DNA from: Sphingopyxis sp. OPL5
GTDB taxonomy: Bacteria; Pseudomonadota; Alphaproteobacteria; Sphingomonadales; Sphingomonadaceae
Direction of reading: 5' to 3'
Assembly: GCF_003797775.2 (NCBI RefSeq)
Contig: NZ_CP060725.1
Location: 1,792,001 to 1,856,000 of the forward strand
DNA length: 64,000 bases
Below are positions 1-64,000 of the stretch, piece after piece. The translations under genes and the position numbers were made by a program. Below the pieces are notes generated by a model, which saw nothing but the letters and a program-made list of their open reading frames with translations, made no database searches and was not told the DNA's origin. Position 1 is the stretch's first letter. Each line of letters starts with the position of its first letter.

Positions 1-2
1 CC

Positions 3-374
3 GTCGCCGAGCTGTACGGCGTGACCTATACCCCCAGGTCCGAAGCCGAATTCCTCGCGATGATGGAAGAATTACTGCCGCGCTTCGAACCGCATCCGAT
101 CAACAGCGAATTCCTCGACATCATCCGTTCGGGCCGCGCCGCGCCGTCGGTGCCGCGCTTCCTGCACAAGGCGCTGGCGCGCGCCGCGGTGTCGCTGCTC
201 CCGCCCGTGGTACGCGAACGACTAGCCCTCGGCCCCGAACATGACCTCGGCACCCGCGACCGGATCATGGTCAAGGCGATGGGCAAGCTCGCCGACCGGC
301 GCAAGGACCCGTCCTCGCCCGCATGGCAGGCCGCCTTACGCCTCGGCCTTCCGGGCGATACCGCCTGGCGGTGA
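3..374 (+). CDS. MpaB/DUF2236-family oxygenase, C-terminal part (cut by window start)
   Basis: The reading frame is open at the left edge, so only the last ~123 residues are seen. The tail, with LLPPVVRERLAL and a following GTRDRIMVKAMGKLADR segment, resembles the C-terminus of MpaB/DUF2236 (latex-clearing-like) haem oxygenases. The conserved Arg/His core of the family would lie upstream and cannot be checked. A complete member of the same family is at 21606-22949. The GTG at 21 is probably internal, not a start. Family assignment is moderately sure; substrate unknown. Confidence 0.6.
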   Translation, partial: VAELYGVTYTPRSEAEFLAMMEELLPRFEPHPINSEFLDIIRSGRAAPSVPRFLHKALARAAVSLLPPVVRERLALGPEHDLGTRDRIMVKAMGKLADRRKDPSSPAWQAALRLGLPGDTAWR

Positions 375-393
375 ACCCAATCGGATAATGGAT

Positions 394-476
394 CGTCATT
401 GCGAGCGAAGCGAAGCAATCCAGAGCGGGTTACGCACGCTCTGGATTGCCGCGTCGCTTCGCTCCTCGCAATGACG
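394..476. repeat. Palindromic intergenic repeat (REP-like)
   Basis: An imperfect inverted repeat whose left arm begins CGTCATTGCGAGCGAAGCG and whose right arm ends CGCTCCTCGCAATGACG. The inner arms AATCCAGAGC/GCTCTGGATT also pair, so the whole element can fold into one long hairpin. Elements of this CATTGCGAGCG type are common between genes in sphingomonads and other bacteria. It lies between two co-directional genes and could act as a terminator or mRNA-stability element. No second copy is seen in this window. Confidence 0.75.
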
Positions 477-502
477 AAGCCTTTAGGGCAATGATCCACG
501 CG

Positions 503-1474
503 ATGAATCAGAGACCGCAGCTTTTCACCGCCCCCGACGGCGTCCGCATCGCCGCCGAGGTCGCGGGCTCCGGACCGCTCGTCCTGTTCGTCCACGGCTT
601 CCCCGAACTGCGCCAGTCGTGGCACCGGCTCGCCCCGGCGGTCGCCGCCGCCGGTTATCGCACCGCCGCGATCGACGTCCGCGGCTATGGCGACAGCGAC
701 CGCCCCGAAGCGATCGATGCGTATCGCATGGAGGCGATCGTCGCCGATCTCGTCGCGGTCGCCGATGCCCTCTCGCCCGAGGCGCCGGCGACGCTCGTCG
801 GCCACGACTGGGGCGCCTCGATCGTCTGGAACAGCGTCATGGCGCGCCCCGACCGCTTCGGCGCGGTCGCCGCGCTGTCGATCCCCTGGCTCGGCCGCGC
901 CGCCGCGCCGTTCGACGCGATGTTCAAGCGCCGCTTCACCGACAAGGGCCGCTTTTTCTACCAGGCCTATTTTCAGGAGCCCGGCGTCGCCGAGGCCGAG
1001 CTCGAGGCCGATCCGGCGCGTTTCCTCCACGCCTTCTATCACAGCATCTCGGGCGACGCCGCGCCCGGCGACTGGCCGAACGACAAGCCGGACGGCGCCA
1101 AACTGCTCGACGGGCTACGCTTCCCCGACGCGCTCCCGGCATGGCTCGACCCCGGATATTTCGCGCATGCCTCCGCGACCTTCGCGCGCACCGGCTTCGC
1201 GGGAGCGCTGGGTCGCTATCGCAACCATGGCCGCGACTTCGACTGGGCGGGCGGCTTCGACCCCGTCATCCGCCGCCCCGCGCTGTTCATCGGCGGCAGC
1301 AGCGACCCCGCGCTCGTCCTCGGCACCGCCGACCCGGTCCCGCTGATGCGCGAGGTCGTGCCCGATGTGGAAGCGCATATGCTCGCGGGTTGCGGCCACT
1401 GGACGCAGGCCGAACGCGCCGCCGAGGTCGAGGTCTTGCTCATTCCCTGGCTCCGGCGCACCGTCCCCGCCTGA
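503..1474 (+). CDS. Alpha/beta-hydrolase, epoxide hydrolase type
   Basis: A 323-residue alpha/beta-hydrolase. The HGFPE motif (oxyanion-hole region) near residue 33 and the nucleophile elbow GHDWGA carry Asp rather than Ser as nucleophile, which marks the epoxide hydrolase/haloalkane dehalogenase branch. FFYQAYFQEPG in the cap matches the Tyr-bearing region of epoxide hydrolases. GGSSDPAL and GCGHWTQ near the C-terminus supply the acid and the catalytic His. It should act in the cytoplasm, hydrolysing epoxides to diols. In-frame ATGs lie at 491 and 503; neither has a good Shine-Dalgarno and I chose 503. An upstream extension to 446 would run into the palindromic repeat. Substrate unknown. Confidence 0.85.
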   Translation: MNQRPQLFTAPDGVRIAAEVAGSGPLVLFVHGFPELRQSWHRLAPAVAAAGYRTAAIDVRGYGDSDRPEAIDAYRMEAIVADLVAVADALSPEAPATLVGHDWGASIVWNSVMARPDRFGAVAALSIPWLGRAAAPFDAMFKRRFTDKGRFFYQAYFQEPGVAEAELEADPARFLHAFYHSISGDAAPGDWPNDKPDGAKLLDGLRFPDALPAWLDPGYFAHASATFARTGFAGALGRYRNHGRDFDWAGGFDPVIRRPALFIGGSSDPALVLGTADPVPLMREVVPDVEAHMLAGCGHWTQAERAAEVEVLLIPWLRRTVPA

Positions 1475-1507
1475 CCTGCCTAAGCTCGTCTAAGCTCGTC
1501 TAAGCGC

Positions 1508-3013
1508 TCAGATGCTCCGCCCCGCCGCGGCCCAATAGGGGTCGCGCAACAGCCTTTTGCGAATCTTCCCCGTCTCCTCGCGCGGCAGCGCGTCGGTGAG
1601 CTCGATATGCCTGGGCACCTTGTACGACGCGATCCGGCTGCGCAGCGCGGCGCCGATGCCTTCCGCCGTCAGCACCGCGCCCGCTACCGGCTCGACCACT
1701 GCGAGCAACGCCTCGCCGTTGATTTCGTCGGGAATGCCGAACACCGCGCAGTCGGCGACCCCCTCGACCGTCTGCAGCGCCGCCTCGATCTCGGCGGGAT
1801 AGATGTTGACGCCTCCCGAAATCACCAGGTCGCGCTTGCGGTCGCACAGGAACAGCCGCCCGTCGGCGTCGAGATAACCAAGATCGCCCGACGCCAGATA
1901 GCCGCCGCGGTCAAGCGCGGCGCGGTCGGCCTCGCGCCCCAGATAGGTGAAATCGGGATAGCCTGCGTTGCGCGACTGCACCTCGCCGACCTCACCCGTC
2001 GGCACCGGCTCGCCCGCATCGTCGACGATGCGGATTTCGACCCCGGGGATCGCCTTGCCGACGGTGCCCGGATGCTCTGACCATTCGCCGCTCGACACAT
2101 GGGTGATCGGTCCCGCCTCGGTCGATCCATAATATTCCTCGATCACAGGGCCCAGCCAGTCGATCATCCGCGCCTTGACGTCGGGCCCGCACGGCCCGCC
2201 CGCGTGCAGCACGAATTGCAGCGACGACAGGTCGTGCGCGCCGCGCTGCTCGTCGGTCAGCGCGAGCAACCGGCTGAACATCGCGGGGACCGCATAAAGA
2301 TGGGTAATGCCATAAGTCTCGATATCGGCGAGCAGCCGCAGCGGGTCGAAGCGCGGCGGCAGCAAGAGCAGGTCGGCAAGCGCGGCGGCGCGATGCGCGA
2401 ACAGGTTCGGCGCGGTGTGATAGAGCGGCGCGGGCACCATCACCCGCGCCCCCGGACCGATGCCATAGATCAGCGACCGCATCGCCTCGCTCGCCGCCAC
2501 CTGTTCGGGCTTCGGCGGCTGGCGCTTCACCCCCTTGGGATGGCCGCTGGTGCCCGAGGTATAGATCAGCGATTCGGCGGCGGGCGGCGACGGCAGTGTC
2601 CAGTGCTCGGCCGCCGCGAGCGCCGCGTCCCAATCCGCGCCCAGCACGGCGGGAGGGGTCAGCCGATAGGCGGCGGCAATCGCCGGCGGCACCGGCACCA
2701 CGATCGCCGGGCAGGGCAGCGCATCGGCGATACGCGCCAGCAGGTCGGCATGCGCGACCAGCAGCCGCGCCCCGCAATCCGCGACGACATACAGGATTTC
2801 CTCGGCCGAAAAATGCCAGTTCACCGGAACGCAATAAGCCCCGAGCCGCCGGCACGCGAGGCTCGCCTCGATGAAGGCGATGTCGTTGCGCAGCAGGATC
2901 GCGACGCAATCGCCCGCCCCCACCCCGCGCGCGGCGAGCGCTCCCGCGGCGCGGTCGATGCGCTCGCCCAGCACCGCGCCGTCGATGGCCCGGTCGTCGG
3001 TAATGATCTGCAA
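1508..3013 (-). CDS. AMP-dependent acyl-CoA synthetase/ligase
   Basis: A 501-residue ANL-superfamily enzyme expected to activate a carboxylic acid to the acyl-AMP and then the CoA thioester. The P-loop YTSGTSGHPKGVK is near residue 150, YYGSTEAG is in the adenylation core, and LASGDLGYLDADG with LFLCDRKRDLVISGG is at the hinge. EETGKIRKR near the C-terminus supplies the catalytic Lys. Length is typical of fatty-acyl or bile-acid-type CoA ligases. The start is a TTG with a GGGAG stretch upstream; no better start lies in frame before the hairpin at 3034-3064. It converges on the epoxide hydrolase gene. Exact substrate cannot be read from sequence. Confidence 0.88.
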   Translation of the reverse strand: MQIITDDRAIDGAVLGERIDRAAGALAARGVGAGDCVAILLRNDIAFIEASLACRRLGAYCVPVNWHFSAEEILYVVADCGARLLVAHADLLARIADALPCPAIVVPVPPAIAAAYRLTPPAVLGADWDAALAAAEHWTLPSPPAAESLIYTSGTSGHPKGVKRQPPKPEQVAASEAMRSLIYGIGPGARVMVPAPLYHTAPNLFAHRAAALADLLLLPPRFDPLRLLADIETYGITHLYAVPAMFSRLLALTDEQRGAHDLSSLQFVLHAGGPCGPDVKARMIDWLGPVIEEYYGSTEAGPITHVSSGEWSEHPGTVGKAIPGVEIRIVDDAGEPVPTGEVGEVQSRNAGYPDFTYLGREADRAALDRGGYLASGDLGYLDADGRLFLCDRKRDLVISGGVNIYPAEIEAALQTVEGVADCAVFGIPDEINGEALLAVVEPVAGAVLTAEGIGAALRSRIASYKVPRHIELTDALPREETGKIRKRLLRDPYWAAAGRSI

Positions 3014-3033
3014 AGGCCCGCTCCCACAAACAA

Positions 3034-3064
3034 TCGCGCGCCGTATCGGTGATACGGCGCGCGA
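3034..3064 (-). terminator. Strong hairpin, probable terminator of the adhesin gene
   Basis: A perfect 14-bp inverted repeat (TCGCGCGCCGTATC / GATACGGCGCGCGA) with a 3-nt loop, between the stop of the autotransporter at 3114 and the start of the acyl-CoA ligase at 3013. On the minus strand it is followed by a short T-rich stretch (TTGTTTG), so it plausibly ends adhesin transcription. It also lies just upstream of the ligase start. Confidence 0.6.
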
Positions 3065-3113
3065 CCATGGAACAAGCGGGTTCAGTCCACAATAGTTCGT
3101 ATACTAATTATAT

Positions 3114-6100
3114 TCAAAAGCCGAACGCCACCCCGACCCGCCCGCCGGTCGATCCCTTGACCGTCGACCCGGCGATGCCGCCGCTGACATAGACGCGCGG
3201 GGCAAGCCGGACCACTGCGGCGCCCGAGAAGCCCTGTTCGCCGCGATAGGTCGCGAGGTTGAACGAGACCGAGACGTCGCTGTCGGGGACGATCATCGTG
3301 CCGCCCATCGCCATCGCGGTCGCGATGCCGCCGCTCGCCTGCACCGCATGGCGTTCGAGCACCAGCGTGCGCTGGTCGAGCGCCGCGGTCTGCTGTTCGA
3401 GCAGGTTGACCCGGTTCGGCAGCCCGCCGAGCGTCGCGATGTCGAGCGCCGAGGTGCCGAGATTGCCCGCCGCATCGGTGGTCAGCAGCCTGAGCGTGCC
3501 GCTCTGCGCCGCATTGCTCGCCGCCGACCCGACGCCCGAGAGGGTGTAGGTGCTCGCCGAATTGCCGAGCGCGACCTGCCCCGCGCGGCTCGCGACCGCG
3601 CCATTGCCGATCGCCACCGACCCGTCGCCGGTCGCGCTGCTGGCATTGCCCAGCGCCACCGCCCCGGTGCCGATCGCGCTGTTGTTCGCACCCAGCGCCA
3701 CCGCGCCGGTCCCAGTCGCGATGTTCGGATCGCCGATCGCCACCGCGCCATTGCCCGATGCGACATTGCCCGCGCCGATCGCCACCGCCTGGCCGTTGAT
3801 CGCGCGGGCATTGGCGCCCATCGCGACCGACTGGTTGCCGCTGGCGACCGAACCCGGCCCGACCGCGATCGCGTCGACCCCCGTCGCCTGCGGCCCCGGT
3901 CCGGTGCTGTTGGCGCGGAAATAGGCGCCGTTGGCGAGCGCGGTGTTCGCGGTGCTCTGCGCTGCCGCCGCTTCCGATCGCGCCGTCGTCGCCGTCAGCT
4001 GCGCCGCCGCAGCTTCGGTGCGCGCGGTGGTGGCGGTCGCCTGCGCTACCCCGGCATTGGCGAAGGCGGCGTCGGCGCGGTCCTGCGCGGTCGCGGCATT
4101 GGCGCGCGCCGTGTCGGCCTGCGCCTGCGCCGCCGCCGCCTCGGTCCGCGCGGTATCCGCGGTCGCCTGGGCCGTCGCCACTGCGACACCATTCGCCTGC
4201 CCCGCTGCGAGCGCCTGATCGGCGGTCGCCTGCGCCGCATCGGCGTTGGCGAAGGCGGCGTCGGCGCGGGTCTGCGCCGCCGCGGCTTCAAGCCGCGCGG
4301 TATCGGCCGTACCCTGTGCCGCCGCCGCTTCGAGCCGTGCGGTGTTCGCCGTCCCCTGCGCCGTCGCGGCGTTGACCAGCGCCGTGTTGGCGGTGCCCTG
4401 CGCCGCGATCGCCGCATTTTGCGCGGTGGCGGCATTGGCGAGCGCGGTGTTCGCGGTGCCTTGCGCGGCGTTCGCGCTCGATTGGGCGGTCGCCGCATTG
4501 GCGAGAGCGCTGTTGGCCGTGCCCTGTGCAGCATCCGCCGACCCCTGTGCCGTGGCGGCGTTGGCGAGCGCGGTATCGGCGGTGCTCTGCGCCGCCGCCG
4601 CCGAAACCGCGTTGGCCGCATTGCCGGCCAGCGCAGCATCTGCCGTCGTCTGTGCCGTCGCCGCATTGGCGAGCGCACTATTGGCGGTGCCTTGCGCGGC
4701 TGCCGCGTCGGCCACCGCTGTATTGGCGGTCGTTTGCGCGCTGGCGGCCGCGGTCTGCGCCGCTGCGGCATTGGCAATGGCGGTATCCGCCGTCCCCTGC
4801 GCCGTCGCGGCATTGGCGAGCGCGGTATCGGCCGTCGCCTGCGCCGCATTCAGCTGGTCGAGATTGACCGCGTCGGTGCCGGCGGTGCCCGCCGCGACAT
4901 TGGTGATCGCGCGCTCCGCCCCGGTCGTGCCGACCGAGACGCTATTCTCGCGATTGGCGATCGAGCCCGAACCGAGCGCAACGCTGCCGATCGCCTGCGC
5001 CTTGGCGTCGCCGCCCAGCGCATAGCTGTTGGCGGCCGAGGCGATCGCGAAATCGCCGATCGCGACGCTGTTGGTCCCGCTCGCGTCGGCGCGCCGTCCG
5101 ATCGCGGTCGAGAATTGCCCGCTCGCGGTGCTGAGCTGGCCGATCGCGGTGCTGAAACCGCCGGTCGATTCGGCCCCGGCGCCGAGCGCGACGCTGCCGC
5201 CCAGCGTCGCTTTCGCTTCGTCGCCGATCGCAACGTTGCCGGTCGACGACGCCTCGGCCTGATCGCCCAGCGCGATCGCGCTCTCGCCATTGGCGACGCT
5301 GAGGTTGCCGAGCGCAATCGCGCCCGTGCCCGTCGCTGTATTGTCGGCACCGATCGCCACCGCGCCGGTGCCGGTCGCGGTGTTCGGATCGCCGATCGCC
5401 ACCGCACCGTCGCCCGAGGCGATATTGCCCGTTCCGACCGAGGTCGCCTTGCCGTCCTTGGCAATCGCTCCGGCACCGATCGCCGTCGCTCCGTCGCTGA
5501 GCGCCTGCGCTGCGGCGCCGCTGCTGTTGAAGGCGACATAGGGATTGGCGCCGGCTGCCACACCCGCCAGACCCGCGTTGAGCTGGCCCAGGTTGACCGC
5601 ATCGGTCGCCGCGGTCGCGGCGCCGACATTGGCGACGATGCGCTCGTTCCCCGCCGCGCCCACCGACACCGTGTTGGCGCGGTCGGCGACCGAGAAGCTG
5701 CCCAGCGCCACGCTATTCAGCGCGGTGGCCTGGGCATCGCTGCCCAAGGCGGTCGACAAATCGCTGCTCGCCAGGCTGTCGCGCCCCAGCGCCGTGCTTT
5801 GGAACCCCTGGGCGCGGGCGAAGGTGCCCGTGGCGGTCGCGCCCTCCGCGCTGGCTTGGGAGATGAAGCCGGTTGCCGTGGCGTCCATCGCCGATGCCGT
5901 GCTGCCGGCTCCGGTTGCGGTCGATTGCAGGCCGGTCGCGTGCGCGAAGTCGCCGGTGGCGGTGCTGCGTCCGCCTGCTGCCTCGGTGAAACTGCCCGTT
6001 GCCGTCGAAAAGACGCCGCTGGCCAGCGAACCGACGCCGGTGGCGCTGCTGTTGTCGCCATTGGCCTGCGCGCCGACGCCGGTCGCGGTGCTGTTGAGCC

Positions 6101-8339
6101 CGGTCGCACGGCTGAGATTGCCCGTCGTCGTCGACCCGATCCCGCTGGCGATGCTGTCGCGGCCCGTCGCGGTGGCGCGCTCGGCGGTCGCCTGGGCGAA
6201 GGTGCCGGTGGCGGTCGCGCCGACCCCCGACGCGACGCTGACGAAGCCGGTGGCGGTGGCATCCATCATCGTTGCCTGGCTGCCCGCACCGCTCGCGGTC
6301 GATTGCAGTGCCGTCGCGTGCGCAAAATCGCCGGTCGCGGTGCTGCGGCCTCCCGAAGCCTCGGTAAAGCTGCCCGTCGCGGTCGAAAATGCTCCGCTGG
6401 CCAGCGCGCCCGAACCCGTGGCGCTGCTGCTCTCCGCCATCGCCTGCGCGCCGATGCCGGTCGCGGTGCTGTTCAGTCCAGTCGCGCGGCTCAGGTTGCC
6501 CGTCGTCGTCGACCCCACCCCGCTTGCGATCGAATCGCGGCCCGTGGCGGTGCTGCGCTCGCCGCTTGCTTCGGCGAAGGTACCCGTCGCGGTCGCGCCG
6601 ATCCCCGTCGCGCGCGCACCCCAGCCGAGCGCAACCGCATCCATGGCGGCGGCGCGGCTGAAGGCGCCGATCGCGATGGCATGCGCGGCGGTCGCGCGGC
6701 TGTCGGGGCCGATCGCGATCGTTTCGGCCGCCGTCGCCTGCGAAAGCCCGCCGATCGCGACATTGCCGTCCGACGAAGCCGCTGCCTGGTCACCCACCGC
6801 GATCGCCGAATTGCCCGTCGCGCTGCTCAGATTGCCGAGCGCGATAGCGGCGGTGCCAGTCGCCGTATTGTCCGCGCCGATCGCCACCGCGCCGGTGCCA
6901 GTCGCCGTGTTCGGATCGCCGATCGCCACCGCGCCATCGCCCGAGGCGACATTTTCAAACCCGATCGAGGTTGCCTTGCCATCCTTGGCCACCGCGCCCG
7001 ATCCGATAGCGGTCGACCCGTCGGCCTGCGCCTGCGCGCCGCCGCCGGCGGCGAAGCTGTCGTCGCCCATCGCCTGCGCCGCCGATCCGCCGCCACCCAC
7101 ACCGACATAGGGGTTGCTGCCCGCCACGACCCCCGCGATGGCAGCGTCGAGCTGCGCCACATTGACCCCATCGGTCGCGGCGGTCCCGGCGGCAAGATTG
7201 GTCAGCTGGCGTTCGCCGCCCGCCGTGCCGATCGACACGCTGTCGGTCCGATCGGCGAGCGAACCGCGACCGAGCGCGACGCTGTTGACGCCGGTCGCAT
7301 TGGCAAAGACGCCGACCGCCGTCGCATCGTCGGCGCTGGCGACCGAATAGGCGCCCAGCGCGCTCGATTCCTCGGCGGTCGCCTGTGCGCCCGTCCCGAT
7401 GGCGGTCGCGTTGAGATTGCCGGTGGCGCGCGCGCTGGTGCCGAGGGCGGTGCCCTGGTTGCCCGCCCCCGCGCCGCTGCCGACCGCCACCGCGTTCAAA
7501 AAGGCGAGCGAATCATAGCCCGTCGCCACCGAGTTGAAGCCCGACAGCGCATTGGCGCCGACCGACGTCGATTGCTGCCGGGTTTTGGTGTTGAACCCGA
7601 TCGCGGTCGAATTCTCGCCCTCCGCCGACGCGATGGCGCCCAGCGACGTGGCATTTTCCGAGATCGCCTGCGCGCCGGTCCCCACCGCCGTGGCGTTGAG
7701 ATTGCCCGTCGCGCGCGCGTTGGTGCCGATGGCCGTGCCCTGGTTGCCCGCCCCCGCGCCGCTGCCGACCGCCACGGCGTTCAGGAAGGCCAGCGAATCA
7801 TATCCGGTCGCGACCGAGTTGAAGCCCGACAGCGCATTGGCGCCGACCGATGTCGATTGCTGGCGCGTCTTGGTGTTGAACCCAATCGCGGTCGAATTCT
7901 CGCCCTCGGCCGATGCGATTCCGCCCAGCGCGGTGGCATTTTCCGACACGGCCTGCGCGCCGGTCCCCACCGCGGTGGCGTTGAGATTGCCGGTGGCGCG
8001 CGCGTTGGTGCCGATGGCGGTGCCCTGGTTGCCCGCTCCCGCGCCGGCGCCGACCGCCACGGCATTCAGGAAGGCCAGCGAATTATAGCCCGTCGCGACC
8101 GAGTTGAAGCCCGAGAGCGCGCCGCTGCCGATCGAGGTCGATTGCTGGCGGGTCGCGGTATTGGCACCGACAGCGGTCGAATCCTCGCCATCGGCTTCCG
8201 CATTGATGCCGCATTCGGTCGCATTGAGCGCGGACCCGCTGTTGCACTCGGGCGTCGGGTCGGCATGCGCCGGCATCGCCAGCGACAGAGCGAGCGCCGC
8301 GGGGGCGGCGGTGAAAAGCAGCTTGGTGGTCTTGCGCAT
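3114..8339 (-). CDS. Trimeric autotransporter adhesin (YadA/Hep-Hag type)
   Basis: A 1741-residue type Vc autotransporter. A signal peptide (MRKTTKLLFTAAPAALALS... cut after PAHA) precedes a very long head of short left-handed beta-roll repeats such as STAIG, SVATG and NAVAVG. Two neck-like motifs in the head (TDGVNVAQLD, TDAVNLGQLN) and a third (TDAVNLDQLN) at the head-stalk junction are followed by an Ala/Thr-rich coiled-coil stalk of ~14-residue repeats. A second short head and a YadA-type membrane anchor close it, ending in VGVAFGF. The anchor trimerises in the outer membrane. The start at 8339 has AGGGG upstream and directly precedes the signal peptide; the frame is open to 8594 but that extension has no signal sequence. 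The response regulator at 8700 is divergent and may control it (inference). Confidence 0.93.
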   Translation of the reverse strand: MRKTTKLLFTAAPAALALSLAMPAHADPTPECNSGSALNATECGINAEADGEDSTAVGANTATRQQSTSIGSGALSGFNSVATGYNSLAFLNAVAVGAGAGAGNQGTAIGTNARATGNLNATAVGTGAQAVSENATALGGIASAEGENSTAIGFNTKTRQQSTSVGANALSGFNSVATGYDSLAFLNAVAVGSGAGAGNQGTAIGTNARATGNLNATAVGTGAQAISENATSLGAIASAEGENSTAIGFNTKTRQQSTSVGANALSGFNSVATGYDSLAFLNAVAVGSGAGAGNQGTALGTSARATGNLNATAIGTGAQATAEESSALGAYSVASADDATAVGVFANATGVNSVALGRGSLADRTDSVSIGTAGGERQLTNLAAGTAATDGVNVAQLDAAIAGVVAGSNPYVGVGGGGSAAQAMGDDSFAAGGGAQAQADGSTAIGSGAVAKDGKATSIGFENVASGDGAVAIGDPNTATGTGAVAIGADNTATGTAAIALGNLSSATGNSAIAVGDQAAASSDGNVAIGGLSQATAAETIAIGPDSRATAAHAIAIGAFSRAAAMDAVALGWGARATGIGATATGTFAEASGERSTATGRDSIASGVGSTTTGNLSRATGLNSTATGIGAQAMAESSSATGSGALASGAFSTATGSFTEASGGRSTATGDFAHATALQSTASGAGSQATMMDATATGFVSVASGVGATATGTFAQATAERATATGRDSIASGIGSTTTGNLSRATGLNSTATGVGAQANGDNSSATGVGSLASGVFSTATGSFTEAAGGRSTATGDFAHATGLQSTATGAGSTASAMDATATGFISQASAEGATATGTFARAQGFQSTALGRDSLASSDLSTALGSDAQATALNSVALGSFSVADRANTVSVGAAGNERIVANVGAATAATDAVNLGQLNAGLAGVAAGANPYVAFNSSGAAAQALSDGATAIGAGAIAKDGKATSVGTGNIASGDGAVAIGDPNTATGTGAVAIGADNTATGTGAIALGNLSVANGESAIALGDQAEASSTGNVAIGDEAKATLGGSVALGAGAESTGGFSTAIGQLSTASGQFSTAIGRRADASGTNSVAIGDFAIASAANSYALGGDAKAQAIGSVALGSGSIANRENSVSVGTTGAERAITNVAAGTAGTDAVNLDQLNAAQATADTALANAATAQGTADTAIANAAAAQTAAASAQTTANTAVADAAAAQGTANSALANAATAQTTADAALAGNAANAVSAAAAQSTADTALANAATAQGSADAAQGTANSALANAATAQSSANAAQGTANTALANAATAQNAAIAAQGTANTALVNAATAQGTANTARLEAAAAQGTADTARLEAAAAQTRADAAFANADAAQATADQALAAGQANGVAVATAQATADTARTEAAAAQAQADTARANAATAQDRADAAFANAGVAQATATTARTEAAAAQLTATTARSEAAAAQSTANTALANGAYFRANSTGPGPQATGVDAIAVGPGSVASGNQSVAMGANARAINGQAVAIGAGNVASGNGAVAIGDPNIATGTGAVALGANNSAIGTGAVALGNASSATGDGSVAIGNGAVASRAGQVALGNSASTYTLSGVGSAASNAAQSGTLRLLTTDAAGNLGTSALDIATLGGLPNRVNLLEQQTAALDQRTLVLERHAVQASGGIATAMAMGGTMIVPDSDVSVSFNLATYRGEQGFSGAAVVRLAPRVYVSGGIAGSTVKGSTGGRVGVAFGF
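5847..6602 (-). repeat. 378-bp direct repeat pair in the adhesin head
   Basis: Two adjacent copies of a 126-residue block. The CCCGTCGTCGTCGAC anchor is at 6121 and 6499, 378 bp apart. The encoded blocks share SIASG.GSTTTGNLSRATG and STATGSFTEA but have diverged more than the 285-bp units, suggesting an older duplication. Confidence 0.8.
7380..8160 (-). repeat. 285-bp direct repeats in the adhesin head
   Basis: Three consecutive copies (the last partial) of a 285-bp, 95-residue unit. The anchor GAGTTGAAGC recurs exactly at 7531, 7816 and 8101. Each unit encodes TRQQSTS...FNSVATGY...NAVAVG...GTA, with only a few substitutions between copies. Such near-identical repeats can recombine, so copy number may vary between strains or be mis-assembled. 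Confidence 0.85.
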
Positions 8340-8699
8340 CGGTAATCCCCTAGTCCTCGCCGCGCGGAGGCGGCTGCGATGAAAAACGCGACCTGGGGCT
8401 TCGCTCGTGCGGCGCAGATGTCCCCGCGTCAGCCGCTGGCGAACCCGCATCGGTCCGCCGCGCATGCTGTCATGGGGTAAGACGGGAAACGCCGGCCGAA
8501 CCGGACACGGCGACCGCAGAAAAATTTCCGATACCTGCCGGCGCGTCCCGATGGGCTCGCAAACGCCGGGCGCAGCGGTGGATAAAAGGACCAAAGCCGG
8601 ACGGATTGGCAGGGCCGCCGGGCGGCGGCATCGCCCTGAAGATTATTCGGGTTGCGGCCGGCCGCCGCCGTGGGGCATGCGCGTTCGACGCGCTTTGGA
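8340..8699. other. Divergent intergenic region between adhesin and response regulator
   Basis: About 360 bases with no convincing gene. ORFs crossing it are extensions or shadows. It must hold the promoters for the adhesin (minus) and the LuxR-type regulator (plus). I see no clear -35/-10 pair or strong palindrome that I would name as an operator. Confidence 0.5.
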
Positions 8700-9329
8700 A
8701 TGGACGCCGCAATGACCGCCAAGCATCAAATCCTGATCGTCGACGATCACGGCATCACGCGAAGCGGGCTGAAACTGCTGTTTGCGGCGCACGAACGTTA
8801 TGCGGTGGTCGGCGCCCTCGATCGCGGCGCGCTGGTCAATGCCTTTGTCCAGTCGCAGCCCGTCGACCTCGTCATCCTCGACCTCAACCTGCCCGACGTC
8901 CGCGGCGTCAACGTGCTGGCCGAGATCGTCGGATCGCGCGACATGACGGTGATCGTCCTGACCGGCGAAACCCTGCTGGGCGAGATCGATTATGCGCTGA
9001 AGCTCGGCGCGCGCGCGGTGGTGAGCAAGGCCGATCCGCCCGACCAGATCGTCGCGGCGTGCGACGCGGCGCTCGCCGGCGACATTTTCATATCGGACCA
9101 TATGCGCGAAGCGCTCGGCAAGTATCAGCAGCCGCCGGTCGCGCTGTCGTCGCGCCAGATGGCGATCCTCCACTATCTGGGACAGGGCGAGAGCAACAAG
9201 GAAATCGCCTACCGCCTGTCGATCGCGCAGCCGACCGTGTCGTTCCACATCGCCGAAGTGCGGCGCAAGCTCGACGTGCCGAACAACCGCAAGATCGTCG
9301 AGCGGGCGCTGGAACTAGGCCTGCTCTGA
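8700..9329 (+). CDS. NarL/LuxR-family response regulator
   Basis: A receiver domain (ILIVDDHG at the start, phospho-acceptor Asp in LVILDLNLPD, Thr in VLTGE, Lys in VVSKADPP) is followed by a LuxR-type helix-turn-helix (LSSRQMAILHYLGQGESNKE ... PTVSFHIAEVRRKL). It is a DNA-binding response regulator of about 209 residues. ATGs lie at 8700 and 8712, neither with a clear ribosome site. Its stop overlaps the stop of the convergent kinase gene by 15 bp, so the two are probably cognate. The divergent adhesin gene is the most obvious candidate target (inference from position only). Confidence 0.9.
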   Translation: MDAAMTAKHQILIVDDHGITRSGLKLLFAAHERYAVVGALDRGALVNAFVQSQPVDLVILDLNLPDVRGVNVLAEIVGSRDMTVIVLTGETLLGEIDYALKLGARAVVSKADPPDQIVAACDAALAGDIFISDHMREALGKYQQPPVALSSRQMAILHYLGQGESNKEIAYRLSIAQPTVSFHIAEVRRKLDVPNNRKIVERALELGLL

Positions 9330-11573
9330 CGCCCCGAACGCCGGGTGCGCGAGGAGTTCGCGGCACGGCGGCTTGATGATCGCCAGCCCGACCAGGTCGC
9401 CAAGGCGGCCGCGGGTCACCGTCGTGTCGTCATAGGTCAGCGCGGCGATCCTGTTGCGCGGCATCGCGGCGGCAGCCAGCCCGGCGTCGAAGGCCTGGCG
9501 CTGGTCGAAATCGAGGATGAGCCAATCGCGCAGCCCGGCCTGCAACGTCGCGGTCGAACAGGGGCTGACCGCGGCGAAGGCGCAGGGCAGGACGATGCGA
9601 AGCGCGGTCCCGGCCTCCGACGAGGCGACGATTTCGAGCGAGCCGCCCAAGCCGCCGATCAGCCGCTTTGCCGCGCGAAAGCCCGAACCGGTGCCGTGCA
9701 TGCTCTCGTCGGCGCGCAGCCGGGCGGCGCCATCGCCGTTCAGCGCCGCGGCGATCGCGGCGGGCATTCCCCTGCCGCTGTCGGTGATGGCGATGACCGC
9801 GGCCGTATCGCGGCGTTCGACGACGACATGCGCGCCGCCCGTCTCGGTATATTGATACGCGTTGCCCAGGAGGTTGGCGAGCGCACGCATCAACAGCGGC
9901 TTGTCCGAGATCAGCTGGATGTCGCCGACGACGCGCGTTTCGAGCGACAGCCCCTTGTCGGCGAAGGGCGCCTTGAACATCATCTGCAGCGGTTCGACCA
10001 GCGCCCGCGCCTCGAAGGCGCCGAGCGCGAGGAAGCCCGTGTCGCTGCCGATGATGTTGGCGCCCGACATCGTCGTCGAGACGATCTCGCCCAGATAGGT
10101 CGCCGAACTTTCGAGCATGTCGGTGAGTTCGCGATGAACCCCGGCCTCGTCGCCGCGCCGGAGCACCTCGACCGCACTGTTGAGCGCCAGGATCACCTGC
10201 CGGCTGTCGTGCCCCGACGCGTGCAGCAAGGCGTTCTGGCTGTTCACCGTCGCAAGCGCGAAGGCCTTTTCCTCGGCCAGCCGCGCCGCGCGTTCGCTGA
10301 TTTCGACCCGCTCGGCCAGCGAGCTGGCATAGTTGCGGTCGGCGGCGAGCTTGTCGTTCTGGATCTTCTTGAGATTGAGGCCGAGCGCGAGCGTCACCAT
10401 GATCGATTCGAACAGCCCGACCGGCCCGGCGAGATGCCAGTTGATCGGCAGCCAGGCGAAGAGCCCCATCGAAGCGACGGCGCCATAGATGATGAAGACC
10501 GCGAGGCTGCCCCAGCCGACGAACAGCGGCCAGAGCTGGCGGCCGAGCTGCTGCATCGCGGCAAAGCCGACGAAGGGGAGGAACAGCGCGACCGAAATCG
10601 CGACCAGCCAGCCGCCGACGTGCAGCGACTGGCGAAACCCGGGTGGGTAGTACGCCAGCGCGGGCTGCAGCGCCATGATCAGCAGCGCCGCGCCGATCAG
10701 GATGCGCAGCGCGATGTCGCGGCGCGGGAAAAGCTGCGGCGTCCGGATAAAGCTGCGGCAGAACTGGGCCATCGCGGCGGCGAAGCCGCATTTGAAGAGA
10801 TCCTCGATCGCGACCCCGACCAGCGGGCGGTCGGCGAGGAAGAAGATGGTGATATAGCCTTCCGAATGCACGGTGTTGAGCGCGAAAAAGCCCTGCGCGA
10901 CCGCGAGCCAGATGAACTCGCGATGCCCGGTGATCGAGAAGAAGAGGAAGTTCAGCAGGACCAGCGCGACGACACCGGACACCACGCCCGAAACCATCGC
11001 GACGTTCGCGCGCCGCTCATCGAAGAAGGTCCCGTAGCTGCTGATCTTGAGCGGAAGATAGGTCGAATTTTCCGACAGGAAATCGATGACGAGAAGCTTT
11101 TCCTGCCCCGGATCGAGCACGAATTCGGTGCTGAACGCCTGATAGGTTCGTAGATTTTGGCTCGCCGCCTCGGCATTCGATCCGTCGACGAGGAGCGTGA
11201 GCCGGCCGCCCGACATTTCGTACAGGCGGAAATAGGTGAGCGACCCGCGTCCGGTGCTGAAAATCCAGCTGCCCTGATGGTCGCCGACGTTGCGGACCTT
11301 GACCATCACCAGCGTCTTGCGGCCGGGCGGTCCGAAATGGATCGTCGATCCGGTGACGCGCGCGAGCGGTTCGGCGAGCACGCTCGCCGCATCGATCGTG
11401 GCGGGATGCGCGGCCCCGGTCTTGTAGCGAACATAGCGCGCGAGCGCGGGCACCTCTTCGCCGGTGCGAAGCTCCACCGTCGGCATGGCCCCCGCCGCAG
11501 CCGCCGCCCGGGTGGGCGACAGCAAGGCCAACAGCACAAGCGCGATGATCGCGATCCAGTGTTTCGTCGGCAT
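9315..11573 (-). CDS. 7TMR-DISM sensor histidine kinase
   Basis: About 752 residues. A signal sequence is followed by an extracytoplasmic 7TMR-DISM extracellular-type beta domain (to about residue 185), seven predicted transmembrane helices (about 190-390) and a coiled-coil linker (AERVEISERAARLAEEKAF). Then come a dimerisation helix with His-Asp in ASGHDSRQVILALN and an HATPase with N-box ANLLGNAYQYT, G1 DSGRGMP and G2 GTGSGF. About 70 residues follow the ATPase (from DWLILDFDQRQAF) and look like a degenerate receiver or unknown module. It probably phosphorylates the regulator at 8700. The start was chosen at the ATG preceding the signal sequence; the upstream extension lacks one. Confidence 0.87.
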   Translation of the reverse strand: MPTKHWIAIIALVLLALLSPTRAAAAAGAMPTVELRTGEEVPALARYVRYKTGAAHPATIDAASVLAEPLARVTGSTIHFGPPGRKTLVMVKVRNVGDHQGSWIFSTGRGSLTYFRLYEMSGGRLTLLVDGSNAEAASQNLRTYQAFSTEFVLDPGQEKLLVIDFLSENSTYLPLKISSYGTFFDERRANVAMVSGVVSGVVALVLLNFLFFSITGHREFIWLAVAQGFFALNTVHSEGYITIFFLADRPLVGVAIEDLFKCGFAAAMAQFCRSFIRTPQLFPRRDIALRILIGAALLIMALQPALAYYPPGFRQSLHVGGWLVAISVALFLPFVGFAAMQQLGRQLWPLFVGWGSLAVFIIYGAVASMGLFAWLPINWHLAGPVGLFESIMVTLALGLNLKKIQNDKLAADRNYASSLAERVEISERAARLAEEKAFALATVNSQNALLHASGHDSRQVILALNSAVEVLRRGDEAGVHRELTDMLESSATYLGEIVSTTMSGANIIGSDTGFLALGAFEARALVEPLQMMFKAPFADKGLSLETRVVGDIQLISDKPLLMRALANLLGNAYQYTETGGAHVVVERRDTAAVIAITDSGRGMPAAIAAALNGDGAARLRADESMHGTGSGFRAAKRLIGGLGGSLEIVASSEAGTALRIVLPCAFAAVSPCSTATLQAGLRDWLILDFDQRQAFDAGLAAAAMPRNRIAALTYDDTTVTRGRLGDLVGLAIIKPPCRELLAHPAFGASEQA

Positions 11574-11639
11574 GTCGCAAGACCAGTCGCGCGCTGACCG
11601 GGTAAAGTCAATTTTCACGGCGAACGAAGGCCGCGGCGC

Positions 11640-11684
11640 CGACACCGCGCGGCGGGTGAAGGCCCGTCGCGCCGCGCGGTGTCG
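11640..11684 (-). terminator. Long hairpin downstream of rtcA
   Basis: A perfect 15-bp inverted repeat (CGACACCGCGCGGCG / CGCCGCGCGGTGTCG) with a 15-nt loop, 29 bases beyond the rtcA stop. No T-tract follows on the minus strand, so it may be a 3' stabilising hairpin or a Rho-assisted end of the RNA-repair operon rather than a textbook intrinsic terminator. Confidence 0.5.
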
Positions 11685-11712
11685 AAAACCGGCCGGCCGG
11701 CAAGACCATATC

Positions 11713-12735
11713 CTAGGCGCTGACCACCTCGACCAGCGTCGCCCCGTCCTCGCACGAACGGAACCGGAAACCGCGTCCGACAAAGCGCGCGACGAGCGCC
11801 GCCGCGGTCAGCGTGTGCTGACTCACTTTCACCGTCGAAAACACGCCGTCCCCCGCCAGCGCGAACGGGAGCAGAAGCTGGTCCTGCAGATAGGGTCCCG
11901 CAAAGGCGTCGCAGGCGAGATAGCCGCCCATCCGCCGCGCGGCGGTCTTGGCAAGCCGCTCGGCCGGAACCCCAATCTTTCCGAATGCCGACATCACTTC
12001 GGTCACATGCTCGAACGCCGCCTCGAGGATCAGGGCATTCCCCGGCCCCTGCTCGGCGGGAAGCTGTCGGGTGGCGAAGGCGTCCTGCGGCCAGTCGGCC
12101 AGCGTCTTGGCCGCGGTCTTGAGTTCGCGATCGCCGACGTCGAACGGAATGCCAGCAAGGATCGCGGTCGCGCCGACGCGGCGCAAGTCGCCGCGCGCCA
12201 GGCACGCGATCGGGCGCAGCGGCGCCGGCACGATGTCGACCTCGATCCGCCCGCCGCCGCGCGGGAAAAAGCCGTGCCGCACCAGCCGCGCCGACACCGT
12301 CGGGCCCATGCGGTTGATGACCGGCAGCAACGTGCGCTCGAGAAATTCGAACGGCGGCGCCGCCATCGCATGCGTTCCGCCCTCGATCACGAGGCGCGAC
12401 GGTGCATCGGCGAGCATCAGCGGCACCAGGATCGTCTGGAGGACCAGCCCGGTGCTGCCCGCGGTGCCCACCGCGAAATGATAGTCGCCCGGCGTCACCC
12501 GGCCGGGACGAAAGGACAGGCTGTTCGATCCCACGGCCAGCCCGGTGCATTCGGCGCCGCCGATCACGCACGCGGCCTCGATCGCGGTCACATGCTGGCG
12601 CATCAACCCCGGCTTCTCGCGCCCGCCGCGAATATTCTCGATCGTGAAGGGCGTGCCCGTGAGCAACGCGAGCGCACACGCATAGCGCAGCACCTGCCCC
12701 CCGCCTTCGCCTTCCGATCCGTCGATGATGATCAT
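11713..12735 (-). CDS. rtcA: RNA 3'-terminal phosphate cyclase RtcA
   Basis: A 340-residue RtcA enzyme that converts RNA 3'-phosphate to a 2',3'-cyclic phosphate via a covalent His-AMP. The N-terminus MIIIDGSEGEGGGQVLRYA and the segment GGREKPGLMRQH are family signatures, and the length matches the family. The ATG overlaps the stop of the RlaP gene (ATGA at 12732-12735), so translation is coupled. It is the last gene of the sigma-54-driven RNA-repair operon and would prepare ends that RtcB can join. Confidence 0.96.
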   Translation of the reverse strand: MIIIDGSEGEGGGQVLRYACALALLTGTPFTIENIRGGREKPGLMRQHVTAIEAACVIGGAECTGLAVGSNSLSFRPGRVTPGDYHFAVGTAGSTGLVLQTILVPLMLADAPSRLVIEGGTHAMAAPPFEFLERTLLPVINRMGPTVSARLVRHGFFPRGGGRIEVDIVPAPLRPIACLARGDLRRVGATAILAGIPFDVGDRELKTAAKTLADWPQDAFATRQLPAEQGPGNALILEAAFEHVTEVMSAFGKIGVPAERLAKTAARRMGGYLACDAFAGPYLQDQLLLPFALAGDGVFSTVKVSQHTLTAAALVARFVGRGFRFRSCEDGATLVEVVSA

Positions 12736-13514
12736 GTGTCTTCTACCAATTCCAGAAACAGGTCGTTCGCCTCCGCCGCGAAGGCTTCGCTTGTCGGGCG
12801 CGCCGGCACCTCGTCCGCACGCCCCAGTTCGTCGGCGATCAGCGCGTCGATCTCGGGCAAGCGCGCGATAGGTCCGGCCTCGCGCGTATCCGCCTTCATC
12901 GCCACCAGCCGCTCGATCTCGCCCGCCAGCGAAGCGGGAAGGTCGGCCTCGGCCATCAATTGCTGCAATTGCATCGGCGGCCGGCGCGACGGATCGCGCC
13001 GCAGCACGCGGATCGCCAGCGCCGGACGCAGCGCATAGAAATAGCGCTTCACCGCGACCTCGCTCTCGTCCTGCAGCCAGCGCGCGATCGCCGTACGCCC
13101 GAGTTTCGCATAGTGCAGCGCGAAGCCGTTGGGATCGAAATGCCGATCTTTCAGTTCCGCCATGCGCGCGACGAAGGGGTCGGGGTCGCGATACTCGATC
13201 GGCGATCCGATCCATTCGGACAGGACCGAATTGTTGCGCAGCATCAGCCCCAGCGCCTTGCGGATGTCCCAGCCGTTGAGGTCGATCTCGTCGACGATCT
13301 CCCGCTCGATCACGTCGCGTACCGGGCTGAGCGCCAGATAGTCGCGGCGCGGCCGGACATAGAGGAAGCGCACGTCATAATCGCTGTCGGGCGACGGAAA
13401 GCCCCAGGCGCGCGACCCCGATTCGATCGCGAGCAACAGGCGCACGCCATCCTCCGCCTCGACGGCGGACAGGCGGTTTTCGATGTCTTGCCGGATGGCG
13501 GGTTCGATGCTCAT
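12732..13514 (-). CDS. RlaP-family nucleotidyltransferase (RNA-repair associated)
   Basis: A 260-residue polymerase-beta-superfamily nucleotidyltransferase. The core motif ESGSRAWGFPSPDSDYDVRF (Gly-Ser followed by Asp-x-Asp) is the metal and NTP site, and the rest fits the RlaP (PF10127) family known to travel with RtcB and RNA ligases. The role is presumably addition or repair of RNA ends, but the reaction is not established. The start ATG at 13514 has AGAAGAAG upstream and overlaps the preceding stop (ATGA). Its position between the Cys-rich protein gene and rtcA supports a function in the same pathway. Confidence 0.88.
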   Translation of the reverse strand: MSIEPAIRQDIENRLSAVEAEDGVRLLLAIESGSRAWGFPSPDSDYDVRFLYVRPRRDYLALSPVRDVIEREIVDEIDLNGWDIRKALGLMLRNNSVLSEWIGSPIEYRDPDPFVARMAELKDRHFDPNGFALHYAKLGRTAIARWLQDESEVAVKRYFYALRPALAIRVLRRDPSRRPPMQLQQLMAEADLPASLAGEIERLVAMKADTREAGPIARLPEIDALIADELGRADEVPARPTSEAFAAEANDLFLELVEDT

Positions 13515-13927
13515 CGTTCTTCTTCTATCCAGTTCGTCTTCGCCGGATCGGGCACGAACAAATGCGGTGTCCAGCAATCGGTGCGCAGCGTGCCCACCTC
13601 CCTCCCACACCGACAGGCTTGGTTAAGGCCGTTGCAGCCTGCAAGCCCGCAGCATCCGCCAAGACGGTCTCCGTTGCGCGTTTCACGCACGGCTTCGGTC
13701 AAATCGTCCGGATTCAGCCAATATTGCGGCACGAATTCGAGCAGCGCTGGCCGGCGAGCAAAGGACCGTTCGATCGGTTCCCAGCTTTTGTACGCGATCC
13801 CGCGCGCGATAAGCGGCTTGCCGGGCTCCTGCTCGGGCGCAACGACGCCGGGCTCCTTGCTCGACACGAGCGTCAGCGCGGGCGTCAGGCGCGCCTTGCA
13901 GGCGCCGCAGCACAAGATCTTGTTCAC
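13511..13927 (-). CDS. Cys-rich small protein of the RNA-repair operon, function unknown
   Basis: A 138-residue protein I do not recognise. It opens MNKILCCGACKARLTPALTL, a CxxC-type knuckle, and later has GDRLGGCCGLAGCNGLNQAC followed by RCGREVGTLRTDCW. At least nine Cys in two clusters suggest a zinc-binding fold. The middle has WEPIERSF and EFVPQYWLNPDDL. The start is GTG with GGGAG upstream, 33 nt after rtcB, and its stop overlaps the RlaP start by 4 nt. It is certainly co-expressed with the repair enzymes and could be an RNA-binding adaptor (inference). Confidence 0.8.
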   Translation of the reverse strand: MNKILCCGACKARLTPALTLVSSKEPGVVAPEQEPGKPLIARGIAYKSWEPIERSFARRPALLEFVPQYWLNPDDLTEAVRETRNGDRLGGCCGLAGCNGLNQACRCGREVGTLRTDCWTPHLFVPDPAKTNWIEEER

Positions 13928-13960
13928 GGTCTCCCCCCCCGGACGGCGGCGTGAAGGGGG

Positions 13961-15187
13961 TCACCCCTTCACGCACACCACCTGCTTCAGCGTATGGACG
14001 ATCTCGACGAGGTCGGCCTGCGCCGCCATCACCGCCTCGATCGGTTTGTACGCCTTGGGCGTTTCGTCGATCACGCCTTCGTCCTTGCGGCATTCGACCC
14101 CCGCGGTGTCGGCGATATGCTCGTCGAGCGTGACGAGCTTCTTCGCCGCGGTGCGGCTCATGACGCGGCCCGCGCCATGGCTGCAGCTATCGAACGACTC
14201 CGGATTGCCCAGCCCGCGCACGATGAACGATTTCGCGCCCATCGAACCCGGGATGATCCCCATCGTGCCTTTCGCCGCGCGCACGGCACCTTTTCTGGTG
14301 ACGAGGACATTCTCGCCGAAGTGATTCTCGCGCGTCACATAATTGTGATGGCAGTTCACCGCTTCGGCTTCGGCCTCGAAGGGCTTGGCGATCTGGCGCC
14401 GCAGCGCCGCGATCACATTCGCCATCATCATCCGCCGGTTCAGCGCCGCAAAGTCCTGCGCCCAGCCCACCGCCTCGACATAATCGTCGAAATGGTCGGT
14501 CCCTTCCGGGAAGTACGCCAGATCTTCGTCGGGCAGGTTGATGAACCATTTGCGCATGTCCTTCTTCGCCAGTTCGATGAAGTAGGTGCCGATCGCATTG
14601 CCGACGCCGCGCGACCCCGAATGGAGCATCACCCACACCCGCGCCTCGGTATCGAGGCACAGCTCGATGAAATGGTTTCCCGTCCCGAGCGTCCCCAGAT
14701 GCGTGAGGTTGTTGGTGTTCTTCAGCCGCGGATGCTTGGCGACGATATGGCCGAAACGCTCGGCGAGCGTCGCCCAGGCGTCGACGATCGCCGCCGGCGG
14801 ATCACCCCACGAACCGGTGTCGCGCTTGCCGCGCCCGACCGACCGGCCGTGCGGCACCGCCGCCTCGATCGCGCTGCGGATGCCCTCGAGCGTGTCGGGC
14901 AGGTCGTGCGCCATCAGCGTGGTGCGCGCCGCCATCATGCCGCAGCCGATGTCGACCCCGACCGCCGCCGGAATGACCGCGCCCTTGGTCGGGATCACCG
15001 ATCCGACGGTCGCGCCGATGCCGACGTGGACGTCGGGCATCGCCGCGACATGCTTGAACACGAACGGCATCTGCGCCGCCTTGCGAAGCTGCGCGCGCGC
15101 CATGTCCTCGACGGGCACGCCGCGGGTCCACATCTTGACCGGGCGTCCGCCCTCGACGTTCAGCACTTCATAAGTCGTCTGGGTCAT
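13961..15187 (-). CDS. rtcB: RNA-splicing ligase RtcB
   Basis: A 408-residue RtcB that joins RNA 2',3'-cyclic phosphate or 3'-phosphate ends to 5'-OH ends using GTP and Mn. Visible signatures are PDVHVGIGATVGSVIPT, VGVDIGCGM (metal-binding Asp/Cys), HSGSRGVGN, the metal-binding His in CHHNYVTREN, and SHGAGRVMSR with the conserved His of the GMP-binding site. A strong ribosome site (AAGGAGGT) sits 5 nt before the ATG, as expected for a gene that follows processed non-coding RNAs. A perfect 9-bp hairpin (GTGAAGGGG/CCCCTTCAC, 13951-13972) spans its stop codon. Confidence 0.97.
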   Translation of the reverse strand: MTQTTYEVLNVEGGRPVKMWTRGVPVEDMARAQLRKAAQMPFVFKHVAAMPDVHVGIGATVGSVIPTKGAVIPAAVGVDIGCGMMAARTTLMAHDLPDTLEGIRSAIEAAVPHGRSVGRGKRDTGSWGDPPAAIVDAWATLAERFGHIVAKHPRLKNTNNLTHLGTLGTGNHFIELCLDTEARVWVMLHSGSRGVGNAIGTYFIELAKKDMRKWFINLPDEDLAYFPEGTDHFDDYVEAVGWAQDFAALNRRMMMANVIAALRRQIAKPFEAEAEAVNCHHNYVTRENHFGENVLVTRKGAVRAAKGTMGIIPGSMGAKSFIVRGLGNPESFDSCSHGAGRVMSRTAAKKLVTLDEHIADTAGVECRKDEGVIDETPKAYKPIEAVMAAQADLVEIVHTLKQVVCVKG

Positions 15188-15219
15188 GGCTGACCTCCTT
15201 CTTTCATCATCTTCATGGT

Positions 15220-15347
15220 GCCGGCGACGAGGCGTGGCGAGACATTTTTCCTGAGCTACTCCGGCAAGCCGGGGGCGGACTTGAACCGCCGACCTTCCAC
15301 CCTGGGGTGGACGCTCTGACCCTGTAGTCCCGCCGGCATTCGCCGAC
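15220..15347 (-). ncRNA. Y-RNA-like RNA, unit 6 (tRNA-like, opened in the D-loop)
   Basis: Outer stem GTCGGCGA/TCGCCGGC (8 bp, one G-U) and the shared arms GAATGCCGG..GGACTACA and ATGTCTC..CTCGTCGCC. Inside, the order is D-stem 3' strand AGAGC, an anticodon-like hairpin TCCACC-CCAG-GGTGGA, AGGTC, a T-arm GGCGG-TTCAAGT-CCGCC (15274-15290), a CCGG-CTTG-CCGG mini-acceptor with closed tetraloop, then AGTAGCTC, whose GCTC can pair with the first GAGC. This is a tRNA fold circularly permuted so that its ends lie in the D-loop. The unit ends 33 nt before rtcB. Confidence 0.8.
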
Positions 15348-15358
15348 TTGTTCGAGGT

Positions 15359-15457
15359 GCTGGCGACGAGGATCTGGTGAGACATTCAAGCCAGCGCGTG
15401 AGCAAAGCCCCGCCAACTGGCCCCTCTTGGAATGTAGTCCCACCGGCATTCGCCAGC
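15359..15457 (-). ncRNA. Y-RNA-like RNA, unit 5 (no T-arm)
   Basis: Outer stem GCTGGCGA/TCGCCAGC (8 bp) with the same conserved arms as its neighbours. The 45-nt insert has no T-arm. It can fold through CAAG/CTTG and GCCAG/CTGGC. It looks like the stem-loop type of Y RNA that would bind the Ro protein without tRNA mimicry. Confidence 0.65.
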
Positions 15458-15468
15458 GTGAAGTGGGT

Positions 15469-15549
15469 GCCGACGGCGAGGGATTGGACGAGACATTGCC
15501 CCGCATGGGGCACCGTTGGAAGGTGTAGTCCCGTCCGGCATCCGCCGGC
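15469..15549 (-). ncRNA. Y-RNA-like RNA, unit 4 (minimal stem-loop)
   Basis: The shortest unit, 81 nt. Outer stem GCCGGCGG/CCGTCGGC contains one G-U pair. The conserved arms flank a 26-nt insert that is little more than a perfect hairpin GCCCC-ATGC-GGGGC. No T-arm or D-arm is present. Confidence 0.65.
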
Positions 15550-15555
15550 CGATAA

Positions 15556-15715
15556 GGATCTCGCAGCGACGAGAGATGGTGAGACGCGGCCCTTAAGCTA
15601 CATGGCAAGGCGGGATTCGAACCCGCATCTCCCAGAGGCCTTGCGGGTCCGGGCGCTTTACTCGTCGGGCCTTCATGGTGCCGATGTAGTCCCACCGGCA
15701 TTCGCTGCGATCTCC
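15556..15715 (-). ncRNA. Y-RNA-like RNA, unit 3 (tRNA-like)
   Basis: Outer stem TCGCAGCGA/TCGCTGCGA extended through tandem G-A mismatches into GGA/TCC. The insert has a canonical T-arm GCGGG-TTCGAAT-CCCGC (15610-15626), followed by TAGCTTAAGGG, whose GCTT can pair with AAGC near the 5' end of the insert (GAGTAAAGC). This again gives a D-stem split by the permutation. The segment between D and T arms is long enough for an anticodon arm plus an extended variable region. The acceptor stem is reduced or absent. Confidence 0.75.
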
Positions 15716-15735
15716 CTATCGAAATAGGTTGCGGG

Positions 15736-15865
15736 TCACGGCGACGAGAATCGGAAAAGACACGCCCGAAGGCTGATGCTCTACCTGGCTGAGCTACTGT
15801 CCGTTACCGGACAGGCGGGATTCGAACCCGCGACAGTCTGTAGTCCTTCCCGGCATTCGCCGTGA
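15736..15865 (-). ncRNA. Y-RNA-like RNA, unit 2 (tRNA-like, opened at the anticodon arm)
   Basis: Outer stem TCACGGCGA/TCGCCGTGA (9 bp). The insert begins GACTGTC (anticodon-stem 3' strand and variable loop), then T-arm GCGGG-TTCGAAT-CCCGC (15815-15831). A perfect 7-bp acceptor stem CTGTCCG-GTAA-CGGACAG follows (15797-15814), in which a GTAA tetraloop replaces the CCA end. Then come TAGCTCAGCCAGGTAGAGCA (bases 8-9 plus a complete D-arm) and CAGCC, pairing 4 of 5 with GACTG. The tRNA 3' half thus precedes its 5' half, joined through a closed acceptor stem. Confidence 0.82.
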
Positions 15866-15876
15866 TGTTCATGATG

Positions 15877-16008
15877 GGTCGTGGCGACGAGGATCGGCAA
15901 GACATTCTCGCCAGACGGGGGTCGAACCCGCTCGCAAGGATTGCTCCCTACGCATCCCCGATGGATCAAGCGCCTTGGAATGTAGTCCTGCCTGCATTCG
16001 CCACGACC
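15877..16008 (-). ncRNA. Y-RNA-like RNA, unit 1 (tRNA-like, long variable arm)
   Basis: First unit after rsr, starting 4 nt beyond its stop codon. Perfect 11-bp outer stem GGTCGTGGCGA/TCGCCACGACC. The insert has an AGGCGC D-stem strand, an anticodon-like hairpin ATCC/GGAT, a class-II-like variable arm AGGGA-GCAA-TCCTT, a T-arm GCGGG-TTCGACC-CCCGT (15915-15931) and a terminal TGGCGAG, whose GCG pairs with CGC near the 5' end. It resembles a permuted Ser/Leu-type tRNA lacking most of the acceptor stem. Confidence 0.78.
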
Positions 16009-16012
16009 TGTT

Positions 16013-17560
16013 TCATACCTCCGTTTCGTTGACGATCTCGACCCAGTCGCGCGTTTCGCCGGAAGCGAAGCGGGCCATCGCGTCAAAGACCGCGTCGGTG
16101 AAGCCACCGACATTCATGATGTCCTGCCGGTCCTTCGCCTGCGTGGTGCCATAGGGCTGGATGTCGATGCAGATCAGCTTCGCGCCCGGGTTGCGGGCCT
16201 TCAGCTTGTTCCACTCGATCATCGTCGCCGTGGCGCCGCGCCGGGTCGGGTCGATCCAGCTTTCGTTGTCGGACACGATCACCACCGTATCGACCTTCGC
16301 CCGCTCGGCATTCAGCCGGGCAAGCGGGGCCGACACATTGGTGCCGCCGCCGCCGATCGCCGCCAGCCGTGCCGCGTTGACCGCGACCCGCGCCTTGGGA
16401 TCAAGCGCCATGCCGACGACATCGACATCGAACGGCATCACCCGCGCCCGGCGGTTGGTACGCAGCACCGCCGCCGCGACCAGCGCCGCGATGTCGATGC
16501 AGCGGACGACCGAGGTCGCCCCCTTGCGGTATCCGGTCGCCGCCGAACTCATCGAGCCCGAGACGTCCGGACAGACCACGACATGGCCCGCCAGCACCGG
16601 AACCGTCGCGAGCGACAGCTCGAGCGCCTCTTCGAGCGCCGCCTGGACACGCAGCGGAACCGCCTCGCCGACCTGGCCCATCGCGACCATCAGCTGATAC
16701 GGCGCCGGGCGAACCCGGGCGATCGTATCGGCATCGGCCAGCCGCGACGCAACCTTGGCGGTCGCCCCCTTCACGTCGAACGCGCCGTTGCGCGCCAGCG
16801 TGTTGAGGTTCATGCGCAGCGCCTGCCAGCCCATGCGGCCCGCAAGCTCGGCCCACTGACCGGCGGTCAGCGGAAAGGCGGTCAGCCATTCGAACGGCAC
16901 CGGCGGCAACGCCCCTTTGGGGTCGCGCTTCCAGGCTTCGAACGCCGCGATCTCCGCCGGCAGCGCCGCGACATCATAGGGCTTGCCGATCAGCCAGCCG
17001 TAAAAGGCGCGGCGGTCGGCCGAAGCCGGCGCCGGATGGACTATGCGGACGATGTCGGCGAGGCTCGGGTCGTTACCCGTCGCCGCCGCCATCAACTGCG
17101 GCATCGAGGCCTTTTCCAGCCATTCGCGGACGAGCCGCTTCGGTCGCGAACCGAGCGAACGGCGGCCGACCTGGCCCGAACGCATGATCTGCACGAAGTT
17201 GCGCAACATGCGGCCATTGTCGATGACGCGGCCGAACACCGGGACCGCAAGGTCGGGATCGGCGACCGTCAGGTAAGCGGCGAGCAGCGCCGGCATATCC
17301 TTCATCGCGCCCGACTTGCGGGCATAGACCGCGGCCTTGGCGACGAAATCGGGCGACACCGCGCGCGCCGCCGACAGGACGTCGGCGAGCTGCGCGTCGG
17401 CGCCCGAATAGAAACCGTCCGACAGCGTGCCCGTTGCGGCAAGCTGCGCGAGCTTGGCCTCGGGGCCATAGGCATAGGCGGCCCCGCCGGCCTCGTTCAC
17501 CGCGTCGGTGCGCGGCAGGAAGCGGGAGAATGCCGCCGAAAAGAGGGTCTTGTTGGCCAT
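16013..17560 (-). CDS. rsr: Ro60-like TROVE-domain protein Rsr
   Basis: A 515-residue ring-type RNA-binding protein. The N-terminal two thirds form the TROVE HEAT-like repeat region. The C-terminal third is a von Willebrand A domain with an intact MIDAS motif DVSGS (in VVCPDVSGSMSS). Bacterial Ro proteins bind Y RNAs and, in Deinococcus, tether them to PNPase for structured-RNA decay. The start ATG at 17560 has AAGGAG 9 nt upstream and follows a ~95-nt leader from the sigma-54 promoter. The gene is directly followed by six Y-RNA-like units, the expected partners. First gene of the RNA-repair operon. Confidence 0.93.
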   Translation of the reverse strand: MANKTLFSAAFSRFLPRTDAVNEAGGAAYAYGPEAKLAQLAATGTLSDGFYSGADAQLADVLSAARAVSPDFVAKAAVYARKSGAMKDMPALLAAYLTVADPDLAVPVFGRVIDNGRMLRNFVQIMRSGQVGRRSLGSRPKRLVREWLEKASMPQLMAAATGNDPSLADIVRIVHPAPASADRRAFYGWLIGKPYDVAALPAEIAAFEAWKRDPKGALPPVPFEWLTAFPLTAGQWAELAGRMGWQALRMNLNTLARNGAFDVKGATAKVASRLADADTIARVRPAPYQLMVAMGQVGEAVPLRVQAALEEALELSLATVPVLAGHVVVCPDVSGSMSSAATGYRKGATSVVRCIDIAALVAAAVLRTNRRARVMPFDVDVVGMALDPKARVAVNAARLAAIGGGGTNVSAPLARLNAERAKVDTVVIVSDNESWIDPTRRGATATMIEWNKLKARNPGAKLICIDIQPYGTTQAKDRQDIMNVGGFTDAVFDAMARFASGETRDWVEIVNETEV

Positions 17561-17665
17561 CGTCCAACTCCTTCGAAATCTTGTCGGAGCCTGGGGGCGG
17601 CCGGCCCATTCCGGCCGCCCCTTGCTCCGCTGCTGCCGGGGACGTGAACCCGACGCCAACAGAAT

Positions 17666-17681
17666 TGCAGGAGGCGTGCCA
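17666..17681 (-). promoter_or_regulatory. Sigma-54 promoter of the RNA-repair operon
   Basis: The minus strand reads TGGCACG-CCTC-CTGCA, a near-perfect match to the -24/-12 consensus TGGCACGN4TTGC, with GG and GC 12 nt apart. Transcription would start near 17655, giving a ~95-nt leader before rsr. The AT-rich stretch 17690-17820 between this promoter and rtcR is where RtcR enhancer sites should lie; I cannot delimit them. Confidence 0.9.
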
Positions 17682-17823
17682 AATGCGCGGCAGACGAGAA
17701 ATATTCTCTCAAATATATGATTTTAAGCAATAATAAAAATTGGCGCTGCAAAGGCCAACATAGTGCACAATCGCAAATTCGATGATCTTGTATCGCCTCT
17801 TATAAATTTGTATAAATCCATCC

Positions 17824-19419
17824 ATGAAGCCCGTCACCGTCATCGGATTCCTCGGCTCGACCCTCGACGCCGCCAAGTTCGGCCCCTCGCGCTGGAACAA
17901 GTGGCGCCCGACGGTCAGCATCTGCATGCAGGAGGATCTGCGCGTCGACCGCTTCATCCTGCTCCACGGCAGCTACCACCGCCGCCTCGCCGAGTTCGTC
18001 ATGGACGACATCCGCGACGTCTCGCCCGAAACCGAAGTCGTGCCGCACCTGCTCGACTTCGACGACGCCTGGGATTTCGAGGAGGTCTATGGCAAGCTGC
18101 TCGACTTCGCGCGCGACTTTCCCTTCGATCCCGACACGCACGACTATCTGGTCCACATCACCACCGGCACGCATGTCGCGCAGATCTGCCTCTTCCTGCT
18201 CAGCGAGGCACGCTACCTGCCCGGCCGCCTGCTCCAGACCCAGCCGCAGCGCGGCGCGCCGCAGCCGGTCGGGACATGGAACGCCATCGACCTCGACCTG
18301 TCGCGTTATGATTCGATCGCGACGCGCTTCGCCGAGGCGAGCGCCGAGAGCACGAGTTTCCTGAAAAGCGGCATAGAAACGCGCAACCCCGCCTTCAACC
18401 GGATGATCGAGGAGATCGAACAGGTCGCGGTGCGCAGCCACGCGCCGATCCTCCTGATGGGGCCGACCGGCGCGGGCAAGAGCCAGCTCGCGCGCAAGAT
18501 CTACGAACTCAAGAAGCTGCGCCATCAGGTCAGCGGGCCGTTCGTCGAGGTCAATTGCGCGACGCTCAAGGGCGACAGCGCGATGTCGGCGCTGTTCGGC
18601 CACCGCAAGGGCGCCTTCACCGGCGCCGCGCAGGATCGCCCCGGCCTGCTCAGGAGCGCCGACGAGGGGCTGCTCTTCCTCGACGAGATCGGCGAACTCG
18701 GCCTCGACGAACAGGCGATGATCCTGCGCGCGATCGAGGAAGGGCGCTTCCTCCCCGTCGGCGCCGACAGCGAGGCGAAAAGCGACTTCCAGCTGATCGC
18801 GGGCACCAACCGCGACCTCGTCGGCGAGGTCGCAGCGGGCCGCTTTCGCGACGACCTGTTCGCGCGCCTCAACCTCTGGACCTTCGCGCTGCCCGGCCTC
18901 GCCGACCGGCGCGAGGATATCGCCCCCAATCTCGACTATGAACTCGAACGCTTTGCGCAGCGCGAGGGCTCGCGCGTCACCTTCAACAAGGAGGCGCGCG
19001 ATCGCTATCTCGCCTTCGCCGAGAGCGCGGCGGCGAAATGGCAGGGCAATTTCCGCGACCTCGCCGCCAGCGTCACCCGCATGGCGACGCTCAGCGATAC
19101 CGGACGGATCGACCGCGACGCGGTGGGGTTCGAAATCGCGCGGCTCGGCGCGACCTGGAGCGCCGAAACGCCGCCGGGCGACAGTCTCGCCCGGATCCTG
19201 ACCCGCGAAGAGCTCGCCGCGATCGATCCGTTCGACCGCGTCCAGCTCGCCTTCGTCGTCGAAGCGTGCCGCGGCGCCCGATCGCTGTCCGACGCCGGAC
19301 GCACCTTGTTCGCGGTCTCGCGGGAACAGCGGACCAGCACCAACGACGCCGACCGGCTGCGCAAATATCTGGCGCGCTTCGATCTGGACTGGGCGGCGGT
19401 TCGGTCGCCCGCCGCGTAA
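17824..19419 (+). CDS. rtcR: Sigma-54-dependent activator RtcR (CARF + AAA+)
   Basis: A 531-residue regulator. Residues ~1-180 form the CARF-like sensor (HITTGTHVAQICLFLLSEAR is typical of the family). The AAA+ domain has Walker A GPTGAGKS, the sigma-54 contact loop GAFTGA and Walker B LLFLDEIGEL. A helix-turn-helix ends the protein (SDAGRTLFAVSREQRTS). In Salmonella, RtcR senses tRNA fragments with cyclic-phosphate ends and switches on rsr-yrl-rtcBA (established knowledge). It is divergent from the operon whose sigma-54 promoter it must drive. The ribosome site is weak, consistent with low expression. Confidence 0.96.
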   Translation: MKPVTVIGFLGSTLDAAKFGPSRWNKWRPTVSICMQEDLRVDRFILLHGSYHRRLAEFVMDDIRDVSPETEVVPHLLDFDDAWDFEEVYGKLLDFARDFPFDPDTHDYLVHITTGTHVAQICLFLLSEARYLPGRLLQTQPQRGAPQPVGTWNAIDLDLSRYDSIATRFAEASAESTSFLKSGIETRNPAFNRMIEEIEQVAVRSHAPILLMGPTGAGKSQLARKIYELKKLRHQVSGPFVEVNCATLKGDSAMSALFGHRKGAFTGAAQDRPGLLRSADEGLLFLDEIGELGLDEQAMILRAIEEGRFLPVGADSEAKSDFQLIAGTNRDLVGEVAAGRFRDDLFARLNLWTFALPGLADRREDIAPNLDYELERFAQREGSRVTFNKEARDRYLAFAESAAAKWQGNFRDLAASVTRMATLSDTGRIDRDAVGFEIARLGATWSAETPPGDSLARILTREELAAIDPFDRVQLAFVVEACRGARSLSDAGRTLFAVSREQRTSTNDADRLRKYLARFDLDWAAVRSPAA

Positions 19420-19533
19420 TGAGGCCGGGGACGCCGCATGAGCCGGCAAAGGAAGATGGTCTCAAACAGCTTGCACAATGCGATGGGACTCCTACATTCA
19501 TCCTATCGTCAACAAGCGAAAGGAGGTGGTCGA

Positions 19534-19605
19534 ATGTCTCATTGTCACACGCCGCATGCGGCAGAATTGAGCACGACCTTCCCCGCGGGGGTCCAGCTCG
19601 GCTAA
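19534..19605 (+). CDS. 23-residue ORF with strong ribosome site
   Basis: ATG preceded by GAAAGGAGGTGGTCGA, the strongest Shine-Dalgarno in this part of the window. It encodes MSHCHTPHAAELSTTFPAGV plus QLG and stops. The His/Cys-rich start (SHCHTPH) could bind a metal. A possible promoter is TTGCAC (19471) with TACATT 16 nt later, and a textbook terminator at 19632-19668 ends the transcript, so this is a free-standing small transcriptional unit, not a leader for rsgA. It may be a microprotein or a dual-function small RNA. I do not recognise it. Confidence 0.55.
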   Translation: MSHCHTPHAAELSTTFPAGVQLG

Positions 19606-19631
19606 GCTGTCCGCGACAGGCAAGACAATGG

Positions 19632-19668
19632 AAGGGCTGCTCCGGACGGAGCAGCCCTTTGTTGTTGG
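19632..19668 (+). terminator. Rho-independent terminator
   Basis: A perfect 12-bp stem (AAGGGCTGCTCC / GGAGCAGCCCTT) with a GGAC loop, followed by TGTTGTTG. It ends the short transcript carrying the 23-codon ORF. Confidence 0.85.
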
Positions 19669-19761
19669 GGCGACTCGTCGAACGCGATAGGCGCGGCTTT
19701 GCGACGATGCGCCCGGGACCCGCACCCGGTCGACCAACAGGAAGGATATGGCCTCAGCCGC

Positions 19762-20772
19762 ATGACACCGCCCGATGACACCCCGCCCGAAAAGACGCTG
19801 GAAGCGCTCGGCTGGAGGCCCTGGTTCGCCGAGCAGGTCACGCCCGAGGAGGCCGGGCTTTGCCTTCCGGTGCGGGTCATGGCCGTCCACCGCGGCAAGA
19901 TCGCCGTCGCGGGCGCGGGGTTCCGGTGCTTTGTCTCGCCCTATATTCCCGGCGCCGGCCCAATGGACGATCATCCGACGGTCGGCGACTGGCTGCTCGT
20001 CGATCGCGCCACGATGCTTCCGGTGCGTGTCCTTGGCCGACAGAATCTGTTCAAGCGCCGCGCGCCCGGCGACCCGCGCAAGGAGCAGATGATCGCCGCC
20101 AATGTCGACACGCTGTTCATCACCGCCTCGTGCAACCAGGATTTCAGCGTCGCCCGGCTCGAACGCTATCTCGTGCTGGCGCGCGAGGTCGGCGTCGCCC
20201 CGGTGGTGGTGCTCACCAAGACCGACCTGACCGACACCCCGGAGACCTTCGCGGCGGCGGCGCGCGCGATCGAACCGGGATTGCGCGTCGAAACCGTCGA
20301 TGGCCGCAACCCGGCCAGCGTCGCCAGGCTTGCATCCTGGTGCGGCAAGGGCGAAACCGTCGCGCTGCTCGGGTCCTCGGGCGTCGGAAAATCGACGCTC
20401 GTCAACACGTTGCGGGGGTCCGACAGCATCGCCACCCAGGCGATCCGCGCCGCCGACGGTACCGGGCGCCACACGACCACGGTGCGCGAAATGCACCGGC
20501 TCGACCAGGGCGGCTGGCTGCTCGACACCCCCGGCATGCGCGAACTGCAACTGGCCGACGCGGCCGCCGGGATATCGGAAGTGTTCGACGACTTCATCCT
20601 CGCCGCACAGGATTGCCGCTTCTCGAACTGCGCCCATGGCGTCGAACCCGGCTGTGCCGTCCGGGCCGCGATTGCCGAGGGCACGCTGAGCGCCGAGCGT
20701 TTCGAGCGCTGGCGCAAGCTGGCGAACGAGGAGCGCGACAATGCCGCGCATCCCGCAAAGCCGCGCCGATAG
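19762..20772 (+). CDS. rsgA: Ribosome small subunit-dependent GTPase RsgA
   Basis: A 336-residue circularly permuted GTPase acting in late 30S maturation. The motif order is diagnostic: OB-fold N-terminus, NVDTLFIT, then G4 (TKTD), G1 P-loop (GSSGVGKS), G2 (GRHTTT), G3 (DTPGM), and a C-terminal zinc finger CRFSNCAHGVEPGC. The start at 19762 is the ATG just before the OB-fold region; AGGAAGGA lies ~13 nt upstream, a long spacing, so the start is the least certain point. Confidence 0.95.
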   Translation: MTPPDDTPPEKTLEALGWRPWFAEQVTPEEAGLCLPVRVMAVHRGKIAVAGAGFRCFVSPYIPGAGPMDDHPTVGDWLLVDRATMLPVRVLGRQNLFKRRAPGDPRKEQMIAANVDTLFITASCNQDFSVARLERYLVLAREVGVAPVVVLTKTDLTDTPETFAAAARAIEPGLRVETVDGRNPASVARLASWCGKGETVALLGSSGVGKSTLVNTLRGSDSIATQAIRAADGTGRHTTTVREMHRLDQGGWLLDTPGMRELQLADAAAGISEVFDDFILAAQDCRFSNCAHGVEPGCAVRAAIAEGTLSAERFERWRKLANEERDNAAHPAKPRR

Positions 20773-20842
20773 CGGGCTTCGGTCGGCGCTTCCTCTCGCG
20801 AACCGCTAACCCTTCAATCCCGAAATCTGCAGCACAGCCGGC

Positions 20843-21520
20843 CTAGCCCTGCTCGAGCGAACCGATCTGCCCATCGAGCGCCGCGATCACCAGCGCGGTG
20901 TAGTCGGCCTTTCCCGCCGTGCGGGCGATGACGGGCAGTCCCGACAGGAAACCCGTCAAGCTCGATATCATCAGCACCGCTCGCACCTGCGCCTCGGTTT
21001 CGGTCAGCCGTCCGCCCGTCGCCCGCACGATCAGGTCGGTGGCGAGCTCGATGCCCGGGCGCCACAGTTCGGCATAGAGAATCTCGAAGGCGGGGCCCGG
21101 ACTCGCAATCTCGCGCTGGACGAACAGCGACGGGTTCTGCGCGCCCGGCGTCGAAAGGAGGAAGCGGGCCAGCGCCGCGAACAGCCGCTTGAGCAGGGTG
21201 CGCGCCGCATCGGGGGGCAGCGCTTCCTGCAACGCGGCATAGGATGTCAGCGCCACCGCGCCCATGCCTTCGCGATAGCGCGCGACGATCGCGTGGGCGC
21301 AGGCGAGATAGAGGCCGCGCTTGTTCCCGAAATAATAGGTCAGCGCCGGCAGGTTGACGCCGGCTTCCTTGGCGATCTGCCGCGTCGTGACGCTGGCGAA
21401 GCCGCTGTTTCCAAACGCGGCGAGCGCCACGGCGAGGATGCGCGTCCGCGTCTCCTCGCCCTTGCGATAGCCGTCGGAGGCGGTGCGGAGCGGTGCGACC
21501 GGGGTTGCGGGGCGGGTCAT
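20843..21520 (-). CDS. TetR-family regulator (CecR-like)
   Basis: A 225-residue regulator. The N-terminal TetR helix-turn-helix is RILAVALAAFGNSGFASVTT followed by RQIAKEAGVNLPALTYYFGNK. The C-terminal part (FVQREIASPGPAFEILYAEL) fits the CecR/DUF1956 ligand domain. It is divergent from the MpaB-type oxygenase gene, with a small palindrome between, so it most likely represses that gene and possibly itself. Ligand unknown. Confidence 0.88.
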   Translation of the reverse strand: MTRPATPVAPLRTASDGYRKGEETRTRILAVALAAFGNSGFASVTTRQIAKEAGVNLPALTYYFGNKRGLYLACAHAIVARYREGMGAVALTSYAALQEALPPDAARTLLKRLFAALARFLLSTPGAQNPSLFVQREIASPGPAFEILYAELWRPGIELATDLIVRATGGRLTETEAQVRAVLMISSLTGFLSGLPVIARTAGKADYTALVIAALDGQIGSLEQG

Positions 21521-21550
21521 GGGCGGGTCTCATCCGTTTCGCTTGAATTT

Positions 21551-21564
21551 ATATCATTTGATAT
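21551..21564. promoter_or_regulatory. Candidate TetR operator
   Basis: Palindrome ATATCA-TT-TGATAT in the 85-bp gap between the divergent TetR gene and the oxygenase gene. Its position over the likely promoters fits an operator; no second copy was seen. Confidence 0.45.
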
Positions 21565-21605
21565 ATATGATCCTCGCCATCTCGTCGAGAGGGAGACGGA
21601 CATTG

Positions 21606-22949
21606 ATGACACGCGCGGCGCTCGACACTCTGTGGGCCAGGGTCGAATCCCAGCGGGACCATGTGCCCGCGATGTATGGGAAGGTCGATTTCCGCGCCGT
21701 TCCCGAACGTTTCACCGCGACGCCGGGCGACCCGACCGCGCTCTCGGGGAAATATGATCGCGACCGCGATGCACTGCTCGCCGATCCCGACCGGATCGAG
21801 TTCATCCGCGCCTATACGATGATAGGCGATGCGACCGCCGACGCCTATGCCGCGCTGATGCGCGAACATGGCTTTCGCGCGCTCGTCGACATGCTCACCC
21901 GCGCCTGCGACGAGGGTATCGAGCATGTGCCCGATGCGCCGCCCGAACTGGTCGCCTTCATCCGCGACATGGAGCGGGTTCCCGACTGGCTCGACATGAA
22001 GCTGGTCGAGGAGGGGGCGCGGATCGACCGTAATTCGGCCGCCAATTTCGGCCCGTTCATCATTCGCGGCGCCTTCATCGCGACCTTTATGAACAAATAT
22101 GCCGCCTTGCCGATGGCGATCACCGGCACGCTGTCGCAACAGACGGCGGCGCGGCGCGTCAAGGATACGGCCACCTTTTTCACCACCTCGCTGTTGCCGG
22201 GCGCGCTGGAACGCTTTGGCCCCGGCTTCAAGGCGGCGGCGATGGTGCGGCTGATGCATTCGATGGTGCGCGCCAATGTCCTGCGGCGCCCGAAGGACTG
22301 GGACATGGAGGTCTATGGCATTCCGATCCCGCAGGTCGACCAGATGCCGGCGGGCCTGATCTCGGTCTTCCTGCTGTCGTACAAGATGATCGAGGAGGGG
22401 CGTCACGAATTCACCCCGGCCGAGCGGGCAACGGTCGAACTGGCACGCTATCGCTGCTTCCTGCTCGGCCTGCCCGAAGAACTGCTCGCCGACACGCCGC
22501 AGGGGATCGTCGACCTGATGAACGCGCGGAGCGGTACGCTGCGCAGCGGCTATGACGACAAGACATGCGGCGAACTGCTGCGCGCGACGATGGCGGCGGA
22601 CCTGCGCCCCGACGATTCGCTTGGCGCCCGAATCCACGAAACCTTCGAACGCGCCTTTGCCAAGCTGTTCTTCGTCAAGAGCTTCATGGGCGGCGACAAG
22701 GCGAAGGCGGCCTCGATCGGCGTCGATCTCACCGCCGGGGATGTCGCGCTGGCGGCGGTCGCGGGGCTGTTCATCTATGCACGGGTCCGGCTTTACGCGC
22801 TCGCGGCGCATATTCCGGGGCTGCGCGGGGTGGCCGACCGGCGACTGATCGCGAAGCTGAAGACGCAGCTCGCCAGCTATGGCCATGCCGATTTCACCAC
22901 CGACGCGGCGCAATATCGCCCGTCGGCGACGCCGGTCCCCGCCGAATGA
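21606..22949 (+). CDS. MpaB/DUF2236-family oxygenase
   Basis: A 447-residue protein of the ER/latex-clearing-like DUF2236 family, thought to be haem b oxygenases. The conserved core is FKAAAMVRLMHSMVRANVLR, whose Arg and His are the haem-site residues of the family, followed by GIPIPQVDQMPAGLISVFLL. The start at 21606 has GGGAG upstream; an in-frame extension to 21483 overlaps the TetR gene and is unlikely. Probably controlled by the divergent TetR. Natural substrate unknown. The left edge of the window holds the tail of a second family member. Confidence 0.8.
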   Translation: MTRAALDTLWARVESQRDHVPAMYGKVDFRAVPERFTATPGDPTALSGKYDRDRDALLADPDRIEFIRAYTMIGDATADAYAALMREHGFRALVDMLTRACDEGIEHVPDAPPELVAFIRDMERVPDWLDMKLVEEGARIDRNSAANFGPFIIRGAFIATFMNKYAALPMAITGTLSQQTAARRVKDTATFFTTSLLPGALERFGPGFKAAAMVRLMHSMVRANVLRRPKDWDMEVYGIPIPQVDQMPAGLISVFLLSYKMIEEGRHEFTPAERATVELARYRCFLLGLPEELLADTPQGIVDLMNARSGTLRSGYDDKTCGELLRATMAADLRPDDSLGARIHETFERAFAKLFFVKSFMGGDKAKAASIGVDLTAGDVALAAVAGLFIYARVRLYALAAHIPGLRGVADRRLIAKLKTQLASYGHADFTTDAAQYRPSATPVPAE

Positions 22950-22951
22950 TT

Positions 22952-22976
22952 GGGGGCGCCCGGTCGAGGCGCCCCC
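22952..22976. terminator. Bidirectional terminator-like hairpin
   Basis: A perfect 9-bp stem GGGGGCGCC/GGCGCCCCC with a 7-nt loop, in the 31-bp gap between the convergent oxygenase and COQ4-like genes. It is short of T residues but well placed to end both transcripts. Confidence 0.6.
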
Positions 22977-22980
22977 CTAT

Positions 22981-23931
22981 TCACACTGCCGGGATGAAGG
23001 CGTCCATCGTCCGCACCGCGTCGCTGTCGAGCGGGCGGATGCCGAGGTCGGCGCGAACGCGCTCGATCGGATCGGCGATGCGCTGGTGCCAGGGAACCGC
23101 GATCAGTTCTTTCGTCGCGCGGCCGTGGCGCCAGCCGTCGAAGGTCACCGTCAGCAGCATGTCGATCAGCGCCGGCATGTCGACCGCCGCCTTGGTCGCC
23201 ACCGTGGCGAGGAAGCGCGTCGAATAATTCTGGCCGAACTGTGCCATCTGAAAGCCCGAGATCGCGACCTCACCCGCCGGGGTGAAACCATAGCCGCCGA
23301 CCAGATGCCAGACGTCGTGGAGTTGCAGGATGCGACGGTTGGTGCGGTTCTGCGCCGGATAGTCGCCCGGCAGGACCACGGTGTCGGCATCGATCACTTC
23401 GATATCATAGCCGTTGGCGTTCAGCATCGACAACAAGTCGTGCGCCAAGCTGTCGGTCGCGTGTCGCTCCAGATCGGCGGTGGTGAGGCGCACCTCGGGC
23501 TGGGCGATCAGTTCGTGGACGCTGTCGAATTCGAGCAGCGCCGCCTCGCAGGCATCGATCATCCGCTGATCATAATGATTGCCGAGCGCGACGACCGCGA
23601 GCGTCAGGTCGAGTTCGCCGTCGCCGGGGGATCGCGGCCGGGCGATGATGTCCCAGAAACCGTCCCACAGCGGGCGCGGCAATGCGACGCGCGGCTTGCC
23701 ATCGGTCAGCCAGGGCAGCGCGTCCGATATCCGTTCGGCGCGCGCGGCGGGATCGCTGGTCGCGGCGGTGGCCTCGGCAATGGCATCGAAGATCGGCACC
23801 TGCGCGACCGGATCGACGAACGCCGCCGTCGTCATCAGCGCCGCGAGGCCCAGCGCCGGCTCCTCCGCCAGCGGGGGCCGGGCCGTTTCGACCCATCGTT
23901 CAAAATCGTTGCGCATCGACATGTCGATCAT
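22981..23931 (-). CDS. COQ4-like protein
   Basis: 316 residues. The motif HDVWHLVGGYGFTPAGE is an exact HDxxHx11E metal site as in COQ4, with GFQMAQFGQN following. COQ4 acts in ubiquinone biosynthesis (C1 decarboxylation/hydroxylation). Stand-alone bacterial homologues of this length are usually unassigned, and the ~200-residue N-terminal region is not from COQ4 itself, so I do not claim a role in ubiquinone synthesis. It converges on the oxygenase gene and is divergent from a TetR gene across a small palindrome. Confidence 0.72.
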   Translation of the reverse strand: MIDMSMRNDFERWVETARPPLAEEPALGLAALMTTAAFVDPVAQVPIFDAIAEATAATSDPAARAERISDALPWLTDGKPRVALPRPLWDGFWDIIARPRSPGDGELDLTLAVVALGNHYDQRMIDACEAALLEFDSVHELIAQPEVRLTTADLERHATDSLAHDLLSMLNANGYDIEVIDADTVVLPGDYPAQNRTNRRILQLHDVWHLVGGYGFTPAGEVAISGFQMAQFGQNYSTRFLATVATKAAVDMPALIDMLLTVTFDGWRHGRATKELIAVPWHQRIADPIERVRADLGIRPLDSDAVRTMDAFIPAV

Positions 23932-23964
23932 GGCTGCCAGCCCTCCATTTTCCGTTGATCCGGA

Positions 23965-23979
23965 GTTTATCCTATAAAC
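23965..23979. promoter_or_regulatory. Candidate operator between COQ4-like and TetR genes
   Basis: Inverted repeat GTTTAT-CCT-ATAAAC in the 105-bp divergent gap, where both promoters must lie. It is a plausible site for the TetR protein encoded at 24037. Confidence 0.45.
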
Positions 23980-24036
23980 ATAGAATGATCAACTTATATA
24001 GCTGGCGCTTCGCGCGGCAATGACTATAAGCGGCCC

Positions 24037-24678
24037 ATGGACGAACCATCCAAAGTCAGTTTCCCACGGCGCACCGCGGCGAAGGCCCGGACGCGCCAGC
24101 GCATCGAGGAAGCCGCAAGACGCCTGTTCGTCACGCTCGGTTATGCCGACGCGACGATGGCCGCGATCGCCGAGGCGGCCGATATCCACATCACCACCCT
24201 GTTCACCCATTTCGCCTCGAAGCGCGATCTGGCCGCCGCGATCGCGGTCACCGCGGGCACGCGGTTCGAGGCGGTCGTCGCGACGCAGCGGGCGCAGGGC
24301 GTGCCGGTGTTGACCTTCTGGCGCAACCAGGTGGTAAGGCTCGCGCACGCCTACGAACGCGACGGCGATGGCCAGATCAACCTCGGCCGCGCGCTCGCCG
24401 GCGAACCCGAACTGCTGCCGGTGTGGTACGGGCATCAGCGGCTCCAGATCGACCTGATGACCGACTATATCGCCGACGAACTCGGCATCGACCCCGGGCA
24501 GGATCGCCGCGCGCAAATGGCGGCCGCGATGCTTGTCGCGGGCGGCAGGATGGCGTTCGACGCCTGGATCGAAAGCGGCCGCGCCGGCGATCTGGTCGCC
24601 GAGAATGAACGGCTGCTCGATGCGGCCGAAGCCTTGCTCGCCGGCGGGCTGCCACTGACCCGGCGCGACGGCATCTGA
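24037..24678 (+). CDS. TetR-family regulator
   Basis: 213 residues with an N-terminal TetR helix-turn-helix (RIEEAARRLFVTLGYADATM followed by AAIAEAADIHITTLFTHFASK). The C-terminal ligand domain does not match a class I can name. It is divergent from the COQ4-like gene and converges on the GPH symporter, so the COQ4-like gene is the more likely target. Confidence 0.87.
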   Translation: MDEPSKVSFPRRTAAKARTRQRIEEAARRLFVTLGYADATMAAIAEAADIHITTLFTHFASKRDLAAAIAVTAGTRFEAVVATQRAQGVPVLTFWRNQVVRLAHAYERDGDGQINLGRALAGEPELLPVWYGHQRLQIDLMTDYIADELGIDPGQDRRAQMAAAMLVAGGRMAFDAWIESGRAGDLVAENERLLDAAEALLAGGLPLTRRDGI

Positions 24679-24706
24679 CGCGACTGTCCGACGACGAACC
24701 ACGCGG

Positions 24707-26146
24707 TCATTCGGCGGCGGCTTCGCCCAGCCGCCGGATATTCTCCATGTGGCGCGACCGGCTGATCGGATAATAGGCAAGGCAGATGATCGCGATCGTG
24801 GTCGCGACCGACAGCGTGACGATATAGATGGTCGCCAGCCCCGAAAGCGCGTCGGCGTCGACCTGGCCGGGCTGGGCATTGTCGGGGAAACCGACGAAGG
24901 CCAGCAGCAGCCCCGCGAGCATGATCCCCATGCCCGATATCGCCTTGTTGACCATGGTGGCGGCGGAAAACAGCAGGCCTTCGGAACGGCGCCCGGTCTC
25001 GAGCTGGATTTGGTCGGTCACGTCGGCGACCATCGACACCGCCAATATGCCGCCGGCGATCGTCGTCATCATATAAAAGGCGAATTGGCCCATCAGCAGC
25101 CACAGCAGCAGCGGGTCGCCATTGCACGGAAACAGACCGGCGAGGCGCAGCGCCAGCGGCAATACGCTCGACACCAGCCCTAGCCCGAACATCAGCATCG
25201 CCGCGGGCTTCTTGCCGAAGCGCGCCGACAGCGGCAGCACGACGACGAAGGCGAGCAGGATGCCGACAACCGCGGTCGACGCGACGGTGGCGATCTGGCT
25301 GGCGCTGAGTTCCCAGAAATAGGTCGAGAAATAGACCGACAGCGACAGGCTGAGCCCCGACGCCACCGCAAAGAACAGGCTGGCGAGCAGGATCGAGATA
25401 TAGGCCGGATGCACCAGCACCCCCAGCATTTCGCGCAGCATCCGTCCGATCGGAACCTTGACGGCTGGCGGCGGCGGCGGGCGTTTCAGCACCTCCTTCT
25501 GCGTCCCCAGCGACGAGATCAGCACCGACAGCATCATGATCGCCGCCGCCACCCAGGCATAGGTGACATAACCGCCGGCGTTGAGGTGACCGACCGGCTG
25601 CGCCGCCGTCGGTTGCAGGAAATAGCCGAAGGTCACGACCGTCATCGCGATGCCGCCGCACACGCCGAAGAAAAAGCGCGCCGCGACCAGCTTGGTGCGC
25701 TCGTCATAGTCGCTGGTGAATTCGGCGAGCAGCGCGGTCGACGGAATTTCATACAGGCTGATCGAAAAGCGCACGAGGATCGCGGTGGCGACGAGCCACG
25801 CGAACTGCGCCCCCCGCGCCATCTCGGGCGGCATCCAGAGCAGCAGGTAGAAGAGCGCGATGGGCAGCGCTGCCGCATACATGAAGGGGTGCCGCCGCCC
25901 CCAGCGGGTGCGGACATTGTCCGAATATTGTCCCAGCAGCGGATCGAACAGCGCATCGGCGATCATCGCGATCATGATCGCCGATCCGACCCAGGCCGCC
26001 GGAAGCCCGACGACCTGGTTGTAGAACAGCATCAACAGCGCGTTGAAACCATGATCCTTGATCCCGAAGGCGATCGTGCCCGACCCATAGAGCAGCCGCG
26101 TCTTCAGCGGCAGCGTATCGGCAGGGCGTGCGTCGATCTTTCCCAC
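24707..26146 (-). CDS. GPH-family (MelB-type) sugar:cation symporter
   Basis: 479 residues with about 12 membrane helices. The MFS_2/GPH signature is DALFDPLLGQYSDNVRTRWG followed by RRHPFM in the loop after helix 2. Members carry glycosides, pentosides or hexuronides with Na or H. The start is 9 nt after the stop of the TonB receptor at 26156, so the two are one operon. With the GH29 fucosidase across the divergent gap this suggests uptake of a fucose-containing glycoside (inference). Confidence 0.87.
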   Translation of the reverse strand: MGKIDARPADTLPLKTRLLYGSGTIAFGIKDHGFNALLMLFYNQVVGLPAAWVGSAIMIAMIADALFDPLLGQYSDNVRTRWGRRHPFMYAAALPIALFYLLLWMPPEMARGAQFAWLVATAILVRFSISLYEIPSTALLAEFTSDYDERTKLVAARFFFGVCGGIAMTVVTFGYFLQPTAAQPVGHLNAGGYVTYAWVAAAIMMLSVLISSLGTQKEVLKRPPPPPAVKVPIGRMLREMLGVLVHPAYISILLASLFFAVASGLSLSLSVYFSTYFWELSASQIATVASTAVVGILLAFVVVLPLSARFGKKPAAMLMFGLGLVSSVLPLALRLAGLFPCNGDPLLLWLLMGQFAFYMMTTIAGGILAVSMVADVTDQIQLETGRRSEGLLFSAATMVNKAISGMGIMLAGLLLAFVGFPDNAQPGQVDADALSGLATIYIVTLSVATTIAIICLAYYPISRSRHMENIRRLGEAAAE

Positions 26147-26155
26147 GCGGGCGGC

Positions 26156-28690
<2,535 letters not shown>

Positions 28691-29176
28691 ACCACGCCTC
28701 TCCCGCCGCCAGCGATCCTGCTGGTCGATTATTGGCGCGACGGGACCGCTGATGCGGCCCCCCGCTATGTACGGCGAATGCCGGTTCGGCATCCCCCCGG
28801 GCCATTGTTAGAGGTGTTTTATATATTAGTCTATAATCATATATCGAACATATATGGTCTGGCGAGAGAGGTGGTGGGTTCAGCCTGCGCGCGCGGATTT
28901 CCGCGCCCTTCCGATAGCACCCTATCCCTTTGGCAAGACGGGACGCGATCGCCCGAGCGATTTCGGGTTTCGCTCACATCGCAAATATGGAATATATTTT
29001 TCTACTATCATAGAATCAACTGAGCCGGACCGCCCGCGCGCGGATCGGCGAACGCCATCGCCGCGAAAAGGCGAGGCAGGTGGGAGAAGCAGGATGGATG
29101 GATTTCGCCGAACGGATCGGGGCCTGTCTGGTCGCACAGGCGCGAGCGTATGCGACGCCCGCGGAGGCCGCACCTG
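28691..29176. other. Divergent regulatory region with AT-rich inverted repeat
   Basis: About 490 bases between the TonB receptor and the fucosidase gene with no convincing gene. Its centre is unusually AT-rich and holds a perfect inverted repeat CATATAT-CGAAC-ATATATG (28838-28856), a good operator candidate for the glycan locus. A 27-codon ORF (29094-29177) ends on the fucosidase ATG (TGATG) and might couple translation, but I do not call it a gene. Confidence 0.55.
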
Positions 29177-30628
29177 ATGGCCTCGACCGATCATGCGCTG
29201 GCCGAACTCAACGCGCGCCCCGTCCCCGACTGGTATCACGACGCGAAGTTCGGGATTTTTATCCACTGGGGCGCCTTCGCCATCCCCGGTTTCGCGCCCC
29301 GCCTCGGCTCGATCGGCGAAGCCTTCGCCAAGGATTATGACCGCGCGGTCGCGATGGTCCCCTATACCGAATGGTATTGTAACGCGATCAAGGTGCCCGG
29401 AACGCCTTCGGCCGAATTCCACCGAACGCATTATGGCGATGCGCCCTATGAGGATTTTAAGCAGCCGTTCGAGGCGGGACTCAAGCATTGGGATCCCGCC
29501 GCCTGGGCCGAGGCGTTTCGCGATGCCGGCGCGCGCTACGTCGTGCTCGTCACCAAGCATCACGACGGGCTTTGCCTGTGGCCCAGCGGGGTCGCGAACC
29601 GGCACCAGGCGGGCTGGACCACCGAACGCGACATCGTCGGCGAACTCGCCGCCGCGGTGCGCGCCGCCGGGTTGCGCTTCGGGGTCTATTATTCGGGCGG
29701 GATCGACTGGACCTTCAACCGGCGGCCGCTGCGCACGCTCGGCGACTTCATCGCCTCGACGCCCGGCGGCGACTATCCCGCCTATGCGATGGCGCAGGTG
29801 CGCGAACTGATCGACCGTTACGAACCGTCGGTGCTGTGGAACGACATCAGCTGGCCGACGCGGCCCGGGCCGCTGTACCGGCTGTTCGCCGACTATTATC
29901 GCGCGGTTCCCGAAGGCGTGGTCAACGATCGCTGGGTGGCGACCAGCCTCCAGCGCGACCTGCTCAAGATTCCGCTGGTGCGGCGCTATCTCGACCGCAA
30001 GCTCAAGGCCGCGGTCGGCCGGCAGAGCGGCGAGGAATCCAAGGGCATCATCCCGCCCGAAATTCCGCACAGCGATTTCCGGACCCCCGAATATGCCGCC
30101 TTCGCCGAAATCCAGGTCAAGAAGTGGGAAGCGACGCGCGGCATGAGCCACAGCTTCGGCTTCAACCGCAACGACGACGAGGCCGATTACGCCGGCGCCG
30201 ATACGCTGATCCATGACTTCATCGATGCCGTATCGCGCAACGGCAACCTGCTGCTCAACGTCGGCCCGCGCGCGACCGATGCCGCGATCCCCGACGAACA
30301 GCTTCGCCGGTTGAGGCAATTCGGCGCATGGCTGCGCGCGAACGGCGACGCCATCTATGGCACCCGGCCGTGGACACGATCGGATGGCGAGACCGAATGC
30401 GGGCTGGCTGTGCGCTTCACCGCTACGCCGGAGCGCGTGAATCTGATCGTCAAGGGACCGGTGGCGTCGACCCGGCTGGTGATCCGGAACCTGCCCCTGT
30501 CGGGCGAGGCTGTTCGCCTGGACGATGGCAGCCCCGTCACGCTCGAGCCGCGCGGACCCGATCTGCTGCTGACCTTCGCCGGCCCTTGCGTCGACACGGT
30601 CGCGACGACCGTTGCCGTCGCGACATAG
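29177..30628 (+). CDS. Alpha-L-fucosidase, GH29
   Basis: 483 residues. GH29 hallmarks are KFGIFIHWGAFAIP near the N-terminus, the substrate-binding His pair in VTKHHDGLCLW, and PSVLWNDISWP with the Asp nucleophile. SRNGNLLLNVGP closes the catalytic barrel and a small beta-sandwich follows. It removes terminal alpha-L-fucose. No clear signal peptide is seen, so it may be cytoplasmic and act on imported fucosides, which fits the GPH symporter and TonB receptor nearby. The ATG at 29177 directly precedes the conserved WYHDAKFG region. Confidence 0.92.
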   Translation: MASTDHALAELNARPVPDWYHDAKFGIFIHWGAFAIPGFAPRLGSIGEAFAKDYDRAVAMVPYTEWYCNAIKVPGTPSAEFHRTHYGDAPYEDFKQPFEAGLKHWDPAAWAEAFRDAGARYVVLVTKHHDGLCLWPSGVANRHQAGWTTERDIVGELAAAVRAAGLRFGVYYSGGIDWTFNRRPLRTLGDFIASTPGGDYPAYAMAQVRELIDRYEPSVLWNDISWPTRPGPLYRLFADYYRAVPEGVVNDRWVATSLQRDLLKIPLVRRYLDRKLKAAVGRQSGEESKGIIPPEIPHSDFRTPEYAAFAEIQVKKWEATRGMSHSFGFNRNDDEADYAGADTLIHDFIDAVSRNGNLLLNVGPRATDAAIPDEQLRRLRQFGAWLRANGDAIYGTRPWTRSDGETECGLAVRFTATPERVNLIVKGPVASTRLVIRNLPLSGEAVRLDDGSPVTLEPRGPDLLLTFAGPCVDTVATTVAVAT

Positions 30629-30764
30629 TCCCAGGCCATCGACGCGTTGGTCGCCTCCGTCCCCTTGCCGCCTCAAGCGCTGCGGATGACCGCTTCCTGT
30701 CACGCGGCGGAGGGCATCCGCCAGCCTGTCAGGCTGGCGTCAGCCAGACCGTCCTAGACCCGTC

Positions 30765-30794
30765 GCCGGTCCTTGCAGGGCCGGCATTTTCTTT
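30765..30794 (+). terminator. Terminator downstream of the fucosidase
   Basis: An imperfect stem GCCGG-T-CC / GG-G-CCGGC followed by ATTTTCTTT, 137 bp after the stop. A second hairpin, GCCAGCCTG/CAGGCTGGC at 30720-30738, precedes it and may assist. Confidence 0.6.
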
Positions 30795-30921
30795 GGCGCG
30801 ACGTTCGCGCCGCTGCCCATCCCCGGGCACCGACCTTCATGGCGGACCGACTGGCATGCCCGACGGTCCGCCATCATTTTCATAATATATATAACGACTT
30901 AACTGTCATTTTCCTTTCCTC

Positions 30922-30938
30922 CGACAGCTTGCCGACAG
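30922..30938 (+). promoter_or_regulatory. CGACAG direct-repeat box (weak member)
   Basis: CGACAG-CTTGC-CGACAG upstream of the lipoprotein gene at 31012. The hexamers and 5-nt spacing match the boxes at 31958, 32781, 54113, 56341 and 57784, but the sequence 10 nt downstream (CAGCGT) is a poor -10. The rest of the 30629-31011 gap shows only the terminators listed and an AT-rich patch at 30883-30902. Confidence 0.5.
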
Positions 30939-31011
30939 GAAAGGCTGCCAGCGTGATGCCGCTCGCGACCGTGTGACACGGCGCGCTATCGTTGGAAGAG
31001 GAGTGATGGAA

Positions 31012-31779
31012 ATGCGGACATTCACGCGGCGCACGGCAATGCTGACCGGTGCGATGATGAGCCTGATGCTGGTGGCGGGCTGTTCGGGCGGCAAGGATGC
31101 CGCCGACACGAAGGCCGAGCCGGCCAGCGTCGAAGTCGACAGCGGCCCCGCCTATGCGCTGATCACCCAGCCGGTGGGCAAGACGGCGCCCGCCGACTAT
31201 GTCGCGCAACTGTCGGCGGCAAAAAAGGCCGGTGCAACCGTGTTGCTGCTCCGCTCGAAGCCGAGCGTCGAGGGGCCGGAGGGCTTCGCCAGCCTCGCGG
31301 TCGTCACCTTCCCCGACGGCAGCGCCTATGACGCCTGGTCAAAGGATGCCGCGGCCAAGCTCGGCAAGGATTTGCTACTCCGCCGCGCCGACCTGCTCGT
31401 CGATGCGCGCGCCAAAACGGCCGATCCGAAGGCCGCCTATGTCGTCAGCCATTATGAGGCGCTGGTCCCCGCCGACGCCTACACCGGCTACACCAAGGCC
31501 TATATCAGCCCGAACATGGACGGGCAGAAGGCCGGCGGCGTGATGACCGGCTACGCCATGTATTATGAGCGCGAGCCCGTTCCCGGCGTCAAGGGCAACC
31601 GCACGATCCTCGTGAAGCAATATGTCGACGAAGCCGCCTTCGGAAAGAGCGAGGCGATCAAGGAAAAGAACAAGCTCGAACTGCTCAAGAACCCCGAGTG
31701 GAAAAAGATCAACGACACCAAGGAGACGATCCGCAAGGATATCTCGGGCACCCTCGCCCTTCCCGAAACGGTCGACTGA
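31012..31779 (+). CDS. Lipoprotein homologous to the extra domain of the 44099 binding protein
   Basis: 255 residues. A lipobox (MLVAGCSG) gives a lipid-anchored periplasmic or outer-membrane protein. The mature part matches the N-terminal ~215 residues of the PBP gene at 44099-45835 along its length: FPDGSAYDAWSKDAAAKLGK aligns with FPTEGSYQAWVREGQPKLAA, and GYTKAYISPNMDGQKAGGVM with GYIKPLMDGQIAGKLLM. Both contain an internal two-fold pattern suggesting a ferredoxin-like domain pair. No function is known to me. ATG 31012 is preferred over 31006 because GAGGAG is then 8 nt upstream. It carries a weak copy of the direct-repeat box. Confidence 0.75.
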   Translation: MRTFTRRTAMLTGAMMSLMLVAGCSGGKDAADTKAEPASVEVDSGPAYALITQPVGKTAPADYVAQLSAAKKAGATVLLLRSKPSVEGPEGFASLAVVTFPDGSAYDAWSKDAAAKLGKDLLLRRADLLVDARAKTADPKAAYVVSHYEALVPADAYTGYTKAYISPNMDGQKAGGVMTGYAMYYEREPVPGVKGNRTILVKQYVDEAAFGKSEAIKEKNKLELLKNPEWKKINDTKETIRKDISGTLALPETVD

Positions 31780-31957
31780 CCGGGGCGGATGCGCGCCGTC
31801 TGGGGAGGCGGCGCGCATCCCCTCACCCTCCGCCGAGGCCTGTGCGACACCCGCTACTCCGCCCCGGTTGGCGGCTCCCCGCCATCGCAGGCGACATCTC
31901 AGGAGCGCGCGGCCGCCCGGCCACCAAAGTCGAGCGGCGCCGAATATGCGGCACGAT

Positions 31958-31990
31958 TGACGGGTTACTGACAGTTTCGCATCCTACCAG
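31958..31990 (+). promoter_or_regulatory. TGAC(A/G)G direct-repeat box with -10, TauE/SafE gene
   Basis: TGACGG-GTTAC-TGACAG, then exactly 10 nt, then TACCAG as -10, about 50 nt before the ATG at 32040. Same geometry as the boxes at 32781, 54113, 56325 and 57768. The rest of 31780-31957 shows nothing I can name. Confidence 0.65.
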
Positions 31991-32039
31991 CCGGCCATGG
32001 TTGCGATTGCAACCATCGGAAAGCGGAAAGCGAGGAACT

Positions 32040-32783
32040 ATGCAGGTCGGCGCGCTCATCGTGATTGCGGCGTTCCTGACCTCCATTCTCTCGGGCATTT
32101 TCGGCATGGCGGGCGGCCTGATCTTCATGGGCCTGCTCGCCTGGCTGCTGCCGGTGACGGTCGCGCTGGCGCTCCACGGCCTGATCCAGTTCGCTTCCAA
32201 CCTGTGGCGCGTCGTGCTGCACCGCCGGCATGTCGTCTGGCCGGTGCTGCTGTGGTTCGGGATCGGCGCGGTCGCGGCGATCGGCGTCTTCTCGCTCGTC
32301 ATTTTCACGCCGACGAAATTCTATGTCTTCCTGGGGCTCGGCCTGTTGCCGGTCCTCGTCTGGTTGCCCGAACGCTGGATGCCGCTCGACGCGACCCGTC
32401 GCGTCCATGCCGTCGGCGGGGGCTTCGTCTCGACCGGGCTGTCGCTCGTTTCGGGCGTGTCGGGTCCGGTCACCGACCTCCTCTTCATCAACACCCGGTT
32501 GAACCGGTATCAGGTCGTCGCGACCAAGGCGGTGATGCAGGCGATCGGCCATGCGTCGAAGGTCATCGTCTATGGCGGCGTGCTGCTCGGCGTCGCGGCG
32601 CGCGAGGCGATCCCCCTGCCCGTCTCCGCGCTCGCGATCCTCGCGTCGATGGCGGGCATCATGGTCGGCGGCGTGATTCTCGACCGGATCAGCGACGCGC
32701 ATTTCCGCGCCGGCCGGCGCTGGATCGTCACGATCGTCGGCGCGACCTTCCTGATCCAGGCGGCGCAGATCGCCTTGGCCTGA
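32040..32783 (+). CDS. TauE/SafE-family membrane transporter
   Basis: 247 residues, about eight hydrophobic helices. The repeated small-residue segments GIFGMAGGLIFMGLL and SGVSGPVTDLLFINT are the two halves typical of TauE/SafE anion exporters/importers. The family moves sulfite, sulfonates or other organic acids; the substrate here is unknown. It is preceded by a member of the direct-repeat regulon, and its stop codon is part of the next box, which drives the beta-propeller gene. Confidence 0.85.
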   Translation: MQVGALIVIAAFLTSILSGIFGMAGGLIFMGLLAWLLPVTVALALHGLIQFASNLWRVVLHRRHVVWPVLLWFGIGAVAAIGVFSLVIFTPTKFYVFLGLGLLPVLVWLPERWMPLDATRRVHAVGGGFVSTGLSLVSGVSGPVTDLLFINTRLNRYQVVATKAVMQAIGHASKVIVYGGVLLGVAAREAIPLPVSALAILASMAGIMVGGVILDRISDAHFRAGRRWIVTIVGATFLIQAAQIALA

Positions 32784-32813
32784 CAGCGGGGTGACAGGCC
32801 GCCCCGGTAAAAT
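32781..32813 (+). promoter_or_regulatory. TGACAG direct-repeat box with -10, beta-propeller gene
   Basis: TGACAG-CGGGG-TGACAG, 10 nt, then TAAAAT. It is the best copy of the motif in the window. The first TGA is also the stop codon of the TauE/SafE gene. Read on the other strand it is CTGTCA-N5-CTGTCA, the spacing of a Pho box. Confidence 0.72.
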
Positions 32814-32841
32814 GGACCGAAACCAAAATGGGAGACGGTCT

Positions 32842-33897
32842 ATGAAATTTCGCATATCCATGGCGCTTGCGGGCGTCGCGGCGATCGCTGCACCGGCGTT
32901 CGCCGCCGAGCCGATCTACACGCTCGAAAAAGCGGTCACGCTGCCCAGCAGCGACAGCGACTGGGACTATATCAAGCTCGAACCGCACAGCCCGCGCCTG
33001 TTCATCGCGCGCCGCAAGGACGGGCTGACGGTGTTCGACATCAAGACGCAAAAGGTCGTCGGCCAGGTCGAAAACTCGGTCGGCGCCAACGGCCCGCTGC
33101 TGCTGCCGCAGTTCAACCGCGGTTATGTCGCGATGACCGACGGCTCGCTGCTCAGCTTCGAACTCAAATCGCTGAAGGTGCTGGATCGCATCCCGCTCGC
33201 TAAGGACGGCGGGCTCAACGGCGTCGTCTATGATGCCGCGACCAAGCGCATCCACGCCGTCGTCGGCTCGCGCCAGGCCGAGTCGGCCTGGTTCACGCTC
33301 GATGCGGCGACGGGCAAATTGCTGTCGACCAAGGTCTTCCCGTTCAAGAAGATGGACGACCCCTCGCCCGACGGCAAAGGCCATCTCTTTGCTCCCGCGC
33401 GCTACGACAAGATATTGATGCAGCTCGATTCGGCGACGCTCGCCGAACAGGCACGCTGGAACGTCGATTGCGAACAGGTCGTCGCGGTCGAATATCAGGC
33501 GCACACCGACCGCATCCTGATCGGCTGCCGCGGCGACAAGCCGGTGTTCCTCGCGCTCGACGCCAGGACCGGCGCCGAAGTCGCACGCGTGCCGATCGGC
33601 AAGGGCATCGACGGCATGGGGGTCGACGAGGTGCGCCACCGCATCGTCACGACCAATGGCGGCGACAGCTCGATGACCGTGATCGAACAGGCGGGGCCCG
33701 ACAGTTACAAGCTGCTCGGCAATATCCAGACCCGCCCGCAGGCGCGCGTGATGCAGCTCGACGAGGCCAGCGGCCGGGTGTTCACCGTCACCGCCGACGC
33801 GACCTTTGCCGCCCCCGACGCCAAGGGCGTCGCGGCGCCGACCTTTCATCCGAACAGCTTTGTCGTGATGACCTACAAGCCCGACGGCACACGCTGA
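32842..33897 (+). CDS. Periplasmic YVTN/NHL-type beta-propeller protein
   Basis: 351 residues. Signal peptide MKFRISMALAGVAAIAAPAF...A, then repeated blades of the type DYIKLEPHSPRLFIARR.DGLTVFDI and GMGVDEVRHRIVTTNGG, giving a six- or seven-bladed propeller. Such proteins are often binding or scaffold proteins of transport loci. It ends 7 nt from the convergent stop of the last PBP gene, facing the array. Its promoter carries the direct-repeat box, linking it to the same regulon. Confidence 0.8.
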   Translation: MKFRISMALAGVAAIAAPAFAAEPIYTLEKAVTLPSSDSDWDYIKLEPHSPRLFIARRKDGLTVFDIKTQKVVGQVENSVGANGPLLLPQFNRGYVAMTDGSLLSFELKSLKVLDRIPLAKDGGLNGVVYDAATKRIHAVVGSRQAESAWFTLDAATGKLLSTKVFPFKKMDDPSPDGKGHLFAPARYDKILMQLDSATLAEQARWNVDCEQVVAVEYQAHTDRILIGCRGDKPVFLALDARTGAEVARVPIGKGIDGMGVDEVRHRIVTTNGGDSSMTVIEQAGPDSYKLLGNIQTRPQARVMQLDEASGRVFTVTADATFAAPDAKGVAAPTFHPNSFVVMTYKPDGTR

Positions 33898-33904
33898 GGG
33901 CGCA

Positions 33905-34885
33905 TCAGCCGAGGGCCGCGCGGGCTTCCTGCGCGGCCCCGGCTGACAGCGGCAGATAGTCGCTCGCCCGTCCCGCGATCGCCTGCGCCTCGGGCGTCAG
34001 CATGAAGCGGAGGAAGGCGAGCGTTTCGGGGTGGACGGGCGTCTTCGCCGGCGCCGCATGATAAGCCTGCACCGTGCGGCCGAGCGGATAGGTGCCCGCG
34101 CCGACCGACGCCGCATCGGGCAACAGCGCAATCCCGTTGGCGCCGATCAGCGGCAGCGTCTTGATCTCTTTCCCGGCGATCCCGATGCCAAGGCCGGCGG
34201 GATCGCGCGCCAGCGCGCGGCGCATCGCGATGGCCGCCTCGGCTTCGGCCTTCGCCGGGCGCGGCGGCACCGTATATTCGCGCAGGCGCGGCCATGCCAT
34301 GCGGTTGCTGCCGTTCAGCACCGCCGCGCGGAAGAAGCGGCCGCTGCCGCTCTCGGCCTCGGGCGCGTAGAGATGGATCGGCCGGTCGCGCCACGCGCCG
34401 TCGAGGCCCAGGTCGCCCCACGTCCGTGCCTGCTGCGCCCCGTCGCCGAATGCCGCGGCGAGCCCGTCGATGCTGATCGAGGCGAGCGGATTGCTCCGAT
34501 GCACCATCGCCGCCAGTGCGGGCGAGCGCCCCGGCGTCGCGACGCTGCCACCCAGCACCGCGACGCCCCTGGGCCGGAAGCGATAAATCCATTCGAAGGC
34601 CTGGATTTCGGGCTTGGTCGCCTCGCGCCCGATCAGCGCGATGTCACAGGTCGCCGCATAGAGATTGGCCATCGCGACATCGCTGCCCGCCATCGCGACG
34701 TCGACCCTGATCGCGGGATTGGCGGTCTCGAAGGCTCGCTTCCACGCCGCGACGACCGGCATCATGCCTGCCGTCCCCGCCAGCCGGACACGTCCGGGCA
34801 GGCCATGCACCGGCGGCGGCAGCGTCGAGGCCCAGGCGGTCGCCGGGAGCAGCGCCAGCGCGGACAGGAGTTGGCGGCGCCTCAT
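33905..34885 (-). CDS. PstS-like periplasmic binding protein, array gene 10 (minimal type)
   Basis: 326 residues, signal MRRRQLLSALALLPATAWA. The PBP core is VRLAGTAGMMPVVAAWKRAF, GSDVAMANLYAATCDIALIG, VHRSNPLASISIDGLAAAFG, RTWGDLGLDGAWRDRPIHLY and a C-terminal FLRFMLTPEAQAIAGRASDY. It lacks the insertions of the larger members and is closest to array gene 7 (38128-37157) in layout. Its ATG overlaps the preceding stop (ATGA). Last gene of the array; part of the second copy of the trio. Confidence 0.85.
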   Translation of the reverse strand: MRRRQLLSALALLPATAWASTLPPPVHGLPGRVRLAGTAGMMPVVAAWKRAFETANPAIRVDVAMAGSDVAMANLYAATCDIALIGREATKPEIQAFEWIYRFRPRGVAVLGGSVATPGRSPALAAMVHRSNPLASISIDGLAAAFGDGAQQARTWGDLGLDGAWRDRPIHLYAPEAESGSGRFFRAAVLNGSNRMAWPRLREYTVPPRPAKAEAEAAIAMRRALARDPAGLGIGIAGKEIKTLPLIGANGIALLPDAASVGAGTYPLGRTVQAYHAAPAKTPVHPETLAFLRFMLTPEAQAIAGRASDYLPLSAGAAQEARAALG

Positions 34886-35961
34886 TTCACTTTCCCCAGC
34901 TCGTGCGTCAGCGTCCTGGCGCTGAGCGGCAGGTAACCGCTATGGTCGATCAATATGCGCTGGCCCTCGCGGCTCAGCAGGAAGCGCAGGAACTCGCGCT
35001 GCGCAGGATCCATCTTCTGGCCCGGGGGGACGTCGACATAGGCGGGGATGATCCGGATCAGCGGATAGCTGCGGTCGATCAGCGTCTCAGGCGTCGCATC
35101 GACGAACGGCCCCTTGGCGTCCCAGGCGAGCGGCAGCGCGCGGACGTCGGGATGCTTGTAGCGGATGTTCGAGATCGCGATGCCGGTGCGGTCGGTCGCC
35201 AGCGCATCGACGATCCGCTGGCCATGATCATATTGGGTGCCGTCGGGACGTTGCTGATGCTCATATTCGCGCATCGCGCCGTTCCAGCGGTGGCTGTCCT
35301 CGAGCACGCGTTCACGGAAGAACAGCCCGAAATCGACATCGGTCTTCCAGCCATAGGGGATGATCGCGGCATCGCGCCACGCCTCGCCCAGCCCGAGCTG
35401 CCCCCAGCGCCGCACCTGCCCGCCGCCGCGCCGCCCTTCCTCGCCGAAGATCGCGTCGAGCTGCTTCAGCGTCAGCCCTTTGATCGGATTGTCGCGGTGG
35501 ACGAAGATCATATGGGCATAGTCGTAGAAATTGACGTCGACGCTGCCGTTCGCGACCTCGATGCCGGTCGGGTCATAGCCCTTGGCACGGCGGAAGGCGC
35601 GGAGCGCGGCGGGGCTGATTTCCTCGCCCAATATGGCGATGTCGCCGGTGCCGCTGTAGAGCGACCCGATCGCCGAGGCGGTGCCGTACATGCGGTTTTC
35701 GAATTTTACCTCGGGCTGGTGCTTCGCGAATTCGGCGATCCAGGTCGCCAGCAATTGCCCCATGAAGTCGCGCTTGAAACTGCCATGCCCCCAGATGCGC
35801 AGCGTGCCCGTCACGCGCTCCTGCGGTCGATAGGCCGGAAGCCCGTCGACGAAGGCCAGCGCGGGGTGATCCGCACCGAGCAGGTGTGTCGTGCTTTCGG
35901 CCTGCGCGGGGCCGGCGAACAGCGTCGCAAAAGCGAGGAACAGGGCAAGCGGGCGCCGCAT
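34882..35961 (-). CDS. PstS-like periplasmic binding protein, array gene 9 (WGHG type)
   Basis: 359 residues with signal MRRPLALFLAFATLFAGPAQA. The core opens GTLRIWGHGSFKRDFMGQLL and has GTASAIGSLYSGTGDIAILG EEISP, FVHRDNPIKGLTLKQLDAIFG, VRRWGQLGLGEAWRDAAIIP and FLRFLLSREGQRILIDHSGY. The WGHG start and the EEI-P segment are shared only with array gene 6 (39231-38125), its counterpart in the first trio. The start overlaps the previous stop by 1 nt (TGATG). Confidence 0.86.
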   Translation of the reverse strand: MRRPLALFLAFATLFAGPAQAESTTHLLGADHPALAFVDGLPAYRPQERVTGTLRIWGHGSFKRDFMGQLLATWIAEFAKHQPEVKFENRMYGTASAIGSLYSGTGDIAILGEEISPAALRAFRRAKGYDPTGIEVANGSVDVNFYDYAHMIFVHRDNPIKGLTLKQLDAIFGEEGRRGGGQVRRWGQLGLGEAWRDAAIIPYGWKTDVDFGLFFRERVLEDSHRWNGAMREYEHQQRPDGTQYDHGQRIVDALATDRTGIAISNIRYKHPDVRALPLAWDAKGPFVDATPETLIDRSYPLIRIIPAYVDVPPGQKMDPAQREFLRFLLSREGQRILIDHSGYLPLSARTLTHELGKVK

Positions 35962-37160
35962 CAGTCGAGCTTGGCCAATTGCGCCGCCGCGACCTCGGGG
36001 GTCAGCGGCAGATATTTGCCGTCGGCCTGGATCGCCGCCTGCCCGTCGCGGCTCAACACATAGCGCAGCCATTCCTTGACCTTGGGGTCGACGGGTTTCC
36101 CCTTCTCGCGGCGGAAATAATAATAAACGTCGCGGGTCAGCGGGAAGCTGCGGTTCTGGACGGTCTGGAGGGTCAGCGGGATGAAGGTCTTGCCGCCGTC
36201 GGTCGACAGCGGCACCGACTTGATGCTGTCGTTCATGAACGGAATGCCGGTGTAGGCGATGCCATATTTGTCCGCCGCCAACCCGTTGGTGATGAGCTCG
36301 CCGCCCGCGGTCAGCGAGCCGTCCGCCTTCAGCCCCGCGACGTTGGAATAGGCGCGCATGTCCTCGTTCCACTTGCCCGAACCCTTGAGCACCTTTTTGT
36401 CGATCTCGTCGTTGAAATGATATTTGGCGTTGTAACCGTAGACAGTGATCGGCTTGTTCGCCCATTCGCCCTTGAGGCCGAGCTGGCCCCAGGTGCGGAT
36501 ATTCTTCTCGGGTCCGCGCGCGACGCTGGTGTCCCAGGTCAGCCCGTTCCAGCCGCCGTCACGGCGACCGCCCAATATGCCGTCGACCTGCTCCATCGTC
36601 AGGCCGGTCAGCGGATTGTCCTTGTGGACGAAGATGCCGAGCGCATAGGACCAGCCACGGACATTGTACGATCCCGTCGCCATGATGATCTCGACCACCT
36701 CGGTCTGCCCGACACCTTCCTCACCGCCTTGCGCGCCTTCGCGCTCGAAGCCCTTGAGTTCGTCCCACAACGCCTGCCGCCCCATCGGCGCGACGTCGGC
36801 GGCGCCCGAGATCAGCCCGGGGAAGGCGACCGACGAGCTGTAGAGGTTGTCGTTAAAGCTGACGCCCGGTTGCAACTTGCGGAACTCGGCCTGCCACACC
36901 TCCATCAGCCCGCTGTCCTTGAGGTAGTTGTTGCCCCATTGGCGGATCGTGCCGGTCACCTGCGCCTGCGGCACATAGGGTTTGAGTCCGGTCAGGTCGA
37001 ACTGCGGCTCATAGAAGATTTTCACCGCGCGCCCGCGATTGCCGATCGCACGCGCCTTCGACAGCGCGTCGGCGTCGGTCGTCGGCGCGCTGGCCTCCTG
37101 TGCCGTTGCTGCGGATGTCAGGACCAGCGCAGCCAGCGCGGCCGTCACGATGCGCTTCAT
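35961..37160 (-). CDS. PstS-like periplasmic binding protein, array gene 8
   Basis: 399 residues, signal MKRIVTAALAALVLTSAATA. It has GTIRQWGNNYLKDSGLMEVW, SGAADVAPMGRQALWDEL, IMATGSYNVRGWSYALGIFV, HKDNPLTGLTMEQVDGILGG, ARGPEKNIRTWGQLGLKGEW and YVLSRDGQAAIQADGKYLPL. Residues 160-185 include a Gly/Glu-rich insertion (EGAQGGEEGVGQ). Closest to array gene 5 (40436-39228), so it heads the second trio. The start codon overlaps the stop of array gene 7 (ATGA). Confidence 0.87.
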   Translation of the reverse strand: MKRIVTAALAALVLTSAATAQEASAPTTDADALSKARAIGNRGRAVKIFYEPQFDLTGLKPYVPQAQVTGTIRQWGNNYLKDSGLMEVWQAEFRKLQPGVSFNDNLYSSSVAFPGLISGAADVAPMGRQALWDELKGFEREGAQGGEEGVGQTEVVEIIMATGSYNVRGWSYALGIFVHKDNPLTGLTMEQVDGILGGRRDGGWNGLTWDTSVARGPEKNIRTWGQLGLKGEWANKPITVYGYNAKYHFNDEIDKKVLKGSGKWNEDMRAYSNVAGLKADGSLTAGGELITNGLAADKYGIAYTGIPFMNDSIKSVPLSTDGGKTFIPLTLQTVQNRSFPLTRDVYYYFRREKGKPVDPKVKEWLRYVLSRDGQAAIQADGKYLPLTPEVAAAQLAKLD

Positions 37161-38128
37161 TTTTCGCTCTCCAATATTGCGATCTGTGCCGCCGCGGTCG
37201 GGCGGTCGAGGGGTAGATAGCCATTGTCGGCTTCGAGCAGCTTCTGTCCTTCGGCCGATAACGCGAATTGCAGGAAGGCTTTGACATGCGGCGCCAGCGG
37301 CTTGCCCGGCGCACGATCGACGAAGGCATAGGCGCGGCGCGTCAGCGGGTAGGAGCGGTCGGCGACCGTGGCCGCGGTCGGCAGCACCGCCGCGCCGCCA
37401 TCCGACAGCGCCACGGCCTTGAGTCCGCCCCACGCCTGCGCGGCATTGGCGATGACGAGCGCATAGCGGTCGCCCCGGCCGCCTTCGCCCGCCCGGTCGG
37501 CGGCCGCCGCGATCGTGCCGTCGAGCCGGCGCGCATCGTCATATTCGGCGATGCGGTCCCAGCACATGCGCCGGTCCTTCGCCGTCACGCGGTTCTGGAG
37601 CCAAAGCCCGGTACGCGTCGCGAAATCATAGCTGTGGATGCGGATCGGCTGCCGCGCCCATTCGCCTTTCAGCCCGAGGTCGCCCCAGGTCGCGATCGGC
37701 CGCGCCTCATCGCCGCAATCGATGATCCGCGCCAGCTGGTCGAGCGTCAGCGCCGTCAACGGGTTGTCGTCATGGATGAGCAGCGTGATCGCGTCGGACT
37801 TGCCCGGCGCGGCGACCGCGCCGGTCGCGATCTCGATCCGCGTCGCATGATATTCCTTCGGCCGCGAAAAGCCGTTGTCATCGACGATGTCGTTGGCGCG
37901 ACCGATCAAGGCGATGTCGGCGACCCCGCCAACCAGCCCGTGGATCGCGCTGTCCGATCCCTTCATCGAAAATTCGAAACGGGTGCCGGGGTGCTGTTTC
38001 TCATAGGCGTCGGCCCAGCGCTCGGCGACGCCGAGCATCGCGGGCGTGCCCCAGATGCGGATCACCTGTTCCTGCGCCTGCACGGCAACAGGCGCGAACA
38101 GCAAGGCGGCGGCGAGCAGCATCCTCAT
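37157..38128 (-). CDS. PstS-like periplasmic binding protein, array gene 7 (minimal type)
   Basis: 323 residues, signal MRMLLAAALLFAPVAVQA. The mature protein starts at once with IRIWGTPAMLGVAERWADAY, followed by GSDSAIHGLVGGVADIALIG, IHDDNPLTALTLDQLARIID, IATWGDLGLKGEWARQPIRI and FLQFALSAEGQKLLEADNGY. The usual ATGS block is changed to ATGAVAAPGKSD, and the loop before WGDLGL is short, so ligand contacts may differ from the larger members. Overlaps both neighbours by 4 nt. Confidence 0.86.
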   Translation of the reverse strand: MRMLLAAALLFAPVAVQAQEQVIRIWGTPAMLGVAERWADAYEKQHPGTRFEFSMKGSDSAIHGLVGGVADIALIGRANDIVDDNGFSRPKEYHATRIEIATGAVAAPGKSDAITLLIHDDNPLTALTLDQLARIIDCGDEARPIATWGDLGLKGEWARQPIRIHSYDFATRTGLWLQNRVTAKDRRMCWDRIAEYDDARRLDGTIAAAADRAGEGGRGDRYALVIANAAQAWGGLKAVALSDGGAAVLPTAATVADRSYPLTRRAYAFVDRAPGKPLAPHVKAFLQFALSAEGQKLLEADNGYLPLDRPTAAAQIAILESEK

Positions 38129-39231
38129 GCCAGTTTCCTCCGCTCTTTCTCGGCCGCAGCTGGCGACAGTGGCAGATAGCGCCCGTCGCGATTGACCGCC
38201 TCCTGCCCCTCGCGGCTCAGCACATAGCGCAGGAATTCGCGCACTTTGGGATCGATGCGGCGGTCGGGCGGCAAGTCGATCACCGCCGGCAGGGTGCGGG
38301 CGAGCGGATAGCTCTGGTCGATCAGGCTGGCCTCGCTGACCGCAACGAACGGCCCGGCGGCCGTATGCGCGAGCGCGAGCGGCTTCACCTCGGGCACCGC
38401 ATAACGGATGTTCGACACCGCGATCCCCGCCGGGTCCTTCGCCAGCGCGTCGAGCACCTGCTGGCCATGGTCATAGATCGTCCCGTCGGCGTTGTTGATA
38501 TGCGCGAAACCCTGCAAGGCGGGATTCCAACGATGGCTGCCCATGAGCACCGCGTTGCGAAGGTAGAAGCCGAAGCTGTCGTCGATCGCCCAGCTATAGG
38601 GGGTGATCGCGCGGGTCCCCCAGGCGCCCGTCAGACCGAGTTCGCCCCAACGCCGGATATTGCGTGTCCCGCGCCGGTGCTCGGTCCCGAGGATCGCGTC
38701 GAGCTCGACCAGCGAAATCCGCGCCAACGGATTGTCGCGATGGACAAAGACCATCTGCGCATAGTCGAAATTGCGGATATCGACGCTGCCGGTCATCAGC
38801 TCGACGCCGGTCGGCGCATAGCCCTTCACCCGCTCGAACGCCCTGGCCGCGTCGGGGAGAATTTCCTCGCCGAGCAGCGCGATGTCGCCGAGCCCGTTAT
38901 AGAGCGCGGGGATGCCCGACGACGTGCCGTAAAGATGCGTCTCCAGCCGCGCCTCGGGGTGGAAACGCTGGAAATCCTCCGCCCACTGATCGACCAGATA
39001 ATGCATCCACGGCAGCTTGCGATTGCCATGGCCCCACAGGCGGATGTCGCCGGTGACCTTTTCCGCCGGCGCGTAGCGGGGCATCGCCGCCGCCGCGCGC
39101 GCCGCGACGCTGCCCGGTGCCTGCGGGCGCGGGTCGATCTTCTGCACCGCGGGGGTCAGCCGCTGCGCCGCCGCGGGCATCGCCCAGAGCGCGAACGCGC
39201 CGCCGATCAGGGTGCGGCGCGCAAGGCTCAT
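38125..39231 (-). CDS. PstS-like periplasmic binding protein, array gene 6 (WGHG type)
   Basis: 368 residues, signal MSLARRTLIGGAFALWAMPA...A. The core is GDIRLWGHGNRKLPWMHYLV, GTSSGIPALYNGLGDIALLG, FVHRDNPLARISLVELDAIL, IRRWGELGLTGAWGTRAITP and YVLSREGQEAVNRDGRYLPL. Pairs with array gene 9. The Arg-rich N-terminus resembles a Tat signal only weakly (no twin RR followed by hydrophobic motif I would trust), so Sec export is assumed. ATGA overlaps at both ends. Confidence 0.86.
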   Translation of the reverse strand: MSLARRTLIGGAFALWAMPAAAQRLTPAVQKIDPRPQAPGSVAARAAAAMPRYAPAEKVTGDIRLWGHGNRKLPWMHYLVDQWAEDFQRFHPEARLETHLYGTSSGIPALYNGLGDIALLGEEILPDAARAFERVKGYAPTGVELMTGSVDIRNFDYAQMVFVHRDNPLARISLVELDAILGTEHRRGTRNIRRWGELGLTGAWGTRAITPYSWAIDDSFGFYLRNAVLMGSHRWNPALQGFAHINNADGTIYDHGQQVLDALAKDPAGIAVSNIRYAVPEVKPLALAHTAAGPFVAVSEASLIDQSYPLARTLPAVIDLPPDRRIDPKVREFLRYVLSREGQEAVNRDGRYLPLSPAAAEKERRKLA

Positions 39232-40436
39232 CCGCCCTCGCCCGCCGATGCCGATCCGGTCTTTTCGATCTCGACCAGCTGCGCGCGCGCCGCCTCGGCC
39301 GTCAGCGGCAGATATTTGCCATCCTTCATGATCAGTGCCTGTCCCTCGCGGCTGACCACGAAGCGCAGATATTCGGCGATCAGCGGGTCCATTTTCTCGC
39401 CCGCCTTGCGGTTGGCATAGAAATAGACCTCGCGCGTCAGCGGATAGGTACGCGCCTGCACACTCTGGATCGTCGGCATGACGAACGGCCCCGCCGCGGT
39501 CTGCGCGAGCGGCACCGTCTTGACGTTGGGTTTGTCGGCATAGAGCATCGCCGTATAGGTGATGGCATATTTGTCGTTGCCGAGGTCCTCCATCATCTGG
39601 TCGCCGGCGTTCCACAATTTGCCATAGTCGCCGTCGCTCTCGCGCACCTTGTTGCTATATTCCTCCATCTGCTCGTTCCACTTGTACCCGCCGCCGAACA
39701 CCTTGTCGGCGAAGTCGCGCGGGAAGTGGAAGTTGGTCGTATAGCCAAGGACGCGGATCGGCTTGTCGGCCCATTCGCCGGTGAGCCCAAGCTGCCCCCA
39801 AGTGCGGATATTCTTGTCCCGGCCGCGCGCGACGCTGGCGTCCCAGCTATTGAGCTTCCACCCGCCCTGGCGCTCGGCACCGAAGATGCCGTCGAGCTGT
39901 TCGATGGTCAGCGACTTGAGCGGATTGTCCTTGTGGACGAAGGGCACGAGCGCGAAGGACCAGCCCGATACGTCGAACGACCCCGTCGCCATCATCACTT
40001 CGGCGGGCAGGCCGCCCATCATCCGCTGATAGGCCTGCAATTCCTCCCAGCTCGGGCGCCGGCCCATCGGCGCGAGATCGGCCTGTCCGGTATAGAGCCC
40101 GGCCATGCCGATGAAGGTGCTCGCGAGATTATTCTCGAACGTCACCCCGGGGTGATATTTCCTGAACGCTTCCTCGAAATAGCCCTGCAGCGGGCTGTCG
40201 GCGAGATAGTTCGATCCCCATTGCCGGATGACGCCCTTCATCGGCGCCGACGGCTTGTATTCCGGGAGCTGCGACAGATCGAATTCGATCGTATAGGCGC
40301 GGCGGAAGCCCTTGGTCTTCAGCGCGTCGGCGCGGGCCTTTTGCAAGTCGAGCGAGTTCATCGAGCCGACGGGTGCCTGCGCCGCGGCCGGGGTCGCCGC
40401 GAGCAGGGCGATGGTGAGGATTGCCAGCCGCATCAT
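39228..40436 (-). CDS. PstS-like periplasmic binding protein, array gene 5
   Basis: 402 residues, signal MMRLAILTIALLAATPAAA. Core: GVIRQWGSNYLADSPLQGYF, TGQADLAPMGRRPSWEELQA, ATGSFDVSGWSFALVPFVHK, ARGRDKNIRTWGQLGLTGEW and FVVSREGQALIMKDGKYLPL. The N-terminal linker SLDLQKARADALKTKGFRRA is shared in pattern with array gene 8 (ADALSKARAIGNRGRAVK). Head of the first trio. Its ATG overlaps the stop of array gene 4. Confidence 0.87.
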   Translation of the reverse strand: MMRLAILTIALLAATPAAAQAPVGSMNSLDLQKARADALKTKGFRRAYTIEFDLSQLPEYKPSAPMKGVIRQWGSNYLADSPLQGYFEEAFRKYHPGVTFENNLASTFIGMAGLYTGQADLAPMGRRPSWEELQAYQRMMGGLPAEVMMATGSFDVSGWSFALVPFVHKDNPLKSLTIEQLDGIFGAERQGGWKLNSWDASVARGRDKNIRTWGQLGLTGEWADKPIRVLGYTTNFHFPRDFADKVFGGGYKWNEQMEEYSNKVRESDGDYGKLWNAGDQMMEDLGNDKYAITYTAMLYADKPNVKTVPLAQTAAGPFVMPTIQSVQARTYPLTREVYFYANRKAGEKMDPLIAEYLRFVVSREGQALIMKDGKYLPLTAEAARAQLVEIEKTGSASAGEGG

Positions 40437-41638
40437 TGCGCGCCCGGCTCGAGCTTGGCGAGTTGCGCTTTGACCACCGCGGCGGTCAGCGGGGTGTAGC
40501 GGCCCTCGCGCTGGATCTGTTCCTGCCCCTGCTGGCTCAGCACGAAACGGAGAAACTCTTCCACCTTGGGATCCATCGGCTGGCCGGGTGCCTTGTTGGC
40601 GTAGAAGAAGATCTCGTTGATCAGCGGATAGCTGCGGTCGCGGGTGCTCTCCAGCGTGCGCGCGACGAAGGGGCCGCCGTCGAATCCCTGTACCGCCAGT
40701 TCCTTGAGGTTCGGGCCGAGCGCCAGCGGCGAGGCGATGCAGATGGCGAGCGGGTCGCCCTCGGCGAAGTCGAGCACCTGCTTGCTCCACGATGCGATCG
40801 TACCCTCCGGCGTCGCATAATTGGCGAAGGCCTGATAACCCTCGACCCACTGGTCGCTGCCGCGCAGGACGAGATTCTGGAACACGACCTGGATATTCGC
40901 GCGCGGGCTTTGGCCGCACGGATGGATCGGCTTGTTCGCCCATTCGCCGGTCGCGCCAAGCTGGCCCCAGGTGCGGATATTCTCGTCGGCGCCGCGTTTG
41001 AACGGATAATCGTTGCGATAGACGCTGCCGTCATAGCCGCCGTTGCGCGCCGTCCCGAACACGCCGTCGAGCTGCTTCATGCTGATCTGCTTGATCGGGT
41101 TGTCCTTGTGGACAAGGATGATGAAACCCGGCGACCAGCCATAGACGTCATACGACCCCGTCGCGGCCGTGATCTCGGTGACCGGATATTTATAGACCTG
41201 CTCGAAGGTCAGATGATCCATCAGCGTCGCGGGGCGCCCGACGCCGAGGTCGGCGACCTTGCCCGCGACGCCCGGCACCGCGATCCCCGCCGTCGGCAGG
41301 TTGAACTCGAATTCGATGCCGGGGTGGAACTTCCTGAACTCGCTCGACCAATATTCGCCGAGCGGGCCGTCCTTCAGATAATTGCTGCCCCAGATGCGCA
41401 GCTTGCCGCTGACCTGCCGCTTCGGCTTATACACCGGCAGGTCCGACAGATCCCATTTCTTGGTATAGCCGCCGAGCGTCGCCTTCTGTTTGCGGAAGCC
41501 GGTGACATCGAGGGTCCAGATGCTGCGCTTGGCATTGGTCGGCTCTTCCGCCGGTGCGGGCGACGGTGCCGGCTGCATCTGCGCTGCAGCGGGTGCGGCG
41601 AGCATCAGCGCCATCAGGGTCAGGGGGAGCAGCTTCAT
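40433..41638 (-). CDS. PstS-like periplasmic binding protein, array gene 4
   Basis: 401 residues, signal MKLLPLTLMALMLAAPAAA. Core: GKLRIWGSNYLKDGPLGEYW, PTAGIAVPGVAGKVADLGVG, ATGSYDVYGWSPGFIILVHK, MKQLDGVFGTARNGGYDGSV, NIRTWGQLGATGEWANKPIH and FVLSQQGQEQIQREGRYTPL. It has Cys in HPCGQSPRAN, aligned with an ANKPIxxxG site that also carries Cys in array gene 1 (GPCANKPIK). ATG 41638 has AAGGA 7 nt upstream; an alternative ATG at 41653 overlaps the previous stop (ATGA). Confidence 0.87.
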   Translation of the reverse strand: MKLLPLTLMALMLAAPAAAQMQPAPSPAPAEEPTNAKRSIWTLDVTGFRKQKATLGGYTKKWDLSDLPVYKPKRQVSGKLRIWGSNYLKDGPLGEYWSSEFRKFHPGIEFEFNLPTAGIAVPGVAGKVADLGVGRPATLMDHLTFEQVYKYPVTEITAATGSYDVYGWSPGFIILVHKDNPIKQISMKQLDGVFGTARNGGYDGSVYRNDYPFKRGADENIRTWGQLGATGEWANKPIHPCGQSPRANIQVVFQNLVLRGSDQWVEGYQAFANYATPEGTIASWSKQVLDFAEGDPLAICIASPLALGPNLKELAVQGFDGGPFVARTLESTRDRSYPLINEIFFYANKAPGQPMDPKVEEFLRFVLSQQGQEQIQREGRYTPLTAAVVKAQLAKLEPGAQ

Positions 41639-41649
41639 GGCGTGGTCCT

Positions 41650-43992
41650 TCATTTCGCGGTTACCCGGGGAAGAGCGAGGTCGATTTTCGCGGCCTCGGC
41701 GCGCGCGACTTCGGCGGTCAGCGGCAGCCATTTGCCGTCGCGCTGGATGATCGCCTGGCCTTCGCGGCTGAGCACGAAGCGCAGGAACTCGCGCACCGCG
41801 GGCGCCATCGGCTGATCGGGCTGCGCATCGGCATAGGCATAGGTTTCGAGGTGCAGCGGATAGCTGCGATCCTGCACGCTTTTCAGCGTCGGCAGCACGA
41901 AGGGACTGGCCTCGTCGCGCGCGACCGGCACCATCATCGCGCCCTTCACCTTCACGCCCGGATCGGCAAAGGCGATGCCGCAGCGGTCGCGCACCGCCGC
42001 CGCCACGCGATCTTCGCCCGGATGCGTCCGCTTGCCATTCTTCAGCGCAAGCGGGATTTCGCGCGCATTGTCGTTCCACATATTGCCGCCGACGAGCACC
42101 TTGCGCTCGAACACCGACATCAGATGATATTTGAGCGGCGGGACGTAAACGTCGATCGGCTTGTCGGCGCAGAAGCCGGTGACACCCAGATCGCGCCACC
42201 AGCGGATATTCCGGTCCGCCCCGCGCCCCGCCTGCCGCCGCCAGGTCGTCGAGACCCAGCCGCCGCGGCGCGGGCCGCCGAAGATGCCGTCGAGCTGGCG
42301 GATGGTCAGCCCTTTAAGCTTCACATCCCGGCCGGTGAAGACCGCGATCGCGGGGCTCCAGCCGGCGACGTCGAACGATCCGGTCGCGACCTGGATTTCG
42401 CGCGGGCTGCGGTCGCGCTTCAACTGGAAATCATAGACCTCGCCCGCGAAATAGCTGCTCCAGCGGCGCCCGATCGACAGGTCGACGGCGTCGTCGTTGA
42501 GGTCGCCGTCGCGGATCTCGAAGCGGATATCGGGCTGGTGCCGGTTGAAGGCCGCGATCAGCGCCTTGCCCGCGGTGCCGCCCATGAGCTGCCCGCTCGC
42601 CGGCATCCGCACCGTACCGGCAACCGGCGCGGCCGGGGCATAGACGGGGAGCCCGGACAGGTCGAACGCGGTCTTGTAATAAGCGCGCGTCGCGACGGTC
42701 CGGCCCGTCTCGTCGGGGCTTTCGCCATCCCATTTCTTCGGCGCCAGCTGGTCGAGTTGCAGCCCCAGTGCATGCGGGTCGACGCGCTCGCCGGTGGTGT
42801 CGAGCTTCGACCGCATCTCGGCGGCGCGGCCCGCGGGCAATGTGATCCATTTGCCGTCGCGCTGCACGCCATCCTGCCCGTCGCGGCTGAGCATGAAGGT
42901 CAGGAATTCCTTGACCAGCGGATCGAGCGGCTGGCCCGGCGCCACGCGCACCTGCGCCCATTGTTCGATGAACAGCGGATAGGAGCGGTCGCGCAGACTG
43001 GTCAGCGAGATCGGCACGAACGGCCCCGCCGCGCTGGCACCGATCGGCACCGCACGGATGCCGGGACGGTTCGATCCCATGTCGGAAAAGGAGATGCCGT
43101 AGCGGTCGGCGGACATGTCCCTGACCATTTCCACCGACGAGGAATAACGCGTGCCGTCGGGGTTCGCCTCATGGCTATATTCGAGCGTATTTTCGTTCCA
43201 GACGTCGCCGCCCTGGAAAATCTTGCGCTCGAAACCAAGCTGGATGTTGTACTTCAGCGGGCGGCCGTAGATCATGATCGGCTTGTCGGCCCATTCGCCG
43301 GTGAGGCCGAGGTCGCCCCAGGTGCGGATGTTCTTTTCGGGCCCGCGCGCGACGCCCGGGTCCCAGGTCGTGCCCTTCCACCCGCCGGTGCGCGACCCCG
43401 CAAAAATGCCGTCGAGCTGTTCGACCGAAAGATGCGCGATCGGGTTGTCCTTGTGGACGAAGATCACGAAGCCGGGGCTCCAGCCGGGCACGTCGTAACT
43501 GCCGGTCGCCCAGTCGATCTCGAACAATCGCTCGCCGGTCGCCTGCTCATATTGCGAGGCGGCACGCAGGCGGTCGGAAATGCGCGGCCCGGTCTCGATA
43601 TCGACCGCGCCCGACGCGATCGTGCCCTTGGGCAGGATCACGACCTTCACGCCCGGATGGAAGCGCTGGAAGGACTCGATCCACTGGTCCTTGATCAGCC
43701 CGTCGTGGAGATAGAGGCCCGACACGCGGATCGTGCCCGTCAGCTGCTTCGCGGGCCGATAGGGCGGCAGGTCGGCCAGCGGTTGAAGGTCGGTGTAGAA
43801 ACGCTTGTGCTTGCGCGCATCGGTACGCGCGTCATGCTCGCCGCGGATGATGATATTCTCGCGCATTCCGTCGCCGAGGCGCTGGAAAATCTGGTCGTAG
43901 GTTTCGCCGGTCGGACGCTTGTCCTCCTGCGCGAAGGCGGCGGTCCCCGCGGCGAGAAGGATCAGCGACAATCCGGTCAAAGGCTTTTTCAT
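41650..43992 (-). CDS. Tandem two-domain PstS-like binding protein, array gene 3
   Basis: 780 residues: signal MKKPLTGLSLILLAAGTAAFA, then two complete binding domains. Domain 1 (about 65-400) has GTIRVSGLYLHDGLIKDQWI, ATGSYDVPGWSPGFVIFVHK, ARGPEKNIRTWGDLGLTGEW and FMLSRDGQDGVQRDGKWITL. Domain 2 (about 445-770) has GTVRMPASGQLMGGTAGKAL, ATGSFDVAGWSPAIAVFTGR, DRNIRWWRDLGVTGFCADKP and FVLSREGQAIIQRDGKWLPL. Domain 2 has lost the usual HKDNP (now GRDVKL), so its ligand site may be altered. The fusion has no frameshift and appears genuine. Domain order resembles array genes 1 and 4 placed head to tail. Confidence 0.87.
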   Translation of the reverse strand: MKKPLTGLSLILLAAGTAAFAQEDKRPTGETYDQIFQRLGDGMRENIIIRGEHDARTDARKHKRFYTDLQPLADLPPYRPAKQLTGTIRVSGLYLHDGLIKDQWIESFQRFHPGVKVVILPKGTIASGAVDIETGPRISDRLRAASQYEQATGERLFEIDWATGSYDVPGWSPGFVIFVHKDNPIAHLSVEQLDGIFAGSRTGGWKGTTWDPGVARGPEKNIRTWGDLGLTGEWADKPIMIYGRPLKYNIQLGFERKIFQGGDVWNENTLEYSHEANPDGTRYSSSVEMVRDMSADRYGISFSDMGSNRPGIRAVPIGASAAGPFVPISLTSLRDRSYPLFIEQWAQVRVAPGQPLDPLVKEFLTFMLSRDGQDGVQRDGKWITLPAGRAAEMRSKLDTTGERVDPHALGLQLDQLAPKKWDGESPDETGRTVATRAYYKTAFDLSGLPVYAPAAPVAGTVRMPASGQLMGGTAGKALIAAFNRHQPDIRFEIRDGDLNDDAVDLSIGRRWSSYFAGEVYDFQLKRDRSPREIQVATGSFDVAGWSPAIAVFTGRDVKLKGLTIRQLDGIFGGPRRGGWVSTTWRRQAGRGADRNIRWWRDLGVTGFCADKPIDVYVPPLKYHLMSVFERKVLVGGNMWNDNAREIPLALKNGKRTHPGEDRVAAAVRDRCGIAFADPGVKVKGAMMVPVARDEASPFVLPTLKSVQDRSYPLHLETYAYADAQPDQPMAPAVREFLRFVLSREGQAIIQRDGKWLPLTAEVARAEAAKIDLALPRVTAK

Positions 43993-44014
43993 CGGCTCCG
44001 CTTCTTCGATTAGT

Positions 44015-44082
44015 GCCGGCACTGCGGGACGCGCATCGCGCAGTGCCGGCCGGCCCGGCCCGCGATGTCACGGCATCGCGGG
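44015..44082 (-). other. Two adjacent intercistronic hairpins in the PBP array
   Basis: GCCGGCACTGCG/CGCAGTGCCGGC (12 bp, 44015-44050) and CCCGCGATG/CATCGCGGG (9 bp, 44059-44082), both perfect, in the 106-nt gap between array genes 2 and 3. No T-tract follows. They are candidates for mRNA processing, 3'-end protection or partial termination that sets different protein levels for array genes 1-2 and 3-10. Confidence 0.65.
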
Positions 44083-44098
44083 CTAGGCGATCAGCATA

Positions 44099-45835
44099 TC
44101 AGTCGAGCTTCTTCAGCTGCTCGGCCAGATATTCGGGGGTCAGCGGATAATAATAGCCGACCCGGGCGATGATTTCCTGACCTTCGCGGCTGAGCACGAA
44201 GCGCATGAATTCGCGTACCTTGGGATCGAGTTTCTGACCCGGCGCCTTGTTGACGTAGAAATAGCCGTCACGGATCAGCGGATAGGTGCGGCCCGCCACC
44301 GAGTCCGGCGTGAGAGCGACCGCGGCACCGCCGCCGCGCGGGATGACCTTCAGCACCTTCACATCGGGATAGTTTTTGACGTGCATCAGCGAGGCGATGC
44401 CGATGGCGTTCGGGTTCTTCGACAGGTCTTCGAGCGCCGCGGTGCTCGCGATATCCTTTTCGGTACCCGGAACCGCCTGCTTCGCTTCGACATATTCGCG
44501 GAAGTTGGGGTTCATCTTCTGCGACCAGTAAAGGAGGTGGCGCTGGATCGCGATCGCGAAGCCCGGCGCGACATAGCCGAAGGTTTCGACCTCCTTGTTC
44601 GCCATTGCGCCCTTGACGCCGAGCTGGCCCCAGGTGCGGATCAGCTTCGAACGGTCGAGCGCATATTTCGACGTATATTTATAGTCGCCCTTGTACAGTT
44701 CCCAGCCGCCGGTGCGTTCGGAGCCGAACAGCCGTTCGAGCTGGTCCATCGAGATTTCGTTGAGCGGGTTGTTCTTGTTGACGACGATCGCCCAGGCGAA
44801 CAGCGACCCGCGCTTTTCATAACCGCCGGTCGCGACCGAAATCTCGGTCGGCATATAACCGAAGGCGTTGTAGAAGGGCATCATGTCGGTGATCTTGGCA
44901 TCGTCGCCCATCGGCGCGACGTCCGAGACGCCCATGTAGAGACCGGCGATGCCGCCCTCGCTCGACGGGATATGGCTCGTCGCCATCTTCGCCTCGGGGT
45001 GGAATTGCGCGAAGCCGGCGGCGAGCTGCGGCACGGCATTCTTGAGCTCGCTGCCCACGATGCGCAGGCCGCCGACGACCCGGAATTCGGGCTTGTACGA
45101 AGGCAGGTTCGGCAGCGACGGCGGCGGCAGTTCGCGATAGCTCGACAAGGTTTCCGGACCCGTCGTGCGCAGCGAATCCTTGACCTTGTCGAACGCGGCG
45201 TAGGTCGCATTGTCCCGGAGGAGCTGCGGACGCAGCACGCCCTTGAAATCCTCAGACTTGGCGAAGGCGACCGGATCGCGATATTCCATCAAGAGCCAGG
45301 TCTTGCCGCCCGCGCCGCGTTCCAGATACATGGTGTAGCGCATCAGCAGCTTGCCGGCGATCTGGCCGTCCATCAGCGGCTTGATATAGCCGGTCGCGAA
45401 TTCGCGCTGCTTCGCCTCGGGCGCGGTCGGTTCGTACATGTTGATCTTGAAGACCGAATTGTTCGAATCGCGCGGGGTCTTTTCGCCGTGGGTCAGTATG
45501 TCGACGCGCTTGACGTCGAGCGCGGCGGCGAGCTTCGGCTGGCCCTCGCGGACCCACGCCTGATAGCTGCCCTCGGTCGGGAATTCGAGCGCGACGAACC
45601 GGCTGAAGGCCGCGCCCTTTTCCTCGTCAGCCTCGAGCCAGATGGCATCGGATACCTGGCCCGACTGGCGCCATGCGGCCAGCGTGGTCGCCAGCCCCTC
45701 GGGCGTTTCGGTGCCGACGGGCACCTTGATCAGCACATTGGCGGTCTGCGCCAGTGCCGGTCCGGCGAATGTCGCGGCCAGCAGGAGCATCAAGGCCCCC
45801 CAAAGCTGGCGCAGGCTGAAAATTCTGACCTTCAT
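44099..45835 (-). CDS. PstS-like binding protein with extra N-terminal domain, array gene 2
   Basis: 578 residues. After the signal (MKVRIFSLRQLWGALMLLLA...ALA), residues ~25-240 form a domain shared with the lipoprotein at 31012 (FPTEGSYQAWVREGQPKLAA, GYIKPLMDGQIAGKLLMRYT). Residues ~265-578 form the binding domain: GGLRIVGSELKNAVPQLAAG, YMGVSDVAPMGDDAKITD, ATGGYEKRGSLFAWAIVVNK, LIRTWGQLGVKGAMANKEVE and FVLSREGQEIIARVGYYYPL. Strong ribosome site GGGGAAGAG. A hairpin at 45851-45871 separates it from array gene 1. The extra domain may contact a partner protein (inference). Confidence 0.86.
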   Translation of the reverse strand: MKVRIFSLRQLWGALMLLLAATFAGPALAQTANVLIKVPVGTETPEGLATTLAAWRQSGQVSDAIWLEADEEKGAAFSRFVALEFPTEGSYQAWVREGQPKLAAALDVKRVDILTHGEKTPRDSNNSVFKINMYEPTAPEAKQREFATGYIKPLMDGQIAGKLLMRYTMYLERGAGGKTWLLMEYRDPVAFAKSEDFKGVLRPQLLRDNATYAAFDKVKDSLRTTGPETLSSYRELPPPSLPNLPSYKPEFRVVGGLRIVGSELKNAVPQLAAGFAQFHPEAKMATSHIPSSEGGIAGLYMGVSDVAPMGDDAKITDMMPFYNAFGYMPTEISVATGGYEKRGSLFAWAIVVNKNNPLNEISMDQLERLFGSERTGGWELYKGDYKYTSKYALDRSKLIRTWGQLGVKGAMANKEVETFGYVAPGFAIAIQRHLLYWSQKMNPNFREYVEAKQAVPGTEKDIASTAALEDLSKNPNAIGIASLMHVKNYPDVKVLKVIPRGGGAAVALTPDSVAGRTYPLIRDGYFYVNKAPGQKLDPKVREFMRFVLSREGQEIIARVGYYYPLTPEYLAEQLKKLD

Positions 45836-45850
45836 CGCTCTTCCCCTTTG

Positions 45851-45871
45851 GCCCCGCGTGCATCGCGGGGC
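45851..45871 (-). other. Intercistronic hairpin before array gene 2
   Basis: Perfect 8-bp stem GCCCCGCG/CGCGGGGC with loop TGCAT, in the 47-nt gap between array genes 1 and 2. It lies just upstream of the ribosome site of gene 2 and could modulate transcript stability or translation. Confidence 0.55.
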
Positions 45872-45882
45872 ATTGTTGCAGT

Positions 45883-46959
45883 TCAATCGAGTTTGGCGCG
45901 CTGTTCGGCGAGCATCTTGGCGGGCAGCGGCAGATAGCCGGCGTCGGCGACCATCTTCTGCCCCTCGTCACTCAGCGCGAAGCGCAGGAACTCGCGGAAG
46001 CGCGGTTCCATCGCGGTGCCCGGCTTGCGGTCGAAATAGATGTAGATGTTGCGGACCAGCGGATAGCTGCGGTCGCGAAAGCTCGCCTCGCTCGGCAGGA
46101 CATAGTTGGTCGTGCCGCGCGCGGCGAGCGCGACGGGCTTGAGCCCCTCGATCTCCTTCGCCTGCGACATCACCGACCAGCCGATCGCGCACGGGTCGTT
46201 CGCCAACCGCTCGCCCAGCATATGCTTGGCGCCGAGGCGGCCGTGGTGGCGCTCGTCGGCCGGGATCTGCTTGCTGCCGGTTTCGACATGGCCGCTGTAA
46301 TTGGGGTTCCACTTGTCGCTGCCGCCGAGCACATGGAGCTGGAAGAAGCGGGTGGTCCCCGACGGGCCATGGCCATAGGTCTTGATCGGCTTGTTCGCGC
46401 AGGGGCCGGTCCTGACGCCGAGTTGGCGCCAGGTGCGGATGTCCTTTTCGGGGCCGCGCGCGTCCTTCTCGGTCCATTCGAAGCCGCGCAGGCCGCCCGA
46501 CCGCTCCGACCCGAAGATACCGTCGAGCTGCTCGACGGTCAGCTGCTTCAGCGGATTGTCCTTGTGCACGAACACCACCGGCCCGTTCGAGCGGCCCTCG
46601 CGGTCATAGGAGCCCGACGCGACCACGACATAAGAGGCGTGATAGCCATGGGTTTCAAAGAAGCTCAGGGCCTCGACGATCGCCGGTTCGCCGCCGTTCG
46701 GGCCGAGGTCGGTGACGTTGGTCACCAGCGCCGGAAAGGCGGCGTCGCTGGTCGGCAGGGTGTTTTCGAACACGATCTCCGGATGCAGCTTCCTGAACGC
46801 CTCCTGCCACTGGACCAGCACCCCGCCGAGGCCGAAGCCATAGTTGCGGATGGTGCCGCTGACGGGCTCGCCCTTCTGATAGGGTTCGGCGTTCGCCGCC
46901 GCGGCCCCGGTCGCGACCAGCGACAGGGCAACGAGCGACCGCAAGGCATGTCGACGCAT
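45883..46959 (-). CDS. PstS-like periplasmic binding protein, array gene 1
   Basis: 358 residues, signal MRRHALRSLVALSLVATGAA..A. Type 2 periplasmic binding fold of the PBP_like_2/PstS family: GTIRNYGFGLGGVLVQWQEA, VVASGSYDREGRSNGPVVFV, HKDNPLKQLTVEQLDGIFGS, ARGPEKDIRTWRQLGVRTGP and FALSDEGQKMVADAGYLPLP. No ABC permease or ATPase gene accompanies it anywhere in the window. ATG 46959 has AAAGGG upstream; another ATG at 46980 lies 2 nt after the TonB receptor stop. It follows the receptor directly, so receptor and array are probably one transcript. Confidence 0.87.
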   Translation of the reverse strand: MRRHALRSLVALSLVATGAAAANAEPYQKGEPVSGTIRNYGFGLGGVLVQWQEAFRKLHPEIVFENTLPTSDAAFPALVTNVTDLGPNGGEPAIVEALSFFETHGYHASYVVVASGSYDREGRSNGPVVFVHKDNPLKQLTVEQLDGIFGSERSGGLRGFEWTEKDARGPEKDIRTWRQLGVRTGPCANKPIKTYGHGPSGTTRFFQLHVLGGSDKWNPNYSGHVETGSKQIPADERHHGRLGAKHMLGERLANDPCAIGWSVMSQAKEIEGLKPVALAARGTTNYVLPSEASFRDRSYPLVRNIYIYFDRKPGTAMEPRFREFLRFALSDEGQKMVADAGYLPLPAKMLAEQRAKLD

Positions 46960-46982
46960 GATGTTGGCGACCCTTTGCATGA

Positions 46983-49289
46983 TCAGAAGGTGAAGCGCGT
47001 GGTCAGCGTCGCGTAGCGCGGCTGGCCGGCCTGGATCTGGACGCGGCCCGACGAACCGGCGCCCGAGCTTTCGTAATATTTCTTGTCGAAGAGATTGCCG
47101 AGCTTGAGGTTCACCGAGAAGCGTTCGGCCTTGTAGTAAATCCCGGCGTCGACGAGCAAATAGCCGGGCAGGTCGAGCGGTTTGAGGTCGTCCTTGTTCG
47201 TGGGCAAGATGCCCGCACGCGGACCGGTATAGGTTACGCCGAGACCGATACCGAAACCATTTTCCCAGTCGTAGCGGGTCCACAAATTGGCCGCATCCTT
47301 TGCGACGTTGGCGAGCGGCAGACCTTCCTGAAATTTCTGATCCTTGACCGAAGCGCTCAACACGCGGGCGTTGATATGGGTGTAACCGAAAATGAACTGC
47401 CAATTATCGATCGGCTCATAATTCCCTTCGATTTCAAAGCCATCCGACCGCGCTTCGCCGAGCTGTGCCGAACAGCTGCCGAGCGGGCATTGGAACTGCG
47501 TAATCTGGCCCGTCTGATCGATGCGATAGAGCGCTGCGGTTGCATTCAGGCGGCCATCGAGCAGATCCTCGGCCTTGATGCCGACCTCATATTGTTTGCC
47601 TTCGAGCGGCTTGAAGAAGTTATTTCCGTCGGCGTCGAAGATACCGGGATCGGCCGGCACGAAGGATTCGGCATAGCTGCCATAGATGGTGATATTGTCC
47701 TTCGGCTGGAGCAGGATGCCAAAGCTCGGCAGAAAATCCCGTTTGGTAATGCGGGTATTGACCACGGTCGGCGTATTGCGTGCGTCGGGCTGCACCACGG
47801 CCTTTTCGCGGAACTTGCGAACCGAAGCGCTGACTTTGAGCCAGTCGGTCACGGTAATCAGGTCCGACAGGTAGATGCCCCAGTTGCTGGAATCGATGAT
47901 GCGGTGCGTCAGCAAACTTGCCTGACCGGTCAATGCCGGATTGAGCGCCGGCAAGGACTCGAAATTCGGAAAGGCGCCGAAGTCGGGATTGTAGAGACTG
48001 ATGTCGAGACAGGTCCCGCCGACGGGGCATACGCCAGCGGCGTTGCGATTGTTCGAGTTGAAGAATTTCAGGCGATTTTCGCTCACCTGATCCTTGCCGG
48101 CGTTAACCCCGACCAGCAGCTTGTGTTCGAGCCCGAAGGTCTCGAACTCGCCGTTCAGGTTGATGTCGACATAGTCGTATTTGCGATCGGTCTTGAGTTC
48201 GCGGGCGCGGCGGGTGACGCGGAACTCGCCCGCGATGCGCGCGACGTTGACACTCGAAAATTCCTGCTGGTGGCTGCTGTAGTCGACGTGACGGCCGCTG
48301 ACGTTGAGCGCCCAGTTTCCGAAGTCATGCTTGAAATAGGCGCTCAGCGCCTTGCCTTCCTCGACACGGAAATCGTCGGGCGACTGATAGGTGGTGGTGA
48401 TCGGCGCGACCGCGTCGATATCGTAGATCGTGCTGGTCACCGAGGTGAGCCCGTCGAAGGGCGCGGCCAGACCATTGTCGAACTTTTCGCGTGTGCGGCG
48501 ATATTCGCCCTGAACCGTCAATGTGGTGTCGGGACCGATTTCCCAGGTCAGGCTGGGTGCGACGAAGGTCTGCTTCTGATTGGCGAAATCGCGGAAACCG
48601 TCATTGTCGCCATATTGGGCGACGAGGCGGTACATCAGCGCGCCGTCGCCGGCGAGCGCGCCGGTCGAGTCGATCGAACCGGTCAGGCCGAAATGGTCGA
48701 AGGCATGGCGATTCTTGCTGAGCCAGGTGTTGCCGCGCAGTTCGATCGTCGTCGCGGCCTGCGCCTGCGGCTTTTTGGTGATGATATTGACGAAGCCGCC
48801 CGGCTGGATCTGGCCGTAAAGCACCGACATCGGGCCCTTCACCAGTTCGATCCGCTCGACGCCGATCGTCGGCGGCGAGCCATAGCGTCCGGTCAGGCCC
48901 GGCAGGCCATCGACCATGATCGAGTTGCGGTCGTCGCCGCTCGACTTGAACCCGCGCAGCGTGATGTCATAGGCGGTGCCGCCCGACTTCTTGAGGCCGG
49001 TCATGTAGTTGTAGAGGTCGGCGACACTCTGCGTCTCGAGCGACTTCACGAACTCGTTCGAATAGCTCGACACCGAAAAGGGCGTGTCGAGGACGGGGAC
49101 GTCCATCTTCATCGCGCTCTTCGACCCGTCGTCGAGGAAGGTGCCGGTGACGATGATGGCTTCGTCTTCGGCCGCCTCGTCCTCCTGCGCCCCGGTTGCC
49201 GCCTGGTCGTCGTTCGTTTGCGCAAAGCCGGGCGTTGCAGGCACCAGCGCGAACAGGGCGGTGGCGATCATAAATCGTGCGGTCTTCAT
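46983..49289 (-). CDS. TonB-dependent receptor (siderophore-receptor type)
   Basis: 768 residues. Signal MKTARFMIATALFALVPATPGFA; a TonB-box-like stretch (EAIIVTG) follows an acidic linker. The plug has LDTPFSVSSYSNEFVKSLET, LRGFKSSGDDRNSIMVDGLP and ELVKGPMSVLYGQIQPGGFV. A barrel ends in ATLTTRFTF. The plug pattern (MVDGLPG...GYG-like) is that of TonB-dependent siderophore/ferric-chelate receptors. Strong ribosome site AGGGGAAGAG. It lies between the CitMHS transporter gene (68 nt upstream) and the binding-protein array, so the ligand could be a metal-citrate or another chelate (inference). Confidence 0.9.
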   Translation of the reverse strand: MKTARFMIATALFALVPATPGFAQTNDDQAATGAQEDEAAEDEAIIVTGTFLDDGSKSAMKMDVPVLDTPFSVSSYSNEFVKSLETQSVADLYNYMTGLKKSGGTAYDITLRGFKSSGDDRNSIMVDGLPGLTGRYGSPPTIGVERIELVKGPMSVLYGQIQPGGFVNIITKKPQAQAATTIELRGNTWLSKNRHAFDHFGLTGSIDSTGALAGDGALMYRLVAQYGDNDGFRDFANQKQTFVAPSLTWEIGPDTTLTVQGEYRRTREKFDNGLAAPFDGLTSVTSTIYDIDAVAPITTTYQSPDDFRVEEGKALSAYFKHDFGNWALNVSGRHVDYSSHQQEFSSVNVARIAGEFRVTRRARELKTDRKYDYVDINLNGEFETFGLEHKLLVGVNAGKDQVSENRLKFFNSNNRNAAGVCPVGGTCLDISLYNPDFGAFPNFESLPALNPALTGQASLLTHRIIDSSNWGIYLSDLITVTDWLKVSASVRKFREKAVVQPDARNTPTVVNTRITKRDFLPSFGILLQPKDNITIYGSYAESFVPADPGIFDADGNNFFKPLEGKQYEVGIKAEDLLDGRLNATAALYRIDQTGQITQFQCPLGSCSAQLGEARSDGFEIEGNYEPIDNWQFIFGYTHINARVLSASVKDQKFQEGLPLANVAKDAANLWTRYDWENGFGIGLGVTYTGPRAGILPTNKDDLKPLDLPGYLLVDAGIYYKAERFSVNLKLGNLFDKKYYESSGAGSSGRVQIQAGQPRYATLTTRFTF

Positions 49290-49357
49290 CTTCTCTTCCC
49301 CTTCATTCACCCCGCGGTTGCCCCGCGTGGGTGGAAAATCCAAAACGGTCTTTGGTC

Positions 49358-50776
49358 TCAGGTCATCGAGACCAGCGGAAATATCCCGGTGGCCATTGCG
49401 GTGGCCGTCATCAGCAGACAGATCGCGACGGCCCATTTCAGCGTAAATTTCTGGTGGTCGCCGAACTCGACGCCGGCGAGACCGACCAGCAGATAGGTCG
49501 ACGGCACCAGCGGGCTCAGAAGGTGGACGGGCTGCCCCATCAACGACGCGCGCGCCATCTCGAGCTGGCCGATGCCATAGTGGCCGGCAGCCTCCGACAC
49601 GACGGGCAGCACGCCGTAATAAAAGGCGTCGTTCGAGATGAAGAAGGTGAAAGGCATGCTCGCGATCGCGGTGATCGGGGCCAGATAGGGACCCCATGCA
49701 TCGGGAATGATCGCAAGGAAGCTTTTCGACATCGCATCGACCATGCCGGTGCCGCCGAGAATGCCGGTGAACACGCCGGCGGCAAAGATCAGCGAAACGA
49801 CCGCGATGACATTCTTGGCATGTTCGGCGACCCGGCGACGCTGCTCGTCGACTTTCGGATAATTGATCACCAGCGCCAGCGCGAAACCGATCATGAAGAG
49901 GATCGGCAGCGGCAGCACCGCCATGATCAGCCCGGCCATTAGGGCGATCGTCAGCAGCGCGTTGACCCACAGCAGCTTGGGCCGGCGCAGCGCCTCGGCC
50001 TCGCCATTTTCGGCCGGCAGCAGCGCCGATTCTTCCATCAGCCCGTCATTGACGAGGCCATCGGGCGAGGCGTCGGAGCGCATCGCTTCCCGCAGCGCAG
50101 CGCCGCTTGTCGCCGCCGAACTCAGCGAGCCGAAGGCATAGGCGGGTTGCAACGCAAGGACGCCCAGGCGGCGGCGCTCGGCCAGCCCCAGATGCCAGGC
50201 GAGGGCGATCACGCCGATCACGCCGACCACCATGGTGGGGATCATCGGCACGAAGATCGCCGAGGGGTCGATCTGAAGCGCGCTGGCCGCACGGGCCAGC
50301 GGACCGCCCCAAGGTGTCAGGTTCATCACCCCGCCCGCGAGGATGGCGACGCAGGTCAGGTTCAGCGCGTTCATCCCGAGCCGGCGATAGAGCGGCAGCA
50401 TCGACGCGCAGACGATCATATAGGTCGTCGAACCGTCGCCATCGAGCGACACGAAGGCGGCAAGAACGGCGGTCCCGATCACGACCTTCAGCGGATCGCC
50501 ATCGACGACCGCGAGGATGCGGCGCACCACCGGGTCGAAGAGTCCGGCATCGATCATGATGCCGAAATAGAGGATCGCGAACATCAGCATGACGCCGGTC
50601 GGTGCGAGCGTCTTCACACCGTCGATCATCATCTCGCCGAGCTTCGGACCGCCGAAGCCGCCGACAAGCGCGAAGAGGACGGGAATCAGGATCAGCGCGA
50701 CCATCGGCGACAGCCGCTTGGTCATGATCAACGCCATGAACGTGATCACCATTCCAAAGCCAAGCAGGGTCAGCAC
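49358..50776 (-). CDS. CitMHS-family citrate-metal:proton symporter
   Basis: 472 residues, about 12 membrane helices. Family features include AAFVSLDGDGSTTYMIVCAS, GGVMNLTPWGGPLARAASAL and STYLLVGLAGVEFGDHQKFT. CitMHS proteins import citrate complexed with Mg, Ca or other divalent metals (established for the family). The start is a GTG with GGGGG ~8 nt upstream. It heads the probable operon CitMHS-TonB receptor-ten PBPs. A TGACAG direct-repeat box lies ~125 nt upstream. Confidence 0.9.
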   Translation of the reverse strand: MLTLLGFGMVITFMALIMTKRLSPMVALILIPVLFALVGGFGGPKLGEMMIDGVKTLAPTGVMLMFAILYFGIMIDAGLFDPVVRRILAVVDGDPLKVVIGTAVLAAFVSLDGDGSTTYMIVCASMLPLYRRLGMNALNLTCVAILAGGVMNLTPWGGPLARAASALQIDPSAIFVPMIPTMVVGVIGVIALAWHLGLAERRRLGVLALQPAYAFGSLSSAATSGAALREAMRSDASPDGLVNDGLMEESALLPAENGEAEALRRPKLLWVNALLTIALMAGLIMAVLPLPILFMIGFALALVINYPKVDEQRRRVAEHAKNVIAVVSLIFAAGVFTGILGGTGMVDAMSKSFLAIIPDAWGPYLAPITAIASMPFTFFISNDAFYYGVLPVVSEAAGHYGIGQLEMARASLMGQPVHLLSPLVPSTYLLVGLAGVEFGDHQKFTLKWAVAICLLMTATAMATGIFPLVSMT

Positions 50777-50898
50777 TGGGTTACCCCCGACATCTCTCTC
50801 TCCATCCCCGTACCGCTCGTGGCGGTATTCGATTGTCGCGGCATCATGCCGCGCGGCCGATCAGTCCGGCTCTATGATGGATGTTCTGACAGAGGTTG

Positions 50899-50915
50899 CT
50901 GTCACCGGCCTGTCA
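50899..50915 (-). promoter_or_regulatory. TGACAG direct-repeat box, CitMHS operon (no clear -10)
   Basis: On the minus strand TGACAG-GCCGG-TGACAG, a perfect pair at the standard 5-nt spacing. The sequence 10 nt downstream (CAGAAC) is not a convincing -10, so the promoter may use another spacing. An extra CTGTCA half-site overlaps nearby. Confidence 0.5.
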
Positions 50916-50942
50916 TGGCAGCGACAGCGTGGATTCCGCCGC

Positions 50943-52001
50943 TCAGCGTGCGCTGTGGCCGCTCCACAGGTCCAGCAAACGCTGGCGTTTCTGCGCGTCG
51001 AGATAGACGAGAAGGCCCGGCCCCAGTGCGATCGGGCGGAGCGGCCCGACGCTTTTTTCGGCGATGCCCAAGCGGCTGTACGGCCCGTCGATCTCGGGCC
51101 TCACCGCGCTGAGCCGGCTTCGATTGGTCAGGATACGCTGCCCGCGAATCGACAGCAGATATTCGAGGAACAGATGCGCCGCCGCCGCCTCGGGTGCGCT
51201 TTTCGGGACGACGGCCGTGCGTGCGACCGCCAGCGTATAGTCGCTGGGATAGACAAGCTCGAGGTTGCTCGACCGATCGGCCTCGGCGCGGGCATAGGAG
51301 CCGAGGACGTTATAGCCGACCGCGAGCTCGCCGCTTTCGATCCGGCGCAACACCTCCGACGTCGTGCCCGCGGTCACCACCCGGTTGTCGCGAAACGCCT
51401 CCGCGATCGCCCCGAAATCGCTGCTTTGCCGGGCATCCTGCGATACGACGAGATAGCCGACGCTGCTGGTGGCGGCGTCATAGGTGCCGATCCGGCCGCG
51501 CCAGAATTCGGGATCCTCGCGCAGCGCGGCGAGCAGTTCGGGTCGCGACATCGGAATGCGCCGCCCCGCCATCGCCTTGCGGTTGAACACCATGACGACG
51601 GGTTCGAAGGTGAAGCCCAGCGCCTCGTCGCGCCACCGCGCCCAGCCGGGCACCATCGCCGCGTTCGGCGACCGGTGCGGCGCGGCAAAGCCGTCGTTCA
51701 CCAGCCGCACCTGCAAATCCATCGCGGCGCTGAGCAACAGGTCGGCGGGCGATCCCGCGCCGGCGCTTTCCTCGCGAAAGCGCCGGTCGAGTTCGGCAGC
51801 TTCCAGATCGACATATTCGATCATGATGTCGGGGTGGGTGGTCCGGAAATCGTCGATGACCGGCTGAAAGACCTCAAGGTCCGAAGTGCTGTAGATCGTC
51901 AGGGTTCGCGTTTCGGCGGCGGCGCCCCGGTCGGCGGCCTTCTCGGCACAGCCCGCCAGCGAAAGCAGGCAGAATAGCGCGAAAATCATGCCGCGCATCA
52001 T
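50943..52001 (-). CDS. Lipoprotein-type periplasmic binding protein of the TctDE-like operon
   Basis: 352 residues. Lipobox SLAGCAEK. The fold is the iron/spermidine-type ABC solute-binding family (LTIYSTSDLEVFQPVIDDFR, AAMDLQVRLVNDGFA, FNRKAMAGRRIPMSRPEL, EYLLSIRGQRILTNRSRLSA). It is unrelated in detail to the ten PstS-like proteins. Its ATG overlaps the stop of the sensor kinase (ATGA). In TctDE-type systems a co-encoded binding protein commonly presents the ligand to the sensor, so it is more likely a sensory accessory than a transporter component. Confidence 0.85.
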   Translation of the reverse strand: MMRGMIFALFCLLSLAGCAEKAADRGAAAETRTLTIYSTSDLEVFQPVIDDFRTTHPDIMIEYVDLEAAELDRRFREESAGAGSPADLLLSAAMDLQVRLVNDGFAAPHRSPNAAMVPGWARWRDEALGFTFEPVVMVFNRKAMAGRRIPMSRPELLAALREDPEFWRGRIGTYDAATSSVGYLVVSQDARQSSDFGAIAEAFRDNRVVTAGTTSEVLRRIESGELAVGYNVLGSYARAEADRSSNLELVYPSDYTLAVARTAVVPKSAPEAAAAHLFLEYLLSIRGQRILTNRSRLSAVRPEIDGPYSRLGIAEKSVGPLRPIALGPGLLVYLDAQKRQRLLDLWSGHSAR

Positions 52002-53392
52002 GACCGTCGCGCCCGGCGCGGCAGCGCGATCTCGACCAGCAACCCGCCGCCCTCGCGGTCGCCGAGCGTGATCACACCCCGATGGCTTTCGACCGCGCGG
52101 CGAACGATCGCGAGGCCGAGCCCCGCCCCCGGTTCGTCGTTGTTGCGGCGGGCAAAGCGTTCGAACACCTGTTCGCGGTCGTCCGGCCGGATTCCCTTCC
52201 CGCGATCGGCGACGCTGAGCAGATAGCCGTCGGGGGTCTCGACCAGCATCAGCGACACTTCGCCATGTTCGGACCGGCCGTGGGTCAACGCATTCTGGAT
52301 CAAGTTCTTGACCACTTCGCCGATCATCACCCGGTCGCCGACCATCGGCGCCTGCGCCAGCGGGCTGGTGAAGCGGACGTCGCTGTCTTCGGCCATCGGC
52401 ACCGCCTCGCGGACGCTCTGGCGGACGGTCGCGAGCAGATCGAATTCGGTGAAGACCCGGACGTCCGAGCGGTGCTGGACCGTCGCGTCGCTGAGCATCT
52501 GGTTCACCAGCCGCGTCAGTTTCGCGGCGTTGCGGCGGATCGCGACGAGGCTGCCGCGCATGTCCCCCTGGTCGCCATCCTCCGCCAGCTGCGCCTGCGC
52601 CTGGATCACCGCGAGCGGGGTGCGGAGCTGGTGCGCGGCGTCGCCGATGAAGCTGCGCAGCGTATCGATATTGTCGTGCAGCCGGCTCATGAAACCGTTG
52701 ATCGAATCCACGACCGGCGCGATTTCGGCGGGAACGGGCGTGACGACCGGATCGAGGTCTTCGGGCTGGCGGCTCGCGAGTTCGCCGCTGAGCCGGCCGA
52801 GCGGACGCAGGGCCAGCGTGACCCCGAACCACACGACGCCGAGCGCCACGACCGTCATCAGCAGGATCGGCGCCAGCGACCCGAACACAAGGTCGCGCGT
52901 CAGCGCGTCGCGCGCGCGGCGGGTCTGACCGACTTGTACATAGACCCAGCCCGTCGTCCCCGGCTGCGCGATCTCGCGCGCCAGCGACACGAAGCGGACA
53001 TCCTCGCCCCGATAGCGCGCGTCGTAGAATTGTCCCGATGTGTCGCTTTCGCTGCGCACGCTGCGGCGCTGCGGCACGTCGGGCAGGTCCGGATAGCCGG
53101 TCACCGTCCGCCGGTCGGGTCCGACGACACGGTAGAAGACCCGGTCGTCGGGCGCCGCCGACAGCATGTCGAGCGACGAATAGGGAATATCGACCTGCAC
53201 CTTGCCGTCGAGGATCGACAGCGTTTCGGCGATCGAGAGCGCCGACCCGCCGAGCAGCCGGTCATAGGATTTGTCGGCGGCCAGCTTTGCATAGGACATC
53301 GCCGCGGCGTAGAGCGCGACCATCCCGATCAGGAAGACCACCCCCAGCGTCCCCGCGAGGCGAAGCCGCAGCGAGGTGGTCCGTGCGGTCAC
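51998..53392 (-). CDS. TctE-like sensor histidine kinase
   Basis: 464 residues. Two membrane helices (about 10-30 and 165-190) flank a ~135-residue periplasmic domain; a HAMP-like segment follows (LALRPLGRLSGELASR). The H-box is DAAHQLRTPLAVIQAQ, the N-box NLIQNALTHG, then G1 ADRGKGI and G2 AGLGLAIV. The arrangement (regulator-kinase-binding protein) and the periplasmic domain match TctE, the tricarboxylate sensor. GTG start overlapping the regulator stop (GTGA). It presumably senses a carboxylate or metal-carboxylate in the periplasm. Confidence 0.87.
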   Translation of the reverse strand: MTARTTSLRLRLAGTLGVVFLIGMVALYAAAMSYAKLAADKSYDRLLGGSALSIAETLSILDGKVQVDIPYSSLDMLSAAPDDRVFYRVVGPDRRTVTGYPDLPDVPQRRSVRSESDTSGQFYDARYRGEDVRFVSLAREIAQPGTTGWVYVQVGQTRRARDALTRDLVFGSLAPILLMTVVALGVVWFGVTLALRPLGRLSGELASRQPEDLDPVVTPVPAEIAPVVDSINGFMSRLHDNIDTLRSFIGDAAHQLRTPLAVIQAQAQLAEDGDQGDMRGSLVAIRRNAAKLTRLVNQMLSDATVQHRSDVRVFTEFDLLATVRQSVREAVPMAEDSDVRFTSPLAQAPMVGDRVMIGEVVKNLIQNALTHGRSEHGEVSLMLVETPDGYLLSVADRGKGIRPDDREQVFERFARRNNDEPGAGLGLAIVRRAVESHRGVITLGDREGGGLLVEIALPRRARRS

Positions 53393-54060
53393 GATGCCGC
53401 GGGGGCTTCCGCGACGTAGCCGACGCCGCGCACGGTGCGGACGACCAGCGCCCCCTCCAGCTTGCGGCGCAGGCGCCCGATATAGAGCTCGATCGCATTG
53501 GGACCGGCATCGTCGTCGAAATCGAAGAGCTGCGAGGCGATCTGGTCCTTGCTCAGCACGCGCCCCATGTTGCCGATCAGGATTTCGAGCAGGCGGAATT
53601 CGCGGTTCGGCAAGGTCAGTTGCGTGTCGCCGACCCGCACCAGCTTGGCGTTGCGATCGAAGACCAGGTCGCCGATCGCGGTGACGTTCGACGCCATCCC
53701 CTGCGAGCGGCGCAGCAGCGCGCGGCACCGCGCGTCGAACTCGCGAAAGTCGAACGGCTTCGACAGATAATCGTCGGCGCCGACGTCGAGCGCATCGACC
53801 CGGTCCTCGATATTCGACCGCGCGGTGAGCATCAGCACCGGGGTCAGCGACCCCCGCCGCCGCATCGCGCGCAGGACTTCGAAGCCATCCATCCCGGGCA
53901 GGCCGATGTCGAGCACCACGACCTCATAATCCTGGTAGCACAGCACATCGTCGGCGGCCTCGCCGTCGGACTGCAGATCGACCGCATGCCCCTCGCGGCT
54001 GAGCCGCTTGAGCAAGGCGTCGCCCAGATCGGGATCGTCCTCGACGACCAGAATTCGCAT
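53389..54060 (-). CDS. TctD-like OmpR-family response regulator
   Basis: 223 residues: receiver with acidic pocket VVEDD, phospho-Asp in VVLDIGLPGMDG, Thr in MLTARS and Lys in LSKPF; then an OmpR/PhoB winged helix (LTLPNREFRLLEILIGNMGR, AIELYIGRLRRKLEG). It is divergent from the porin, whose promoter carries the direct-repeat box, and is my first candidate for the protein that binds these boxes. The second OmpR-type regulator (58243) is the alternative. Confidence 0.9.
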   Translation of the reverse strand: MRILVVEDDPDLGDALLKRLSREGHAVDLQSDGEAADDVLCYQDYEVVVLDIGLPGMDGFEVLRAMRRRGSLTPVLMLTARSNIEDRVDALDVGADDYLSKPFDFREFDARCRALLRRSQGMASNVTAIGDLVFDRNAKLVRVGDTQLTLPNREFRLLEILIGNMGRVLSKDQIASQLFDFDDDAGPNAIELYIGRLRRKLEGALVVRTVRGVGYVAEAPAAS

Positions 54061-54112
54061 CGCAACCCTCTCCCTCGGCCACTCCTCGGGCCGGTCCGTC
54101 GTCGCCGTTCAT

Positions 54113-54145
54113 CGACAGCTTCGCGACAGATTAGGGACCTAACTA
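54113..54145 (+). promoter_or_regulatory. CGACAG direct-repeat box with -10, porin gene
   Basis: CGACAG-CTTCG-CGACAG, 10 nt, then TAACTA, about 65 nt before the porin ATG, in the gap shared with the divergent TctD-like regulator gene. Confidence 0.68.
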
Positions 54146-54209
54146 GGCATGTAAACGAGCGCGAGGCAAGCCCTCCCGACGCCGAAAAGAGCAAATGGAG
54201 AGGAAAAAA

Positions 54210-55565
54210 ATGGCAGAAAACCGGACTTTCGGAGGCCGCTTCGCGGCCCGATCGCGCACGCCCCTGCGGGCCGCCGCAATCGCCCTTTCGCTGCTGTTCG
54301 CGACCACCTCATCGGGGGCGATGGCGCAGTCGGCATCGGCCGAACAGATCGCCGATCTGCAACGCCAGCTCGACGCGCTGAAGGCCGAACAGGCGCAAAC
54401 CGCGGCGCGCATCGCACAGGTCGAAAACACGCTCGGCCGGATCACCGGCGTGCCCGTCGCACCGCCGCCCGCGACGCCGGTCTCGGGGGCGCCGATCTCA
54501 GGGGCCGCCGCGGCACCCGCACCGGTCGCCCTCGCCGCCAGGCCGGCATCGAAGCTCCAGCTCTCGGGCGACGTGCGCGTCCGCTATGAAAGCAATTTCG
54601 GCGATGCCGACGCGCGCAACCGCGACCGCGGCGTCGTCCGGGCGCGGCTACGCGCCAATTATGCGGTTTCGGACCATATCATGGCGGGCGCCCAGCTTTC
54701 GACCGGCGACGACGACGATCCGAACACCGCCGATGTGACGCTGTCGAACTGGGACGACGACCTGCGCGTCAGCCTCGACCAGATCTACCTGCGCGGGACC
54801 TGGGGCAATCTGGTCGTCCACGCCGGCAAGATTCCCCAGCCGTTCCGCCGCACCGACCTGGTGTGGGACGGCGACGTCAGCCCGCAGGGGCTATCGGCGG
54901 CCTATAAGCAACCGCTGCCCGGCGGGGCGTCGATCAAGGCCACCGGCCTCTATTTCCAGATCGACGAAGCGAGCCGCGCCAAGGACAGCAGCATGGTCGG
55001 CGGCCAGATCGAATTCGCGACCGCGCCCGGCGTCTTCCACGCCGAACTCGCGGCGGGCTATTACGACTATCGCGTGAACTCGATCACCGGTGCCGATGCC
55101 GGCGACTTCCGGTCGAACCTGCTGACCCCGGCGGGCCGCTACCTCTCGGACTTCGATATGCTCGACATCGTCGGATCGGCGACCTTCGCGGGGCTGGGCG
55201 AGCGCTGGCCGGTCCAGCTGATCGGCAATTATGTCCACAATTACGGCGCGGCGGTCGACGCCGACACCGGCTATGGCGCCGACCTGTTTGTCGGCCGCGC
55301 CTCGAAGCCGCACGACCTGCGCTTCGGCTATGGCTATAGCCGGACCGAGGTCGATGCGGTGCTCGCGGCGTTCAGCCACGACAATATCGACATCGCGACC
55401 AACTATCTGCTGCACTCGCTGAGCGTCGATTATGTGCCCCGCGCCAATACTTTGCTCAACCTGACGCTCTACCACTATCGGCCGCTCGACCCGCTCTATG
55501 CCGGGACCAACCAGCCGCGCGACTGGCTGAACCGGGTGCGGCTCAACTTCTCGGTCAATTTTTAG
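54210..55565 (+). CDS. Outer-membrane porin with N-terminal coiled coil
   Basis: 451 residues. An extended signal region ends AMA; a short coiled coil (EQIADLQRQLDALKAEQAQT) of the kind found in trimeric OprP/putative-porin families follows. A Pro/Ala linker leads into a beta-barrel starting LQLSGDVRVRYESNFGDADA and ending in LNFSVNF. It should admit small anions or organic acids. ATG 54210 has GGAGAGGA upstream and is preferred over 54195. Under the direct-repeat box, divergent from TctD/TctE, so likely the outer-membrane gate of the same regulon. Confidence 0.85.
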   Translation: MAENRTFGGRFAARSRTPLRAAAIALSLLFATTSSGAMAQSASAEQIADLQRQLDALKAEQAQTAARIAQVENTLGRITGVPVAPPPATPVSGAPISGAAAAPAPVALAARPASKLQLSGDVRVRYESNFGDADARNRDRGVVRARLRANYAVSDHIMAGAQLSTGDDDDPNTADVTLSNWDDDLRVSLDQIYLRGTWGNLVVHAGKIPQPFRRTDLVWDGDVSPQGLSAAYKQPLPGGASIKATGLYFQIDEASRAKDSSMVGGQIEFATAPGVFHAELAAGYYDYRVNSITGADAGDFRSNLLTPAGRYLSDFDMLDIVGSATFAGLGERWPVQLIGNYVHNYGAAVDADTGYGADLFVGRASKPHDLRFGYGYSRTEVDAVLAAFSHDNIDIATNYLLHSLSVDYVPRANTLLNLTLYHYRPLDPLYAGTNQPRDWLNRVRLNFSVNF

Positions 55566-55599
55566 CGAAACGGAGCTTTTCTCCCGAGCTCCCGCATCG

Positions 55600-55636
55600 G
55601 AGCCGCGCGGTCCACGGGTCGCGCGGCTCTCTTTTT
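55600..55636 (+). terminator. Rho-independent terminator of the porin gene
   Basis: Perfect 10-bp stem GAGCCGCGCG/CGCGCGGCTC with a 10-nt loop, followed by TCTTTTTG, 35 nt after the porin stop. Confidence 0.92.
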
Positions 55637-55664
55637 GTCCCCCCGGCGCCCGTCACAGGCATGA

Positions 55665-55696
55665 AAAAGGGCGACCCGATCAAGGGCCGCCCTTTT
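55665..55696. terminator. Bidirectional terminator
   Basis: An A-tract, a GGGCG..CCC/GGG..CGCCC stem and a T-tract (AAAAGGGCG to GCCCTTTT) lie just beyond the stop of the minus-strand gene at 55718 and face the porin terminator. Works best for the minus strand (CGCCCTTTTT). Confidence 0.8.
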
Positions 55697-55717
55697 CCGT
55701 CATGCGATTGGCGTGCG

Positions 55718-56266
55718 TTATTTGACGATCGAGAAGAGCGCCTCGGTGCTCGGGATCTTCGATGCCACCGCATCGCGGATGCGAACGCCGGGCTGCATGA
55801 AGTCGATGTCGATCAGCCCGCTGTCGGGCGACTGCTTGAACGCGAGGACCATGGTGACCGGCAGATATTTGCCCGACTGGTCCTTCAGCGGAACGAGGAT
55901 CGAGACCTTCTTGTTGAAATCGGGGGTGCCCCATTTCGATTCGACCTGGGTCACGCCCTTCTTGGCGGTGATCACGTCGCCCGGCGACGAGACATTGCCG
56001 ACGCGGTCGGGAAAGGTGCCCGCGATCATCGTATAATCGTTCATGCCGGCGGGGATCGCGTGGATCGTGATGCTGACCAGTTCGGGATGCCCCGCGACGA
56101 TGCCGTCGACGATCGACTGGGCCAGGTTCTTGCCCGCGGGGGCGACCCAGTTCTTCGCCGTCTGCGGCGTCGAGGCGGCGCGCGGAATTTCATCACCGGC
56201 CTGGACGGTCATCGGCATCGTCATAAACATGGCGGCAGCCGCCACCTTGAACATAAGCTTGGTCAT
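55718..56266 (-). CDS. Periplasmic protein of unknown function in the direct-repeat regulon
   Basis: 182 residues, signal MTKLMFKVAAAAMFMTMPMT..A. The mature protein has ELVSITIHAIPAGMNDYTMI, VITAKKGVTQVESKWGTPDF and LVPLKDQSGKYLPVTMVLAF; the last, with VGNVSSPGD, hints at a small PDC/Cache-like or PepSY-like alpha/beta fold, but I cannot assign a family. Ribosome site GAGAGGAG. The promoter has a full direct-repeat box that overlaps the stop codon of dctA, so it is expressed separately from dctA though co-oriented. Probably a periplasmic partner of the carboxylate regulon. Confidence 0.72.
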   Translation of the reverse strand: MTKLMFKVAAAAMFMTMPMTVQAGDEIPRAASTPQTAKNWVAPAGKNLAQSIVDGIVAGHPELVSITIHAIPAGMNDYTMIAGTFPDRVGNVSSPGDVITAKKGVTQVESKWGTPDFNKKVSILVPLKDQSGKYLPVTMVLAFKQSPDSGLIDIDFMQPGVRIRDAVASKIPSTEALFSIVK

Positions 56267-56324
56267 GGAATTCTCCTCTCACCGGATTGCGGATCCGCCT
56301 GTTCTGGTCGGCACCCTTGATCCC

Positions 56325-56357
56325 GGAATAATCGCCTTGGCTGTCACTCGGCTGTCG
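56325..56357 (-). promoter_or_regulatory. Direct-repeat box with -10 for the 55718 gene
   Basis: On the minus strand CGACAG-CCGAG-TGACAG, 10 nt, then TATTCC, about 60 nt before the ATG at 56266. The box overlaps the end of the dctA coding sequence. Confidence 0.68.
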
Positions 56358-57687
56358 CGGCGGCGACCGGCGGCGGCATTTCGACGGGTGCGTCGACCAG
56401 CGGATCGGCGGGATGCAGCGCCGCGTTCAGCGCGTCGCGGTCGAGCCCGCCCTCCCAGCGCGCGACGACGATCGTCGCCACCGCATTGCCGATGAAATTG
56501 GTGATCGACCGGCATTCGCTCATGAACCGGTCGACGCCCAGGATCAGCGCCATGCCCGCCACCGGCACGGTGGGCACGACCGACAGCGTCGCCGCCAGCG
56601 TGACGAAGCCCGCCCCGGTCACCCCTGCGGCGCCCTTCGAACTCAACATCGCGACCCCCAGCAACAGCAATTGCTGGCCGAGCGACAGTTCGACCCCGGT
56701 GGCCTGCGCGATGAACAGCGCCGCCAGCGTCATATAGATGTTCGTTCCGTCGAGGTTGAAGCTGTATCCCGTCGGCACCACCATGCCGACCACCGCCTTG
56801 GGGCAGCCCGCGGCCTCCATCTTTTCCATCAGGCTGGGCAGTGCCGATTCCGACGAAGATGTCCCGAGGACGAGCAGCAGTTCGGCGCGCAGATAGCGCA
56901 GCAGGCGCCAGAGCGAAAAACCATTGTAGCGCGCGACCGCGCCCAGCACGACGAAGACGAACAGCGCCGAGGTGATGTAAAAGGTGGCGAGCAGCGCCGC
57001 GAGATTGGCGAGGCTGCCGACGCCATGCTTGCCGATGGTGAAGGCCATCGCGCCGAACGCGCCGATCGGCGCCGCGCGCATCAGGATCGCGACGAGGCGA
57101 AAGAACCCCGCCGCCACCGAATCGAGGATGGTCAGCGCCGGCTGGGCCCGATCGCCGACCAGCGCCAGCGAAATGCCGAACAGGATCGCGAGGAACAGGA
57201 CCTGGAGGATATTATGGTCGGTGAACGCGCCGACGAAGGTTTCGGGGATGATGTTGAGCAGGAAGCCCGTGAGCGTCGTGTCGTGCGCCCGCTTCGTATA
57301 TTCGCTGACCGCGGCGGTATCGAGGCTGGCCGGGTCGATATTCATCCCCGCCCCCGGCTGCACCACATTGGCCACGATCAACCCGATCACCAGCGCCAGC
57401 GTCGAGAAGCAGAGGAAATAGATAAAGGCTTTGCCCGCGACGCGCCCGACCGATTTCAATTCGCCCATGCCGGCGATGCCGGTGACGATGGTCAGGAAGA
57501 TGAGCGGCGCGATCACCATCTTGACCAGCTTGATGAACGCATCGCCCAGCGGCTTCAGCGACGCCCCGACGTCGGGCCACAGCACGCCGACCAGGATGCC
57601 GGCCGCGATAGCGACGAGAACCTGCACATAGAGCTGGCCATAAAGCTTCGGTCGTTTGCCGTCCGCCGCACCCGGCGCTGCCGTCAT
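56344..57687 (-). CDS. dctA: C4-dicarboxylate:cation symporter DctA
   Basis: 447 residues of the SDF (dicarboxylate/amino acid:cation) family, with eight helices and two re-entrant loops. The serine-rich hairpin [20 protein letters not shown] and the [20 protein letters not shown] segment are characteristic of DctA, the importer of succinate, fumarate and malate. The start is uncertain: ATG 57687, GTG 57693 and ATG 57711 are in frame; GGAGG sits directly before 57711, too close for it but suitable for 57693. A direct-repeat box with a good -10 lies upstream at 57768-57800. Confidence 0.9.
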
Positions 57688-57767
57688 TGCCACCAAGATC
57701 CATCCTCCCACCGACGCCGACCGGTCTTCGTCCCGACGGACGTGCGATCATTCGTTCCAAACAGCGA

Positions 57768-57800
57768 AAATTAGCGCGCGCAACTGTCGTCTGACTGTCA
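57768..57800 (-). promoter_or_regulatory. Direct-repeat box with -10 for dctA
   Basis: On the minus strand TGACAG-TCAGA-CGACAG, 10 nt, then TAATTT. It lies in the divergent gap between dctA and the PepSY gene, so the regulator could act on both. A looser CCGTCAG/GCATCAG pair at about 57821-57838 may be a second site facing the PepSY operon. Confidence 0.68.
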
Positions 57801-57880
57801 GCCCTATGCCGCATGGCCGTCAGCTTCGCATCAGCCAATCGGCGCTAGAAAAGATCGCAATCTGGAATAAGGATCACAAC

Positions 57881-58243
57881 ATGCGATTTCCCGCCATCCT
57901 CGCGCTCGCCATATTGACCGCCGTCCCGCTTGCGGCCGGCATCGCTCCCACGGTCGCCCATGCGTTTCAAAAGTCGAAGAAGGGCGACGCCGCCAAAGCC
58001 GAACGCAAGCGCGCCGAGCAGGAGGCGATCCGCGCCGCGGTGCAACGCGGCGAAGTTCTGCCGCTGCCCCGCATCCTCGCCATTGCGCAAGCCAAGGTTC
58101 CGGGCGACATCATCAAGGTCGAGCTCGATTATGAAAGCACGGGGATCGAATATGAGGTCAAGATCCTGACCCCGGCGGGCCGGGTGCGCGAGGTCGAGAT
58201 CAACGCCCGCACGGGAGCCATCCTGCGGATCGAGGATAAATAA
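57881..58243 (+). CDS. Periplasmic PepSY-domain protein
   Basis: 120 residues. Signal MRFPAILALAILTAVPLAAG...A, a charged coiled stretch (KSKKGDAAKAERKRAEQEAI) and a C-terminal PepSY domain (ILAIAQAKVPGDIIKVELDY, YEVKILTPAGRVREVEINAR, TGAIL). PepSY proteins next to OmpR/PhoQ-type pairs are thought to tune the sensor from the periplasm. The stop overlaps the regulator start (TAATG), so it is the first gene of a three-gene signalling operon. Ribosome site AAGGA. Confidence 0.85.
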   Translation: MRFPAILALAILTAVPLAAGIAPTVAHAFQKSKKGDAAKAERKRAEQEAIRAAVQRGEVLPLPRILAIAQAKVPGDIIKVELDYESTGIEYEVKILTPAGRVREVEINARTGAILRIEDK

Positions 58244-58908
58244 TGCGGGCACTGCTGGTCGAGGATGATCCGGACCTCGCCGACGATGTCGCGCGTGCGC
58301 TCGGCGCCGCGGGCTTCGTCGTCGATCGCAGCACAAACGGCGAAGACGCCTGGTTCCAGGGCGATGTCGAAAATTACGCGCTCGCCGTCCTCGACCTCGG
58401 CCTGCCGCGCCTCGACGGGTTGAGCGTGCTCAAGCGCTGGCGCGACGGCGGGCGGACGATGCCCGTGCTGATCCTGACCGCGCGCGGCGAATGGACCGAA
58501 AAGGTCGAAGGCATCGAGGCCGGCGCCGATGATTATATGGCCAAGCCCTTCGCGATCGGCGAACTTGTCGCCCGCGCCCGGGCGCTCGTCCGCCGCGCGG
58601 CGGGGCATGCCAGCACCGTGCTGGCGATCGGCGACCTGTCGATCGACACGGCGCGGATGACCGCGACCCTCGGCGGACGGCAGACCCAGCTATCGCAGCT
58701 CGAATATCGGCTGCTCAATTTTCTCGCGCATCAACAGAGCCGGATCGTGTCGGCGGGCGAAATCGCCGAGCACCTCTACGGCGCCAGCGACGGCAGCGAT
58801 ACCAATGCGGTCGAGGCGATCGTGACCCGGCTGCGGCGCAAGCTCGGCAGCCGCATCGTCGAAACGCGGCGCGGACTCGGCTATCTGCTGACCGGCGAGG
58901 CCGGGTGA
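58243..58908 (+). CDS. OmpR-family response regulator (PhoP/QseB-like)
   Basis: 221 residues: receiver with VEDDPDL, phospho-Asp in AVLDLGLPRLDG, Thr in ILTARG and Lys in MAKPF; winged helix with LSQLEYRLLNFLAHQQSRIV and EAIVTRLRRKLG. Translationally coupled to both neighbours (1-nt overlap before, GTGA overlap after). It could be the factor binding the direct-repeat boxes, given that dctA is next door; otherwise its targets are unknown. Confidence 0.9.
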   Translation: MRALLVEDDPDLADDVARALGAAGFVVDRSTNGEDAWFQGDVENYALAVLDLGLPRLDGLSVLKRWRDGGRTMPVLILTARGEWTEKVEGIEAGADDYMAKPFAIGELVARARALVRRAAGHASTVLAIGDLSIDTARMTATLGGRQTQLSQLEYRLLNFLAHQQSRIVSAGEIAEHLYGASDGSDTNAVEAIVTRLRRKLGSRIVETRRGLGYLLTGEAG

Positions 58909-60272
58909 AGCGGACGTCTCTCCGCCTGCGGCTGTTGCTCGGCGCGACGGTCGCCATCTTCGCGGCGCTCGCACTCGCATGGGGCGGCATATCCTGGATG
59001 TTCCGCCAGCATGTCGAGCGGCGCGAAGAGGCCGAACTGACGGCGCTGGCCGAACAGGTGATCGGTGGCCTGACGGTCAATGCCGCGGGCAAGCCGATCA
59101 TCGCCCCGGCCCCGGTCGAACCGGCCTTCCAGTCTATCGCGAGCGGCCTTTATTGGCAGGCGCGCGGTCCCGGCGGTACCGACCAGTCGCCGTCGCTATG
59201 GGACCAGAGCCTTCCAGCCTCCGACGCCGCGGCCGACCGCTGGACCAGCGCAACCGTGCCCGGCCCGTTCGGCGCGCAGTTGACGATGGTCAGTCGCACA
59301 GTCCGCCCCGGTAAGGGCGACATCGGCATCATGGTCCGGGTCGCCGCAAATGACGGCGAGATGCGCGACGCGCTCGGCGCGTTCGACAAACAGCTCGCGC
59401 TGTCGCTCGGTCTGCTCTGGCTCGTCCTGTCGGTGGCGGCCTTTGTGCAGGTCACTCTGGGCCTGCGCCCGCTGGACCGGCTCCGTCGCGACCTCGATCG
59501 GCTCCGTAAAAGCCCCGCCGCGCGGTTGTCCAAGGCGCATCCTGCCGAAATCCTGCCCCTGACCGAGGCGATCAACGCGATGGCGGAGGCCCGCGAGGCC
59601 GACCTCGGTCGCGCGCGCCGCCGGGCCGCAGATCTGGCCCATAGCCTGAAGACGCCGCTCGCGGTCGTGTCGGCGCAGAGCCGCCGCGCACGCGAGGGCG
59701 GCGCCGAAGCCGCGGCCGACGGAATCGACCGAGCCGTCGCGGCGGCCAGCGCGGCGCTCGAAGCGGAGCTCGCCCGCTCGCGCGCCGCCGCCGCGCGGGT
59801 GACCGGCGGCGAATGTGCGCCGCATGACGTGGTCGAAAGGCTTGTCGCCGTTGTCGAACGCGGCGAATATGGCGAGCGCGTCGCCTTCACCGTTGATATC
59901 GATCCCGCGCTTCGCCTGCCGGTCGACCAGGTTGATCTTGCCGAGATGCTGGGCGCGCTGATCGAAAATGCGGCGCAGCACGCGCGCCGGCAGGTTCGCA
60001 TTTCGGGGCAACGCGAATCCGGCGCCGTCACCCTGTCGGTCGCCGACGATGGCGAAGGCCTGTCGGAAGATGCCGCCTTCCGCGCCATGCAACGCGGGGT
60101 CCGCATCGACGAGGCGGGCGCTGGTCATGGCCTGGGCCTCGCAATCGTGCGCGACCTCGTCGAAGCGACCGAGGGCCGTTTGCGCCTGGGCCGCGCCGGT
60201 CTGGGTGGATTGCTTGCCGAGCTCGATTGGGCCGAAGACCGGGATCAGGCGGTCTATCGCCCGGTTCGATGA
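58905..60272 (+). CDS. Sensor histidine kinase (PhoQ/QseC-like)
   Basis: 455 residues, GTG start. Two membrane helices (about 8-30 and 160-182) enclose a ~130-residue periplasmic sensor region. H-box DLAHSLKTPLAVVSAQS, N-box ALIENAAQHAR, G1 ADDGEGL and G2 HGLGLAIV. The Ser-Leu-Lys form of the H-box (AHSLKTPL) is that of the PhoQ/PepSY-associated kinases, fitting the PepSY protein encoded two genes upstream. The tRNA-Cys gene on the opposite strand begins 8 nt after the stop. Confidence 0.9.
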   Translation: MKRTSLRLRLLLGATVAIFAALALAWGGISWMFRQHVERREEAELTALAEQVIGGLTVNAAGKPIIAPAPVEPAFQSIASGLYWQARGPGGTDQSPSLWDQSLPASDAAADRWTSATVPGPFGAQLTMVSRTVRPGKGDIGIMVRVAANDGEMRDALGAFDKQLALSLGLLWLVLSVAAFVQVTLGLRPLDRLRRDLDRLRKSPAARLSKAHPAEILPLTEAINAMAEAREADLGRARRRAADLAHSLKTPLAVVSAQSRRAREGGAEAAADGIDRAVAAASAALEAELARSRAAAARVTGGECAPHDVVERLVAVVERGEYGERVAFTVDIDPALRLPVDQVDLAEMLGALIENAAQHARRQVRISGQRESGAVTLSVADDGEGLSEDAAFRAMQRGVRIDEAGAGHGLGLAIVRDLVEATEGRLRLGRAGLGGLLAELDWAEDRDQAVYRPVR

Positions 60273-60279
60273 ATATGGT

Positions 60280-60353
60280 TGGAGGCCCGAGCCGGAATCG
60301 AACCGGCGTGCGCGGATTTGCAGTCCGCTGCGTCACCACTCCGCCATCGGGCC
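60280..60353 (-). tRNA. tRNA-Cys (GCA)
   Basis: 74 nt with encoded CCA. Acceptor GGCCCGA/TCGGGCC, discriminator U73 as usual for Cys, anticodon stem GCGGA/TCCGC with loop CTGCAAA (anticodon GCA), T-arm GCCGG-TTCGATT-CCGGC. All arms pair. It converges on the sensor kinase gene. Confidence 0.97.
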
Positions 60354-60500
60354 TCATGCCAAATTGCCGCACTCGCTGACGAATGGGCCGGGTGTTAGAC
60401 GGACCGCGCTAGTGATGGGCTTTGGCCGGCTTGTCAAGGATTCGCCGATGGGACTTGGCGGCGGCGGCCGGGACAGCTATGCGCGGCGCTGCGGACGCTC

Positions 60501-60528
60501 ATGCTGTATTAGCATTGCAATACAGCAT
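60501..60528. promoter_or_regulatory. Perfect palindrome upstream of the PCMT-TolC genes
   Basis: ATGCTGTATT-AGCATTGC-AATACAGCAT, a 10-bp inverted repeat with an 8-nt centre, 57 nt before the methyltransferase ATG. It is symmetric enough for a dimeric repressor. The remainder of the 60354-60584 gap shows nothing else I can name. Confidence 0.5.
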
Positions 60529-60584
60529 GGCTTGGGCTAGAGCGGGCCGCAGCACGGGTCATTTCCAGGAATCGGACAGCGCTG

Positions 60585-61253
60585 ATGGCGACCAAATTTG
60601 AAGACGCGCACTTGAACGGAATCACCGCCGCGGCGATGCGCGCGGCGATGATCGACAGCCAGCTGCGCACCAACGACGTCATCGATCCGGCGATCGTCGC
60701 CGCGATGGGCGCCGTCGCGCGCGAGGATCATGTGCCGCCGGCGCTGGCGAGCGTCGCCTATATGGACCGCGCGATCCCGCTCGGCGCCGGCCGCGCGCTC
60801 AACGCGCCGCTGGTCACCGGCCGGATGCTCGTCGCCGCGGCGCTGCGCCCCGGCATGCGGGTGCTGCTCGTCGGCGCCGCGACCGGCTATGCCGCCGCCT
60901 GTCTCGCGCAGCTCGGCGCCGAGGTCTTCGCGCTCGAGGAAGAGGCCGGGCTCGCCGCCATGGCCCCCGCGAACGACGCGACGACCTGGGTCGCCGGACC
61001 GCTCCATGCCGGCGCCGCCGACAAGGGACCGTTCGACCGCATCATCGTCGAAGGCGCGATCGAGACGCTGCCGCCGGCGCTCGCCGACCAACTCGTCGAG
61101 GGCGGCCGGCTCGTCGCGGCGCTTCGCGACGGCGCGGTCACCCGCCTCGTCCAGGGGGTGAAGACCGGCGGCACGCTCGCGCTGCGCCCCTTCGCCGACA
61201 TGGACGTCGCGCCGCTGCCGGGCTTCGCCCGTCCCGCCGGGTTCCGGTTCTGA
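60585..61253 (+). CDS. Protein-L-isoaspartate O-methyltransferase-like protein
   Basis: 222 residues of the PCMT fold: MIDSQLRTNDVIDPAIVAAM near the N-terminus, REDHVPP, and the SAM loop VLLVGAATGYAAACLAQLGA. The usual GTGSGY is here GAATGY, and the protein belongs to the alphaproteobacterial PCMT-like group always found directly before tolC. Whether it repairs isoaspartate or has another methyl acceptor is unclear. Gap to TolC is 32 nt, so the two are one operon. Confidence 0.87.
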   Translation: MATKFEDAHLNGITAAAMRAAMIDSQLRTNDVIDPAIVAAMGAVAREDHVPPALASVAYMDRAIPLGAGRALNAPLVTGRMLVAAALRPGMRVLLVGAATGYAAACLAQLGAEVFALEEEAGLAAMAPANDATTWVAGPLHAGAADKGPFDRIIVEGAIETLPPALADQLVEGGRLVAALRDGAVTRLVQGVKTGGTLALRPFADMDVAPLPGFARPAGFRF

Positions 61254-61285
61254 TCGCCTCCATCTCCCCTCCGTTCCAGGCTGAT

Positions 61286-62770
61286 ATGATGACGCACGAC
61301 CGCAAGACGATTTCCTTCGCACGCCGCGGCCGCTGGCTCGCCGGTCTCGCGGTCGGCGCGCTCACCCTCGCGAGCGCCGCGCACGCCGAAACGCTGCAGG
61401 GCGCGCTCGCCAAGGCCTATGAGAACAACCCGACACTGACCGCCGCGCGCGCCGCCCAGCGCGCGAATGACGAGAATGTCCCGATTCGCAGGGCCGATGG
61501 CCTGCCCAGCGCCGGCGCCGGCGTCGATTATCAGGAAAACCTCGTCCTCCCCGGCAACGCCTTCTTCTCGCCAAAGCGCACGCTGTCGGTCGGCGGCCAG
61601 CTGACCGTGCCCATCTATCAGGGCGGGGCGGTGCGCAACGCGGTCAAGGCCGCCAAATTCCGCGTCGAGGCCGGCCAGGCCGATTTGCGCGCGACCGAGG
61701 CGAGCATCTTCGCGCAGACCGTCGGCGCCTATATGGACGTCATCCGCGACCAGGCGATCGTCCAGCTGAACCAGAAGAATGTCTCGGTCCTGCGCACCAA
61801 TTTGCAGGCGACCAGCGACCGCTTCGAAATCGGCGACCTGACGCGCACCGACGTCGCCCAGTCGGAGGCGCGGCTCGCGCTCGCCGAGGGCGATCTGCGC
61901 ACCGCCGAATCGAACCTGATCAACAGCCGCGAATCGTACATCCGCCTCGTCGGCGAAGCGCCGGTGGATCTGGAACAGCCGCCGCTTCTGCCCAATTTGC
62001 CGGTGACCGCCGAGGAAGCCGTCGCGATCGCGTTGAACAGCAATCCCGACATCGAGGCCGCGAATCAGCTCGTCAACGCCAGCCGCGCCGACATCGGCGT
62101 CGCGCGCGCGACCCGGCTACCCAAATTGTCGGCGACGACGAACGGCGGTTACAACAACAACCTCAATTCGGTGACGAGCGCGACGTCCGAAAACGTCACG
62201 ACCAGCGTACAGGCCGCGCTGTCGCTGACGATCCCGATCTTCCAGGGCGGGCGCCCGGCGGCGCAGGTCCGCCAGGCGCAGTCGCGCAGCAGCCAGGCGA
62301 TCGAAAATTATGTCGCGACCGAACGCGGCGTCATCGCCCAGACGCGCGGCGCCTATGCCGCCTGGCAGGCGAACGAGCGGATCATCGCCGCGACCCAGCA
62401 GGCGGTGAGCGCCAACGGCCTGTCGCTCGAGGGCGTGCGCGCCGAAAACAGCGTCGGCACCCGCTCGATCCTCGACATATTGAACGCCGAACAGGAATAT
62501 CTGAACACCCAGGTCCAGCTCGTCTCGGCGCGCCGCAACTCCTATGTCGCCGCCTTCTCGGTCCTAGCCGCGATGGGCAAGGCGGAGGCCCGCGACCTCG
62601 GGATCGAGGGCGGCGCGCTCTACGACCCCGCGGTCAATTACGAACGGGTGAAGGGCAAGGTCTTCGACTGGGACGACGATCCCAAGCCGCAGCAGGTCGC
62701 GACCGACACCCGCGCCGTGCCCGCCGCCAACGCCAATGTGCCCGCCGGCGATCCGCTGACGCCACAATAA
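61286..62770 (+). CDS. tolC: TolC-family outer-membrane efflux channel
   Basis: 494 residues. Signal region ends ASAAHA; then the duplicated TolC/OEP repeat: ETLQGALAKAYENNPTLTAA, FEIGDLTRTDVAQSEARLAL, and in the second half LSLTIPIFQGGRPAAQVRQA and VGTRSILDILNAEQEYLNTQ. It forms the trimeric exit duct for RND and type I secretion systems; no inner-membrane partner is encoded nearby. The C-terminal ~40 residues are Pro/Ala-rich and disordered. Two adjacent ATGs (61286, 61289) are possible. Confidence 0.94.
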   Translation: MMTHDRKTISFARRGRWLAGLAVGALTLASAAHAETLQGALAKAYENNPTLTAARAAQRANDENVPIRRADGLPSAGAGVDYQENLVLPGNAFFSPKRTLSVGGQLTVPIYQGGAVRNAVKAAKFRVEAGQADLRATEASIFAQTVGAYMDVIRDQAIVQLNQKNVSVLRTNLQATSDRFEIGDLTRTDVAQSEARLALAEGDLRTAESNLINSRESYIRLVGEAPVDLEQPPLLPNLPVTAEEAVAIALNSNPDIEAANQLVNASRADIGVARATRLPKLSATTNGGYNNNLNSVTSATSENVTTSVQAALSLTIPIFQGGRPAAQVRQAQSRSSQAIENYVATERGVIAQTRGAYAAWQANERIIAATQQAVSANGLSLEGVRAENSVGTRSILDILNAEQEYLNTQVQLVSARRNSYVAAFSVLAAMGKAEARDLGIEGGALYDPAVNYERVKGKVFDWDDDPKPQQVATDTRAVPAANANVPAGDPLTPQ

Positions 62771-62848
62771 GGCTTGGCAAGCATCGCCCGGCACCGGTAT
62801 GAACATGGTTAATCGACCGCTTTTCGGACGATGCCGCAGGGGGCCATA

Positions 62849-63274
62849 ATGGGCGACATGTCGCGTGAACCGTCGATGGAGGACATACTATCGTCGATTC
62901 GGCGCGTCATCGCGCGCGACGAAGCCCCCGGCGCGGTACGCGAAGTCCGCGCCCCGGCGTCCGAGGATGTGCTCGAACTTCACGACGAAGAGGATGAGGC
63001 CGAGGGTGCAGCCCCCGTCGCCGGCGAAGAAGAGCTTGTCTCCGCCGCCAGCGCCGACGCCGCGCGGCAGTCGCTCGAAGCGCTGACCGCCGCGGTGACC
63101 CCGGCGGTCGCCGCCGCGGTGTCCGCCCCCGCCGCGACCGCCCGCACGATGGAAGATGTCGTCCTCGACGCGCTGCGCCCGATGCTCAAGGATTGGCTCG
63201 ACACCAACCTGCCGCCGCTCGTCGAAGCGATGGTGGCGAAGGAAATCAGCCGGATTACCGGCAAGAAATTCTGA
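62849..63274 (+). CDS. PopZ-like DUF2497 protein
   Basis: 141 residues. The N-terminal SREPSMEDILSSIRRVIARD and C-terminal LDALRPMLKDWLDTNLPPLV plus EAMVAKEISRITG match the two conserved ends of PopZ/DUF2497 proteins, joined by an acidic Ala/Glu-rich disordered middle. In Caulobacter PopZ is the polar hub that anchors the ParB-origin complex. Start ATG 62849 has AGGGGG 7 nt upstream; 62831 and 62858 are alternatives. Confidence 0.85.
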   Translation: MGDMSREPSMEDILSSIRRVIARDEAPGAVREVRAPASEDVLELHDEEDEAEGAAPVAGEEELVSAASADAARQSLEALTAAVTPAVAAAVSAPAATARTMEDVVLDALRPMLKDWLDTNLPPLVEAMVAKEISRITGKKF

Positions 63275-63290
63275 GGTCCGAATCGCCTCG

Positions 63291-63470
63291 TCAGGCGCTG
63301 TGCCGCTTGGCGAAGCGAAGGCCGACCCACCAAAATAAGAGAAACATCACGGCCTGATAAGCGGACACGATCCGGCTGTCGGGAAAGATGACCTGCGGCA
63401 CGACGATCAACAGGACGCCTATTCCGGTATAGAGGAAAGTCAGGACGCAGCCCGCCAAAGTGGCTGGCAT
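63291..63470 (-). CDS. Small membrane protein, unknown function
   Basis: 59 residues: MPATLAGCVLTFLYTGIGVL followed by LIVVPQVIFPD, then a second helix AYQAVMFLLFWWVGLRFAKR and HSA. Two transmembrane helices with a positive C-terminus. The frame continues upstream through the NudC gene but not as real protein. Ribosome site weak. A 9-bp hairpin CGAAGAGGA/TCCTCTTCG (63491-63517) separates it from the NudC stop. Confidence 0.6.
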   Translation of the reverse strand: MPATLAGCVLTFLYTGIGVLLIVVPQVIFPDSRIVSAYQAVMFLLFWWVGLRFAKRHSA

Positions 63471-63517
63471 ATAAGAGATGCCAGCCTTCTCGAAGAGGAT
63501 ATGCTTCCTCCTCTTCG

Positions 63518-64000
63518 TCAACCCGCCCAATCCTCCAGCAGATATCTTGCGATCGCCAGCGGCGGCGGCGCCATGAACGGCGCGCCCATGTCGCCCGCCA
63601 GCGCCGCGCGCACCTCGGTGCGGTCGACCCACATCGCCGCCTCGATCTCGGTCGTGTCGAGGGTCAGCGCCGGATCGTCCGTCACCGCGCGCGCGCCGAT
63701 CATCAGCGACGAGGGGAAGGGCCAGGGCTGGCTCGCCACATAGCACACGTCCGACACGCGGATCCCCGCCTCCTCGAACAATTCGCGCGCCACCGCTTCC
63801 TCGAGCGATTCGCCCGGCTCGACGAACCCCGCGAGCGCCGAAAAGAAACCCGGCGGGAAGCCGCCCTGCCGCCCGACGAGCACCCGGTCCTCGCATTCGG
63901 CGAGCATGATCACCACCGGGTCGACGCGCGGAAAATGTTCGGCGTTGCACGTCGCGCACTGGCGGCCCCAGCCGCCGCGGAACAACGCGCTCGGGTTCCC
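63518..64000 (-). CDS. nudC: NudC-type NAD(H) pyrophosphatase, C-terminal part (cut by window end)
   Basis: The last ~160 residues. A CATCNAEHFPRVDP segment (second half of the zinc ribbon) precedes the Nudix box GFVEPGESLEEAVARELFEE AG and the NudC-specific SQPWPFPSSLM that binds the nicotinamide nucleotide. NudC hydrolyses NADH and removes NAD caps from RNA. The frame is open to the window edge; the TTG at 63985 is not the start. Confidence 0.92.
   Translation of the reverse strand, partial: GNPSALFRGGWGRQCATCNAEHFPRVDPVVIMLAECEDRVLVGRQGGFPPGFFSALAGFVEPGESLEEAVARELFEEAGIRVSDVCYVASQPWPFPSSLMIGARAVTDDPALTLDTTEIEAAMWVDRTEVRAALAGDMGAPFMAPPPLAIARYLLEDWAG

Follow-up and report, generated by a model that had tools for sequence, protein, structure and literature searches.

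The closest described counterpart of the locus analyzed here is the rsr-yrlBA-rtcBA operon of Salmonella, which is controlled by RtcR and in which rsr is followed by the Y RNA genes and then by rtcB and rtcA (PMC7790460). In the parts of that report drawn upon here, tRNA fragments that arise by cleavage in the anticodon loop act as inducers of the operon, and RtcR binds 5' tRNA fragments carrying a cyclic phosphate; inhibition of a nuclease by YrlA is raised there only as a possibility, with data that did not address Rsr and the Y RNAs (PMC7790460). YrlA (RF02553) is described, in the excerpt of PMC8394870 used here, as resembling the D, T and acceptor arms of tRNA, as being modified by DusA and TruB, and as directing PNPase together with Rsr. 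Anticodon loops that vary in the setting of attack on tRNAs are also described for phages, whose tRNAs have been proposed, in the excerpted text of PMC10264068, to escape host anticodon nucleases in this way. Those are phage-encoded tRNAs, whereas the domains described below are capped, permuted and carried on a host Y RNA scaffold. The permuted two-piece tmRNA of alphaproteobacteria has a tRNA-like domain with altered connectivity; the Y RNA units differ from it in being without an acceptor end and in being part of a Y scaffold. The scaffold, the operon and YrlA-type mimicry are known.

We analyzed a window of 64,000 nt from Sphingopyxis sp. OPL5, in which Pfam searches gave the gene content rtcR-rsr-Y-rtcB-RlaP-rtcA around an array of Y RNA units (Table 1). 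The locus has the marks of an RtcR-controlled RNA-repair operon, with a divergent rtcR, rtcB and rtcA recognized by Pfam and a sigma-54 promoter by sequence match only. Because 28 of 100 shuffled windows also contained at least one such site at up to one mismatch, the weight of this site lies in its position and context. The array adjoins rsr, the outer stem of unit U1 starting at 16008 and the rsr frame ending at 16013, and rtcB starts at 15187. The locus differs from the Salmonella operon in holding six Y RNA units, as against two named Y RNAs, and in carrying a gene for RlaP between rtcB and rtcA.

Table 1. Genes, promoter-like site and Y RNA units of the RNA-repair locus, in window coordinates.
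Feature	Start..end	Strand	Stem to stem	Content or evidence
rtcR, divergent CARF/sigma-54 activator	17824..19419	+		Pfam RtcR 9e-81, Sigma54_activat 7.9e-50
Sigma-54-type promoter-like site, upstream of rsr	17666..17682	-		TTGGCACG-N5-TGCA; sequence match, 0 mismatches
rsr (Ro60-related protein)	16013..17560	-		Pfam vWA_Ro60 9.4e-15, TROVE 4.8e-5
U1	15877..16008	-	132 nt	T-arm-like hairpin and long-variable-arm-like region; tentatively class-II/Ser-like, by eye
U2, class A	15736..15865	-	130 nt	T arm - capped acceptor - D arm - small UUCG-capped hairpin
U3, class B	15561..15710	-	150 nt	Putative D-loop-opened tRNA-like domain, split D stem, GGCCC/GGGCC helix, acceptor-like strand on 5' side
U4, class E	15469..15549	-	81 nt	No T or D arm; CACC-TTCCAAC-GGTG hairpin and GCCCC/GGGGC hairpin
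U5	15359..15457	-	99 nt	No recognized tRNA-like part
U6, class C	15220..15347	-	128 nt	D3' - short-looped anticodon stem - variable loop - T arm - capped acceptor - D5'
rtcB RNA ligase	13961..15187	-		Pfam RtcB 2.2e-128
RlaP (RNA repair pathway polymerase-beta family)	12732..13514	-		Pfam 3.9e-76
rtcA RNA 3'-terminal phosphate cyclase	11713..12687	-		Pfam RTC 1.8e-64

The array (15220-16008, minus strand, between rsr and rtcB) consists of six Y RNA units arranged head to tail. A first-pass annotation of the sequence had described six units of 81-160 nt on the operon strand; number, arrangement and strand hold, and the lengths come to 81-150 nt. Each unit is laid out as an outer stem built on GCGA/TCGC, an AUGC element and an inner stem GG..GGAC/GUCU..CC, followed by the insert, with the outer stem of U4 closing on GCGG/CCGTC instead. 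The docking stem of YrlA (GCGAAUGC ... GUCGC) is present in all six units, U4 being substituted on both sides (GCGGATGC, GCCGTCGG). The start GAATGC.GG, thought to be common to all units, is found in five of them, U4 having GGATGC, and GG is separated from GGAC by 2 or 3 nt. Likewise, the proposed common end TGTCTy does not extend to U3, which has CGTCT and ends CTCGTCGCTGC, or to U4, which ends CTCGCCGTCGGC. The four outer stems quoted as examples in the annotation were all found in the sequence, and its claim of stem covariation within the locus is well founded: in the outer 6 nt beyond GCGA/TCGC, 28 of 36 possible pairs form with the unit's own partner (six units, G-U allowed), compared with a mean of 19.5 over all 720 re-pairings of the outer stems, 2 of which gave at least 28. 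The covariation is seen in relatives too, and conservation of the stems there, a check set beforehand, leaves the Y RNA reading standing. The corresponding figure over all loci (726 of 972 pairs, 486 when shuffled) is inflated, because the detector places the 3' arm by outer pairing, and was not relied on.

Several other readings of the array were rejected. Open reading frames overlap on both strands and insert lengths differ between relatives by non-multiples of three, which speaks against a protein-coding array. ARAGORN finds no tRNA gene in the array, which likewise speaks against ordinary tRNA genes; a complete cloverleaf gene with anticodon and acceptor end is absent, and a loop connects the two acceptor strands of U2 and of U6. 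A recent duplication of identical units does not apply, since the units differ. Orphan copies elsewhere in the 4.68-Mb genome were not found with the exact 5' pattern (six matches, all in the array) or with the Rfam model at E up to 0.001 (four matches, all in the array, a search that diverged copies could escape). Against the Rfam YrlA model, U2 gave the best match of the six (67.1 bits, E 3.5e-14), with lower scores for U6 (31.7 bits), U5 (31.4 bits), U3 (27.6 bits, E 0.0087) and, in the own-genome search, U1 (29.4 bits, E 4.8e-4); U4 had no match in either the window search or the own-genome search. Five of the six units have E below 0.01, and none reaches the gathering score of 69 bits. 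Sub-threshold matches to RF00023 were seen on some relatives' units.

Relatives were taken as the best 80 of 99 confirmed Rsr loci, mostly from sphingomonads, with other Alphaproteobacteria and Pseudomonas, and their units were located by a detector using the 5' motif and a pairing 3' arm, for units of up to 190 nt. Four units were found in 24 of these loci, three in 22, five in 14, six in 3, two in 6, one in 8 and none in 3, and rtcB lies downstream in 77 of the 80 (of the three exceptions, L043 and L088 lie at contig ends). Nine further loci carry three to seven units (seven in L164, six in L161), L159 among them sharing the same units as L062. The suggestion that an array of six is unusual was not supported by this comparison, as at least three units are present in 63 of the 80 named relatives and another locus has seven. 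Rsr itself was found in 10 of 398 sampled genomes of the phylum and in 8 of 60 genomes of the same genus (own genome included in both, one of the eight partial). By these counts the system is patchy, an array is the rule where the system is present, and six units stand at the upper end of the range and are not extreme. A scan of viral contigs for Rsr gave 4 stretches that matched the pattern, none of which was confirmed, and a search for the enterobacterial Y region found nothing in the E. coli collection. An Rsr is encoded by Myxococcus phage Mx1, with no nearby Y RNA by the detector or Rfam; a Y-like element near this Rsr is visible by eye.

That different inserts are mounted on one scaffold, as first proposed, is borne out, and the inserts fall into distinct tRNA-derived classes. 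Class A has the published YrlA order: T arm, then an acceptor whose two strands are linked by a loop, then D arm. In class B, the D stem AAGC/GCTT is split, and a further helix, GGYCC/GGRCC, is accompanied by an acceptor-like strand; because this strand lies upstream, the acceptor pairing would cross the D stem, and the modeled class B fold is probably pseudoknotted. A GTCCGAC segment in class B resembles a T loop. Class C runs from D3' through an anticodon stem with a short cap, an AGGTC variable loop, a T arm and a capped acceptor to TAGCTCAG, and on this reading is a tRNA opened in the D loop. Class D contains a T arm and capped acceptor only, and class E is without the T arm or top half of a tRNA. 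After removal of units longer than 190 nt, which span two units (282 detected in the 80 loci, 270 kept), 120 units were labeled A, 50 D, 47 B, 31 C and 17 E, with 5 unassigned and some slips retained among the labels (e.g., unit 4 of L040 and unit 4 of L057). With YrlA, the array shares the position next to rsr, the common basal stem and, in U2, the order T arm - acceptor hairpin - D arm. It differs in its scores against the YrlA model and in the size of the arrays, which reaches seven units among the loci compared; classes B, C and D, and the 5' anticodon-like hairpin of many class A units, are absent from the Rfam consensus.

Helices of classes A, B and C show both-sided changes. RNAalifold found both-sided change in 14 of 24 pairs of class A (42 rows, i.e., 42 of 45 units, two with long inserts and one near-duplicate being left out), where one D-stem pair is C-G in 31 rows and U-A in 11. 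The class A consensus is without the anticodon-like hairpin, which the MAFFT alignment splits. For class B (39 rows: the window and 38 hand-picked units), both-sided change was found in 16 of 36 pairs, one pair of the D-loop helix being C-G in 21 rows and U-A in 16, in a display that cannot represent the pseudoknot. For class C (the window and 30 units), it was found in 17 of 35 pairs. When arms were exchanged between units, class C anticodon stems were 86% paired with their own partner, compared with a shuffled mean of 74% and a maximum of 81% (0 of 2000 as high), and the class B acceptor run measured 3.67 nt against 3.01 nt shuffled (maximum 3.36 of 1000). Other helices were not significant by arm shuffling: 357 of 2000 shuffles reached the observed value for the class C T stem, with only 3 arm types, 996 of 2000 for the class B D stem (4 arm types), and 326 of 2000 for its D-loop helix (6 types). 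The class C D stem is invariant in 31 of 31 rows, and the case for this stem therefore comes from its identity to tRNA and from the further loci. There, class C units were seen by eye with other D arms, GGTAGCGCG/TGGCGCAG (L161, L164), which we take to be Pro-like, and with long variable arms, GGTAGACGC/TGGCGGA (L161, L163, L164), which are presumably Leu-like.

Within the window, a tRNA-like T/acceptor/D domain was recognized in U2 and U6 and, with apparently altered connectivity, in U3; in U1 only a putative T arm was recognized, and in U4 and U5 no such domain. U2 is the nearest of the six to published YrlA and, by analogy, would correspond to a tRNA whose opening lies at the 3' side of its anticodon arm. 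When read circularly, U2 aligned to host tRNA-Arg(tct) with a score of 66 (best linear score 51, maximum of 60 shuffles 36), while U6 read as a circle aligned to host tRNA-Phe over almost its full length with a score of 50 (linear 38, maximum of 60 shuffles 34). Host-tRNA alignment scores of U1 (best 32, shuffles up to 34), U3 (plain alignment 33, shuffles up to 35), U4 and U5 were not above their own shuffles. At least U2 and U6, and U3 by comparison with relatives, appear to be permuted tRNA-like domains. U1 is kept as unit 1 of L099, and unit 1 of L065 is similar. In U4, the loop of the CACC-TTCCAAC-GGTG hairpin has 7 nt with U33 and A37, but no more than 2 bp of its stem form in the closest relative (unit 4 of L099), which makes the anticodon-like reading a weak one here. 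This is the only anticodon-like hairpin in the window array, U2 and U6 having short caps at that place. The docking flanks of U5 and of unit 5 of L099 are almost the same, and the inserts between them are unrelated (99 vs 144 nt), the one of L099 having a Glu-like D arm.

The tRNA-derived architectures recur across genera in a preferred order. This was examined in the 63 named arrays of at least three units, with shuffles that ignore kinship between genomes. Class B occurs in 45 of the 63 arrays and is doubled in none (random mean 9.5, minimum 3 of 2000), and in 43 arrays it takes first or second place (random maximum 30). Class C stands last in 19 of the 29 arrays that have it (random maximum 15). 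In the window, class B is third and class C last, as in L099. Repetition of the other classes stayed within the random range, class A being present twice or more in 39 arrays (random mean 34.8) and class C being doubled in 1 array (random mean 4.6, minimum 0).

In relatives, a stem of 3-4 bp with a 7-nt loop follows ACUAC directly in many inserts of class A and of the short class E. With at least three Watson-Crick pairs, U at loop position 2 and a purine at position 6 required, 58 of 272 distinct inserts (80 loci and window) had such an anticodon-like hairpin, compared with a mean of 4.4 and a maximum of 11 in 200 dinucleotide shuffles of 24 nt. A small number of these hairpins do not resemble anticodon loops, e.g., GTCAGGC in three class D units. 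Among inserts new to the set in eight further loci (without L159, one overlapping false start in L161, and the lower-context-score units of L163 and L161), 6 of 36 were anticodon-like (shuffled mean 0.76, 1 of 2000 as high), and 5 of 33 when L162, with units similar to those of Pseudomonas L100, was left out (again 1 of 2000). When only the stem was required, 63 hairpins were found, 52 of them with U33-A37; other Watson-Crick combinations at these two positions are rare, which argues that U33-A37 is not just a longer stem. In this set, 21 of the 63 loops coincide exactly with an anticodon loop of the host genome (42 in the comparison), and none of the 63 do as reverse complements. Against a comparison set of 56 anticodon loops, 22 of 63 match (column shuffles: mean 9.0, maximum 17 of 2000); counted as distinct loops, 8 of 34 match, no better than column shuffles (mean 7.1). 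With the register placed by the loop motif alone, the flanking arms paired with their own partner in 65% of cases, compared with 35% shuffled (maximum 57% of 2000; 18 distinct arm pairs).

Three Watson-Crick pairs flank 52 of the 66 motif-placed loops, and these spell 18 triplets (GTC 12, TCC 8, GAT 7, GTT 4, GGT 3, and others), including TCA, which would read a stop codon, in two. The scaffold ATC...GAT occurs in 17 units with ten different loops, and CGA...TCG in 9 units with seven; on these fixed stems the triplet changes and the frame stays. By analogy with tRNA, from which loop numbering (32-38) and opening points were assigned, class A and E units with such a loop would be anticodon-bearing tRNAs opened between positions 26 and 27. 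YrlB (RF02565), the short second Y RNA of enterobacteria, is likewise a short unit without T and D arms, and a YrlB copy in L169 (105.5 bits) has ATC-TTTCCC-GAT after the docking stem, the same frame as in the ATC...GAT class A/E units, but with a 6-nt loop. No YrlB match was found at E up to 1 in window positions 13000-19000.

These features suggest a stockpile of tRNA look-alikes that is used during tRNA damage. Our main reading, to which we assign a probability of roughly 0.58, is that the array is an ordered set of Rsr-bound Y RNAs with differently permuted, end-capped tRNA pieces, which would serve as decoys or adaptors when tRNAs are broken. That the array is a repertoire of permuted tRNA mimics is very likely; that tRNA damage control is the purpose of this repertoire is fairly probable, and that its members are decoys or bait rather than adaptors is a tentative proposal, with the odds slightly against it. 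If the rtc operon is switched on while tRNAs are being broken, as shown in Salmonella and assumed here, the array would be expressed at that time. Held on Rsr by the stem that all units share, each Y RNA would offer a surface shaped like a tRNA and without a free CCA end, its effector domain being a whole tRNA opened at one of several points, a top-half minihelix or a short anticodon-arm-like form. Such surfaces could be decoys or adaptors for tRNA-directed enzymes, namely anticodon nucleases, the repair enzymes RtcA, RtcB and RlaP, or PNPase. Class A would be the varying part, with different anticodon-like loops on fixed scaffolds, and class B a part kept once per array. Against this main reading stand the single, weak anticodon-like hairpin of the window's own array, the four units that do not outscore their shuffles against host tRNAs, and, in the parts of PMC7790460 drawn upon here, the finding that the RecA-dependent nuclease did not cut YrlA in Salmonella, with no YrlA fragments detected under damage.

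Alternatively, the units may be interchangeable tethers, with tRNA-like domains that do no more than bring PNPase (as proposed for RYPER) or enzymes of tRNA modification to Rsr, the diversity of inserts being drift that the scaffold permits. PNPase tethering is the described role of bacterial Y RNAs, the modification of YrlA by DusA and TruB (PMC8394870, in the excerpt used here) fits, and 214 of 272 inserts have no anticodon-like hairpin under our definition. But tethers of this kind do not predict U33/A37 loops that match host anticodon loops, a single class B per array, the order of classes, or class D and E units that are without parts of a tRNA, and we regard this account as unlikely, at perhaps one chance in a few. 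We slightly favor a role as decoy or inhibitor of tRNA-cutting enzymes over tethering alone, since the varied anticodon loops are accounted for only by such a role. The variety of triplets among the loops in relatives would also suit a third account, in which the Y RNAs themselves are cleaved by anticodon nucleases at their anticodon-like loops and the resulting cyclic-phosphate ends feed back to RtcR or are resealed by RtcB. We consider such baits or sensors improbable, given the failure to detect YrlA fragments in Salmonella noted above and the short caps, in place of 7-nt loops, of class C units and of U2. Least probable of all is a neutral by-product, in which the array time and again takes up tRNA genes or pieces of them in permuted form, and these decay without any class having a role of its own: the unrelated inserts on near-identical flanks in unit 5 and the widely varying unit number are what it expects, but the both-sided changes in many helices, the never-doubled class B, the kept class order, the capped ends and the 3-bp anticodon-like stems that pair with their own partner all speak against it.

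The best-supported function would be that of Rsr-bound tRNA surrogates in tRNA damage control. A bolder form of this reading, which we hold to be rather unlikely as a whole, is a diversifying library, in which kept, permuted and uncleavable mimics of whole or half tRNAs, together with swappable anticodon loops, would sit on a Ro60-type ring and act as decoys or bait when anticodon nucleases of phages, rivals or toxin-antitoxin systems attack, with the tRNA-damage sensor RtcR as the trigger.

As judged from their sequences, the units go further than published YrlA: they appear to include several tRNA-like forms, some with anticodon loops and others short-capped, with no free acceptor end seen. 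Among the titles and abstract openings of the literature matches listed, a scope outside which the main Y RNA papers fall, we found no D-loop-opened or pseudoknotted classes, ordered repertoire or anticodon-like loops in bacterial Y RNAs. If the inserts are an ordered set of this kind, with interchangeable anticodon-like loops, the role of Y RNAs beyond PNPase tethering, and their place in tRNA-repair operons, becomes testable: a unit of such a set predicts a tRNA that it resembles and enzymes that it would bind. The set would also add further natural re-wirings of the tRNA fold, with openings in the D loop and near positions 26/27 and 43/44, together with a probable pseudoknot. Annotation pipelines would gain a family that they now miss because none of the six units reaches the Rfam threshold.

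Within the window's RNA-repair operon, the cysteine-rich ORF between RlaP and rtcB (GCCGLAGCNGLNQACRCG) is a possible additional operon member; it found no match in a Pfam search at E up to 0.001. Elsewhere in the window, a long repetitive ORF reads, by eye, like a trimeric autotransporter adhesin, and the long ORF on its opposite strand is probably its shadow.

Features in the window and in the compared loci
Feature	Location	Strand	Remarks
Repetitive ORF	window 3114-8594	minus	1826 aa; read by eye
Cysteine-rich ORF	window 13511-13927	minus	138 aa; between RlaP and rtcB
Rsr relative, Myxococcus phage Mx1	L168 5001-6650		full-length, phage-encoded; 44% identity
Y-like element, Mx1	L168 about 7187-7262		by eye
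YrlB, OR845705.1	L169 872-949
Unit 1 of a relative's Rsr locus	L037 from 7571
tmRNA match in a relative's Rsr locus	L041 7833-7981		sub-threshold

In phage Mx1, genes for tRNAs and for a peptidyl-tRNA hydrolase lie near the Rsr gene. Between this Rsr and the phage's tRNA-Gly, inspection by eye shows a Y-like element (GGAATGCGGTGGGACGTACA ... CCTCCCACC); neither our Y RNA detector nor Rfam reported it. The 1748-base record OR845705.1 carries the end of an Rsr gene and three Y RNA-type units, of which two are YrlB and YrlA and the third is Y-like; despite its Escherichia phage name, it is probably bacterial DNA within a phage preparation. After its docking stem, this YrlB reads ATC-TTTCCC-GAT, a frame also found in the sphingomonad units of the anticodon-like ATC...GAT type, except that the YrlB loop has 6 nt.

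Some Y RNA units of the relatives (in L041, in L161, in L099, the locus nearest to the window array, and in others) are overlapped by sub-threshold Rfam tmRNA matches, probably because the two RNAs share the T arm. Class A units L099 unit 5, L052 unit 1 and L057 unit 4 have a tRNA-Glu-like D arm (GTCTAGCG...AGGAC), close to that of the host tRNA-Glu. L037 unit 1 is a hybrid that joins the anticodon-like 5' hairpin of class A to the 3' half of class B, as if Y RNA units were recombining.
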